64,000 bases of DNA from assembly GCA_037576195.1 (NCBI GenBank), contig CM075104.1:17686211-17750210 (forward strand), given 5' to 3'. Below are positions 1-64,000 of the stretch, piece by piece; the stretch's first letter is position 1, and each line of letters begins with the position of its first letter. Origin of the DNA: Phytoseiulus persimilis (taxonomy: Eukaryota; Arthropoda; Arachnida; Mesostigmata; Phytoseiidae). Both the position numbers and the translations under genes were made by a program. The notes below the pieces were generated by a model. It was given only the letters and a program-made list of their open reading frames with translations, did no database searches and was not told the origin of the DNA.

Positions 1-1890
1 GTGGCCCACTTCCACCACGAACCTCGTTTTTTGGATTACGAGGACGTGCTCCCGCCGCTCAGTTCCGGACTCCTCAGGCCTGCGAACTCATATTATTTAA
101 TTCTCCACTGATCCTGATAGATTGCTGATCATCTCTAGGTTTCCACGGCTCGAATACTTGAATGGATTCAGAAATTCAACGCACGGTTCAAATGATGATG
201 AGGAACCGGTATACTTTCGACCACGGTTTCCGTCGCATAGAATATTCGAATTCATCCTGTCAACTTCTGGACTCCGATGACTTCGCAAGCAACTACACGA
301 ACATCATTCGACTCCACTCTCCACTCAAAAGGGTGTCGAATTCAATCTACTCGATGCACGTTCCCTTGGAGACCAGAATCCTCTGCATGGTTCTACAATT
401 CAGAGAGAGGTGGTTACTCATTTTGATCTCCGAGTTTATCGAGAGTCTGTAAATCCACGTGGCAGACCGTCGGATAGAATTGCAGGTGGAACCGCAACGG
501 GATTCCCGGACTCTCACCAGAAACCAGGACCGGATCGGCCCAACTTCAGCAACGATTAGTTCCGAACTTGGTAATTGTTACCAAACATAGTGGTAATTGC
601 ACTGGCTGAAGCATGATTAGGAGGGCCATAGACTTCATGCACTGACACATTAGAGCGCTCCTATTAACATACTAGGTCTGTCTAAAAATTTAGATGATAT
701 GCATGGAAAAAGTACATCTCAGTAGGGAAAATTTTCATGCGCGACCTCCGAAGCTGTTTCCTCCGTAGATTTTTCTTCCGCTAGTGAGTTGATATAATCG
801 AGGTCGAACAATATAAGTTTCATTTCTTTTCTTTCCAATAATGACGAAGTACGCCATACCTGCATGTCTCACCTAACTCCCAGAATATTCTTTCACATCA
901 GAAAGAAAAAATGAATGTCCCGTCTGAACGACCCAGCGACCAGCTCTGGTCAGAAAAACCGAAGACTGTCTGACCTGTCTCTCCTCGGTCAGCACTCGCC
1001 GGCAAGGATTCCGGAATTCAGAGAACTTCACCGAGCTCAACAAAACAGGACGATGGAACGGACGAGTATCTTCGACGGCCCGTTTCACACTGGTCGTCTC
1101 TGAGGAGCCAGGATGAAGTTCACTGGAAACTCGTCCTTGCTCTTTCCCGAAACACTGAATCAGGCTCGGGCCGGACTGGGCGCGGTGCGCTTCACGCCTT
1201 GCAAGGATTCGGGGGGATTCGGGGAAGCTTGTCAATTTTCAAAGGATCCGGATACGGGAACGGGACGAGCACCGTTACCCTCACAGGAGCTTCACAGCTG
1301 GGCATGATCCCATGTAGCACGTCGGAGTGACCACGGAGACTGAATGTCTGCGGTGATCCTCTCTCCTTAATTGACCCGAACCCTTTCTCGATGTCGGAGT
1401 ACGATTGTTCCGGAGTAAGTCTGGAATTTCGTTGAAATCGATCCTCACTTGCATCGCTCACATGCGTGCGCACAAGCAGAAGTTCCCGTAATGTTTTCAG
1501 TCAAAAAAGTAGTCCCTTATCTCCCAGACTTTGGGGTTTGTAGCCTTCATGCAAGATAACACGGGACTGCACAGCCATTGAGAGCTCCGAAGACCAAATC
1601 CAATTCTGCAGGTGCACTAGAGTATTCGACCATTAGAACGACTTTGGACTTGCGCCATGCTGTCTTGGAGAGGTCTCCGGGGAGAACTCGGCCCCACCTA
1701 TCGCAACTCTTTCCAACTCCGTCTCTTCAATGAGTTTTATAAGCCTTGAGGTTCGCTCCTGAAAAGGGCCTGACTTTTATGAGTATGTGTTTTCTCTCCA
1801 TGAACTCTCGAATTGATCCAAGAATGCTTCAAGGAAGCTCCGAAGACGCTTCCGCTGTGGGTTTTTTAATCATATTCCTGGAAAGTTTTC
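1..1890. other. No gene recognised
   Basis: Open frames here are all under about 120 codons, overlap on both strands and match nothing I recognise. I see no convincing splice-linked coding series, RNA gene or long repeat. The stretch is best treated as intergenic or as decayed repeat sequence, since it directly precedes a reverse-transcriptase remnant. Confidence 0.5.
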
Positions 1891-1911
1891 GGGGGGGGGG
1901 GGGGGGGGGGG
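1891..1911 (+). repeat. Poly-G homopolymer run
   Basis: An uninterrupted run of 21 G residues follows TTTTC and precedes CGTACG. A pure G tract this long is rare outside simple repeats and is prone to slippage and sequencing error, so its exact length is uncertain. Confidence 0.85.
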
Positions 1912-2021
1912 CGTACGAGAAAGGCGTTGTGATGATGCTTCTGATAGTGATAGTGGACTAATGCGCAATCCACAAGAAAGGCTCTCTGAAACATCTGAAG
2001 AAACGATTCAACGCTGAAGCG

Positions 2022-2642
2022 ATGACCACAAAACGAGCGATGTCATATTCAATAAGCTCCAGAAGAACCCACGAGGAAGGCTCCAGTGTCAGCGAAATAC
2101 ATTTTTTAATCTGCGACGATATTCCACCATTCCAGTTGAAAATTCCGATCAGTAACGGGCAAACTGCAAAGGGGAACCTTAACTCATACAGATACATCAC
2201 TGCGACCGATGTCATGTATCGGGTATTCGCCAAAATACTCCAAAAGCACGTACAAAAATGGACAGAGGAAACAAACCACTTATCGGAGATTCTAAATGGG
2301 TCAAGGAAAGACCGCCGGGACGAAGAAAACATTTTTGTTCTGACAACGGCAATCGAGAGCGCTAGAGCCCAACAAACGGGCCTGATCTGCGTGTGCTTGG
2401 ATGCCGCGGAAGCTTTCGATCGACGGAGGCTGTAGCAAACTCTTGAAGGAAGATAAATGAGCCCGACACTGATTAAGCTCATTGAACACCTTCATGAAGA
2501 CACCTTTATTTTCATTTCATACAGTGATCAAACCAAGAACGAAGTGTCCATACCCACCGGACCTCGTCAAGGGTGTCCTCTATCTCCGATCCTCCTCAGT
2601 TTGTATATCGCAGATCTCGAGGGACAACTTCTCTCAAAATAG
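2022..2642 (+). pseudogene. Degraded non-LTR retrotransposon reverse transcriptase fragment
   Basis: Two consecutive plus-strand reading frames carry reverse-transcriptase-like blocks in the expected order. The first (2022-2435) has NSYRYITATDVMYRVFAKIL, resembling the conserved NYRPI block, and later FVLTTAIE and CLDAAEAFDR, resembling the block around the first catalytic aspartate (FVDFEKAFD-like). The second (2457-2642) has PTGPRQGCPLSPILLSLYIA, the typical GLRQGCPLSP block. A stop at 2433-2435 separates them, and no YADD block is seen downstream, so the copy is dead. Its residues differ strongly from the intact R1-like element at 10.2-14.9 kb, so it belongs to another non-LTR lineage, which I cannot name with confidence. 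Confidence 0.7.
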
Positions 2643-4618
2643 ATTGGCCTCAAATTCGCGAGAACCGGCCGAACAATGAATCGATTTTCTAGTTCGGTGT
2701 GCTCCATGAACGTTGGGACTATATCTGCGTGTTCCGAACCGCAGCATCCAACACCAGAGATTTTCCACCGCTCGGGAAACCCATCGGCTTTCGGAACGCA
2801 CGTCGCAGAGTAGGACCGTATTCAGGGCTCTGCGGCGCGGATGCCAGCCGTTTTTCCGAAAGCAGCTCAACCCGTGCTCAACGGACACTGGGCTAGTGCA
2901 TCTGGCGCAAACAAGGGGTTAACATAAAGGAGCTCTCAATTAGACCAGCAGCGATGCGAAATGTGTTATTGTCCGGCAAAGCTACGATCGGGGCAAGAAA
3001 TGGCATCAGGCCACTTTCCGCGGGTGGCGTGAAGAACAGCGTTTAGTCTAAAAAGTGCAGTAATAAAGTGTGACAGCATCACGGATTCAGCTGTCGGTTT
3101 GCCATGCGCCAGATCCAGTGCCACTCGCATGGTCTCGTCCAGCCCAGACCCGCTTAAAGGATATTATTTCGAAACAAACGGAAGGGACCCACCGTTTGGA
3201 GGTTTGGATGCAGAAGGAGAACGGGAAGGAGCAACAAGGAAACATTCTGTCCACTGACCTGGAACGATTCGTGGTCAGTCGAGTCGGGGTCGCCAAGGCG
3301 TCCGTTCCGCGCAGCGGTTGGGAGAACGAGCCGTGGGCTCGACATAGGGGCTTCGCCCCTCCCTGGTGTCTCGAAGGAGGCTTCATAGGGATCTCTGTGC
3401 TCACGACAAAGCTTGGATCGTTTCACTCCCCTGTCGATACCGGTGAAGGAGTGAGGGTCGCGATGCTTCTTCTATCGGTGCCCAGCTGGGTTTCAGCCCA
3501 CGTAGCGCCTGGAAGCAGCCAGCTCCGTCTGCTGAAACTCGAATTAAGCTGCCCTGAGCCCATGTTCGCAGCGCGAGCGACGATTGACCGGCATCGAGTT
3601 CCGTTGATAAAGGAAAATTGTGGAGGACATTCACTGGAAACTCAAGTTTTCATCCCATTCCGTCTCGTAGCTCGTAATAGGGCCATGTCCTTGAACTCTC
3701 AAGATGCTCCATCTGGATCGGAGAGATGTATGACCCCTAGGCGGAAGCTTGCTGAGAATTAATTTACCTGCTCTTTCGGACACACGGCTGCAGATTCAAG
3801 TTCTAAATGCCTGGAAGCGCTCCCGAGTCTTGCCAAGGGTCGTCTCACAATGCGTTCGTGCGTGATGACATCACATTACCATCGTACCATTCTGCCGATC
3901 GTTCCTCTTCGGAAACGTCGCACCAGTTTGCTGCTCCCCACACCATCTCACGAATCGAGAAATCGACGTGGAGAAGCAATTTCCGCTCCGAAATGATATT
4001 CTTGACCTTAGGTTCACTGGGGTCCGCCACCGGCTCAATGCTAACCATCGGAAACTCGACCTGAGCGTCCTTGTCTCAGATGAGAACTGACATCGAGTCG
4101 AATAATTGAAGCTCTCGGGCGGGAGTATTCAGGAGCCATTGAATTGGGACCGTATGAACTGGGAGGTAAAACTTCGATTCGGTTAATTGTTCTCGTGCAG
4201 GAAATCAGCCTTATGATTGGTAATTGCTCGTTGCGATCTATAAGTGAGGCGTGACTCGTCGCCGTATCGGGGGGAGTTATCTCATAGGAGATGAGCTCTC
4301 TTGAAGAGCGAGAATTCCGATTCCCCGATTTCATCCTTACGGAAAACCTTGATACGAACTTGATGTATAAGAATGAAGAGTTAGATGAATGAAACAGAGA
4401 CACTAATCAGATGCCATCTCCAAGGAGCCTTCGCTGGAAAGCATTGTCTTTTAGGGATTCGGTTATCAAATCAAGTCGATCGTGTCAAAGTGTGCCATCT
4501 CTCAAACTGAGAGCTCCGCCTTCCAGAAGTTCACAATCAGCGGTTCAGACTGATTGTCAAAGCAGAGAAACTTGCTCTGGATTCGAGCAGTGATATATTG
4601 TGCTCGTGGAAAGCATGG
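2643..4618. other. No gene recognised
   Basis: The longest frame is a 230-codon plus-strand ORF at 3070-3762 that begins with GTG, has no domain I recognise, and sits next to a dead retrotransposon. It is more likely decayed repeat or chance than a gene. The rest holds only short overlapping frames. Confidence 0.45.
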
Positions 4619-4626
4619 CTTGCGTC
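4619..4626 (+). repeat. Left 8-bp target-site duplication of the hAT-like element
   Basis: CTTGCGTC lies immediately outside the left terminal inverted repeat and matches CTTGCGTA immediately outside the right end (17990-17997) at 7 of 8 positions. hAT transposons duplicate 8 bp on insertion, so position and length fit. The single mismatch is consistent with decay after insertion. Confidence 0.75.
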
Positions 4627-4637
4627 TAGGGGTCGCA
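4627..4637 (+). repeat. Left terminal inverted repeat of the hAT-like element
   Basis: TAGGGGTCGCA; its exact complement ends the element at 17979-17989. Starts of the form YAGGGG are usual for hAT termini. Beyond this core the ends share CCACGAGTCC with different spacing. Confidence 0.8.
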
Positions 4638-4661
4638 GACTCGGACTCGCGAGTCCGAGTC
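4638..4661. repeat. Perfect 24-bp subterminal palindrome (left end)
   Basis: This 24-bp segment is identical to its own reverse complement and is built from GACTCG / CGAGTC half-sites. It sits immediately inside the terminal repeat. The right end carries an analogous hairpin made of the same GGACTCG motif (17931-17969). Such motifs could be transposase-binding sites, as subterminal motifs are in other hAT elements; that role is inference. Confidence 0.8.
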
Positions 4662-4728
4662 CACGAGTCCAGGTGAGGGCGCAAAATCTCGGCTACGGAT
4701 TCGAGTCCCAAAATCTCTGATCCTGAGC

Positions 4729-4788
4729 TAGTACGTTCGAAAACGGAGGCTGACTTTCGATCGAGAATCACTGACTGGAGGGATGATT
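4729..4788 (+). repeat. Left inner inverted-repeat block
   Basis: Sixty positions align without gaps to the reverse complement of 17871-17930 with six mismatches. The block joins the terminal region to the tandem array; its 3' part (GAGGGATGATT) already resembles the GGAGGGGTGATT core of the 45-bp repeat. Confidence 0.85.
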
Positions 4789-4794
4789 TGGACC

Positions 4795-7190
4795 AGGGAT
4801 GACCGGGTCCAATCTGACCATACTTCTCAAAAGCTGGAGGGGTGATTCCGAGATCAATCTGACCATTACTTCCCAACTCTGGAGGGCTGAATCCGAGCCC
4901 AATCTGAGCATTACGTTCCAACTCTGGAGGGGTGATTCCGAGACCAATTTGGCCATTACTTTCCAACTCTGGAGGGGTGATTCTGGGACCAATTTGTCCA
5001 TTACTTTCCAACTCTGGAGGGGTGATTCCGAGACCAATCTGAGCATTACTTCCCAACTCTGGAGGGCTGAATCCGAGACCAATCTGAGCATTACTTCCCA
5101 ACTCTGGAGGGCTGAATCCGAGACCAATCTGAGCATTACGTTCCAACTTTGGAGGGGTGAATCCGAGACCAATCTGAGCATTACGTTCCAACTTTGGAGG
5201 GGTGATTCCGAGACCAATTTGGCCATTACTTTCCAACTCTGGAGGGGTGATTCTGGGACCAATTTGGCCATTACTTTCCAACTCTGGAGGGGTGATTCCG
5301 AGACCAATCTGAGCATTACTTCCCAACTCTGGAGGGCTGAATCCGAGCCCAATCTGAGCATTACGTTCCAACTTTGGAGGGGTGATTCCGAGATCAATTT
5401 GGCCATTACTTTCCAACTCTGGAGGGGTGATCCTTGGACCAATCTGAGCATTACTTCCCAACTCTGGAGGGGTGATTCTGGGACCAATCTGGCCATTACT
5501 TCCCAACTCTGGAGGGGTGATTCCGGGACCAATCTGAGCATTACTTCCCAACTCTGGAGGGCCGAATCCGAGACCAATCTGAGCATTCCGTTCCAACTTT
5601 GGAGGGGTGATTCCGAGACCAATTTTGCCATTACTTTCCAACTCTGGAGGGGTGATCCCGGGACCAATCTGAGCATTACTTCCCAACTCTGGAGGGGTGA
5701 TTCTGGGACCAATCTGGCCATTACTTCCCAACTCTGGAGGGGTGATTCCGAGACCAATCTGAGCATTACTTCCCAACTCTGGAGGGCTGAATCCGAGACC
5801 AATCTGAGCATTACGTTCCAACTTTGGAGGGGTGATTCCGAGACCAATTCGGCCATAACTTTCCAACTCTGGAGGGGTGATCCCGGGACCAACCTGAGCA
5901 TTACTTCCCAACTCTGGAGGGGTGATTCTGGGACCAATCTGGCCATTACTTCCCAAGTCTGGAGGGGTGATTCCGAGACCAATCTGAGCATTACTTCCCA
6001 ACTCTGGAGGGCTGAATCCGAGACCAATCTGAGCATTACGTTCCAACTTTGGAGGGGTGATTCCGAGACCAATTTGGCCATTACTTTCCAACTCTGGAGG
6101 GGTGATCCCGGGACCAATCTGAGCATTACTTCCCAACTCTGGAGGGGTGATTCTGGGACCAATCTGGCCATGACTTCCCAACTCTGGAGGGGTGATTCTG
6201 GGACCAATCTGGCCATTACTTCCCAACTCTGGAGGGGTGATTCCGAGACCAATCTGAGCATTACGTTCCAACTTTGGAGGGGTGATTCCGAGACCATATT
6301 GGCCATTACTTTCCAACTCTGGAGGGGTGATCCCGGGACCAATCTGAGCATTACTTCCCAACTCTGGAGGGGTGATTCCGAGACCAATCTGAGCATTACT
6401 TCCCAACTCTGGAGGGCTGAATCCGAGACCAATCTAAGCATTACGTTCCAACTTTGGAGGGGTGATTCCGAGACCAATTTGGCCATTACTTTCCAACTCT
6501 GGAGGGGTGATCCCGGGACCAATCTGAGCATTACTTCCCAACTCTGGAGGGCTGAATCCGAGACCAATCTGAGCATTACGTTCCAACTCTGGAGGGGTGA
6601 TTCCGAGACCAATTTGGCCATTACTTTCCAACTCTGGAGGGGTGATTCTGGGACCAATCTGGCCATTACTTCCCAACTCTGGAGGGGTGATTCTGGGACC
6701 AATCTGGCCATTACTTCCCAACTCTGGAGGGGTGATTCCGAGACCAATCTGAGCATTACTTCCCAACTCTGGAGGGCTGAATCCGAGACCAATCTGAGCA
6801 TTACGTTCCAACTTTGGAGGGGTGATTCCGAGACAAATTTGGCCATTACTTTCCAACTCTGGAGGGGTGATTCCGAGACAAATTGGCCATTACTTTCCAA
6901 CTCTGGAGGGGTGATCCCGGGACCAATCTGAGCATTACTTCCCAACTCTGGAGTGCTGAATCCGAGACCAATCTGAGCATTACGGTCCAACTCTGGAGGG
7001 GTGATTCCGAGACCAATTTGGCCATTACTTTCCAACTCTGGAGGGGTGATTCCGGGACCAATCTGGCCATTACTTCCCAACTCTGGAGGGGTGATTCCGA
7101 GACAAATCTGACCATACTTTTTCAACTCTGGAGGGGTGATTCCGAGACAAATCTGACCATTACTTTTACAAGACTGGAGGGGCATGATAT
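4795..7190 (-). repeat. 45-bp tandem repeat array, left arm (about 52 copies)
   Basis: Each unit is 45 bp and on the plus strand has the core CTGGAGGGGTGATTCCGAG, a variable GACCAAT, and CATTACTT(T/C)CCAACT. It is the reverse complement of the unit in the right arm. Subtypes are interspersed (GGGGTGATTCC, GGGCTGAATCC, GGGGTGATTCTGG), suggesting expansion by blocks of several units. Because 45 is divisible by three and few variants introduce stops, frames of up to 813 codons run through the array on both strands; these are consequences of the period and not good evidence of protein genes. Confidence 0.95.
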
Positions 7191-8025
7191 CGAGAGCATG
7201 GTTCCCCACTATCCTACTGAATTAATTTCTCAACAAGTAGTTATCGGAGAATCCATCAAACTCCACGGATTTTCATCACTTTTGAAATTTCCTCCATGTC
7301 TTGTCTCTTTCTTCGAAGTTATAGCATAGCAGTGTCGCGATAGAGAGCCCGAAGAACCACCAGGTTGTCGAGCGTTCTGGGGCTGAGGGGATTCCGAACT
7401 TTTGAGCAAATGTGATTCATGATGCTAAACTCACGCTCAGCCTTTACTGACGTTGGCTGAGCAGTCAGCAGTCGGTTGCAGCACGATTTGAGGATCATGC
7501 CATGTCGCTCGCCAGCTTCGAAACGTTTCATTTCCCGGAGTACTCTTCCGGAGATCGGCTCCGCCTCGTACGGAGTCCTTGGCGAACGCAACGGTGTACT
7601 GAATACATTCTGGAAATTCATGGCGAACGAAGGCGTTGCGCTAGGCAAGAGCGCTTCCTCTCTGATGCCGCCAGGAACATTGTCAACATGCGCGATGCCG
7701 TTGAGCAGGTTCCGAATCTCCGATTCGCTGAGCCGCTCGATGCCGAGCGAGTCTTCGGAAGACCAGTCATACCTGAGGTCCAGGAGATATTGTAGGACGC
7801 TCGAGTAGCCTGTCCTTCGTTTCAGTACTTCCAGGGCCACCGAATTGCGGAGAAGTATTGACAGACCCGAGTTAAGGTCGTGCAGGCATTGCAAGAGGGC
7901 GAGTATGATGCCAAATCAGCTCCGGGGTTCCGAGGCGGCTGCGGCCCGTATGCTAACATTTCCTGATTTCCTAGAGTCCCTGGGCTGGATTCTTGACAGA
8001 ATCATCCCCCCAGTTCAATCAAGGA
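7191..8025. other. Unique core of the hAT-like element
   Basis: This is the only long non-repetitive part of the element apart from its termini, a small island in the right arm and the nested retrotransposon. It lies between the two oppositely oriented arrays. It holds the transposase fragment on the minus strand (7319-7915). The roughly 100 bp on either side of that frame contains nothing else I can identify. Confidence 0.7.
7319..7915 (-). pseudogene. hAT transposase C-terminal fragment
   Basis: An open frame of about 199 codons ends at 7319 with no in-frame ATG near its 5' end, where a stop lies at about 7916-7918. The last 50 residues contain PTSVKAEREFSIMNHICSKV followed by RNPLSPRTLDNLVVLRALYR. 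The pattern of an invariant-looking SxxAERxFS, then a basic RNxLSPxTLxxLxxL segment, is the hAT C-terminal dimerisation motif that also completes the catalytic core. The DDE residues and N-terminal BED-type zinc finger expected in a 500-700 residue transposase are absent from the core. Either this is the last exon of a transposase whose 5' part was deleted, or a decayed remnant. It is antisense to the right arm and points toward the left end. Confidence 0.75.
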
Positions 8026-10190
8026 AAATCATGGCCAGATTGGTCTCGGAATCACCCCTCCAGAGTTGGGAAGTGGTGGTCAGATTGGTCTCGGAATCGC
8101 CCCTCCAGAGTTCGAAAGTGATAGTCAGATTGGTCCTAGAATCACCCCTCCAGAGTTCGAAAGTAATGGTCAGATTGGTCCCGAAATCACCCCTCCAGAG
8201 CTCAAAAGTAATGGTCAGATTGGTCCCGGAATCACCTCTCAAGAGTCCAAAAGTAATAGTCAGATTGGTCCCAGAATCACCCCTCCAGAGTTCAAAAGTA
8301 ATGGTCAGATTGGTCCCGGAATCACCCCTCCAGAGTTGGAAATTAATGGTCAGATTGGTCCCGGAATCAACCCTCCAGAGTTGTAAAGTAATGGTCAGAT
8401 TGGTCCCGGAATCACCCCTCAAGATTCCAAAAGTAATAGTCAGATTGGTCCCAGAATCACCCCTCCAGAGTTGGAAAGTAATGGTAAGATTGGTCCCGGG
8501 ATCAACCCTCCAGAGTTGGAAAGTAATGGTCAGATTGGTCCCGGAATCACCCCTCCAGAGTTTGAAAGTAATGGTCAGATTGGTCCCGGAATCACCCCTC
8601 TAGAGTTGGACAGTAATGGTCAGATTGGTCCCGGAATCACCCCTCCAGAGTTCGAAAGCCATGGTCAGATTGGTCCCGGAATCGCCCCTCCAGAGTTCAA
8701 AAGTAATGGTCAGATTGGTCCCGGAATCACCCCTCCAGAGTTTGAAAGTAATGGTCAGATTGGTCCCGGAATCACCCCTCCAGAGTTGGGAAGTGATGGT
8801 CAGATTGGTCCCGGAATCACCCCTCCAGAGTTCAAACGTGATGGTCAGATTGGTCCCGGAATCACCCCTACAGAGTTCAAAAGTAATGGTCAGATAGGTC
8901 CCGGAATCACCCCTCCAGAGTTGGAAAGTAATGGTCAGATTGGTCCCGGAATCACCCCTCCAGAGTTGTAAAGTAATGGTCAGATTGGTCCCGGAATCAC
9001 CCCTCCAGAGTTGGAAAGTAATGGTCAGATTGGTCCCGGAATCACCCCTCCAGATTTGGAAAGTAATGGTCAGATTGATCCCGGAATCACCCCTCCAGAG
9101 TTGGAAAGAAATGGTCAGATTGGTCCCGGAATCACCCCTCCAGAGTTGGAAAGTAATGGTCAGGTTGGTCCCGGAATCACCCCTCCAGAGTTGGAAAGTA
9201 ATGGTCAGATTGGTCCCGGAATCACCCCTCCAGAGTTGTAAAGTAATGGTCAGATAGGTCCCGGAATCACCCCTCCAGAGTTGGAAAGTAATGGTCAGAT
9301 TGGTCCCGGAATCACCCCTCCAGAGTTGTAAAGTAATGGTCAGATTGGTCCCGGAATCACCGCTCCAGAGTTGGAAAGTAATGGTCAGATTGGTCCCGGA
9401 ATCACCCCTCCAGATTTGGAAAGTAATGGCCAGATTGGTCCCGGAATCACCCCTCCAGAGTTGGAAAGTAATGGTCAGATTGGTCCCGGAATCACCCCTC
9501 CAGATTTGGAAAGTAATGGTCAGAGTGGTCCCGGAATCACCCCTCCAGAGTTGGAAAGTAATGGTCAGATTTGTCCCGGAATCACTCCTCCAGAGTTCAG
9601 AAGTGATGGTCAGATTGGTCCCGGAATCACCCCTACAGAGTTCGAAAGCAATGGTCAGATTGGTCCCGGAATCACCCCTCCAGATTTGGAAAGTAATGGT
9701 CAGAGTGGTCCCGGAATCACCCCTCCAGAGTTGGAAAGTAATGGTCAGATTTGTCCCGGAATCACCCCTCTAGAGTTGGACAGTAATGGTCAGATTGGTC
9801 CCGGAATCACCCCTCCAGAGTTCGAAAGCAATGGTCAGATTGGTCCCGGAATCGCCCCTCCAGAGTTCAAAAGTAGTGGACAGATTGGTCCCGGAATCAC
9901 CCCTCCAGAGTTGGAAAGTAATGGTCAGATTGGTCCCGGAATCACCCCTCCAGAGTTGGAAAGTAATGGTCAGATTTGTCCCGGAATCACCCCTCTAGAG
10001 TTGGACAGTAATGGTCAGATTGGTCCCGGAATCACCCCTCCAGAGTTCGAAAGCAATGGTCAGATTGGTCCCGGAATCGCCCCTCCAGAGTTCAAAAGTA
10101 ATGGTCAGATTGGTCCCGGAATCACCCCTCCAGAGTTCAAAAGTAATGGTCAGATTGGTCCCGGAATCACCCCTCCAGAGTTGGAAAGTA
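8026..10190 (+). repeat. 45-bp tandem repeat array, right arm, proximal segment (about 48 copies)
   Basis: The same 45-bp repeat as in 4795-7190 but inverted. On the plus strand the unit reads AGTTGGAAAGTAATGGTCAG followed by ATTGGTCCCGGAATCACCCC and TCCAG. Variants include GAGTTCAAAAG, GATTTGG and GAGTTGTAAAG; the last introduces stops in one frame. Consensus differs slightly from the left arm (GGTCCCGGAATC here, GGTCTCGGAATC there), so the arms have been homogenised separately. The array is cut at 10190 by the R1-like element and resumes at 14930. Confidence 0.95.
10177..10190 (+). repeat. 5' target-site duplication of the R1-like element
   Basis: AGAGTTGGAAAGTA, part of a 45-bp unit, immediately precedes the retrotransposon. 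The same 13-14 bp follow its poly(A) tail at 14929-14942 (the first A is shared with the tail). R1 elements in rDNA characteristically make 14-bp duplications. Because the target is itself repetitive, a deletion of about 31 bp of repeat is formally an alternative. Confidence 0.75.
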
Positions 10191-10202
10191 ACCCTGGAAG
10201 GA

Positions 10203-11651
10203 ATGGTACACCTTGCCGAGAAGAAATGGCCCAAGCAAACCTTCGAGAAGGTAACCAAAAGCAACGCTGGAATTGTCGGTAACCGCGGCTGCCGTGTACT
10301 CATCCACAGCGGCGATGATCAGGATCAGAGAACGACGAACATCATTGAGCAGCTGTCACGCTTCTTCCCCGCGGTCAAGGAAATCCACAGCCTCGAGGAC
10401 GGTGAGGTCGCTTCTACAACTGCACTGCTGTCGCCTGCGCTCCTAAGAGCAGGTGCCTCACAAGTCGCTAAAGAGAAGAGAACCCTCATCGTGGGAAAGA
10501 TCAAGAGCGCCGCTACACCGATAGACATCGCAGAAATACTTCAGAAAGTGGCAGAGCAGGTGAAAACGAGCTGTCATAAAATCGAAGAAAAGGTTCTGAT
10601 AAAGATACCGTGTAACTCCGACCACGAACTATATGGGAAACTCGCGGAGGCATGTTGGATCGTCAATGGCACTGAAGGTGGAGCAGAGCTCTCGCTCAAG
10701 TCACTCCGAGACCCTGCCAAAAGGTCAGCAGACAAGAGACAAACAGACGACAAGAAGACCTCGCGACGAAACGAAGGATCAATCCTCGTCGGAACAGGAG
10801 AGAAAAGCTTTGCCGATGTCCTCAGAAACCTTCGCAGCAATATCGACACGGAGACGTCCAGAGCTCTTGGAGTCGACGTCCGAGGGGTGCGCCAAACAGG
10901 AGAAGGTGTCAGGATCCAGATTCGGGAAAAGAAAAATGGAGGACAGGAGAGACTAGCCAAATACATCTCTGATGAGCTCAAACTGAGCGCGAAAACGCGG
11001 GGGCCCCAACTAAACTCCACCATCATTGTGTGTCGCATGGACATGGTCACTGACGAGTTGGAGATCGATAAAGAACTCAGAAACGCATTAGGAAGGCAGC
11101 AGGAAGGATACATTCGAGTGGAACAGATAAGAGAAACGAAATCAGGGGAAAGAACAGCCTTGGTCCGACTATCCAAATCCGACGCTGAAAGGATGCTTAA
11201 AATAGGAAAGATCAAGATCGGATGGCAACTCTGCAGCGTAAAAGAATGGTACGATGTTCCTATCTGCTACAGGTGTCAGGGAGTGGGCCACAAATCCAAC
11301 ACTTGCTCAGTAAAAGAAACAACAGAGAGGAAGTGCTACCGATGCGGAGGCAACGGCCACATCGGCAAGAATTGTAAATCAGCGGAAGCTTTCTGTACAA
11401 GCTGTGAAGCAAGCGGACATTCGGCATACTCATCACTGTGCCCGAAATATCGTCTGATCATCCAGACGATGCGAGACCGGTCGCGAAGCAGTGGACAGCG
11501 AACTGAGAATGTCGAGAACCGCGGACCAGCAATCGGAAAACCCACAGGAGCCGAGACGCATGAGAAGTTCATAGGAAACAGAACAAAGGAGTCTGAAGGA
11601 TGGATCACAATGCAGAACGGGAAGAGGGTCCCATCAGGAAACCTACAATAA
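10203..11651 (+). CDS. R1-like ORF1, gag-like nucleic-acid-binding protein
   Basis: The first ATG inside the element (10203) gives 482 residues, close to the usual 450-500 for R1 ORF1. The C-terminal third has three zinc knuckles in tandem: CYRCQGVGHKSNTC, CYRCGGNGHIGKNC, and a looser CTSCEASGHSAYSSLC. Proteins of this type coat the element RNA and form the ribonucleoprotein used for target-primed reverse transcription. The basic, lysine-rich middle (about 11.0-11.2 kb) fits RNA binding. The frame is also open upstream into the 45-bp array to about 10002, so a transcript starting in the array could append roughly 64 repeat-encoded residues. The TAA stop lies two bases before the ORF2 ATG (TAAACATG), suggesting termination-reinitiation. 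Confidence 0.85.
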   Translation: MVHLAEKKWPKQTFEKVTKSNAGIVGNRGCRVLIHSGDDQDQRTTNIIEQLSRFFPAVKEIHSLEDGEVASTTALLSPALLRAGASQVAKEKRTLIVGKIKSAATPIDIAEILQKVAEQVKTSCHKIEEKVLIKIPCNSDHELYGKLAEACWIVNGTEGGAELSLKSLRDPAKRSADKRQTDDKKTSRRNEGSILVGTGEKSFADVLRNLRSNIDTETSRALGVDVRGVRQTGEGVRIQIREKKNGGQERLAKYISDELKLSAKTRGPQLNSTIIVCRMDMVTDELEIDKELRNALGRQQEGYIRVEQIRETKSGERTALVRLSKSDAERMLKIGKIKIGWQLCSVKEWYDVPICYRCQGVGHKSNTCSVKETTERKCYRCGGNGHIGKNCKSAEAFCTSCEASGHSAYSSLCPKYRLIIQTMRDRSRSSGQRTENVENRGPAIGKPTGAETHEKFIGNRTKESEGWITMQNGKRVPSGNLQ

Positions 11652-11653
11652 AC

Positions 11654-14600
11654 ATGAAGATAGTACAGATCAACCTCAACCGATCTAGAGCAGCACACGC
11701 TCTCCTGGAAGACAGAGTCAACAAGGAAGATATCAGCGTATGTACACTGAGCGAAGTTAATAGAAAAATATCTAACAGAAAATTCGGAAGAGACCAAGGA
11801 TGGATTTCTGAAGAATCAGGGGATACTGCCATATGGATCACCCGTAACTGTAAGGAAAGTATCAAGGAACGGAAGATAGCTGGAGGTATCACCGAGGTGG
11901 CCCTCGCCGAGAGCAACACACGCCTCCTCAGCTGTTATTTCTCACCGAACCGGAATACAGAAGAATTTATTGAATACATCGAAGCACTAGAAAACGTCGT
12001 TGAAGGAACGAGCGGACAGGTTATCCTCGCGGGAGACTTCAATGCGGCATCAACGGCCTGGGGAAGTGCTCGCAACACAGCCAGGGGCAATGCCCTGGAG
12101 GAGCTACTGGCAAGACACGGATTGTATATACTCAATGACAGCAAGACCCCCACATTCCGAAGAGGTACACAGGAGACCTTCATCGACATCACTGCAGCAC
12201 GAATCCCGTCTGGGATCTCAGGATGGACGGTCAATGATGAATTCGAGTCGCTCAGCGACCATCTGTATGTGGAGATGGAAGCTGTAGGAGAAGAACAACA
12301 AATACCAGAAAGACAGACCGGCTGGATTGCAAGACGACTCGACCAGGAGATCCTCGCGCAAAGCATAGATGAGGAATGCAAGAGACTTAAAGATCTCAAT
12401 ATGAATGTAAATGAACATGTTATTCTGAAGATCCTACGCAATGCCTGTCAGGCAGCATCCTCGAGAACATCACCCCAGCTTGGCCGAAAAAGGCCAGCGT
12501 ACTGGTGGACGCGAGAAGTCGCGGAGCAGAGAAAAACTTGCCTCTCAGCACGAAGAAACTACGTGCGATCGAGAAGAACAATACACATGAATCCCGAAGC
12601 AACGCAGCAGTCCTTGACAAGATACTCGCTGGAAAAAAAGAAGTACATGAAGACTATCTTGGACGCAAAACGCGCGAGCTGGAGGGATCTCCTTGAGAAT
12701 CTCAGACAGGATGTGTGGGGTCTTCCATACAAGATCATCCGAGATAAGGTTGGCCGACACAGGCGACAATTATCCTCCGAAACAATTGACAAGGCAGTCT
12801 CGGACCTCTTCCCAGAGGGCACCGATTTCGAGAGAGAAAACTTATCCATCAATGAAGAAGATATCCCCGAGGTAACCAATAAAGAAGTTATAGACGCTGC
12901 CGATCGAATCGCGCTCCGCAAAACACCAGGACCCGATGGCATCCCAGCAGAAGCTCTCAAGATACTCATGAAGAGATGGCCATCCATCTTCGGAAAAGCC
13001 GCAAACGCGATCATACAGAGTGGAATCTTCCCACCCCAATGGCGAACTGCAAGGCTCGTACTGATCCCGAAACCTGGGAAACCGAACTCCTACAGACCCA
13101 TATGCCTGCTGGACACAACCGCCAAGGCAGTGGAGAGCATCATAAACAGGAGACTACAAGCTGAGCTTGAAGAGGACGGGCGTCTCTCCGAAAACCAGTT
13201 TGGCTTTCGAAGAGGAAGATCCACCCTGTCTGCCCTGGAAAGGGTTACACAAATAGTTGATGCCGAGAAGCAGCGCTCACGGAAGCTGAGAGACCGTGTC
13301 CTCATCACCCTTCTGGATGTCAGGAATGCCTTCAATTCGGTGGAGTGGGAGGTAGTCCTGAAAAGTCTGCAGAAGAGGCAGATCTCCCCTTACCTCCGGA
13401 GAATACTGAGCTGCTACCTACAAAATAGATGGATCGTCGACGAGAAAGGTCGAACCCATCGAATGTCAGCGGGAGTTCCGCAGGGTTCGGTGTTAGGACC
13501 GACCTTGTGGAATGTGGCTTATGACGACGTTTTGAGAGAGGTACTCCCAAGGGGAGCTGTGACTATCGCATACGCTGACGACCTTGCAATCATAACGAAG
13601 GCAAGATCAATTGAGGAACTGGAAGAAATCACACAGGACTCACTTGACATAATCTCACGGTGGATGAAAGCGAATCACCTCGCCCTTGCGCCTGAGAAAA
13701 CGGAGGCCGTGATGCTGATCAAACGCAAAAAGGACCGCCTCCCAAGAGTGGTAGTGGAAGGACATAGAGTAGAAGTGGCCAGATCCGCGAAATACTTGGG
13801 AGTTCTATTACAGTCAGACCTGAAGGGGACTGAACACATCAAGATGGTCGTCAATAAGGCCACGAAAGCGGCAACCGACATAGCGACGATTTTACCGCGC
13901 ACCTATGGAGCATCTGAGGACCAAAGGAGGATTTTGGCCACAGTGGCCCAATCCATCGCACTGTATGCCGCCCCTATTTGGAGTCCATCTGCGCTGCGAT
14001 ACAAAAAGAACAGAGACGCTCTGGAACGAGCGCAAAGAATCACCGCGATAAGGATCACTAGAGCCTATCGCACGGTATCCACTTCAGCGTTGCTTGTGCT
14101 GGCCCGCGCGATCCCCTGGCCCTTCCTAGCGCAGGAGAGAGTGGAGACCTACAGGCGCGACAAGATCCGAGATGGGGACGATGAGTCCGGAAGTGACGAG
14201 GAGGCCCACAAAAAGGATGAAGAGATACGCGAAGAGACGCTCAACAAGTGGCAACAATCTTGGAGCAGCTCGCTGACCGGCAGAACGACCTACGATAGCA
14301 TATCGGATCTGCGAAGCTGGTACAAGCGGGAATTCGGTGAACTAACGTACCACACAACCCAAGTCCTCACAGGACACGGAGATTTCCAGAAGTACCTCCA
14401 TCGCTTCAAGAAAGCTCCTAGCCCACTGTGCATCATTTGCGATTCAGGGGCAGAAGACGATGTGGATCATACGGTCTTCACTTGCGAAGCGCTGTCTCAG
14501 CCAAGACGAGGCTTAGAAGGAGGCTCGGTCCCAGAACTGGTCCAAAAGATGCTGCAAAATGAAGGTAAGTGGAATTTAATCTCACGCAAAATAGGATGTA

Positions 14601-14677
14601 TACTCAAAAAAAAGGAGAACATGCTCATGCGAAGAAACGCAGAACTAAACGGGCAAACTATGCCTGAGGTTCCGTAG
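11654..14677 (+). CDS. R1-like ORF2, endonuclease and reverse transcriptase polyprotein
   Basis: From the ATG at 11654 the product has 1007 residues; the open frame extends back to an ATG at 11600, overlapping ORF1 by 52 bp, but MKIVQINLNRSRAAH is the typical start of an R1-type endonuclease. The endonuclease domain (about 11.65-12.3 kb) contains GDFNAASTAWGS and, later, SLSDH, the catalytic Asp-Asn and Ser-Asp-His motifs. The reverse transcriptase (about 12.9-13.9 kb) shows NSYRPICLLDTTAKAVE, NQFGFRRGRST, GVPQGSVLGPTLWN and the catalytic AYADDLAI (YADD at 13571-13582). A C-terminal CCHC (CIIC, then His and Cys, 14429-14485) is typical of R1 and related clades. No lesion is visible, so the protein is predicted to be functional. 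It nicks target DNA and primes cDNA synthesis on the element RNA. Confidence 0.9.
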   Translation: MKIVQINLNRSRAAHALLEDRVNKEDISVCTLSEVNRKISNRKFGRDQGWISEESGDTAIWITRNCKESIKERKIAGGITEVALAESNTRLLSCYFSPNRNTEEFIEYIEALENVVEGTSGQVILAGDFNAASTAWGSARNTARGNALEELLARHGLYILNDSKTPTFRRGTQETFIDITAARIPSGISGWTVNDEFESLSDHLYVEMEAVGEEQQIPERQTGWIARRLDQEILAQSIDEECKRLKDLNMNVNEHVILKILRNACQAASSRTSPQLGRKRPAYWWTREVAEQRKTCLSARRNYVRSRRTIHMNPEATQQSLTRYSLEKKKYMKTILDAKRASWRDLLENLRQDVWGLPYKIIRDKVGRHRRQLSSETIDKAVSDLFPEGTDFERENLSINEEDIPEVTNKEVIDAADRIALRKTPGPDGIPAEALKILMKRWPSIFGKAANAIIQSGIFPPQWRTARLVLIPKPGKPNSYRPICLLDTTAKAVESIINRRLQAELEEDGRLSENQFGFRRGRSTLSALERVTQIVDAEKQRSRKLRDRVLITLLDVRNAFNSVEWEVVLKSLQKRQISPYLRRILSCYLQNRWIVDEKGRTHRMSAGVPQGSVLGPTLWNVAYDDVLREVLPRGAVTIAYADDLAIITKARSIEELEEITQDSLDIISRWMKANHLALAPEKTEAVMLIKRKKDRLPRVVVEGHRVEVARSAKYLGVLLQSDLKGTEHIKMVVNKATKAATDIATILPRTYGASEDQRRILATVAQSIALYAAPIWSPSALRYKKNRDALERAQRITAIRITRAYRTVSTSALLVLARAIPWPFLAQERVETYRRDKIRDGDDESGSDEEAHKKDEEIREETLNKWQQSWSSSLTGRTTYDSISDLRSWYKREFGELTYHTTQVLTGHGDFQKYLHRFKKAPSPLCIICDSGAEDDVDHTVFTCEALSQPRRGLEGGSVPELVQKMLQNEGKWNLISRKIGCILKKKENMLMRRNAELNGQTMPEVP

Positions 14678-14929
14678 GGAACCCTAGCCGCAAGACAGAA
14701 CGGAGAATAGATAAACAAAAAAGGGAGACGAGAGCTGACTGACGAAGCGGACGGCCCTTGGTGACCCGGAAGTAATACAATACAGGGCTTGCCCTGAGTG
14801 CCCAGTCACCAAAAGGGCGGAGGGAGGGGTTTTAGAGGACACACCTCATAACTAGGGTAACGGACGAAAGTCCTATCACTTGTATCCGAAGGGATTTCCC
14901 CTCCCGCCAGAAAAAAAAAAAAAAAAAAA
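14678..14929 (+). other. 3' UTR and poly(A) tail of the R1-like element
   Basis: About 233 bp of non-coding sequence follows ORF2, ending in a pure run of 19 A residues (14911-14929). No AATAAA hexamer is evident close to the tail. In R1-type elements the 3' UTR is recognised by the reverse transcriptase; that role here is by family analogy. Confidence 0.8.
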
Positions 14930-14942
14930 GAGTTGGAAAGTA
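14929..14942 (+). repeat. 3' target-site duplication of the R1-like element
   Basis: AGAGTTGGAAAGTA, identical to 10177-10190. The array resumes in register after it (ATGGTCAGATTGG). Confidence 0.75.
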
Positions 14943-17388
14943 ATGGTCAGATTGGTCCCGGAATCACCCCTCCAGAGTTGGAAAGTGATGGTCAGATTGG
15001 TCCCGGAATCACCCCTCCAGAGTTCAAAAGTAATGGTCAGATAGGTCCCGGAATCACCCCTCCAGAGTTGGAAAGTAATGGTCAGATAGGTCCCGGAATC
15101 ACCCCTCCAGAGTTGGAAAGTAATGGTCAGATTGGTCCCGGAATCACCCCTCCAGAGTTGGAAAGTAATGGTCAGATTGGTCCCGGAATCACCCCTCCAG
15201 ATTTGGAAAGTAATGGTCAGAGTGGTCCCGGAATCACCCCTCCAGAGTTGGAAAGTAATGGTCAGATTTGTCCCGGAATCACTCCTCCAGAGTTCAAAAG
15301 TGATGGTCAGATTGGTCCCGGAATCACCCCTACAGAGTTCAGAAGTAATGGTCAGATTGGTCCCGGAATCATGCCTCCAGAGTTGGAAAGTAATGGTCAG
15401 ATCGGTCCCGGAATCACCCCTCCAGAGTTGGAAAGTAATGGTCAGATTGGTCCCGGAATCGCCCCTCCAGAGTTCAAAAGTAATGGTCACGAATGATCCC
15501 GGAATCACCCCTACAGAGTTCAGAAGTAATGGTCAGATTGGTCCCGGAATCATGCCTCCAGAGTTGTAAAGTAATGGTCAGATTGGTCCCGGAATCACCC
15601 CTCCAGATTTGGAAAGTAATGGTCAGAGTGGTCCCGGAATCACCCCTCCAGAGTTGGAAAGTAATGGTCAGATTGGTCCCGGAATCACCCCTCCAGAGTT
15701 GTAAAGTAATGGTCAGATTGGTCCCGGAATCACCCCTCCAGAGTTGGAAAGTAATGGTCAGATTGGTCCCGGAATCACCCCTCCAGATTTGGAAAGTAAT
15801 GGTCAGATTGGTCCCGGAATCACCCCTCTAGAGTTGGAAAGTAATGGTCAGATTGGTCCCGGAATCACCCCTCCAGATTTGGAAAGTAATGGTCAGAGTG
15901 GTCCCGGAATCACCCCTCCAGAGTTGGAAAGTAATGGTCAGATTTGTCCCGGAATCACTCCTCCAGAGTTCAAAAGTGATGGTCAGATTGGTCCCGGAAT
16001 CACCCCTACAGAGTTCAGAAGCAATGGTCAGATCGGTCCCGGAATCATGCCTCCAGAGTTGTAAAGTAATGGTCAGATTGGTCCCGGAATCACCCTTACA
16101 GAGTTGTAAAGTAATGGTCGGATTGGTCCCGGAATCGCCCCTCCAGAGTTCAAAACTGATGGCCAGATAGGTCCCGGAATCACCCCTCCAGAGTTGGAAA
16201 GTAATGGTCAGATTGGTCCCGGAATCATCCCTCCAGAGTTGGAAAGTAATGGTCAGATTGGTCCCGGAATCACCCTTACAGAGTTGTAAAGTAATGGTCG
16301 GATTGGTCCCGGAATAGCCCCTCCAGAGTTCAAAACTGATGGTCAGATAGGTCCCGGAATCACCCCTCCAGAGTTGGAAAGTAATGGTCAGATTGGTCCC
16401 GGAATCGCCCCTCCAGAGTTCAAAAGTAATGGTCACGAATGGTCCCGGGATCACCCCTACAGAGTTCAGAAGTAATGGTCAGATAGGTCCCGGAATCACC
16501 CCTCCAGAGTTCAAAAGTAATGGTCAGATTGGTCCCGGAATCATCCCTCCAGAGTTGGAAAGTAATGGTCAGATTGGTCCCGGAATCACCCTTACAGAGT
16601 TGTAAAGTAATGGTCGGATTGGTCCCGGAATCGCCCCTCCAGAGTTCAGAACTGATGGTCAGATAGGTCCCGGAATCACCCCTCCAGAGTTGGAAAGTAA
16701 TGGTCAGATTGGTCCCGGAATCGCCCCTCCAGAGTTCAAAAGTAATGGTCACGAATGGTCCCGGGATCACCCCTACAGAGTTCAGAAGTAATGGTCAGAT
16801 TGGTCCCGGAATCATGCCTCCAGAGTTGTAAAGTAATGGTCAGATTGGTCCCGGAATCACCCCTCCAGATTTGGAAAGTAATGGTCAGAGTGGTCCCGGA
16901 ATCACCCCTCCAGAGTTGGAAAGTAATGGTCAGATTTGTCCCGGAATCGCTCCTCCAGAGTTCAAAAGTGATGGTCAGATTGGTCCCGGAATCACCCCTA
17001 CAGAGTTCAGAAGTAATGGTCAGATTGGTCCCGGAATCATGCCTCCAGAGTTGTAAAGTAATGGTCAGATTGGTCCCGGAATCGCCCCTACAGAGTTGTA
17101 AAGTAATGGTCGGATTGGTCCCGGAATCGCCCCTCCAGAGTTCAAAACTGATGGTCAGATAGGTCCCGGAATCACCCCTCCAGAGTTGGAAAGTAATGGT
17201 CAGATTGGTCCCAGAATCACCCCTCCAGAGTTGGAAAGTAATGGTCAGATTGGTCCCGGGATCACCCCTCCAGAGTTGGAAAGTAATGGTCAGATTGGTC
17301 CCAGAATCACCCCTCCAGAGTTGGAAAGTAATGGTCAGATTGGTCCCGGAATCGCCCCTCCAGAGTTCAAAAGTAATGGTCACGAATG
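14930..17388 (+). repeat. 45-bp tandem repeat array, right arm, distal segment (about 54 copies)
   Basis: Continuation of the 8026-10190 array beyond the nested retrotransposon, same orientation and consensus. A unit variant containing GGTCACGAAT, one base longer than normal, recurs at 15485, 16431, 16747 and 17379, spacings of 946, 316 and 632, that is about 3, 1 and 2 times a seven-unit (about 316 bp) higher-order repeat. Other marker variants (ATCATGCCTCC, CCCTTACAGAGTTGTAAAG) recur with the same grouping. Confidence 0.93.
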
Positions 17389-17684
17389 GTCGGAGCCTGG
17401 ACGACCTGAGCGATTCTCGGTGAGGATATGTTTTAACGAAAACTGAAATCGTGTGAATGTTCCCCGCAACCAGATGAAGCAAGTCGCTCAGCGATTCCGC
17501 TGCGATTGATCTATAATAAATACCCATCTTTTCCCTCCAGCTGTTGAGGGGTGATTCCGAGACCAATCTGGCCATGCTGCAGTCGTTGAGCGTTCGCCGA
17601 TGTGAGACTGACGAGAACGGACAGGAAGACCTATGCGTGTCGCTCCGTGTCCCGTCAGTGCTCCGGCGTGCGAGGTCAGGTTGG
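17389..17684. other. Non-array island in the right arm, with one inverted repeat unit
   Basis: About 300 bp of unique sequence interrupts the array. Within it, 17541-17574 (GAGGGGTGATTCCGAGACCA, then ATCTGGCCATGC) is a single 45-bp-type unit in the opposite orientation and with the left-arm consensus. No TSD or terminal repeats are obvious, so this may be a rearrangement between arms and not an insertion. Confidence 0.7.
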
Positions 17685-17870
17685 TCCCGGAATCACCCCT
17701 CCAGAGTTGGAAAGTAATGGTCAGATTGGTCCCGGAATCGCCCCTCCAGAGTTCAAAAGTAATGGTCAGGTTGGTCCCGGAATCGCCCCTCCAGAGTTCA
17801 AAAGTAATGGTCAGATTGGTCCCGGAATCACCCCTCCAGAGTTGGCGAAGTATGGTCAGACTGGTCCCGG
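17685..17870 (+). repeat. Last units of the right-arm 45-bp array
   Basis: About four units that run into the inner inverted-repeat block at 17871. The outermost unit (GAGTTGGCGAAGTATGGTCAG) mirrors the outermost left-arm unit (CTGACCATACTTCTCAAAAG), so the array starts at the same relative place in both arms. Confidence 0.9.
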
Positions 17871-17930
17871 AATCATCCCTCTAGTCAGTGATTCTCAAAC
17901 GAAAGTCAGCCTCCGTTCCCGATCGTACTA
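17871..17930 (-). repeat. Right inner inverted-repeat block
   Basis: Reverse complement matches 4729-4788 at 54 of 60 positions with no gaps. Confidence 0.85.
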
Positions 17931-17969
17931 GAGTCCGACGAGTCCAAGAGATGAGGACTCGTCGGACTC
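17931..17969. repeat. Subterminal hairpin (right end)
   Basis: Perfect 15-bp arms, GAGTCCGACGAGTCC at 17931-17945 and its complement at 17955-17969, around a 9-base loop. Each arm contains the GAGTCC motif twice. This is the counterpart of the palindrome at 4638-4661. Confidence 0.85.
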
Positions 17970-17978
17970 GTGGATTTT

Positions 17979-17989
17979 TGCGACCCCTA
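17979..17989 (-). repeat. Right terminal inverted repeat of the hAT-like element
   Basis: TGCGACCCCTA, exact complement of the left terminus at 4627-4637. Confidence 0.8.
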
Positions 17990-17997
17990 CTTGCGTA
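17990..17997 (+). repeat. Right 8-bp target-site duplication of the hAT-like element
   Basis: CTTGCGTA, matching the left flank CTTGCGTC at 7 of 8 positions. Confidence 0.75.
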
Positions 17998-20900
17998 ATG
18001 CCATGAAAGTCAGGTACAGAATTCTGACTTCGAGGAAAATCAACTGAATTATGGAGCACTTCCATGGAAGTTTGTTGGAAGGAATTTCGCACGACCGATC
18101 GGCGAACCATATTCAAACAATAGGAAAGAATACCTGTGGGATATCACCGGACAATATTCTGCCCATCTGAGAGAGAATCATGATTGAGGAACAATCTTTT
18201 CGTTTCGAAAGGAGTCATTTTTGTGTGGATTCAACCATGTCTGTCTTTCACCCTCGAACGTCATTGTCGAATGTCTTCACTATCCGAAAGGGTTGACTCG
18301 AGCTTTCTGATTGCAAAGATCGGGTTCAGAGTGAGTGATTGATCCGCCGGAACTGACGGAAAGCCTTCCGAAGAACAGAAAAAAAAGGAAACAAACTTGA
18401 TGAGAAGTCCCGCGCGTATTCGACGAGAAGATCCTATCTTATGATCGATTGACTAGAAAATTCCGATTTATATGTTTTCTCCTCAGATTCATGAGAGGAA
18501 ATCCGTGCGCCCGATCGTTAACCGGAATTCCCGAGTTTCGGAAACAACTGTCGCCAAAACCAAGGTCTCACCGTTCTGCTTTCCGGCAGCTGAGGACATG
18601 TCTTGGCGAGCATGATCCGAGATTTTACTGAGGGAAGTAGCCTATCTTCCCCTCATTGCTGTGGTCGGCAGAGCAATTCCGATATATCCCAACAGAAAAT
18701 ATGATATCAGCTTACGTTACCGATTGCTACAGCACGTCGTCGCCTTAACTCCGTTCTTTTGTTTATTTTCTCAGGAACGCTTTGAAAGCAAAGTCTGGAG
18801 AATCGCGGCGGCTGAGGTTTCATTGTAGACTGGAATGTCCGACTCTGGGATAATTACCGTTCGAGTGCTGTACAGCAAACTCGCAAGTTTGCGGGTGATC
18901 TCGGAGAGTGACGTGGCGCTCCTGGAGCGCGTCAATTTACGAGCGGACCGGCAGGGAGCGGATTTGAAGCGGGTTCTGAGAATGGGTGAGGTTAGGTCAG
19001 GGCTCGCGTGAGCGAGCGGAGCGCTGCGGGCAGATCGACAGGCAGCGCACTCGAAATCGTGCGGCGGAATCCGGTGACATCAGGTGAAGGCCCCTGTTGC
19101 CCCCGTGGCCCGGCTGACGCCATGGCCCAGTTGACGGCGAAGCACAGTTGACGCCGGGGCCTCGTTGACGGGCACCCTGGTGCTTCAATTGTGAAACACC
19201 AGAGCCAGACTCAGGCTGGAGATACCGAGTCTCGGTAGTTTCTGGGTAGGGCAGTGTTCGCCTCTACTTTGAGTTTAACGAGAAGGCATACATAGAAGAA
19301 CAACCGCAGAACCGAAACGAGAACCGTCTGAAACAGGGGCTGCGAGATGTCATTAAAAATCAGCGATTTGTCAGAGTTTTCTCCGACCTATCAGTCCGCG
19401 CGTCATGACTCCCTGGGAGCGGACAGGTAGTCGCGCGCAAGAGGGACTCCGTGGGGAAAGTTTCCTGGGAGCGGCCGGCTTGGGTTCAACGGCCGCAACG
19501 GAGAGTCGTTCTTGACTTGAGGTTTCCAGAGTTTCACTGTTCATGTTCGAGACTCGGAGCCCGATCGACTGTCGCTAGCGTCGAACGCCAATCATCCAGT
19601 CATCTCATCAAGAGAGTTTGAATGTTCAGAAACAGATTCGAACAACGAAATAAAGCCATTCGGCTTTTCGTGATAATCGTTTTGTAGAAACATCCTATTC
19701 GACCGCAAATGTTCGCATACTATCCTGATATATGACTCGTCGCTCACGAACAGAGAAGCAAGGTCTCTGTTTGAGTTGTCTGATTTCAAGAGCAGGAGCT
19801 GCATGAGAATTCTTTATTTGCTCTCCGCGCTAGAATCGGACGACCTTCACCCCAAAAGTAGATCTCTAATTTGCTCTCGATGTAGCATGTGCACTGGATT
19901 GCCCTCGGCTCGATTTTGAAACACGGCTCAAGTGATAGAGAGAGCTGAAAGCTCACATCCCATTGTAAAACCTCTTGAACACATCTGTGACGAACTCTGA
20001 TTGAGACCAAATGGCGATGACGCAACACGAGCAGGGCCCAATGAATTCCTATGCACCATTCCCCGTGGTTTGATGCCGCCTTGGCAACTCAGCTCAAATC
20101 CGACGATTCTAACCCATGCGATAACCCAACACGGGACAACGTGATGAGCGCTTACACTTTTGATCGTAATAACGGGAAGTTCCGCTCTCCGGGACGAGTT
20201 CGCCATGTCTGCCGAGATCCCATTCCCGTCGGGTAATTGCTCGAGACAGAATCATGGAGCGGCCATCAGTATCGAGGAAGTGATCACGCACGTCATTCGA
20301 TCGAGGAAATCCGAGACCTTGTTTCCACGAGCGTAATCAAGCGTCGCCAGAACACCACCCGATTTCCAGCGGGGTGAAAAGGATACAGTTTCGGAAGGCA
20401 ACGACACGAGAGCCTCTGACGTCAGAGCTGACCGACAGTTACGGAGTCAGTTGGGAATTGGCGATGTGGAACGTTATCGATCGCGATCGACGATAGAAGC
20501 CGATTGCACTGACAAATATCCGATATTCATTTCTTGAAGCTCCGAGAGGCTCTGTGTTGTTTCTGAGATTATCTCGAGTTATCGAGATAATCCAAACCAT
20601 TTCTTGGCAGTCTCCTGTCGTTTCGCCCATCGGTAAGGTGAAGAAGAAGTTCTCCCGCACCTCATCATAACGGATTGCGGTCGCTACCTGTCCACAATTA
20701 TTATCAGTTCGGAGATCTCGTGGGATTCCCTGTTCTGCAATATTAACTGTCCGATTCATCCATCACCCGACAGAAACAGAGCAAATTTTCCCTTGATTTG
20801 ATGTAAATATGGAAATTCCATGCGTTATGAATGGGAGTCGAGCACGATCTCAGCTGCTGCTTGATGGCTGGTACTGATCCCGTATCGGGCTGCTACTGCA

Positions 20901-23900
20901 TCGCGGCTAGCTCCGATGTTTCGCGGCTTTCCCGATAGACTCATTGGACGATCGGCCTCCCCGAAGACGATGCCGTGACGTCAAGCTGAAATCCTCCATA
21001 TCCAGAACCAGCGATACGAGGGCTTCCGGCACTATGACGTCATGAGCTCAACAGTAGTTGTCTGAAGAAATTGAGTTCGGCCTCTGCGTTTATCCATCCA
21101 TCCGTCTGTCTGTCTTCCTGCCTATCGATTCAGTCCGACGGCGGTTCATCGATATTTTTCGTTTCGGCTCTCCCAAACAGATTCTCGTGCACGAGCGCTT
21201 CTGGAGACTTGACGCAACTTATGAGAGGGCAGAGTGGCGTGATTTGAAAAACGACCTGGAGAGGGATTCAACAACTGGGAGGAAAATATCATTCTTTGAA
21301 AAAGCCCCACTCATTCGGTGGAACGCGTCTTTCATCATGTACCTCAATAAATGTGAGTAAAGTGAGAGTTGGTTTCTTGGAGCGGACTCGAGGTCGACGG
21401 TTTCAGTGGTTTTCGGCGGTGAACTCCGAGTGCGCGTTCAGCCGACGGGACGTTCACGAAGCTCGAACTGAAACCGTTGAGCTGTGTTTGAGAGGTGTCG
21501 CGGGTCTCTTCGTCAATCCCTGTTTTTGCGCAACCGCGTCGCACGTCGCGTTTTCTTAGGAACATCGAATATGATTTGGACTTCTCCGTATATCTGAAAG
21601 GTTTGACAAAAACTCTGCTTGCCGTCTACAGTGCGGCCGTTCGCTCTACGTGAGTGTCCGTTACGCGCGCTCCCATTTCTTTCCAAGTTCTTGTTTCGCG
21701 CACTCGTTAAGCCGGCCGGAGCCCGGGGAATCTCTTGAAGGAAACGCGTGCAAGTATTTTCGATGGAGTACTGTCGACAGATTTCGTGTAGGGCTACGTC
21801 AGAGCCTGGCCGCTCGAACACGCGAGTTCAACATCCTCGAAGACGTAATGAGCGTTCAAGCGAGAACTGCATAATTGTCGTGAATTCCCCATCTCGGGTG
21901 ATCTTCCTTCTGCCGAATCCTTGTGCATCAGTGATGGATCATTGTGTTGAATTCAAGGCAGCGAGACATCGGTCGTGCTCTCGGACGCTGTTACGCTCAT
22001 ATGGAGCAAATGTGTATTCGAATTAGTCCGATCGGGATCTCGAACCGTGTATGACTACCTCCATTGGAATCCGACAATCGTTTTGAAAGCCGTGATTCTG
22101 CGCGCGATGATTGTCTGGGGAAAGCTTGAATGCGGCAGATTAAATTGGCTCGTTTTCCGACGTTAATCCCGCAGAGACCTTGTTTTAGCTTGAAGGTTTC
22201 ATGTTGTTTATGTTCGTGCTGGATCGTTCCACGAGTGGCGTCATCTTCAAAGATCACGCCGGCGATCTGAATACCGCCGTTCCGCGGAAGCAGGTGTCCT
22301 CATGTTACTCGACTTCCAGTCGAGGCTTTGGATTCCTTTTGGAGAGCGGACTCTGAAGGGTGAGCTTCCATTTGCATATTCGAGCAATCGGAACTCATGG
22401 ATATCCATCTCTCGAGCCATGAGAGTTATCGAACGGATTCGCTCCGGCATGGAACGTACACGAGCAACTCGTATTCCTGCTTAGCTGAACGGCCGGATTT
22501 TGAACTGGCCGCCTGGAACAACAACAAGTATTCTGGGTGGGAATCTGTGTGAGTGCATCGACTCTCGCGCCGCGTGTGTCAAATCCACTGACGCAGATCC
22601 GGAAACTCGCTTCAGTTTTGGCTCAAAGCCTGACCGATCTCTGTCTCGGAAACTATGTTTTTGTACGTAGCTCCGCGCCGCCACGGCCAAGCGATACCGG
22701 ACGCTCCACGAATGCATTGCCATGAGAAGGTTCCATCGACTCATTCGATTCGTCCGGCAGGTCGACTTTAAGCCGGGCGGTCTGAAGTCTCATTCAGGAA
22801 TCGAAACAGCGCTCAAGGTGACGAGTCCGAGCGTGTCATCGATTGCATCCTTCAAGGTTGAGAGTGCTCGCTACCGTCCAAGCTCGCCGGCGTTTCCGTC
22901 CGGATTCCAGATTGGAACATTTATGATTATCTTTTGGCTGTTTTTAATCTTCAAAATCATAGGAGATGAATCCGTGCCGCTGCTAGTCGACAAATCGCTG
23001 TGGTGAACGTCGACAGAAAACTTCCAGAACGATGGGAGAGCAGTCAAAATACGTATTATTGTTCGCTCCGCCAGAAGTTGTTACATCAAATAAACGCGGT
23101 GAGCCCCCGACTGACCCGTGGCTGCCCCACCACACACGAGAGTCCCTTTCCAGTTGTCTGGGTGAGAGCCGACGACTCACAAACATCTTGGCGGTCGGTG
23201 CTAACCCGAGCAGTGAACGTCACTCGCAACTCAAGTGCAGACATTACGAATTTCCCCACTCGTGAGAGTGTTTGTGTTCAAGTTCGTTCGGTCTGGCCGC
23301 GTACCTCAGTATTGTATAAGGATAGTATTGGGCCGTCTCCGGTGAGTAAATCAAAGACCTTGAATTAAGATTTATACTTCCTTGAACACTGAAAAGGGCT
23401 TTAATTTCCAACAATCCAGGTTGGAGCGTACACGAGGAAGTTTTCCTCTGGTTCCAACGGGGCGGGCCTCTGTGCCCGACCGAGGAAAGCATTCGGCGCG
23501 CGCCGCTGAGGAACCTCGCAATGACACCGCTGTTTTCCTCAATCAAGAAACCTTTGGCGTCCTAATTAGAACTGAGGGAAACGGACAAATTGAATCGCCC
23601 TGTTTACAGAACTTGTGGTCGTGCACCGGTTTCGTTTTCATCCCGAACCGGTTGTCTAGCGCAGCGCCAACAAGGGGAGACAATGGCCTTTCGAAGCCGA
23701 AGGGCGCTGCGTTCGTCAGCCGTGCAGAAAAAAAGTTACTAGTTCATTACTCACTTGAGTTGGTTTTGAACTTTCCATCATCGGAGCCGCTATCCTGCGT
23801 CTGATCATCCGTCACGGACGTCAAGATTCTGTCGAGGGACCTCCTGAGCGATCCGAATCAGGCGCGGAAGCATGCGCGTTTCACGGTGTGCGCAATGGGT

Positions 23901-26900
23901 GACTTCTGCGTGGTATAGCTGCGTTTCATCTTTCGATTTTTGGCGTCCTGCTCGATTTCCTTGCCGGGCTCAACGAATCAGTGAGCTAAGTCAGCTCAAG
24001 AGCAGACCTTGATGAATCTCGTTGAATTACGTCCGACAGTGCGTGACCGTGATACGTGCCCTCATTATGGGACGAAATCAATAGGTGTCAGTACCGAAAT
24101 ATGATTTCGCTGCATCGATCGAAGCTGAGTTTCGGTTTGGGTCCCACTCGAAAGGGGACATTAAAACGTATAAAAGTCGTTAGTGCGGTAGTGCCGCATC
24201 ATGAGTCTTTAAACCGTTATGGCAACGGCCTTGACACCGAGCCGGTGACAACGGTGACGCCGCCATCGCTGTCTTCTTCGTGGTAATATGCAACGAAGAA
24301 CACTGCTCCCTCCGCAGCTCGAACGTTTGTTCCGCGGTCAGTAGGCATTGCATAAATGCAATCAAAAATTTCGAAAAATGACCTCACATCCAAGAAAAAA
24401 GACGGTTATACGGCGTGTTTACGTCTTGGATGTTACGGATTATCTGAGCGATCCGCTGAGAACCCCGCCGAATGGCATGGGAACGCGCGTCCTTCAAGAA
24501 GGTTCCTTCGTGTCGCATGCCCCCACTTTTCTTCCCCTCTATACTCTTGAGGTCACGTTACGTTCTTCGGGATCCATCCTGTTCCGTGCCGCAATAGCTC
24601 CCAAGTGATCATTTGAAGCCGTCGACAGCTGATTTCGCGCCGCGCGGATGAAGAAACATCCGACAAAAAAACACAGAATTCTCCTGGACTCATCGTGCGG
24701 TCATCAAATACGGGCAATGGACACAGAAATCTTCCTACGTCACACAGACATTTGACTCTTCGGGAGCAGAACGGCACAGCGAACGATGACGGTGATCGGC
24801 TTTCTGGAAGAGCTGCTCCTACCGAGAAATTCATTGTGCTCGCTGAGGGTTTCTATGAATGCTCCGGCGATGTAGCCGACATAGAAGTCCGAATGCAACT
24901 CCAGGGATTCGTGTCCGACCAGAGAATTGCCGCAAGACGGGCCTCGCTTGCATCTTTTGAAATCGGGGCGAATGCGACTATTTTCTGCGTGAGTGATCGA
25001 CGATAACACTGCAGGCGTGGTTGTATCTTTCGGTTCTGCTCTGAGCTTGTCTTCAAAGTTCGGATTAAGTTGATTGTTTGCCTTGGTAACGACGTCGGTA
25101 GTCGTCCTGGCGGTCGTCGTTGACGTCTCGATCGATGGCCGAGACTTCATCGGTCGAATGCGAAATTCAGTCGTTAGGAAGAGCTTAGCGACTATTCCCA
25201 GCTCTCCGTTAGAGGGAGAGAGCGTTGGGAACATTTGTTCCAAGTGGTGCCGATCAAGGCTGGCTTCTGGTCAGTGCACACGTGGCACAGGGGCTGTGCA
25301 TTCATGCTGTCCTTGTACTAGGAACATCGGTGTCCACCGGTCTCCGACGGAACTAGACTATAACGAGATTCCCTCGCGGCAGCGGAGTAAGTTAGTCGTT
25401 TTCGCTCGACTCAGTCCGATGGCTATCCCCTGCCACGGGCTATTGAAGCAGAGTCGGTTGATTCCGCCGCCATTGATCCTGGGAATATTCGTGGGGGGAA
25501 AACCTCTTAGGAAGAGGAGGATAACTGACGTCAACCTGATGGGGGCCGTTTCCGAGAGCACAGGTTCGAACTCCGGCTTCCCTAGGAAGTGGGCGTCCCA
25601 TCAAACAATGTCACTATGTTGCACAACGTTCTTGAGCGTATGACGCAAGTGGCGCTGAAAGTCGTTGCTCTTACGTCACGACAAGGAGAGAAATATTTCT
25701 GGCGATCTTGATCCTTCCAGAACAGCGGACTGATCCTTACGCTTTGATCTCAAGTTATGATAATGATGATGATGATTCCTACGATCATCAGAGCGACGAC
25801 GACAGCAACAACAACGGCAGCGACGGTAATTATGGCTGCCTCGCTCAGGCCTAGTCGGTCGGGACCTAGCGGGGGTGATCCGGTTTCATTGTCTGCCACG
25901 CTTTTGTTCGATCACGCCGGGAAGCATGAATTGAGCGGACCCTTAAGAGACCTTCACCCGCATAAACATTTCGGCTGATCGGCTCTTGAATATTTTTGGG
26001 AACGGAGCTTCTGGGATAATTTATTTTACGTAAGCCGTTGTTGATGTGCCCTGGAAATTCCTAGATTTAGCAGGGCTCGCGGTGACGGCTTGCTATTCCC
26101 TTGAATTTCAGTGAGCATTCGCGTATCTGTGATCTGAGCGCTCCGTGATATCCGAGTTGAACGAGAATTTGTAGCTCACTGGAATGAAAGCGATGATTTC
26201 GATTCGCGGGGATGCGCAGTCAAATCGAAGCGGAACCCACTTGGGCATGAGTGAACTTGAGCGCTGTCACCTTTCGGCACAACTCCTGAGAGCTGCGCAC
26301 GGATTTTCAGCTCGATTGCCCAATTTCCCCTGGATCGGAAGAAGGCATCAGAGCAGCCGGTCAAAGGCCTCAGAAAATGAAGTTGAGGTACTGGAATGAT
26401 CGCAGAACTGCTAACGACTCCAGGATAGACGAAGGCGGCGATGATTGGACCTGCGAAGAGAAGGAATGAGCGGAGAGATACAGAGAATGATAAGATGCCG
26501 CGTTGCGCCATTTATCTGGGCCGGATACGGCTGCGAGGATCGTTCGACCTTGCGCTGTCCGTCCGCGAATGTGAAGTTTTTCCGGCGCGGTTCCTCTTGA
26601 TCGCAGCGGAGGCTCACGGAACCCACTGTCACAGTGGGATAGAGCCAAGTCGGAACAGCAGAAAGAGATGAAACAAGCGAAACGAGGTGAAAGCAAGAGC
26701 GGCGACGACATTAACAGAAGTCAACAGAAATTAATCTCGTTTTCGCGTTTAGTTGTCGAAGACGTGCTGATGAAGCGACGCACAACGTCTGGTACTGGAT
26801 GTTGTGTTCTCCTTCCGCGAACAGGTTTGCAAACACATTCTGTGCCCCACTGGCATTGCGGATTCCCAACGCGCCAGAACATTCATTGGGTTCGAACCGT

Positions 26901-29900
26901 TGTCGGATCCGCGTCATTTCAACAGTTCCGCCGAAGAAGACCTTGGACCATGATGGCGGGCGTCCATGCCCGGCCGAAGCTCGCGTAGCGATGTGCTACT
27001 CCATGACTTCCTTGATTTCTGGAGGAGTTCGGAAGTCAGCGAGCTCTCACGCAAATTCGAAGGATTTCGGCACTTCACGTGCCCAGGACCGTCTGGGTGC
27101 GATGCGTTTCCGGCTCTGCAGGAACTTTTCCCTCCTGATTGATTTTGCTGAATCGCACCTTACTCAAGGCAAGTGGGCCTGAAAACTAGCTTGCCATGAA
27201 TCGGCATAGCATCGGATCCACCTTGAGAAGAAGACAAATGAGCCGGTACCGCGTGTGGTTACGAAAGTGGCTCCGTTATTTTATCTCAACAGGTGATCTC
27301 AGCGCAGCGCCACAGCCGCGCGACGACGATCGCTAAACGCTATGCGGATGCTTATCATGTTCCCCCGTATTCCTCCCCCAACCACAGTGAGCCTGGCTGG
27401 CAGTGATTCCCCGCTGCTGCGTATCAGGAGTCAGGAGTAGGAGTGTACCGGAGCAATCGACTGTTCTCTCCCGGTCCGCTCTGAGGGCTGACCGGACTGC
27501 TGTGTATCGACAGTAGGTTTTCATGCTGCAGAATCCATCGGATCGAACCGCTTCGCCCATCCGATGCTAATTACCGCTCTCTAATGGAGTTCCCGTGTGA
27601 GGTTCCGGAGGGTTTGAGCCAATAACGAGAGCACCCTTCCGTGCAAAAGTCATTCGATCTTATTAGAGCCACCTTTCTATTACGACAAGACCACAGCCCG
27701 AGATGCCCAGAAGAGATTCGCGGTCGCCGGGCATCTCTTTGGATTGTTGTGGCTTTTCTGAAGAAGGCACTAGCATTGCATGGGCGGCAGTCACACCCCG
27801 ACGCGATGGTACATCGCTCGGTTCGAGAGACTTCGCTTGTTCTCGTAGAACGCAGCCTCTAGAGACCCCTCTTCAGATGTGTGTATTCTGCTGACCCCGA
27901 GTGAAAACGAGTATGATGTTCTCTTGGGGAAGTTTGATAATTTCATGCTCGACGGCAGGGAACCCGACCGCTGGCGAACCAATGAAGCTTCATCAGGCGG
28001 CTTCTGACGCCGATCCTCCACTTCGGCATCGGGATTTCTCGTGTTCTGAGAAAATCTGGGAATGCGCCCCGATCATTCGGCTGTTCCGGTCGATGGGATG
28101 ATCGCACGATGCGTGAGTGCGGATCGTGAGGAAAGCGCGTCACAATTCGCCTCGGCACACACCGGCGCGACAGATGAAAAGAAGGACACTAAAACATCTA
28201 ATCGAAGAGTCATCGGCTAAGATCGTTACATCGAGCAGTCAGAGCTCTCCTGGGCGCTCTGTTCTATTCAGTCGTACGGTTTCTCCCTGACTCATCGGCT
28301 CTAATTTAAGTGGACGTAAGCTTTCCTCTCAATCATTCTTGCCACGTCGTTCCACGTCATTCGGAACAATCAATGCAGTGCAGTGTTACCGGATATTTAG
28401 CCACGCGATCCTTTGATCCAACTTAATGTACTAGTTGACTGCATTTCTGCGAGCTATGGGCGCGATTGGAGGCAGCAAATGCATTCAAGGAGTGTTGGAT
28501 GATTGTTCCGAGACGAAAGGGGCATCGTCTCCAAGGACTGGTGTTTATTCCGATGGCTGCCGACTGCGGGGCTGAGCAGTGCGCGGGTCGCACAAGAAAG
28601 AAAGAAATGCGACACGTGTTGGTCATTGCATAAGCCGCCGATAATACCGAATCCGCTTCTTCCGTCGGTGATTTTCCCCGGTCGATGTGGAGTTTGTCGA
28701 GGGGTTCACGTCGCGTGACCGATGCCTGCAAATTCCCACAACTGAAGTTACCCACTGCTGAATGGTCTGCGTCAGATGGCAGCTGTAGTCTTTGCTAGCC
28801 CCATCTGCTGCAGCCGTCGCGCCGCTGGGATGCATGCGTCATCAGTGGGCAGAGCCATGGCCAGAACGGCGGGAGCGGAAAACGTTTCCGAACACGGGGT
28901 CTGAATCGGGTGTCGGTAGTGTGGCATGGCCGCCGCCGCCGGAGCCGCGACTGTGTCTGGCCGGCCGGCCGACCGACCGACCGATTGGCTGGCTGGCTGG
29001 CTGGCCGGCTGGCAGACTCGCTGGCTGGTCGGCCGACGGGTTCGCGGCCACCCCGGCCGGATTCGTGTGGTGTGCGTTGTTCTTTCCCTTCGCCTCGTCC
29101 GATCGGAGAGGGTGGAACATCGTACGATTTTATTTATGCGATGCCAGCGCCACATAGCAGGCGAGGCACTTCTCTATGAGTGCTGCTGCTGCTACTGCGG
29201 TAGGCTGAGTGACTGCCTGAGTCTGACAGACAACCAACCTACTATCCGTGGTAGTCGGTACCGAACCGCAGGTCGAGTACCTTCAGGTTCCGCATAGACT
29301 CTTTGTGTTTCTCGTGCTCGGAGACCTCTGTCTACAGTCGATAGGAGCCCACCCGGTACGGAAGGACAGCAGCAGCAGCAGCTGCGTTAGAGTCACCAAC
29401 ACCCTGACCAGGAACCGACCAGCCAGTGAGTAACACTAGTAGTGCATGATCTCCCCAGCTTCGAAAAGAGAAAAACGGTAGCCGCGCATCGCGGGTGCCC
29501 GTTCTCTGGGAGTGGCATCGATAAGGGTTTCCTCTTCTCGCTTCGACCCGCGGTTTCCCGAGGCTCGCCGCTCCCCGGTCGGGCTGGAAACGTGACATCT
29601 GCGGGCCGAACTCGGAAACTTCGAGCTTCCCACATGGGAAAACGAGTCCGACATCGCTCACCTTTTCATCTGTTAGGATTTATCGGTGAGCGATCGTAAT
29701 CCACATGGCCTCTGCTCGTTCTCCGCCCGTCGGACTACCTTCAAACCAAAGAGCGCTCATCTGGGAGTGGAAAACTCGCTGTTTGATTCTAGCAGCTATT
29801 TCCGGGGATCTGACGAGATCTTTTTGTGGACGACGTCAGCGTTCCTCCTGATCGCGCTCGTCGGTAGATTATCTCCTCGTGGACTAACGCTAATTCCGGG

Positions 29901-31996
29901 ATGGTAAGAGCGGTTGGAGCGACAGTGCCAACTGCTAGAACAGCGATGCCGTGATGGACAACAGAACTGGTACTTTCGGTAGTGCACAGTCATGTGACCC
30001 GTCTTCCAGACTGCTGACAGCTCGAAACATATTTTGTCGCGGTGGAGAACACGTTCTCGACGACCTGCCTTTCAGACGGCCTCGACAACGGCGCGGGGCC
30101 GGCTCGCTCCCTCTTAGGGTTCGACGATCGCGGCAGGCTGGGCTCTCCGAGCAACTCGGATCAGGGGCAACGGTCTCCGGATCGCTCGGCGTTCGCCTTG
30201 TTCTCTTCGAACGCGGAACTCCAGCGTGATGCTCCCCAAGACGGTGGAGCCGCTGCTCACGACTCCTCCAGTGCTCACACCACTGCGCTGATGACTACTA
30301 CGACTATAACCGCCACGAAGTGTTCCAGTTAAGCTGTCAGATCATGGACGATGGCGAGAGAAACCTTGTGCCACGTCTGGCCCGAGCCCCGAGGCCGTGC
30401 GACACGTTTTTTTTCATCGGCCGCGAATGACCGTTCGATCGCCGATCAGGCTTTGGAGTCGCCAGGACTTCACCACGCGCACAGCTCGCCAGTTTCCTGT
30501 CGCGCTCTCCGCGGAGTAGTCGAACGCGACTTTGTACATGACTCGCTCCTCCTTTGAGTCAGAGCAGGACGGCGATCGTTGTTCCAAAGTCAGTGGCAAT
30601 GTTTATGGCTCGGTGGCGTGATCACCACGTGTGACCCTGGCGATGAATCACACCCGAATCCAGCTCCTACAGAAAGAAAACACAGCACACTAGTTCTCGA
30701 CACAGTCGAGTTGCTCGCATTTTCTCGGTGCGCTCTTGGAACGGAAAAAGGTTCCGCTGAAATTGACAGCTGATCATCAGCCCTGGCGGGCAGTGCTTAA
30801 GGAGTTGCTCCGCTGGCGACGCCGCGTTCACAGAACGACATTGACCTCGAGGATCTGGAAAGCTTTCCTTGGATGGCCGGCCTGCTGTTCTTGAATAGTA
30901 TCCATCCGTGACCCGAAACCACATCAGGTGCTTCCAAGATTGCCGGGCGATCCTTGAACGACTCTGCGGTGAGCGGAGGGGCTCTCGCGATGCCGAACTC
31001 GGTTTTGTTTCTGGGAAGCAAATCGCACGGAATCCGGTGCGGACGAATTTCTGTGAGAGCGATGCTGACTCGAATATCGATGGGGCGCCGGATTTCTCGA
31101 TCTCTCGTTCGCTCTCAAGTTCTGCTCGTGAGGATTATTGGGCTCCGGGAGCCCCTGTTGTCCGTTAATCGACTTAGTCAGTGGAGCAGTCTCATCTTCG
31201 TTGAGCATGGCCGGCATTTTGTTTCATGACTCAGAGACGAAATCAAGCTCGACATCGGTCTGGTGCGCCGGTGTCAACTTGGCGGAACATCCATTGTTTG
31301 CGCAGTCCGCGTCGCCGTTTGGCCTCGCGTAGCCTTTGCGCACCACCGGAAGTGGCGGCGACTTCAGACGATGACTTCATGGTTCCCGAGACGGGACGTG
31401 CCGGAACGGGGGCTCGAAATTAGAAATCGTCAGAACGGTATCGCGAGGTTCGAGCGACGATGGATCGATGAAATCGTCGAGTTGATTGGGCCGGATAGGT
31501 TTTGGATGGCTTGCACAAGTGGTACAGAATACAAATGGACTATGAACGGACGACCGCGATGGCGTGATGTGGAAGTGCTTCGCCGTACTTGAGATTCCAT
31601 CTTTATCGTTCGATTCGATCGTCGAGAGGAGTCGGAGGGGATGGGAGGGCGAGCACCGCCACCGTTGGAGCGTACCTGGACATACATTTTATTTGACTCT
31701 CGGGTCTGCTGAGACTGAGGAGAGTGGGCACCGTTTCTTCTGAGCTCGCGAGATCCGCTCCTGCCGGCCGAATTTCGCTTCACCAGAACTGCAGGTCGGT
31801 TGCTCGATGCGTACCTAGAACGCCGGCGACCCACCGCCGCAGGCGTGTGCACTGTTAGGACTGCTCTAGATGTAGGCCAGCCTGGTCCTATCGCTCTCAG
31901 GACGACGACAGTGGAATATTCGGCACCGCTGGAGTCGTCGACGTCGACTGTCGAGTCATTTGTGGTGACTCGGAAGTAATCCGTTTTTCTTTACAG
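17998..31996. other. Long interval with no gene recognised; may include 5' UTR sequence of the acyl-CoA synthetase gene
   Basis: About 14 kb in which no frame matches a family I know and no phase-compatible exon series emerged. Frames reach 167 codons (24740-25243, minus) and 96 codons (30042-30332, plus; hydrophilic and Ser/Thr/Asp-rich, begins with GTG) but overlap others on both strands. A strong acceptor (TTTTTCTTTACAG) ends at 31996, so at least one upstream 5' UTR exon of the synthetase gene should lie in this interval; I cannot place it. A GC-rich patch lies near 18.9-19.5 kb. Confidence 0.5.
28955..29040 (+). repeat. Imperfect tetranucleotide repeat tract
   Basis: Runs of GGCC, GACC and GGCT units follow one another (GGCCGGCCGACCGACC, then GGCTGGCTGGCTGGCTGG). 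Apparent frames across this tract on both strands are repeat artefacts. Confidence 0.8.
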
Positions 31997-31998
31997 AT

Positions 31999-34888
31999 AT
32001 GAGTGTTCCTTCAGCTTCTCCAGTCCCGTCGGGAATCACATTCTCCCATCATGCGGCGATCGGAGCCATCAAAGCGCTGAACTACGCATACGACATCCTG
32101 ACTCTGCCCTTCTACACGGTTATCCAGCAGCCGTGGATACGATGGAACAATCGGTGAGTTTTCATCTCGGATGGCTAGTGTTAGGACTTTGTTTACCAGC
32201 GCCATGGCATGGAAATGTCGCGAGAGCGGCCCACATGTTGCTGGAAGCATGTTCAATGCAACAACATCTACTAACCGAATACTCCGGTCTGTGCTGCGAC
32301 GCCAGCTGCTGCCGAGGATCGCAAAAATGATGTGCGAGCTCGGAACGGCTCTATTGTCAGATGTTGGAGCGGTGAATTTCAACTGGCCTTCAAGGTTTTT
32401 TCTGCCCAGAAAATTGACCCGTGATAAACACGCGGAACGATCCTCATCGAACTTTCTGTGATCAATACTATTGGATCCTCTCATCAACTGGCGGAAACGC
32501 ATTCCGGCTCATCCCTTTTCGTCTTCCGTGTATGCGTAGAACGCGTCGAAATGACTCTGGATGACGTTCATCTCAATTCCAGTTACCTCGTCTACTCGAA
32601 GAAAACCTCGGGCCACCCATCAGGAAGTGCTTACGTGCGCAACATTGTTCGCAACGAGGATATTTTCAATGGAGCGCGAACTGTCGATAAGATCACGCGA
32701 CATGCTATCGAAGCCTATCCGGACAAGCCGTGTTTCGGCGCGCGCGAAGTGAGTGTTCTGTTTACTTGAACTCTGTATCTGCCGAATCGAGTCAGAGACA
32801 TGCTGTCGGAGAGCGGGGGATTGCTCGCCGTGATCGGCACCATGCGAGACGGGGGATATCTACAACGTTCTCGATTTCAGGTCTTCGGCGAAGAGATGGA
32901 GAAGCAGGCAGATGGCAAGTCGTTCAAGAAATTGATCCTGGGCGACTACAAATGGATCACGTATCGTGAAATGGACGAAAAACTCGACCGCATCGGGAAG
33001 GGTCTCATGTCGCTCGGAGTGAGACCTCGTCAAAACGTTGTCATCTTCGCCGAAACGCGCATGGAATGGATGCTTGCCGCTCAGGTGCGTTTTCCGAGCG
33101 TGAAGCCGCTCCTCTGCGAGCTTCTCCATGGGCTAGTCTTGGAGCGGAATTCCCCGAATCGTCGTCGATTGCTGTTATCGTTCCTCTTTATGGCAATAAC
33201 GTCGCCGGTTCAATCTAATGTTGCTGTTTCAATTGCAGGCTTGTCTCCGCCTGAACATTCCCGTAGTGACGCTTTACGCCACCCTCGGAGAGGAGGGCAT
33301 CATCCACGGCGTCAACGAGACCGAAAGCACTCATCTGATAACGTCGCTGGACTTGTTGCCCAAAGTGGTGAAAATCCTCCCTCAAATGTCGTCTCTGACA
33401 CATGTCATCTACATGGAGAACCCGCTGATGAAAACGAAACCCGCGGACACGCAAGGGATCAATCTCTTGCCGTTCTCCCAACTCGAAGTGATCGGAGCCA
33501 CCGCGGACAGGGAGCTCTGCGGCGAAACCCCTGGCCCCGAGGACACCGCCATCATCATGTACACGAGCGGATCCACCGGTGTGCCCAAAGGCGTCATGAT
33601 TTCACAATCGAACATTGTCGCGACAGCTCGCGGTTTCGCGACCATTGTTCCCGAAGTGATCGACGAAAACGACGCCTACATCGCCTACCTTCCCCTGGCT
33701 CACGTCCTGGAGCTCGCTGCCGAGCACCTCTCTCTGGCTCTGGGCTGCAAAATCGGCTACTCCTCCCCACTGACTCTGACCGACAAATCCACCGGGATCA
33801 AGAGCGGCCAGAAAGGAGACGCGGCACTCCTCAAGCCCACGATCATGGTCTCGGTGCCCCTGGTGCTCGACCGTGTCCGGAAAGCTATCACAGAAGTGGC
33901 CGACGCGAAAGGACCGTTCTCGAAGATGTTCTTCCGTCACGTAGTCGCCTATAAAAATTTCTGGGTCAGGATGGGCTACCGGACTCCGATCGTTGATCGT
34001 CTCGTGTTCAACAAAGTGTCCGCTCTCCTCGGAGGTCGGATGCGCGTCATCGCGACAGGCTCGGCTCCTCTGTCCGGAGACACTCACGATTTCGTACGAA
34101 ACGCCCTCGACTGCGCCGTCGTTCAAGGCTACGGCTTAACGGAAACGGCTGCCGGCGCCGCCATCATGGAGGCCTGCGATCCGACATGTGGTAAGGTTGG
34201 AGCCCCCTTGATAGGCGTACACATCAAGCTCGTCGACTGGGACGAAGCCGGCTACCACGCGAACGATAACCCACCCCGCGGGGAGATCGTCGTCGGCGGA
34301 GACACCGTCGCCAAGGGCTACTACAAGAACGACGCCCTCACCCGCGAATTCTTCCGGGTCGAAAACAACATCCGGTGGTTCTACACCGGCGACATCGGAG
34401 AGATGTGCTCCGACGGAACGATCAAAATCATCGATCGGAAGAAGGACCTCGTGAAGCTCCAGTACGGAGAATACATCTCGCTGGGCAAGATCGAGACCGA
34501 ACTGAAAACGTGCCCCATCGTGGACAACATTTGCGTATACGGCTCATCATTCCACACGTACGTGGTGGCGCTGGTCGCCCCCAACCGAAAAGCTCTTCAA
34601 CAGCTTGCAGAACAGCTGGGTAAAGATCCCGACAACTTCGAAGCGCTGTGCGAGGATCCTGACGTGGTTCGTGAGGCCACCAAAATGATCAGTGAACATG
34701 GAAAGGAGGCCCAGCTGCACAAGATGGAGATCCCCACCAAAGTAAAGCTCTGCTTCGAAGACTGGCTGCCCCAGAACGGGCTCGTCACCGCAGCGTTCAA
34801 GATCCGACGGAAGCAAATCCAGGACTTCTATCAAGAGGCCATCGACTCGCTCTACTCCAAGAGGCACGCCAACTCAAAGTCCACTTAG
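31999..34888 (+). CDS. Long-chain-fatty-acid--CoA ligase, ACSL3/4 type
   Basis: Coding exons 31999-32153, 32583-32748, 32881-33084 and 33239-34888 join in phase to 724 residues, close to the 711-720 of animal ACSL3/ACSL4. The enzyme activates long-chain fatty acids: fatty acid + ATP + CoA gives acyl-CoA + AMP + PPi. The N-terminus has a hydrophobic stretch (ALNYAYDILTLPFYTVI) fitting the membrane anchor of this subfamily at ER, lipid droplets or mitochondria. The AMP-binding P-loop YTSGSTGVPKGVMIS starts at residue 283; YGLTETAAGA and TGDIGEM, DRKKDLVKLQYGEYISLGK are the A5 and fatty-acyl-CoA-synthetase signature regions. All introns are GT-AG (GTGAGT, GTGAGT and GTGCGT donors). The ATG follows an acceptor at 31996, so a 5' UTR intron is present. 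It appears intact. ACSL3 and ACSL4 are not separable here; arthropods often have one representative. Confidence 0.93.
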
Positions 34889-37391
34889 ATGTACTAGCGA
34901 GCCCTAGCCCGACTACTGTACCCAGTGCTATCGATCGGTAGCAAGCCACACAAGGACGGACGGATGAATGAAACGAAGGAAAAGCCTCCGCAAGAAGAAT
35001 CAGAAAGTATTTGTGTTCATTCCCGTACTTCTACTTAGAAGATTCTCACAAAGCGTCGGTAGAAACCTACGATGAGTAGCGGAACGATGACGGCGAAGAG
35101 ATCATCGACGACACTCTCCTCCAGTAACTTCTATCAGTACTACTTTTATTTTGGTTTTTTATTGTGGTTTTACCTCAGAACTTCCACATGGACAACCATG
35201 CATTCACTCCTGCTGTTGCTGCTGCCGCCGCCGCCACCGCATCTACACTCACCGGCTGACGCATTAGAAATCAAATTTCCATTTGATCCATGTCAAACTG
35301 CAGCTCTTCATCGCATTCACATCGACTCGATCACGCTGGGCGGAGTTGGATGTGAGTGAAGCTGGAAGATTCGAGAGCTAGATGTTCCGGAGGATTTGAA
35401 CCTCGGTGACGCGGGATGGTACAGAGGGGTTGTGACGCGCTGGTAGCGGAACGGGGCGGGGAGAGGGGGGTGGGGGGCGTAGCGAGGGTGAAGAACTGGG
35501 ACTTGAAGAGCGTGTTCTGTATAGAGAAGAAACGAAGCTTTGTGGAGAAAAAGTCACGACAGACAAGCAACGAATGATGCCACGCGGGAGAAGGCACTCA
35601 GGACGCGTGTTCATCTGGCAGGTAAACCAGGCCAGCGGAGAGATTCACCGACCGACGGCCTCAGCGCCAGGCTCGCGGTCATCGTGAAGTATTCTCCTGT
35701 TTTCTAGTACCATGGAACTCTGTCAGTGTCACCTAAGCAGGGATGGTTACTCCCCGGCGAGAGCGAGCCGCATGAGAAATCGGAGAGCAGTATGATGCGA
35801 ACAGGTAACGAAAGTCCGATGATTGCGACTCGCACGTCTCGTTCGGGCGACCACCTTCGTTCCGATGATCGGATTCAATGATCTACACGATGAGACATTC
35901 CTCTAGAGTGAGTTGTATATAGAGCATTCTGATTGAGAACATTTCGATTGTCGGAGCGGGGAATCTGGAAATCGAGTATTCGACCAATGGAACCACCGAT
36001 TCCCCGTACTTAGCTGAATGTTGTTACATTCGGACTGGGTCGACTCAATCGGCGGGCAGTGTTGAAATTCTCCCACTGATGGAAAATTATCGAACCGATG
36101 ATAATATTTTTCTCTGGTTTCATCCCCGACGCATTCGGTCAGCTGTGCGGACCCTGCGTAACAGACGCAATACTGAACCGTCCGCTGACCGGATAGCAGA
36201 ATAATGTATCTCAGGATACGGTTGTTTCGCTGACTGGAACTCTTGGCTAAGGTCGGACCGATTTTTCACTATTGGTCAGTCACCGTGAACGTCGGCGAAT
36301 GTTGGGTTGGTTTCTTGAGAGGATAAAAACGGGGAAATTCCAAATGAACTGTGTACATATGCGTGGAGGGAGTAAATTATCTTAGAACCAAATTGAAAAC
36401 ATGAATAAAACTGAGTCAAACCAAAAGTTGTTTCAGAAACCTTTGACTTCTCATTTCGGAAAATCCAACGTCTTTCCTGTTTTCTGCCTCGCTTTTCGGT
36501 CCAGATTTTGGTCACGCTCTCTGAGTCCGGACTTGTTTTGAGGAATTCTCGCCCATTGAGCATGCAGAGCACAGGGGCAGCCAAGCTCAACGGCAGCGGA
36601 TTTCCCGAAAAATGGAAAACCCATCGGTCTCGACGATGGCAGAACGAGCAGGGGGAAGTTCAACGGTGAACTTATCTCATGAATTGAATGGACCCGCCGT
36701 TGCGCGTCGAATTCGTCGAGCACACAATGTCTCTCTGGAGGAGAACAGAGCTACATGGTCGCATTACGAAGCTCGGCCGCGAGGATCGTAAAAGTGCTTC
36801 AAGACCTACTCTGGGAGAGTTTTGGAAACATCATCAGTCTTCGACCGTCATGCGCGCTATCTCTGTCATCGCTCACGTTCAAGACTGCGAGTTCTACCGC
36901 CTCGAATCGATCCCGAATGAGCGCACTTAATCAGTGTGACATCGTTCACGAGAATAATCATCCATATTGTTCCATCTCTACGAAACCTGAAACCGTCGCG
37001 CTTCGCCGCGACTAAAACTGTCAGCGAGGGAAACTACACTGTTGAAGATAGACCCCAAGCCTTTTTGCCCCGCTGCGGCTAGTTCCCGCCGCGGACCAGC
37101 GGCTCTGATTCCAGTCCAGATTTTGTCCTCCCACTTGTTCCAATCCTGCCATGTCCTAGGAGGACACTCCCCGACCCCAACGACCATCGAGTGGCTGGTG
37201 GAATTTCCCAGAAGCTTGCGCCTGGAAGAGCCGGTGGGCGTACTAACGGACAGAGATAGTTTCTTTATTCCTGAGGGTTTGATGCATTTTTTTTTTTTTT
37301 TTTTTATTCAAGTTCGAAAAACGAAGCCACGATCCCTGACAGATCACTGCATGGAAACTCGCGCTGACGACGCTGTGAGAGACTGAAGTTG
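34889..37391. other. Intergenic, convergent 3' ends
   Basis: Separates the synthetase stop from the end of the neugrin-like gene on the other strand. It contains a T-rich tract at about 35.14-35.17 kb, a purine-rich (GGGG-rich) tract at about 35.45-35.48 kb and a 19-T run at 37287-37305. No coding frame is convincing. 3' UTRs of both genes probably lie here, but no clear AATAAA site is close to either stop. Confidence 0.5.
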
Positions 37392-38648
37392 TCAATGTCT
37401 CGATTTCCTATAGAGAACCTCGCCATCCGAGAATAGAACATTCCGGCCGACAGAATGAGTCCCATCGTCTCCAACATTATCTCTCCTCATCTTTGGAGCA
37501 TCTCTATGCTTCTGGGTATTCACGAAAGCTCTTGCGGAGCGGTTGATGTTCTTCTTCCTGATGACTTTCGTTGGCGCTACCTCCCCTTCGATTTGGGCAG
37601 CGTCCCTGATCTTCGCTTCCCTCTTGAAATCTTCTATGGTCATAGTTTCGGAAGAGGAGGACCTATGTAGTTTGTTTCTGAGGCGGGGCGGCAGGTCCAA
37701 ATGAGTTGCTGCCTCGGGGTCGCTGCCGATCTCGCCATCGGGCTCGAACATAAAACCGTCTCGGGGCTCGAACTTGACTGCAAGATACAGGAAATGGGTT
37801 GATTTTCCACAACCGAGTGCATTGTCGATTCATAGAAATAAGAATCGTCAGGAAGCAATACGAACGCGAACAACGAGAGGCGTTTCTAGCGTTAGTCGTA
37901 ACTTCGTCACGGGTATCCGAGGTTTTATCTTTGAGGAGATTCGTGTACTCCTGAAGGATCGCGAAATGTTTTCCCTCTCGCCCGACCGGATACGGGACTT
38001 TGATATCAAGTTGAGGTGGAGCTCGAGGGAATTCTGGGTTTCCGGCTTTTAGATCCTCGGATTGCAGATCACCTGCGAGAAACCAGGGCTGTCATCTCCT
38101 GTTGTCAAGAAAACTCGATTCCAGAACGATGAAGCTCGCCCGCGCTATTTCACTCCCTCGGGAGCAGTAACCTTCACCACCTCCCAAGAAGGTCTTTTTT
38201 TCTCACCGGTCAGGTACAACTCGATGGTTTTTTGATGGAGAACAGTGCTTGCTTTGTCTGGCACTGTACCCTCCCTCCGGATTTTGCGCAAGAGTTTCCA
38301 CCTTGCATCGACTTCTCTGTTGAACTCTCCGATTCGATCCTCGGTTATTCGATAATTGCTGCGGAGCAAACGCTGCAAGAAAGTTTGAAGTTTGAAGAAC
38401 TTCATCATGGTTCTGATCTGAATGCGGTCTCTCAGGGAGAATGATTTGTCTCAACCTTCGCGCCATTAACGCTGATGGGGAACTCCTCGGCAATCTTCTC
38501 CGGCGACCACTCCAAAGGGTCCTGCTTGTGCAGATATCGAATCTGTTGTCTCGCTTCCCAGTGGAGAAGATTACTCTCCACAGGCTGAGGATCCACCTCT
38601 TTCTTGGTCAATATTCTCCTCGAATTTCCGGCACGCTCTTTGAATTCG
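37392..38648 (-). CDS. Neugrin-like mitochondrial protein (5' exon not resolved)
   Basis: Three exons on the minus strand join in phase: 38456-38648, 38207-38372 and 37392-37777. The first ends with ARQQIRYLHKQDPLEWSPEK and IAEEFPISVNGAK, and the second starts RLLRSNYRITEDRIGEFNRE followed by VDARWKLLRK. This helix-turn-helix-like pattern (residues predicting a PEKIAEEFPIS helix then an arginine-rich RLLRSxY segment) and the C-terminal NVLFSDGEVLYRKSRH are what I recognise from neugrin, which in mammals acts in mitochondrial 16S rRNA and mitoribosome biogenesis. The acceptor at 38648 needs an upstream exon ending in phase 2. A nearby frame starting MMKLYRFVLGRIKLSAFMGQ (about 38.98 kb, minus) looks like a mitochondrial presequence, but its donor (GTGTTC) is weak. 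An alternative terminal exon would read through the second donor to a stop at 38145. Confidence 0.65.
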
Positions 38649-39033
38649 CTGAAATTATGAAATGTACTTGAATCTGCCTCAACGTCCAGAGTCAGAAGAA
38701 TGTGACACTACGGGAGCAAAGTATTGAAGGGCAGAATCTATGCCCGGGGAAACAGCGATAACTCGATCCATCGGTATATCGTATTCAGCCTCCGCCGTCT
38801 TTCGCATTAGTCCCGCGGAGCATTATGTTTGAACACGGCTGTTGATTGGAATCGAATTCTATAGCATTCCGACAATGGAATCCGATCGAATAGACGTTCA
38901 GTTGTCCCATAAAGGCAGAGAGTTTTATTCGTCCGAGGACAAATCGGTACAGTTTCATCATCAGACCTGGAGTTGGGAAAAATAATCGTGTCGGCACGCA
39001 ACAGCCGAAGATCACGGAATTGATTGGTCCGAT

Positions 39034-41419
39034 TCAGTAGCGGTAGTGCTCGGGCTTGAAGGGGCCTTCGGCTGGAACGTCGATGTATTCGGCTTGGTGG
39101 GGGAGCAGTTTTGTCAACTTGACACCCAGCTTCTCGAGGTGGAGTCTCGCTACCTCTTCATCGAGATGTTTGGGAAGAACGAACACCCCGACCTTGTATT
39201 CTCCTGGTTTTGTCCACAATTCGATCTGCGCGAGAACTTGGTTGGTGAACGAGGTGGACATCACGAAACTGGGATGTCCAGTGGCGCAGCCGAGGTTGAC
39301 GAGACGCCCGCTCGCGAGGAGGATGATGTGCCTGCCGTTTTTAAGCGTGTAACGATCTACTTGCGGCTTGATTTCAATCTTCTCTTTGGCGTTCTCGTCG
39401 AGCCATTTCACATCAATCTCAAGATCGAAATGACCGATGTTGCACACGATCGAGTCGTCGGGCATCTGCTCGAAATGCTCCCCGCGAATGACATCTCTGC
39501 AACCGGTTGCGGTTACGAAAATGCTGCATTTCGACACGACTTCCTCCAGAGTCGAGACTTCGTATCCGTTTATAGCTGCCTGAAGCGCGTTGATCGGATC
39601 GACTTCGGAAACGATAACTCGGGCCCCGAAACCCCCGAGAGACTGGGCGGATCCCTTGCCGACGTCACCAAAGCCAGCCACGAACACGGTCTTCCCCGCC
39701 AGCATGATGTCGGTCGCTCGTTTGATCCCATCGGCAAGTGACTCTCTTACACCGTACAGATTGTCGAACTTGCTCTTCGTGACGGAGTCGTTCACGTTGA
39801 TCGCCGGAACTTTGAGAGTTCCTTTCTTGAGTCGTTTGTACAGATTGTGGACTCCGGTCGTGGTCTCCTCAGATAGACCTCGGATTCCTTCGAGGTACTG
39901 AGGGAACTTGTCGTGCACCATATTTGTCAAGTCTCCCCCGTCGTCCAGGATCATGTTCAGAGGTTTGCCATCCTTGAAAATCAGCGTCTGCTCGATGCAC
40001 CAGTCGTATTCCTCATCGGTTTCACCTTTCCACGCGTAAACGGGGACTCCGGTCTTCGCGATCGCGGCAGCGGCATGATCCTGCAAATGGGAATCATCCT
40101 ATAAAATTTCTATCTCAGCCCCTACAGAGTTTCGGTCGATATCAATCCACCTCGGGAGATCGAAGATCTGATTCCTAGACAAGACTTCTGTCTCATCACG
40201 ATGACTATAATTCGATTCCACGCTGCGCGCCTTTTACCGATCGATGTCGCGCTGTGAGTTGCTTTGGTATTTCCTCGATCATTCATCAGGCTGGGCTACG
40301 CTTCATAGGTCAAGTATCTCTTGTAGGCACCCGGGTGGCTTTCTGAACCACTCGGATAAGATTATTTCGATGACAAAAGATGCGATACAACAATTCAATC
40401 AGATTCTTATCGAGAATTCCCAGACTGGATCGCACATTCGTTGATAACAACGCCCATAGCGAGTTCGAAAGCACTATGAAAGCATTTTCCTTGGAACGGG
40501 GTCTTCTCGCCCGTAAGGATACGGAAAACTTGCTTCGCTGATCCTCTCAATCAATGTCGCTTGAAATTCAAAAGCCTGCCTGAGTGGATAGATGAGAACT
40601 CTACCGCGTCGTTCGATAAACGGTAATTCCGCTGAATATTGCCTCCCGAGTACATTCTTCTCTCACGTTCCGCATCGGCATATCACTCGACCCTCTTTCA
40701 GCATCACCAATCTTGACGGGTTCAAATGTACCTCGGTAGACTTACCTGAGTGGAGAATATATTACAGCTCGACCACTGGACTTCTGCTCCGAGTTCCACA
40801 AGGGTTTCGATGAGTACAGCAGTCTGTATGGTCATGTGGAGACAGCCCGCGATTCTTGCCCCTTTCAGTGGCTTCGACTCTCCAAATTTCTTCCGGAGTG
40901 CCATGAGACCTGTAATGAGAGCCTAATCACTTATCCGAACGGGACACAGAAGGGCGTCAGAATTCCTGAGGCAAGGACTATCGATTGAGATTCAAATGGG
41001 TAACAGTGCAGCCGTTATGGGAACGCTCCCGACAGGACCCGACCTGGCCGGCATCGGACCATTCTAGGATCCCGTCCATTCATCTATCGGGAACCTTCCC
41101 AATAAAGTCGCATGATCTTGCAAGAGAAAGATCTCATCCAAAACTACCGGACGAAGTTCGATATCAGGGAAACAGAGCGTCTCACGGTAGTTTTGTGCAA
41201 CCAGCACACTCTATAAGATTGGTTCTGACCCATCGACGAACCTCCCGCATCGATCCCAGCCAGAGTGATCTCGGCACTCGATGCAAGAAAATAGCCAGAA
41301 AAACGAAGAAACCACTCACCCGGCATTTCATTTTCGGCGCAAATGATTTCCTTCCGACCAAAATCAGCGAGGTCGATGTTAGCGACTTTGTAAGGTGGTT
41401 TTGAAGCCGCCGGTGCCAT
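39034..41419 (-). CDS. AHCY: Adenosylhomocysteinase (S-adenosyl-L-homocysteine hydrolase)
   Basis: Three exons on the minus strand, 41320-41419, 40746-40909 and 39034-40080, join in phase to 436 residues; animal AHCY has about 432. The cytosolic NAD-dependent enzyme hydrolyses S-adenosylhomocysteine to adenosine and homocysteine, relieving product inhibition of methyltransferases. The first PROSITE-type signature, [16 protein letters not shown], spans the exon 2/3 junction (residues 81-96); the NAD-binding glycine loop [17 protein letters not shown] is at about 217-233; [12 protein letters not shown] holds substrate-binding Lys and Asp; the protein ends in the family's typical PFKPEHYRY. Introns are 410 and 665 bp with GTGAGT and GTAAGT donors. 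It lacks the long N-terminal extension of AHCYL (IRBIT) proteins, so it is the true hydrolase. The gene is head to head with the INPP4 gene at 43226. Intact. Confidence 0.96.
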
Positions 41420-43225
41420 CTCTGAATTCTATCAGGTTCTACTGAGTTGTACCTCGTCCGAGCTTCTTGTGGACTGTAGTCAAGATGCGCGCCGCTTGCA
41501 CGTGTGAGTCTGCGAGCGCGGTATGTAAGCGCTGTAGTCAACAAAATGGAGCCCTTTCGTTGAGAGAGGGACTCCCCGCGAAAGTTTGAGCAGTTCGCGC
41601 GCTACGGGGGATAATTTTGGGAAAATCACGGATGCTCCCGAGGAAAGACAATAGTTTGCGCTTCAGTCCAGGAGAATTTATTCAAGTTCCGAATATGATC
41701 GAGAGAAACCGTTCGAGAGCAGATTATCGAGTCTCCAAGAACCTCATTCCACGGAATTGAAGAGTGAATCACGCAAAAAACAAGTCCTCCAGTAGTTACG
41801 CAGACAAGCTGGATCATTCCTACACTGAAAACTCAGAACAGGCGCTAGAGCTCGCAATTTCACATGACATCTGAAACTCGAATCTTTCGCTTCATCCCCC
41901 GATCGAGAGATCAGGCGGCTCTTTCAGCACAGAGAGTCGAGGAACATATCAACTGCCATCACGGACCTCAGCGCTCGAGAAGAATCGCCAGCCTGGACGA
42001 CGCGTTGAAAAGTCGCGATTGATTGATCTCTCGCGTTATGCATGCAATTGAAGTGTCCAAGGAGGTCACTTACGCTTTCACTTCACCCAAGTAGTCCTTC
42101 AAATCTCTTGAAGAGTTCACATGTACCGATGGATCTTCAAAATCTTCATCTATGTCGTTACGGTCGTATCTTTCTCTCACAACTCGGCGTTTGTGGTCCG
42201 GAATCGGTGTGGAGGATTTGCCGACCACTTGGATGGGTTTCACTCTCCCGATTATGACACGAGTTTTCACATGTTTCTCCCGGCGATTTGTGAGGCACAC
42301 CGGGGATATTTGGCGGAATAGGGCATTGCGGAATGACACTCGCGCGCAGGATACCACAGAACACATGTTTTCAAAATCACTGTGGAAGTTCTTTTCTGTT
42401 GTGGATCGATCATAAACAATATCAACAGCAGAAGCAAACCGCGGGCTAAGACAAATTCATCTTGAGGGTTGACCATCATCGGTTCCAGACCCCGTATAGA
42501 GCACGCCACCGAATATCAGCTTGCATCGCGAGCCAAGGTGAGAGCTCTTGAATCGTCACATCGTCTCCTCCGTTCCAAAGGAAATTGTCGAAGAACGGTA
42601 ATGCCACAAATGAGCTAAAGGCCTCTCCGTGGTCAGCGGCGCAGATTACTATGGCTCTTAGAGGGAGAGAGAACAGAAAGAGAGCCCTCCTCTCGTGCGG
42701 TGCCTATCAGAGGTTTTGGATCGAAAAAAGAGAGAGTTTATCCTGTTTTCCCAGTGGTGTTCAGCCACTGCTATCGCAGTGTCGCTGCGATGTGGCCTGC
42801 GGAATGTCAGAAATGTGATAGAAATTAAGGTAAATGCTGTTTCGACTCACAGCTCCCAACCACCTAGGGACTGAGATCTCTCTCATGAGCCACAGGCGAG
42901 CAGTGTATAAAGCGGATTCTCAATTGTTGGATTCGTTCCATCCATACGTGCGGTACTAATAGCGTTAAATCCGTGTATGCAATGCCGACCCAGCGATGCC
43001 CGCATGGAATACTTGGTACTAGAGTAGATTTCTTCCAAAAACCTTTTGAGCTATCAGGGGAGCGAATCTGACATTGACGTGTTCACAGTTCCGGAATCCC
43101 CCTGAACCTCGTTGGTAGTATAGTTTCGACGAGGACGCCCGAACATGAGACTCGATTCTGATGACTAACTCATCAATGTCCGCTAATAGATCCAATAGCC
43201 GTTGACGCCGGCGGTGGCGACGAAG
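41420..43225. other. Intergenic region between divergent AHCY and INPP4 genes
   Basis: The 1.8-kb gap lies between the start codons of two genes transcribed away from each other, so promoters of both, and their 5' UTRs, should lie here. No TATA box or initiator stands out with confidence. No coding frame looks real. Confidence 0.55.
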
Positions 43226-46200
43226 ATGAGATACAATGAGAAGGAGCTCATGGCGGTCGCCTCGCAGCCCGCCATCAAATGTGACAAAGAAGGAGTGCTG
43301 TTCTTCAGGGACAAACAGGAAGGATTTTTCCGGAAGAATGAAGGTGAGATTCCATTGGGTCGAGATCCGGGACTGCTTTCTGAGAACTGTTGTCCTGAAG
43401 TCTCACACGCTTTGTTACACTTCCACTTACAGTTTATACCGAGAGATGGTTCCGGCTGAAAGGCAACTTGTTGTTTTTCCTACGGAATAGAGACCCGTGC
43501 TCAGAGCCTCAAGGACTCATAATACTGGAGCAATGTCACGTCGAAATGGGACCGAAAACTCCCTCGATGTTATGCTTCTCACTCGGTGAGGTTACTTTGA
43601 ACGGAGTTCCACTCCTTTGATCGAGTTTCTGTCACTCACATGATGTCTCCCATGCCGGATTTCAACTCTGCAGTCTACAACATGGAGGGCCACATATACT
43701 TCGGTGCGATCACAGAGCAAGAGCGCGATTCTTGGATGCACGCTTTCACAGGAGCTTCAATCGAAAACCTGAAGAGGACTGCCGAAGAACTTCGAGCACG
43801 GCTCGCGCTGGCTCAGGATGCTCCTCTGCCACCTACTGCACAATCAAACGGAGAGGAAAGTGAGCAACTTTTGATCACTTTTGACTGAAACACAAACTAG
43901 TTGAATGAATTTTCATGACGAACGATTAAATGACCCAAGTTTTTGCCTTTGGACATCATTGAAAGTGACGTTTCAAAATATGTTATCTGCCTCACCGTCG
44001 AAGGCGTTGATTCGTGATGACCAAAGATTTTCATCATGCACCATTTTAGCTATTTTCAGCCTATGGAATCATAGAAATAAAAATCGCGAAGTTCATTGAT
44101 TTTTTTTGTTTTCATTCGAATTGTCCGGTCCTCCGAAGTCTCTCGATCTGATGTTTATGGATCATAGATTACGAGATGACTTTCTCCTTGTTTTTCATGG
44201 GTCATTTGCTATATTCTTTGCGTTCGAAGTACACCTGCTCCCCGACCGACGGGTTTCTCGGTGATTCTAGTCAGAAAGACACATAAAAACAGCCGGCTGA
44301 GCATGCGCGCGAAGCCGTTGTCTAAGCGGATGTAAAAAAATCTGTCTGTGGATTTCAGTCGACGGTGCGCCATCGGTTCCTCTGTTGCTCGAGTTGAGTT
44401 GCGACAATCTCCGCTGTGATCACTCAGGGAGGGCACCGAACGCAATGCTTGTCATCATGGGCAGCGTCGCACCTGCCATTTGGGACAAATGTGGCCACAC
44501 TGAAGTTTCCGAGGTAGCTGAGCACCGCTGGGAGGGACATTTCCTCCCCTCTCCCTTGAACTTCATGCATTCATTAGAACTCACACGTTGTCTCATGATG
44601 GTCCGTCGAAAGCTCGAGAACTGAGTAGTCATATCGTTTCAGTGCTCCTCGAATCCGACTTTTCTGCTTAACGTCGAGCTGTTAGGTCGATTCTCAACAC
44701 AAACGACATCAATCCGAGTCTGCTGCTACGACGTCAAAGAGAAGTTGACGAAAACCAAGGTCCTCATCGGATGTGCTTCGATATCGATACGCTCTCTGAT
44801 GACTCCGGTTGACAATCAACTCCGACTGCCTCTAATGTATGTCTTCTGCTATTCAATCGCCGTTATTGGGTTGAAATTATTCGTGTATCAATGCAATGAA
44901 TAGCCTCTTGGGATATTCCTCTGGAAGATCGAGGGAATAGATCGTTCAGGTTCCACTGCGAACGACCGTAGCTCAACGGCTGATTCGATTCATGTCTCTC
45001 GTGTTCCAGATCTCCAGACCATGAAACGGTCGGATTTGTCACAATAGCGGCCCGGAGCGATCATGTAAGCTTTTTTTTTCCATCAGCATATGAGAACACC
45101 GAGAGCCAGGAATAAGGTTGACGAATACCATGAATGACGTTACAGCTGTCGTCCGCTTTCCGTGAAAGGCTCTCTCGGGGTCACTTTGAGAACATGTTCA
45201 GCACCATGTATCGCTTCCACACTGGTCTGGGAGCTCAACTCATCGTTTCTGAAATAATGTCCGAGAGCAGACTGTCGATGGCGATTCCACAGCTTCTTTT
45301 GTGAGTTATCAGAAATCGTCTCTGGCGCTCCCAAGCACATAACTTCGCCCACCAAGTTTTAAACTGTGCTTTCCCCCCAGGAACATGTGGATGAACGGAG
45401 AAAAACGCCTTCTTGACATCGTACTGTCCATGGAAAGCGTGACGGTTGGCGAATGGAAATCGCTGCAGTCGACTGCCGTTCGACGGCATATGCATCTTAT
45501 AGAGACGTATCACAAAGCTTTTGAAACCCTCGCCGAGTATAGGGGAAGTGCCTTCAAACAAAGCGCCATGAAAGGAGATCGACTCTTTGAATTCGTACCT
45601 GTCAATCTCCACCTGCAGAGGATGACAGTCCGCCAATCGAAGAACAAAGAACTGTACGATTACGACATCGTTACAGTGGGTGCCTTCACTGCCCTTCCTC
45701 ACAAGTGAGTGGGGTGGTCCGTTGGCTGAAGGCGGAATAGCGGCAGGAAGGTGGATACCAGCAGGTCGAGTCCTCACTCCGTGCTTTGACTCTCACAGAT
45801 ACGTCCAAGGAGGACTACATCGCCAGTTGAAACAACTCAAGGCGATGCATTCGACGACCCAGGCTCAAAACGCCGCCATGGACGCCTCAATCATGAATTC
45901 CTTCATCTTGGGTCCTGACCGACTCTCTCAAATGGCTCAAAGCATTCTCATGATTGAGGAGCTCCGAGAGGAGATCGAGTCCTGCATTGAAAGACTCCTC
46001 TACAATGCTCAGCTCAGGAACCTTCAAGCGATGATGACGCTCATCGAGAAAATAAATGTGAAAGCGAAAAAGCTGTCGGTGAGTGGAGAATGCGTGCCCC
46101 GAACGGGAGGGGAGATCCGCGTTTTCGTTTTTAGTGTCCCGACTCCGCATGAAAATATTCAATTTTGGAGGCGCGCTGGGGCAAAAGCGTTGAGTCGAAC

Positions 46201-48348
46201 CCCCCGTTCTCAATCTCGAGCACCCGCAGGTTTCCTGTGAGAAGTCCCTCATTGACGAGGCGCTCGCCGTGTGGGACACTGCACGGTGCAGTGGATCTAC
46301 GGCTGAGTTGCGCAAGGTCCTCCCGTTGAATCTGATCGACGCCGGGCCGCCTGCACTGAACCGAAACAAGTCCGCATCTTTGCCCCGACAGCTCTGCTCT
46401 ACGAGTGGTATTTTTACCCTCAAAGATATCAGTGATGACGAAGACGAAGAACACGACGATATGGAGGATCGAGTGGATGGCGGCAATCTGCAAAACGCCA
46501 GGTTAGGATCGTGTCGAGCCCGATAGCGATTAGTCTCGCCAATGATTGTATCACATCCGACCTCGACGATCCAATTTCCTTAACAGGATCGTTCTTTATG
46601 GAAATATTTTTCTCCCAGATCCACTCCCACGCCTCGAAGCCATACTCCTGTTCAGGACCTCTGTGATGATTTTGAGCCTTTAGATATAACGTCGCTCAAT
46701 ATTCGAGCTTCAACTATGTGCATGACTACAAAAGTTCATAACTTGAACCCTCAAGAGGAATATTGGGCGGAAGAGCTCCGGCCTAGCGTACGCAAACTTC
46801 GCAGCGCGATGGCAACTCTCGACAGGATCGCGAAAGTCACATATGGCTTACTATCTCTCAAAGAACCATCGCACACCGCATCCCAGAGCTACAGTGTCAG
46901 ATACAGGTAACGGAGAACTTCAATTGAAGGTCTCTTCATCGAGCGTAAAGGAACATAGAATTCGCCGAGAATGCCGCGGCGACTGTTCGTAAAATCAATG
47001 CGCAGATGAGTGATTCAGATTTCAGCATCTCGCTTGTTTCTTCCAGACGGGACGTTTGCTTTTCTCATTCCCTGACAGCCACGGTGGTGGCAATCCAGGC
47101 GAAGCTGTGGTGCCAGAACCCCGATCAAGTTTTCCTCCGCTCACTGGGCTCGACAGGAAGCGTCCTAGCTACTTACGTATCTTACTTAAGCTGTTACGGA
47201 GACGAAAAGGGCATGATCGAGGACATGATCGTTGCGGTCAAAGATCTCCGCAACGTGACCTTCATAATTGAAAGCGTGAACCCGCGTTTGGGTCCTAGTC
47301 CCAGGATTGAGGGCAGCAGGTTTGTCAGAACTTCGGTTTGTTAGACAACGCATAGTCCTCGTCGAAACATCCTCGGGGAACGAGAAGCTCGCATAGTTAT
47401 CCCTGAATATTTCTCCTCCGCAGAGTTAGTCTGCGCGTGATTCTGCCGGCGCCGGACTCAATTCTCGAGTCGGCTGCCTTCCTGAACACTTCTGTGGATG
47501 AATCCAAGTTCCGCTTGAGTTTCGGTCTGACCCCCGTTTTCCTGAACATTGGTATCAACGAACAAGCAACAATAGCTGAAAGGTAAATGGTGATCGAATC
47601 TCTGATCATCCAGCGCATCTTTCGGGATCTGTGATCTGTCGTTCAGGAATTCCTCGATCTGAGCTGGGATGCGACTCTCTACGATCTCGCTTCTAGGTTG
47701 GGCAGTGTGGAGCTCCAAGAGCGACTCAACTCAGGCGGAGCCGAGCTCCTGATCGGATACATGAAACGCTTCCAGAGGTGCCAAGTGAAAGAGAATGTGG
47801 AACTCCAGCAGCTCGCAGAGTTACTGGAAGTCCAACTGTCTAGTCGTAGGAACAAGAATGTGGATGTCCTCCACACGTCGATGCGAGTAAGTAGATTCCC
47901 TCGTTCCGGAGAGCTGCCCGCTGTCGATCGAAGTCGATAATGTCCTCCCCTTCCTAGATGTGCAGGCTGATGCATGGTCTACGGTTCACCTCATGCAAAA
48001 GTGCGAAAGACAGAACGGGGATGTCGGCGACCCTCGAACAGCTGTCCATCCTAGAGCTCGACCACAACCTGGCTTCTCAACAAGTTGCTCCGGCTCTTCA
48101 CTGCATGAGAAGGTGAGTTTCCTACTTCGAAGAAGATATACCCGATTGACAGGAGCGAGATTCGATCACGATCGGATCACAGGATCGAAAAGCTTACGCC
48201 CGGCCTCATTTTCAGTGAGGGTTCACGTTTGCATAACTGTTTCAAGAATATTGGAACACCCAAGTACGCCATAAACACGCTTCAAATCATGCATCTTCCT
48301 AAAGTTTATCGGCCACCAGTGGGGACATTCGGTGGAGGAGAAACCTGA
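43226..48348 (+). CDS. Inositol polyphosphate 4-phosphatase with N-terminal PH domain (copy A)
   Basis: Sixteen exons join in phase: 43226-43343, 43433-43585, 43674-43859, 44359-44513, 44643-44836, 45010-45064, 45146-45300, 45381-45704, 45799-46078, 46230-46501, 46619-46906, 47047-47319, 47424-47582, 47697-47886, 47958-48112, 48216-48348, giving 1029 residues. A PH domain is at about 18-130 ([18 protein letters not shown], then [14 protein letters not shown], then [18 protein letters not shown]), a short helix at 130-147, a C2 domain at about 152-287, and the dual-specificity-type phosphatase at the C-terminus. The P-loop [11 protein letters not shown] (Cys947, Arg953) matches the INPP4 CX5R motif. 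It removes the 4-phosphate of PI(3,4)P2, lowering PI3K signalling at the plasma membrane and endosomes. The ending [10 protein letters not shown] resembles vertebrate INPP4. The C2 region binds phosphoinositides by family knowledge. The start [10 protein letters not shown] may be preceded by a 5' UTR exon. Confidence 0.93.
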
Positions 48349-49588
48349 TTCTACTAATTCATTAAAAATAGGTCAAAGTGTGAGAACAGATGCGAAGTCG
48401 TAAGTCTCAATGTGAATCCCTAGTATCGACGATCAAGATGGGTCCGACTGCCCTGCGAGTCAGGTCGGACGATTTTCAGTGAATTCCAAGAGCAATCAAA
48501 GATATCCGAGTTCGCTTCATTCTCGTCGCGAGACACCGGCTCATCGAGTGGAGTTCATCGAGCAACTGCATGAACAAGACTGTAGCGTCTTGAAATCGCA
48601 TTATCAAGTTCGTTATGTTCGTTATGTTAGTCCAGAATCTGTGAGCAGCTCTCTGCGGGTCGAGGCATCGCCCACAGAGAATCATCGATCGGTTTTCCCC
48701 AATGTTCTAGGAGCGAAGTGCAATATTTTTGTCGTCATTCTCCAGTTGTCCATTGTTCTGCTCAACGGTACCTGGATTTATAGTGCCGTGGTCTGCAAAA
48801 CTCCTAAACGCGAGCTTCTTTATACCGTTTGTCGTCTTGGTCGATCAGATGTACATACGTAATGAATATGGGATCCAAAACTGTACTTCCAATAAACCGA
48901 AGAGGTGTACCAGGAAATCGATTTTCCGATTCCCAAACTTTCCCAGAGTGGTAATTCGCCTTGGGGAGACGCTCCAAAAAGTTTCAGCACCTCGTCATTG
49001 CTCGTCATCAGGCATCTAGGGCGCTCTGAGTGAGGCTGTTGATCCTAAAAAAATTCCACTCCACCAGCATGGCTGACGTATGCGCCTCTGCACTTAGGCT
49101 CTAACACTTTAAGATCGCTTTATCCTGTCATTCCCCTATTTTCATATCTTGAATCCCCCTTGCTCCTTCCTAAGCCATTCCGTTACATTGTATGCAATCC
49201 ATATCGGTGGAATTTCTCGAGTGGTCGAGCCCTGGCATATGACAGCGCTGCTTTGAACGATCAGTCCGTGTAGTTCCACGGAACACAGAGGGAGCCACTC
49301 CTAAAGTACATCGATTCCGCGAAAATACTTGTTTGCTTATCGGATGCGACACTTATCACGAGACCTTTGCCCATGCATTCGCTGTTGATGAATTGTGATA
49401 CTGACCCGAAGAATTTCGAGTTTGTCTCGAACGGTGGGTGAGAGCAGTAAACTGACATCATTGCCCAATCGTCTTTCCCATGTCTTATAAATACTGGGGT
49501 ACACTCGTGCTCTGAGCACACTTGACTTTGAGCTTTTACGGCTCACAGAAGACCTCCTAGAGCGTTGGCCCCCTATCGCATTGACAGC
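48349..49588. other. Spacer between the INPP4 copies
   Basis: About 1.2 kb holding the 3' UTR of copy A and the promoter of copy B if B is transcribed independently. I looked for counterparts of exons 1 and 2 of copy A (PH-domain first half) and see none. An 86-codon minus-strand frame (49261-49521) is unrecognised and probably chance. Confidence 0.6.
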
Positions 49589-52500
49589 ATGGAAGGAGCT
49601 GCAACCGGGAGCCTGGAGAGGACCGATGAAGAACTCGGAGCGGAACTCGCGTTGGCTCAGGATGCTCCTCCGGCACCAACTGCACAATCGAGCGGCCACG
49701 AAAGTGAGCAACTTCCGATCACTTTTTGCTGGAAAACGAATTGGTTGGATGCAAACGAACAGAATATCCGGGTTCGCGCCGTCTAACATCATAAGTAACG
49801 CTTGGAAGTTCAGTCATTATTCATTAATCACCATCCATCGATCCATGAATTTATGGGCAGAAGAATGGATAGATCGATGAAACATGCACTGTTGCCTTGA
49901 GAACTGATAAACTCAGCCGTCAGAAACTCTTTTATCCATCTTCCTATACGGATAGATGGGAGGTATAAAATGATCAATGCCTGAACTTCCAGGCTCCAAT
50001 TATCCCTCATCTGGCTTGCCTACGAGCGGTCTTGACTGGTGACGATCAAGAATTCTCACCAATTATGTTTCGGAGAATGATCAGGATCCTCATTCGAAGT
50101 CGAGTCCCTGCATATCTATCTTGCTCATTTGAGATGTCTAGTCATCTGCTCCTCTCGGATCGTCCTTTCGTATGAACCGTTTCGAGGCGTACCACCACTG
50201 GTGGTCCACCAGCTCTCCGACTAGACCCTTGGTCGTTCGTATCGAATGGACATTTCGGAGCAGCTGCTCGAGGGCGCGCGAGATTCGGCGATCAGATGGG
50301 GATGTACAAAGTCGCCTCGTTGATTTCAGTCGATGCCTCGCCATCGGTTCCTCTTTTCCTGGAGTTGGCTTGCGACAATCTTCCATGCGATCAGTCCGGA
50401 AGGGCACCGAACGCAATGCTTGTCATCATGGGAAGCTTCGCACCTGCGATCTGGGACGAATGTGGCCACACTGAAACTTCGGAGGTAGCTCATCATGGCT
50501 CGAAGAATCTATTTCCTTCCCCTCCAACTCCACGCATCTATTGGAGTTTATACTTCATCTTCTGATGGTTCGCTGAGGGCTGGAAAACCGATTGGTCATT
50601 GTGTTTCAGTGCTCCTCGAACCACAGTTTTCTGCTCGACGTCGAGCTACCAGATCGATTCTCCGCACCCACGGCATCGATCAGAGTGTGCTGCTACGACG
50701 TTGAGGATATGGTCGCGAAAACCAGAGTTCTCATCGGATCTGCTTCGATACCGGTTCGCTCTCTCCTCACTTCGGCTGACAATCGGATCCGGCTGCCTCT
50801 AATGTAGGTCTCCTGCGAGCCTTCCAAAGATGAACAGGTTCAGATTTCGATCATACGGAGCAAGTGCACCTATGATCAAGCGTTCGGACGAGCGATGTAT
50901 CATTCATGTATCACTCGACTTGAGAAATCAGTCGCAAGAATGGTAGTTCACTTTCTTATCCGGTAGCTGAACCCAATTTTCCAGATCCCCAGACCACGAA
51001 ACGGTGGGATTCGTCACAGTAGCGGCTCGAAGCGATCACGTAAGCTCATTCCTAACCGGCATATGAGAACACCTCCTCCCATCGGCCTCGAAGACAGACG
51101 ATGGTTGCCGATGATGGAGAATTCATCAACTCCGTCGATGACATTGCAGTTGTCCGCCACTCTCCCTGAGAGACTCATCCGGGGTCACTTCGAGAATATG
51201 TTCAGCACCATGTATCGCTTCCACACCGATTCGGGATCTCAACTCATCGTTTCTGAAATCATGTCCGAGAACAGATTGTCATTCACGTTCCCTCAACTGC
51301 TTCTGTGAGTTGTCAGAGGTCGTCTTCGGTCCTTGTCGGAGGAATTCTCTTCACTAAGGTTTGAGTCCCGCCTCTCTCCCACGCAGGAACCTGTGGATGA
51401 ACGAAGAAAAGCGTCTTCTAGACATCTTGCTGTCCATGGAAAACCTGAGAAGTGGTGACTGGGAATCGCTGCAATCGACCGCTGTTCGACGACATATGAC
51501 ACTCATCGAAACGTATCAAAGAGCTTTCGAGAGCCTCGCCGAGTATAAGGGAAGTGCCTTCAAACGAAGTGTCTTCAAGGACGATCGGCTCCTCGAGTTC
51601 GTGCCTGTCAATGTCCACCTGCAGAGGATGACGGTCCGCGAAGCAAACAACAGAGAATTGTTCGATTACGATGTCGTCACAGTGGGCGCATTCACTGCCC
51701 TGCCTCACGGGTGAGAAGGCTGCGGTCCGCTGGCTGGAATTTTTTCTCGAAGATATCCCGCGTAGCAGAGGAGCAGCAATAAGCTGAGTATTGGCACGCC
51801 GGATGCCTAAATATCTGTTTCGACAGATACACTGAAGGAGGACTTCATCGTCAGCTGAAGAAGCTCAAGGAGTTGCATTCGACACCCCGAGCTCAAAACG
51901 CCGTCACGGAAGCCTCAAATATGAGCTCCTTCATATTGGGCCCGGGCAGAGTCTCCCAAATGGCTCGAAGCGTTCTGATGATTGGACAGCTCCAAGAAGG
52001 AATGGAAACCTGTATTGAAAGACTCCTTTACAATGCAGAGCACAGGAACCTCCAAGAGATGATGGCGATTATCGAGGAGATGAATGTGAAGGCACACAAG
52101 CTTTCGGTGAGAGGACTCTGCGTGCCCTATACAGTGAAGGATACCTACGACGATGTCGGTACATTGACGGTGTCGTTTCCTCCTGAAAGGAGGAGATTCC
52201 TGATTGCACACTTGAGGAAGGGCAGTTCATTCCAAACCTGTTCTCAAACCCGCAGGTTTGCTGCGAGAAATCCCTCGTCGATGAAGCTCTAGCCACTTGG
52301 GATGCTATGCGGTGCAGTGCTTCTACTTCTGAGCTGCGTAAAGTTCTCCCGTTGAACCGAACCGATGCAGGACAACCTCCACTGAGCCGTCAGACCACGA
52401 TCGGGGAAGACGACGACGATATGAAGAGTCGGGTGGATGGCGGCAACGTGCGAAGCGTCAGGTTAGGGTCGCGTCGGATGGTTGGCGTGGTTCTGCGGTT

Positions 52501-54233
52501 TCTACAACAGACTGTCCGCGGCATAGTTATGTCCTGAACTGTTCCTGTTTCCAGAGCCACCCCCACACCCCGAAGCCATACTCCTGCGCCGGACCTTCGT
52601 GATGATTCTGAGCCCTTAGATGAAACGTCGCTCAATATTCGAGCTTCAACTATGTGCATGACCACAAAGGTTCAAAACTTGAGCCCTCAAGAAGCAGATT
52701 GGGTGGAAGAGCTCCGACCAAGCGTGCAAGAGCTTCAAAGTGCCGTGGGAGCTCTCGACAGAATCGCCAAATTCACGTATGGCTTGCTGTCTCTAAAAGA
52801 ACCATCACACACCGCATCACAGAGCTACAGTGTCAGATACAGGTAACGGAGAAATCCGGGAACATCGAATCCGCCTAGAATTCCGCGGCGACTGTTTGCT
52901 CAGAGTGTGGGTTCAAACTTTCGCAACTCAGTTGTTTCTTCCAGACGGGACGTTTGCTTCTCTCATTCCCTGACAGCCACAGTGGTGGCACTTCAAGCAA
53001 AACTGTGGTGCCAGAACCCCGATCCGGTTTTCCTCCGCTCCCTGGGCTCAATAGGAAACGTTGTGGCTACTTACGTGTGCTACTTGAGCTGTTACGAAGA
53101 CGAAAAAGCCATGATCGAGGATATGGTCGTTGCTGTCAGAGATCTCCGGAACGTGACCTTCATCATTGAAAGATTCAACCCAAGTGTCGGATCAAGCCCC
53201 AGGATTGAAGGCAACAGGTTCGTCAGACATTTCTGCTGCACATTGTCGAGACATCCTCGCGGGATGAGGTGCTCGCTCAGGACCCAAGTCGGACTTCCTG
53301 ACAAATTTCCCTCCACAGAGTGTGTATGCGCGTGATACTCCCGGTGCCGGATTCGATCATCGAGTCGGCGGCGTTCCTGAACACTTCTGTCGACGAATCG
53401 GAGTTCCGCTTGAGCTTCAGCCTGACTCCCGTTTTTCTGAACATCGGTATCAACCAGGAAGCAACGCTGGCTGAAAGGTGAGCTGAGATCCAATCTTGAA
53501 TCGTTCCGCGCATCTGTCTTGAGCGGTGTTGTTGGGCATTTCCTCGATCTGACCTGGAAAGTAACTTTTGTGGATTTTTCTCCCAGCACGGGCAGTGTGG
53601 AGCTCGAAAAGCGAATCAACTCAGGCGGAGCCGAAGTCCTGATCGATTACATGAAACGCTTCCAGAGGGGGCAGGTTGAGGAAAATTCGGAGCTCCAGGA
53701 GCTAGCCGAGTTGCTCGAAGTCCAAGTTTCCAGTCGTAAAAACAAAAATGTTGACGTTCTCCACACCTCGATGCGAGTGAGTGTGTTTCTCTATATTTCG
53801 GAGGGCTCTCTGCTGTGGATCGAAGTCGATGATTTCCTCTTCTTCCTAGATGTGCAGGCTGATGCATGGTCTACGGTTCACCTCCTGCAGGAGTGCGAAA
53901 GACAGGACTGGCATGTCCGTGACCCTCGAACAGCTGTCTATTCTAGAGCTCGACCACAACCTGGCTTCCCAACAAGTTGATTCGGCCCTGCACTGCATGA
54001 GGAGGTCAGGCTCTGTCTGATATGAGATATTCTCAATCGACAGTGGGTAGATCCGATGAGAAAAGAATTATACGAACCTCATACTCGCTTTCGATTTCAG
54101 TGAGGGCTCGCGTCTACATAACTGTTTCAAGAATATCGGAATCCCGAAATACGCCCTGAACTCACGCTTCATCACGCATTACCCTGAACCTTATCGACCT
54201 TTTGTGGGATTAATCCGTACAGGACAAATCTAA
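49589..54233 (+). CDS. Inositol polyphosphate 4-phosphatase paralogue lacking the PH domain (copy B)
   Basis: Fourteen exons correspond one to one with exons 3-16 of copy A and join in phase: 49589-49703, 50330-50484, 50610-50803, 50985-51039, 51150-51304, 51387-51710, 51827-52106, 52256-52461, 52555-52842, 52945-53217, 53319-53477, 53587-53776, 53850-54004, 54101-54233, giving 893 residues. All exon lengths equal those of copy A except the first and the one at 52256 (66 bp shorter, an acidic linker). Homology to A begins inside exon 3, so the PH domain is absent; the only nearby ATG in frame (49589) starts MEGAATGSLERTDEELGAEL. The active-site loop is [11 protein letters not shown] (Cys811, Arg817): catalytic Cys and Arg kept, first Lys replaced by Arg. 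The C-terminus (VGLIRTGQI) has lost the family ending. The donor of the penultimate exon (GTCAGG) is weaker than in A. Intact frame and splice sites argue against a pseudogene; expression is unknown. Confidence 0.85.
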
Positions 54234-57200
54234 TCCCACTGACGGAATTTCCGTGGGTCGGAAAGTCACAATCTCATTCATCAGAAGTCGCGAATTTTCA
54301 TCTGAATTCAAAGTATCAACAAAACACCGAATAGAGCAGCGGTGGTTGACCAATCGTGCGACCAATATGGGTCCGGAGCGCAGGATTGTACGGATTGGAC
54401 CATTCCCGATATATTTCGAAAACAATCCGCGAAACATCGGCTCGGTCTGAGATCGTGTTCCGAGCTCTCGTTGACCGATAACTGGTATCGATGAGACTGC
54501 ATCGACCCATGCTTGGAATGTTGTTTTCGTTGACTACCAGTACAGTTTAGAAACTATCAGATATTTTCTGTACTCGAACCAGAAGTTTCTACCTGGCTTT
54601 TTGAAGCGAAATGCAGTAATTATGTTATTGTCGAAGATGGCCGTCTGAGCGAAATATTACAACAGTTATCATTCTGGAGTGATGAATTTCCATGCTTGGG
54701 CCTACTCGGGCTCCTCAACCCTGGAGTCCGAGTCTTAGCAACGTTTGGATTCGTTATACCTCGAACATACGCTTCTTGGGGACGGAGGTGTCATCTGAAT
54801 AAACGGGCTTGTTGAACCGAGGCTATATATTTCAATGCTCCTATATATGGTCATCGATGATCGAAGGACTCCGCCCTGGCCCTCGCGGGGGCGACCAGGA
54901 GGTGGTCCGTGCATCAGCTGACCCTCGCGATGCAGTTACTGATCTGGTGCTACTGCAATGTTAGACTCGCTTACCTGGTACCTCGCAGCCATGCGCTCTA
55001 TCTACACCTGATATTCTTGTGTTTGATCGATTATGCTCGCACATTGTATGGCTCCATCTTTCGCTCCGTGGGTGTGTTCAATGATGGTGCCAGTCGGCGC
55101 CGCCGTGGAGCTGTTTTCCATCGGACCATCTAGCCCGTGATCTCCCCCCCCCCCTCCCACCACCATCACCGCCGCCATCACCCAGGTGGCTTCCTCCCTC
55201 GAATTGCGGCGTGTCTGCCTCTTCATCCGTCTGTCAGTCCATCCGTCCGTCTGGCCCGCTGTCTGGCTCTCAAAGTGATCGGAGTCCTGGGAGAGAACTC
55301 CTGAGCGCGATGTCTAGATTGTGTTTGGTCTAGACACCGGGGAGGTGGGTGGGTGGGCAGTGTTGTCCTCTGGGGTGCATAATTTTGGCAGGAAAGAATG
55401 AAGGTAGGTCGGTAGGATGGCCAGCGAGCCGCTAGGACAGCACAGGTTTTGACTGACTTTATCACCCAGTAAGATCAACATTAATACGATTACCTCGGGG
55501 CAATTCTGAGGTTAGTGGGTTACTAAGATGCCTCCGTGCGAAGGTTATGGCTTCCTGGAGCATAGAACCGTGATTAGTGTTCCCCAGTAAGAGCGTCTCC
55601 TCTGAGGCGTTTCTTGTTTGCTTTCGGGATCTCTAATCGAAATGAATGGCACACTGCTTATTCACAGGGATTCGAGGGGAGCTGTCGAGCACCAGTGAGC
55701 CTGCCGTTGGATGCGAAAAGCAACATCCAGAGATGAGGAGCTAACACTTCTTCGCTTTGGTGGATTTGCTTGCTGCGCGAGCGAAGTTTCGATGCCGGCC
55801 CCATGACACATTTCAATGCCTTACAGGGGTAACGGTTCAGTCAGTCAGTGCCCACGGAGCATGAAAACATCCTGAAACTTGTGAAAGTCGAATCGTGGGC
55901 TCCCGGACTTGGGTTTCGTTTTGTCTGCGCATGGCTGTTTCGAGGAGCTCCAATGGGTCTTACCCCTTGATCGTGTAGGAACTCCCCGGGCTGACCTCCG
56001 AGGGATCATTTGGGCGAAGTTCGAAATGACCTCGGTTAGAGAAGCAGAAAGTGTCAGTGCAGCATCTGTTCGCGTGATTAATCGGCTTGATATCTCCGAG
56101 ACAAAAGAGAAGTCAAAGAATGTGCGACGCGACTCCAGCCGAAAAATTACCGGAGACGGTTTGCGAGCGGGATCCGGAGCTCCTACGTTGCGGAGTTGAA
56201 GATCCACCTCGGCGTTCTTTGCTTTGCTGCTATCGAGTGTCCGGTTGAACAGGATCACTGTCAGCAGAGGTTCAGCTGGACCAAGTCAGCGAGAACCTGA
56301 TTCAAGAATCATGTTGAGGAAATCGTTTTCGCAGCGATCAACGCTGTGATGAAATCTTAGCGGAGCGTGTGGATAATCGTCGCATCTCTTGTGCTGTTCT
56401 GATGGGTGCTCAACGGCAGACGAAACGTTCTGTGCTATCAACTTCACTGAGTCATTCATCTGCGGGCGGACCCGTTTTGGTATCCTTCCGATCTCGGGGA
56501 CTGGACGCAGACCTTCATTCTTTCCACTCATCCTCATCTTCCATTTCCGCAAACATGAGTCGAACGATGATCTCCCGACTTCACCACAGGAGAGAATATT
56601 GATTTTCTGTCTTGAAATTCATATCTTACGCAGCAATCCGATGAGCGGACTCCTTCTTCCCGCCAGCCCAAACCAACTACGACGCTTATGAATTTCGTTG
56701 AACGAGTGCATAGTTTGGCTCCCTGTTTCCGAGCCGAGTGCGGGTTAGTGGCCATCGGTTCCCGAAGATTTGAAGTCGGATGTTTCCGAGGGGAGCCGTC
56801 TTCAGCAGCCACGAGATCCGCATAGTATCATCACCAATCGTTCTTCATGATGAAGTGCCTAGATATTTGGTACCATACGACGGTCTCATAGTGTTCATCT
56901 TATCAGTCTCTGAGGACTGGGTCGAGACACTGGCTTCAGAGCTAGATCTAGTATTCTCTCGACAATAGCAGACCGCGCGTTCCCCTGAATTGTTTCCATC
57001 GACCTCCATCAATTGCTGTTGTTTGCGTTGCTGATTCAGTTGTTCTATAATCTCGAGCGGTAAATTACCATAGTGCCAATTACTTTTTTCGTGTACCGTC
57101 TGGACTTTTTCCCACGCTCTTTGGCGCTTTTCTGTGTTTTACTTCGGCAACGCTTTCAGTTTCACCCGAAACGGTGTCTCCCATCGAAGGCGATGACCTC

Positions 57201-60200
57201 TTGATCTAAGTACAGCATGGCAGAAATCGAAGTTTCGATCGGATACAATTTTGTTCCAAGGCTGTTCCTACTCCTGCTGAAGAATTTACGGTCGCTCCAG
57301 CACGTCGGAGCGAGTTTCCAGAAGCAGGAATCGTTGGGATTCTTTCACGTTCAGGAGTAGAACCGTCGGCTTCAAGAATGAGTCTGTGAACGGAGCCGAC
57401 GACTCGGGTTGCGTGAATGGAGGGACGAGACTCCCATTTAACAACGACACTAGGCATCACCAGAGTCTAGACTCATTACTGTGCTGTGTAATCTGGAGAT
57501 ATCCAGAATTCAGCGTGGAAGTTCAATCGGGGACTCTTCTAGCTCCGACCATTGGTGCCTCAGTAGTGCTCGGCTTCTGCGAGAACCGCGAGCGGGCTCC
57601 GCCTGAAGAATTCTGTGTTCGACGTTTGCTTGAAGAGCCTGCGGGGATCTTCCCCGATGACTTTTCCTGGAAGTCGCGATGAATTCTGATTCTCGCGGAG
57701 CGATCCACTGATCCGCTCGCCTGAACACCCGTGGACATCCCGTGAATATTTAGAGCGCTGCTTGTAACTTATTCTGTTCGGAACGAACCGCGGAATCGGC
57801 TCTCCGAAGTGAAACGGATCCGATCAGAACGGAAGGGACGAGAGGTGAGTAGATGAGTAATCATATGTTCTATTGACAAACAGCGGCACGTCCAGTAACG
57901 GCGGCATCGGCAGTAGCAGCTCTCGCAGCCACACCACAACGAGGGGCATTTCTGGAGGCCTCCGGTTGCTTCCTTTGGCTTAGGCTCTCCGGCCGATCGT
58001 GCTAGGTGGGTTCCAAGAAAAGCCGAATCAAACAAGAAAGTGAACCGAAGAACGACTGAACTGAGCCGGGCTGCGATACTGCGGAGGAGTTGGACTTCTT
58101 ATTCTTTCTCAACTGAAAGCCAGAACCGAAACCTCCGGCGCATTCCCTCGAAGCCCCATGCACAATGAATGATGAGAATGCAATTGTTGCGTTTTTTCGG
58201 GGGAATCTCATGTGCCTGCCCGTATTAAGCCCGAGCTCACCGCGGGATCGTACTCGTTCACCGCTCGTATTGTATTCATGTTTTTGTTGAATAAGGTGCT
58301 CTGTTCTCATCACCTGCGCATGGCGCACTGGAAGCGCGGGGCGCCGCGGCTCCAGTTGCCTAAAAATTGAACTCCAGGCTGCATGTGACGGCTGGCTGCA
58401 GTGGAAACGAGACATCATCGAGCACCAGGCAAAAAACTTTGACTGCGAACCATCCATTCAGGTAATCCGGAACAGAGCAAAGCCATCTCGCCAAAGGGAG
58501 CTCCGTGCTCTGGATTTTTCTACCTGATGGGCATGGCAGCGACGAATCGCGATTTTGAAATCCCCGAGACACTTGTTCGTTCCCTGTTGCTCGCGGGGTT
58601 CCGATATGATGTGTCTCGCTCTGGTCGGGCGGTTGCCTCGCACTCGCTCCTCTCTTGTCCCTCGCTGTGTTGTCTGCCTTCAATGATCCAAATCGCAGAG
58701 GCGGCCAGAGGTTCCCAGGCTCCCTCCTCCCTTTTTACCCCTGGTCGAATCTACTGACAGATGGTAGTGGTAGCGATCGTGGTGGTGATGGTAGTGGCGG
58801 CGGCGGCGGTGGTGGGTAGCGTGTCTAGACAGTGCGGGGTAGGGGGAGTGACTGACTCGTTGCAGCAGACTCAGGAGAGCACGACGCTGAGTCAGGATCG
58901 GATTGTTCGGACTTAATCTCAGACCCGATCGCCTCGATTTATTGCAGATTTGCATCGATATAAGTCAGCAGCACAGGAAGAGGAATTCTCATAGATACTC
59001 CAGACGAAAGGCGGGAGATCAGCGAGCTTCTACATATTGACACAATTTACCCAGCGGGACTTCCATGAGAGCTCTCTCGCGGGAAAGCAACGCCAGCGGT
59101 CACTAAACAGAGATCGAATACTTTGTATCTGTCGGGAACAACTCTGTCGAGTCTCGAGTTCGGCCATGGTCACAGGAAAACTCACCTCCACGAACGGTGG
59201 CTAGTCGATGACGTAAGAGTCTCAAAAGGCCGGATACATGTGCAATATTTCAGTTGACAAAAGAATATAGCCCATGAATCCAACCAGTCACGACCTTAGA
59301 CTACAATGTGAGCGATCCTCTTCGTTCGACTTGGTCGCGAAGCACAACCGTACCGTATCCGTTGAAGTCGCTCCCTCAACGTCCAAGACACTGAGTCATC
59401 GAGTCGAGCCGTCGAGGGGTCGGGCGTCCGAACAGCGGTTTATTGGAGACTACACTGAACGTTCGAGCTAGTCCATCGAAGATTTCGTCGCAAAGGGAGG
59501 CCGGGACGGGTGCAATATTATTCGAACATTGAAACATTGTCACCAGTCCCAAAAACCTCTCTGTACGACTCGTCAAGCGACTCAACAAGCGAGCGACCGA
59601 AGTAGCAGTGTGAGTGACGATCCACAGTGTTCGGATGAGGCCTTCAGTGGATTTTGGCGGGCTTTTCCCTCGCCCGATTGCCAGCCAGACAGCCTGCCTG
59701 CCGAGTCGCTATTACCTTGTGACCATCTGCTTCTTTTGAAGCCGCTCCATGCAGTGTTGAAAGTTGGCGCCAAAATCTATCGCAACCAAAAATCCAGCAT
59801 GCTTTATATTGCTTCGCTTGATGGCTGATTGGCCGAACTCATGCAGCTGCTTTTCTTCTTCCAAACAGAAACGGCCAGTTGAAGAGCGGAACCGTTGGAT
59901 TTCGTCCGGTGGTCGAGTGCTCGCATCCAAGTAAGGCCCAAACGAGTGCAATATTCGAGATTTGAAAAATTAAACATTGACTCTCATCTGGGTCTCGCCG
60001 GGAGCAGCTTTGTTATGCCTTCACCAGGAAATGTTCCGAACCGAAGCACCACAAGAGGCAGAGATGCACCTATCCACACCGCAGCCATCACCTCAACCTC
60101 CACCAACAGCAACATGAGCACCGAGAGCGGAACCCTCAGTGATCCTTCACCATGAACTCCTCCACGAAATTCCAGAGAAAGCTACTCGTGGGAGTGCAGC

Positions 60201-63200
60201 GGAATGGAATACCCGCTGCTCGGAACAGCTCCTCCAGAAAGTATCCAACCTCAGTGTTTCGGACGAGGAGAGCTGAGAATATTCACACTAGTAACCACCC
60301 GAACCGAGTGGACTATGAACCAGGCTGAATGGGCCGAGTGAACGGAATTCCGTTTCTGTTCGCAGCAAATACTGCTGACGGGGATTCCTTTCTACGGGAG
60401 TCAAACGAGCTAGCAGAGTGAAAATCGAAGAAAAAAGAGGAGAGAAGGCATTTTTCTTCGAAAGCCAGTCGTCAGTACAGGCAGAAGCGGCAGCCAAACA
60501 CCACCGCGGCGTTCGCTAGGATCGCCGAACGAACCGAACCGCTGGACTAAAGAATCGACCGACGGTCCCGGGTAGGCAAGCGAGCAACCAGCCAGAGAAA
60601 CCCTCCCTGTTCTCGCTAGATCTTCTATATTTTCAGCCAGGGAGATCGTTTGGACTTCTGCCTCTGAGCCGGCTCGGCGTTCGAAGAGCGAGCCGACGAA
60701 TCGGTACACAAAGCCTTGTGGAATGAAATACGTGTTCTTGAATCAGTGACGACGTCTTACTGAGGACAACACAAAGCTCTTGTGATTCGCTCCTCTCCGT
60801 AGCTTTCATCGGAAAAGCCAACGCTTTCTCGCTAGAAACAATCAGTGAGAGCGCCACCGACGCGGACAACAACTGATTTTCATCTGCGGGCAGACGAGTC
60901 AGAAAAAAAAATCGCCGTTGGCGCTCGCGGATCTCGCATGGACTGCGTCGTAGAAGAGGATCTGCGAACCTTTCTTTTCAGCCAATCTTTGCGCGCTTGA
61001 TGGAGCTGAGGCTCCATGGGAGCAAGGTCTGGAGGTTTGATGATTTTTCAAACTCCCGTCGAGGTGCCCATCACGATGGGAAGTAATTGGAGCACCCTTT
61101 CTGGAAATACGATCTTCGAAGACCAAGTTATCGTCATCCCTGTCGTCGAAGTCGTCGTCGTCGTCGATGGCATCAATGGATGGCTTTCAAGAACCAAGTG
61201 CGCCAACAGACAGCAAGCGACCCCTTGGAAACCATCTGCTCAGCTTCTCGATCGACTTTCTGTTCTTTTTTTTTCTCTCCTGCCCGACGCAGAGAGTCGA
61301 AGAAACAAACGGAGACTTGCGTGACCGGGTCTTGAAACGACCGTTCTGTTCCGGAGACATTTCGGCAGCTGGCCGGAGCTGGTGGCCGGCGATGAAGGCA
61401 GCCCCGAAGTCTGCATCGAAGTAGGTTCCGAAGTCAGCCATGGCGGCAGCCGTCGACCATTGCGCAATCAGGAAATCAGGGGCGCCGGCGTGGTCGCCGA
61501 GAGAAAAAAAAATACCGGTGGCGACGAGCCTCAAGCACGCTCTGTTAACCCTTGAAAGAGGCTGCACGACGCGCACAGGCTGACAGACAGACCTGGTCGA
61601 GTAAGCACGAAGGCGTCCAGCCGAGAGCGGATGCCACACCGAAAAACTACAAACTAACAAACGGTTCACCTGAAGTTCAGCGATTCATAGTCCATGGCGG
61701 CGTTTGGTTCGACTCGGTTCAGGAAGATTCACATTTGGAGTCGGCAGGGTAGCAGGAACGAGCGGAAAGATTCTGGCAGATAGATGATCACGGACCCGGC
61801 AAGGTTAAGCTGCGCTCGTAATCGTTCCGAAGAGACGGAACTCTGCGTGCGAATGAAAACATGCAATGAACCTACTCACCCTCCGCTTGTTGACGTATCA
61901 ATGACGTGCAAAAACCGCAGCCAGCGTAGCGGGCTGCCGGACTTCACCAGAAACCTAATTGTTGCACCGGGTAACTTGTACGAGAAGATTTTGCCCGTCA
62001 TCATGCATGCATGCAGAATGTCAGCTCAAAGCTCGCTAGCTGTGGATCTCACCGGAGCCGAATGGAGAGTGAATCGATCGGAGCTCACAGGGGCTATTTA
62101 ATGCTTCCCGACGGACCAGAAGGCTTTCCTTCTCTCCAGACCCCCGGGGGAAGCAGCCAGCCAGCCATCCAAGCAGCCAGTTGGGCGGCATGGCAGCACC
62201 ACCACGAATGGCCTATAGTACGGTGGTACGAGCTCGGATGACTTCGATGAATCCAGCGACCATTGCTTCGACACTTCCGTACGACTTCTCACCGTGCACT
62301 GCCGACAGAATCGGAGGGTTGCGAAAACTGCTCGAGCGGATCCGGAAACTCAGCCCGAGGATTCCGGAGTCACTACCCGATGAACTTCCCCGTGCAGAGG
62401 TGTCCTCAGGTTGCGGCGCCCAAGAATCACGAAGTCACGCCGACTGACGTGCCGCGGCCCGACTCGAGAGACGCACCGCAGCCCATGACCCACATCTTGC
62501 TTTCGAAAGTTCTAGCAGAATATTTTCGCGCCAAAATCTCACGAGTAATTTCGCGCCACCCTCTTCGGAGGTGGCGTCTGCTCTTGGGACTGTTGTACAT
62601 CTCTCCATCCGGTCAGCAGCCAAAGCCCAAGCAAGCGACGAGCAAGTTCGGCAGCGAACGAGCGAGAACGAACAGCTTGTCAAAGCTCGTTGAGGGGTCC
62701 GAGTTCCGACGGAACCCCATCTGCCATCCTCCGCACGTCTTCAGCAGCGAAACGACAGATGCTGAGGTCCCTGCGCCACGGCACGCGCGTTTTCAGCCGT
62801 TAAACCATAATGACGATCTCGCAGTCGCGTGGCGCAAACAGCTCCACTCGTAGTGGAGGCTGCCGCTCGCAGTCGATGCAACGAGCACAGCGTCGAGACG
62901 AGGGGTTGTTCGGCTGCGCGGTCGCGGGTCCGAGCCTCGAATCCGCCATGATTGGACCATGCGGGATCCCTTCCGATTCACAGCTTCAACTCTTCAACGT
63001 TGCTGCGCAGACTCGACGAGAGGCGCGCATGAGAGATGGGCTTTTTTGCACTCGAGAGTCTAGACAAGTTTTTGAGACATTGCGAGAGGGTTCCATGCAA
63101 CGGCCGAATCGCAGCAGCTTCTTTTCAAAACAATCGGCTCATTCCAGAGGGAGCGCCGGTTGCGGTGATGGGGTCTGGGGAGCTGATTTTCTGACGAGAC

Positions 63201-64000
63201 GCAACCAGAACTCGTTTCGGGCGAGGAACGGAGGTGACGCTTCAACTGAGAGATTCTCTTGCCCAGGATGCCAGCTCTGAGCTTGCCAACCAAAGGAGAT
63301 GGTCCGAGCTTCTGCTGGTCAGAGGCGGGCGAGACAAAAGGTTGAAAAAGCCTCCGAGCTGCGGAACTGGTCGCCGGAGCTTCCTCATCCAACGGTCGCG
63401 AGCGTTTTGCGTGCACGGGCCAGAGATTTTCTCGGGTCTGGAGGCTGGATGTAAACAGCCAGCCTCATGCAGCGTGGCTGTGAGGTGGGTGTGGGTAGGA
63501 AGGCAGAAACTGCGCACTAGAGCTGATTCATCCGCGGGATCGTTGGGGTGGTAGTGCTTGCCGACGGTCGTTGTTGTCGGCGTCACCATTCTCCTCTTCA
63601 TCGTCGTGCTAAGTTTGTGGGCCAGAGTGAAGACCGTTGTGTTTTTCGAGCCAGCTGCTGTCACAGTTGAGCTGTTGGGCTTCGATCGGCGGTACGGCCG
63701 GCGTGCGCATGTCGTGTCACAGACGCTTACGGACCGAAACGTGCAGATCTGTGGTGAAACTCATTGCGTGCGACGTCGCCTTCAAATTAGATTAGGCTCG
63801 TTTTTTTTTTTATTTTGCTTTGCACGTGCGTAGACAAACAAGCACTAGAGATTCTTTATGAAACTCTTCGGCTGTAAGCGACGCCGGTGGAGATTGATTC
63901 GGACGAAAGTTTCGGAGATGACGACCTCGGTTGCGTTTCGAGCGCCCTTTTGGAATCGAACCGGCTTGCACTGCTCGAAAGATCTCTCCTCAACTTCGGC
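54234..64000. other. Long interval with no gene recognised
   Basis: About 9.8 kb with only short overlapping frames, none matching a family I know (the longest, 62263-62853 plus, about 196 codons, is basic and serine-rich without a domain). Low-complexity patches include a C-rich tract at about 55145-55160, GGTGGT/GGC repeats at about 58765-58818, and GTCGTC repeats at about 61143-61169. The region could hold upstream regulatory DNA or 5' UTR exons of a gene beyond the window. Confidence 0.5.
58765..58818 (+). repeat. Imperfect GGT/GGC trinucleotide-like tract
   Basis: Repeated GGTGGT, GGTAGT and GGCGGC motifs; frames across it are low-complexity artefacts. Confidence 0.7.

Follow-up and report, generated by a model that had tools for sequence, protein, structure and literature searches.

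A fold-back-like hAT transposon whose inverted arms are built of a genome-wide 45-bp satellite in Phytoseiulus persimilis

We analysed a 64,000-bp stretch of the Phytoseiulus persimilis genome (assembly GCA_037576195.1, contig CM075104.1, positions 17,686,211 to 17,750,210; hereafter the window). A preliminary description, made from the sequence alone, had placed in it a 13.4-kb hAT-like element with inverted arms of tandem repeats. The locus is one real transposon of the hAT type, with the following features (coordinates within the window; all arrays have a period of 45 bp).

4619..4626, unstranded: left copy of the 8-bp target duplication, CTTGCGTC (flank comparison)
4627..4637, plus: G-type end, 11-bp terminus TAGGGGTCGCA (terminus comparison)
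4638..4727, plus: G-type subterminal region, containing GACTCG/CGAGTC palindromes (read by eye)
4728..4787, plus: inner inverted block, matching its partner at 54/60 (alignment)
4809..7182, plus: left arm, 45-bp satellite array of 52.8 units (array analysis)
7322..7909, minus: exon 2 remnant of the transposase gene (196 residues), 92% identical to sister copy E1 (comparison with sister copies)
8023..10191, minus: right arm, first part, 48.2 units (array analysis)
10192..14929, plus: nested non-LTR retrotransposon, a later insertion outside the hAT element proper (ORFs, poly-A, target duplication)
about 14930..17391, minus: right arm, second part, 54.6 units (array analysis)
17392..17673, unstranded: 282-bp stretch breaking up the right arm (sequence comparison)
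17674..17881, minus: right arm, outer part, 4.6 units (array analysis)
17872..17931, minus: inner inverted block, partner of 4728-4787 (alignment)
17979..17989, minus: A-type end, 11-bp terminus (terminus comparison)
17990..17997, unstranded: right copy of the target duplication, CTTGCGTA (flank comparison)

The structural features first reported for this element hold up. The 11-bp terminus and its inverted copy occur nowhere else in the window, the inner blocks are identical at 54 of 60 aligned positions (counted by hand), the left arm runs in one orientation and the three right-arm arrays in the other, and the 8-bp flanks match at 7 of 8 positions. The two ends, here and in the other copies of this lineage (lineage 1), are unequal, one A-type and one G-type. 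The 13.4-kb span is bordered by termini on both sides, but it includes the nested retrotransposon; without this insertion and one copy of its 14-bp duplication, the element itself measures 8,611 bp. The 4.74-kb retrotransposon in the right arm carries a CCHC ORF, an endonuclease-reverse transcriptase ORF (11600-14677) and a poly-A tract, and its target duplication, GAGTTGGAAAGTAA, lies at 10178-10191 and 14930-14943. Apart from one satellite-like piece, the 282-bp stretch matched nothing in the sequences compared. Two further candidates were rejected: a sequence near 7950 in the core that resembles the terminus with 2 mismatches and is found again in another copy's core, and a coding array in the left arm, where long open frames run in three frames. 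The latter are not evidence of coding, because in any one frame a unit of 15 codons is free of stops in about half of cases.

The only unique core (7183-8022) had been read as bearing the trace of a transposase. This stands in that its minus-strand frame is 92% identical to exon 2 of sister copies elsewhere in the genome, although a Pfam search with the 196-residue fragment alone gave no family at E 0.001. The gene lacks exon 1 and the beginning of exon 2; with only a 3' gene fragment kept, the window copy is non-autonomous. Copies with a transposase do exist: sister copies have an open two-exon gene with a BED finger (29.9 bits; Pfam cut-off 20.6) and a hAT dimerisation region (24.2 bits; cut-off 21.4). 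Pfam returned nothing for the part of these proteins where the RNase H-like catalytic core would lie, and a protein search with exon 1 returned one distant match (E 3.8e-6). By these domains, the sister copies are predicted to encode a hAT-type transposase.

hAT transposons move by cut-and-paste and leave 8-bp target duplications; Hermes has short terminal repeats and is not known to have satellite arms. As far as the Hermes source covers them, Hermes and other hAT elements resemble the window family in their BED finger, hAT dimerisation region and unequal ends (PMC10368747). The exact terminus was found at 136 + 155 = 291 places in the genome, against 26 + 30 = 56 for the reversed control, and the subterminal block at 58 against 0. 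Termini recur as inverted pairs in sister copies that share the layout of the window element, including arrays and 8-bp duplications; the preliminary description thus withstands its own refutation test on the termini. Among 22 terminus pairs read at both ends, the duplication is perfect in 19, 7/8 in two (the window copy and L065) and 4/8 in one (L069); shifted controls reached 7/8 or better in 0 of 528 cases. An element at C4:2983.7-2984.3 kb, whose left terminus was not recognised, was left out of this count, and a second left-end candidate for E9, 13 bp further out, was dropped for its 2 mismatches. When the joined flanks of the 22 pairs were compared with other loci, four gave matches spanning the junction: clean paralogous empty sites for E5, E9 and L072, and one that was not clean for E2. 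The joined flanks of the window copy match only themselves in this genome.

The 45-bp unit is a genome-wide satellite, with 52,556 core matches that make up about 1.3% of the genome. A second hAT lineage has arms of the same unit; its transposase is 43-48% identical to that of the first and, in L050, likewise contains both the BED finger and the hAT dimerisation region by Pfam. In addition, the unit fills the interior of a third carrier, which appears not to be a hAT and is represented by 414 5' ends and 450 3' ends. In the first 12 of these 450 places, all 12 adjoin an array and 10 keep a palindromic 3' terminus. With tandem repeats at its centre and a 3' end rich in palindromes, this carrier resembles HINE and Helentron-associated elements as the sources portray them; the subterminal inverted repeats of HINE were not found in it, the longest exact inverted match between one example of each end module being 8 bp (PMC7492417, PMC4067079). 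The window element itself is a hAT, not a HINE. Set against 175 G-ends of lineage 1 and 38 A-ends of lineage 2, the end counts of the third carrier lead us to estimate that most 45-bp units in the genome lie outside hAT elements.

Monomers from the carriers are closely alike. With the E4 arms excluded from the pools, the consensus is identical between the two hAT lineages (45/45) and matches the third carrier at 44/45; mean pairwise identity is the same between pools (88.2-89.6%) as within them (88.5-90.9%). For coding DNA, the two lineages give only short alignments (53-137 bp, 69-81%). The phase in which the arrays are joined differs between the lineages, and within each it is nearly constant (20/21 lineage-1 and 10/12 lineage-2 ends read). 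The preliminary description had seen here a fold-back-like hAT that grew satellite arms of its own. A hAT element with inverted arms of tandem 45-bp units is borne out by recurring termini, 8-bp duplications, a hAT-type transposase and three clean empty sites; private growth of the arms in this lineage is not supported, as the unit, with the same consensus, also occurs in the second lineage and the third carrier.

Arms and cores also vary between copies. In the window copy, the 5' side of the gene remnant faces the A-type end, and the core is therefore flipped relative to the ends. Flipped cores were found in 6 of 17 scorable copies, a count that left out five gene-bearing loci without an end in the sequence. 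In E5, a 5,206-bp arm-core-arm block, 95.8% identical to E1, is inverted relative to the ends. Near-identical copies differ in arm length (E1 has 17 and 30 units, E2 25 and 16), and the E4 arms have diverged much further, at 72-82% to most others. Flipped cores are the pattern that recombination between arms would cause; exchange between copies, swapping the ends, could instead be responsible. Neither for the window copy nor for E5 did matching individual monomers show where the inversion broke.

We interpret the window element as a hAT-family transposon, fold-back-like and non-autonomous, whose arms are a separately joined satellite kept alike by exchange, and put the probability of this reading at roughly 0.75. 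The DNA between the A-type and G-type ends, with an inverted array of the satellite between each end and the gene, is inserted with 8-bp target duplications, by the cut-and-paste usual for hAT. The arms would probably not be an element of transposase specificity; each lineage would have joined the satellite separately, and copying in gap repair and unequal exchange with one genomic pool would have kept the arrays alike. Recombination between inverted arms may flip the cores. In the window copy, the 5' part of the gene is gone, the core is flipped and a retrotransposon has entered the right arm. More tentatively, the satellite might be a recombination adaptor that unrelated transposons have in common. 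Arm homology would let carriers exchange arms and flip cores while keeping lineage-specific ends, and several transposition systems would therefore disperse the satellite at once, as a hitch-hiker that evolves in a pool of its own.

Our search of titles and abstract openings, with subscription literature mostly outside it, found no description of hAT arms made of satellite arrays. Related architectures occur elsewhere. According to the part of its report available to us, Tetris is a foldback transposon of Drosophila virilis with 220-bp units, provisionally assigned to Mutator from its 8-10-bp duplications, for which no transposase-encoding copy was found (PMC4079207). Compared by description only, Tetris shares with the window element long inverted terminal arms with a variable number of tandem repeats, which form satellite-like arrays elsewhere too; it differs in unit length (220 against 45 bp), and here sister copies bear a hAT transposase and the unit is common to a second lineage and another carrier (PMC4079207). 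Galileo and Drosophila Foldback, as the accessible text describes them, likewise contain tandem repeats within their long terminal inverted repeats, Galileo being of the P superfamily (PMC3688188).

Tetris offers a precedent for fold-back repeats becoming a satellite (PMC4079207, in the portion seen), and the 45-bp satellite could in the same way have begun as a hAT sub-repeat, from which the third carrier and the free arrays acquired it. The fixed places and inverted orientation of the arrays in both hAT lineages fit such an origin; the greater number of third-carrier ends speaks against it, and we consider it less likely than the reading above.

Considerably less probable is that the arrays are ancestral arms, each unit bound by the BED finger and conserved by selection in both lineages. 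Galileo's tandem repeats are reported, in the text available, to hold transposase-binding sites (PMC3688188), a role we would not prefer here; most columns of the 45-bp unit are 90-100% conserved, and AGGGGT, by eye a weak resemblance, occurs in both unit and terminus. Yet the unit is equally conserved in the third carrier, whose ends are unrelated, and it is the subterminal palindromes, unlike the unit, that vary with transposase lineage. L065, L072 and L073 have good duplications but few or no units, perhaps through later deletions; L072, at 60 bp, is single-copy and thus possibly an in-place deletion product, so it does not prove the arms dispensable.

That the arms are third-carrier insertions nested in hAT elements is very improbable. 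The carrier is numerous and has arrays of the same unit, but, save for one partial match in E8, 21 hAT elements contain neither its 5' nor its 3' module, and this and the near-constant phase of the block-array junctions already contradict nesting for nearly all copies. The imperfect duplication and gene remnant of the window copy might suggest a mere satellite array between two unrelated terminus-like sequences, an idea with next to no credit left, already contradicted by sister copies with the same layout, perfect duplications and clean empty sites.

A hAT transposon with satellite arms, sharing its satellite with another kind of mobile element, is a concrete case of a satellite spread by and between transposons. 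Fold-back arms of tandem repeats were known from other superfamilies or, in Tetris, from an element whose placement is provisional because a transposase-bearing copy is lacking. Here, sister copies of a hAT element have open transposase exons, and the role of such arms is therefore directly testable. One satellite in two hAT lineages and a third carrier provides a natural test of how satellites move and stay uniform, and the occurrence of cores in either orientation may preserve visible traces of recombination within transposons.

The window element is a single transposon of the hAT type. The features assigned to it in the preliminary description, namely inverted 11-bp termini, a 54/60 inner block, opposed 45-bp arrays and flanks matching at 7/8 positions, were all seen again, and a non-LTR retrotransposon overlooked there lies nested within it. 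The surrounding assembly comprises 181 Mb in 127 contigs. This insertion and two sister copies of the same lineage (lineage 1) are as follows:

10192-14929 in the window: nested non-LTR retrotransposon that carries a CCHC ORF, another ORF (endonuclease-reverse transcriptase, 1,025 aa, uninterrupted) and poly-A
C4:11738750-11744296: sister copy E1, 5,547 bp
C3:15255399-15260699: sister copy E2, 5,301 bp

The retrotransposon is flanked by a perfect 14-bp target duplication of array sequence; without it and one copy of this duplication, the window copy measures 8,611 bp. The core retains 196 residues of transposase exon 2 (92% identical), and the copy is non-autonomous. Outside it, at 1958-2482, open frames overlap on both strands, the plus-strand frame resembling a reverse-transcriptase fragment by eye. 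The transposase gene that the preliminary description proposed to seek in other copies is present in E1 and E2 (98.3% identity across 4,576 bp) as two open exons, 423 and 279 codons long from stop to stop. A GT-AG intron lies between them; the intronless relatives L049 and L050 match the reading obtained when the exons are joined. A BED finger in exon 1 and the hAT dimerisation region in exon 2 each exceeded the Pfam cut-off; no Pfam family matched the catalytic core.

As would be expected from the earlier proposal that its ends recur elsewhere, the exact 11-bp terminus occurs at 136+155 places in the genome, versus 26+30 for the reversed control. With up to 3 mismatches, the subterminal block has 58 places and the lineage-1 G-end, one of two end types described below, has 175, each versus 0 in the control. 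Lineage-1 G-ends cluster in G000 at C3:23712301-24000829, where three are spaced 7,996 and 7,995 bp apart, which suggests a tandemly duplicated locus holding one element. We assembled 22 terminus pairs with both ends read, part from similarity-found loci (up to 2 mismatches allowed per terminus) and the rest from the matches listed, among which some close pairs were left out; the latter were chosen for closeness or for a gene or array between them, never by flanks. Flanking 8-bp duplications matched at 8/8 positions in 19 pairs, 7/8 in two (the window copy and L065) and 4/8 in one (L069), whereas none of 528 shifted controls reached at least 7/8. In a hand count of the 21 duplications other than that of L069, position 2 was T in 19 and position 7 was A in 17, in agreement with the nTnnnnAn target preference of hAT elements. 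When the joined flanks of all 22 pairs were compared with retrieved loci of this genome, four gave spanning empty-site matches, clean for E5 (three loci shown), E9 and L072 and not clean for E2; for the window copy, a genome search with joined flanks matched its own flanks only. The target of E5 is a dispersed repeat, perhaps a SINE, that is also present in L084 near position 1700 and has a tRNA-like stretch (GGGTTCGATCCC); empty copies of this repeat are the source of the E5 empty sites. Two elements with perfect 8-bp target duplications consist of little beyond two ends: the 60-bp, single-copy L072 (C1:46542707-46542766) and the 86-bp L073 (C1:49963827-49963912).

The ends are unequal. In 20 of 21 elements from both hAT lineages, typed by eye, one end is A-type (AA or a near match after the terminus) and the other G-type (GA or a near match); one end of E9 was not typable, and none had two alike. 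Such inequality is also described for Hermes (PMC10368747). Outside both lineages, L069 (C2:5062299-5063417) has two AA ends, possibly a third type: it carries the 11-bp terminus twice and subterminal repeats of AACCGGTTC type, and lacks both an array and a matching duplication. Nine gene-bearing elements had both ends read (in E4 the left one was typed by eye): seven have the 5' side of the gene towards the G-end, and two, the window copy and E5, have it towards the A-end. Copies with one end read divide into four standard and four flipped, some of which nesting or decay could make misleading; five gene-bearing loci with no end in the sequence retrieved fall outside this score. In E5, a 5,206-bp arm-core-arm block 95.8% identical to E1 is inverted relative to the ends. 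Recombination between the inverted arms is the simplest cause of flipped cores, and exchange between copies could also produce them; monomer matching located no inversion breakpoints.

A second hAT lineage (F1, F2, F4, L066, L067 and L068) shares the 11-bp terminus and has 8/8 duplications, with CCCGGGTA-type subterminal palindromes versus GACTCG/CGAGTC in lineage 1. Its genes, where present (F4 has only a decayed one), are 43% identical to lineage 1 in exon 1 and 46-48% in exon 2, and the coding DNA aligns in pieces of just 53-137 bp at 69-81%. Its arms are likewise inverted, inward-oriented 45-bp arrays, one side being very short in L068. At L050 (C1:12104719-12108309, with L094 and L095), an open 690-codon lineage-2 transposase frame is adjoined by a decayed end and just two to three decayed satellite units. 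Next to the right end of F2, L046 (C2:723269-724051) holds an open frame resembling a Copia-type integrase by eye.

The monomer core (at most 2 mismatches) occurs at 26,039 + 26,517 = 52,556 places versus 0 in the control, which at 45 bp per unit makes up roughly 1.3% of the genome (2.4 Mb). By our estimate, hAT elements hold a minority of these units: counting one end type per lineage, there are about 213 ends in lineages 1 and 2, which at some tens of units per element falls far short of 52,556. L075, L076 and L054 carry arrays in a single orientation and no recognised terminus. A 3' module common to L075 and L054 has 450 places; in the first 12, it directly follows a 45-bp array in all 12 and keeps a sharp 3' terminus with palindromes in 10. 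The 5' module of this third, apparently non-hAT carrier has 414 places. Among the exact matches listed on C1 (40 and 52 places), modules within 10 kb formed 23 same-strand and two opposite-strand pairs, with some places entering two pairs. Its 3' palindromes and central repeats resemble those of Helentron-associated elements; subterminal inverted repeats, reported for that group (PMC4067079), were not found in its end modules, and we therefore do not assign it there. At L088 and L089 (C1:8588500-8592250), third-carrier elements lie head to head where other copies have their TATATA-rich 5' ends, a hint of target preference.

We compared monomers in pools of 181 units (E1, E2, E3, E5), 175 (F1, F2, L066, L067) and 354 (seven third-carrier loci). 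The consensus is identical between the hAT lineages (45/45) and matches the third carrier at 44/45, the single difference being 51:47 polymorphic in that carrier; compared in pairs, units from different pools are about as similar (88.2-89.6%) as units of one pool (88.5-90.9%). The 161 units of the window copy give a consensus that departs from that of lineage 1 at three positions. Greater divergence is seen in the L076 array (71% identity among its own units) and in the E4 arms, which were excluded from the lineage-1 pool. The earlier view that the lineage grew its own satellite arms is not supported, since the second hAT lineage and the third carrier share the unit.

Fold-back arms of tandem repeats that double as satellite have their nearest precedent in Tetris, provisionally a Mutator element, for which no transposase copy is reported (PMC4079207); here the element is a hAT whose sister copies carry the gene. 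In oyster, Helentron-type elements are reported to carry satellite-like arrays (PMC7492417). The literature searched yielded no hAT family with satellite arms and no satellite that hAT lineages share with a different type of element.

Nested third-carrier insertions do not simply account for the arms: the modules of that carrier are absent from the 21 hAT elements, bar one partial match in E8. E1 and E2, though nearly identical, have arms of unlike length, 17 and 30 units in the former and 25 and 16 in the latter. Array start phase is identical in 20 of 21 lineage-1 ends read, the exception being the right end of E9, which lacks an array, and 10 of 12 lineage-2 ends, L068 excepted, share one other phase; the arms are thus fixed in each lineage but joined at different points. 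Their monomers are nevertheless alike despite far-diverged genes. We infer that these arms are best explained by separate acquisition, in which each hAT lineage would have gained them independently and one pool would later have homogenised the monomers.
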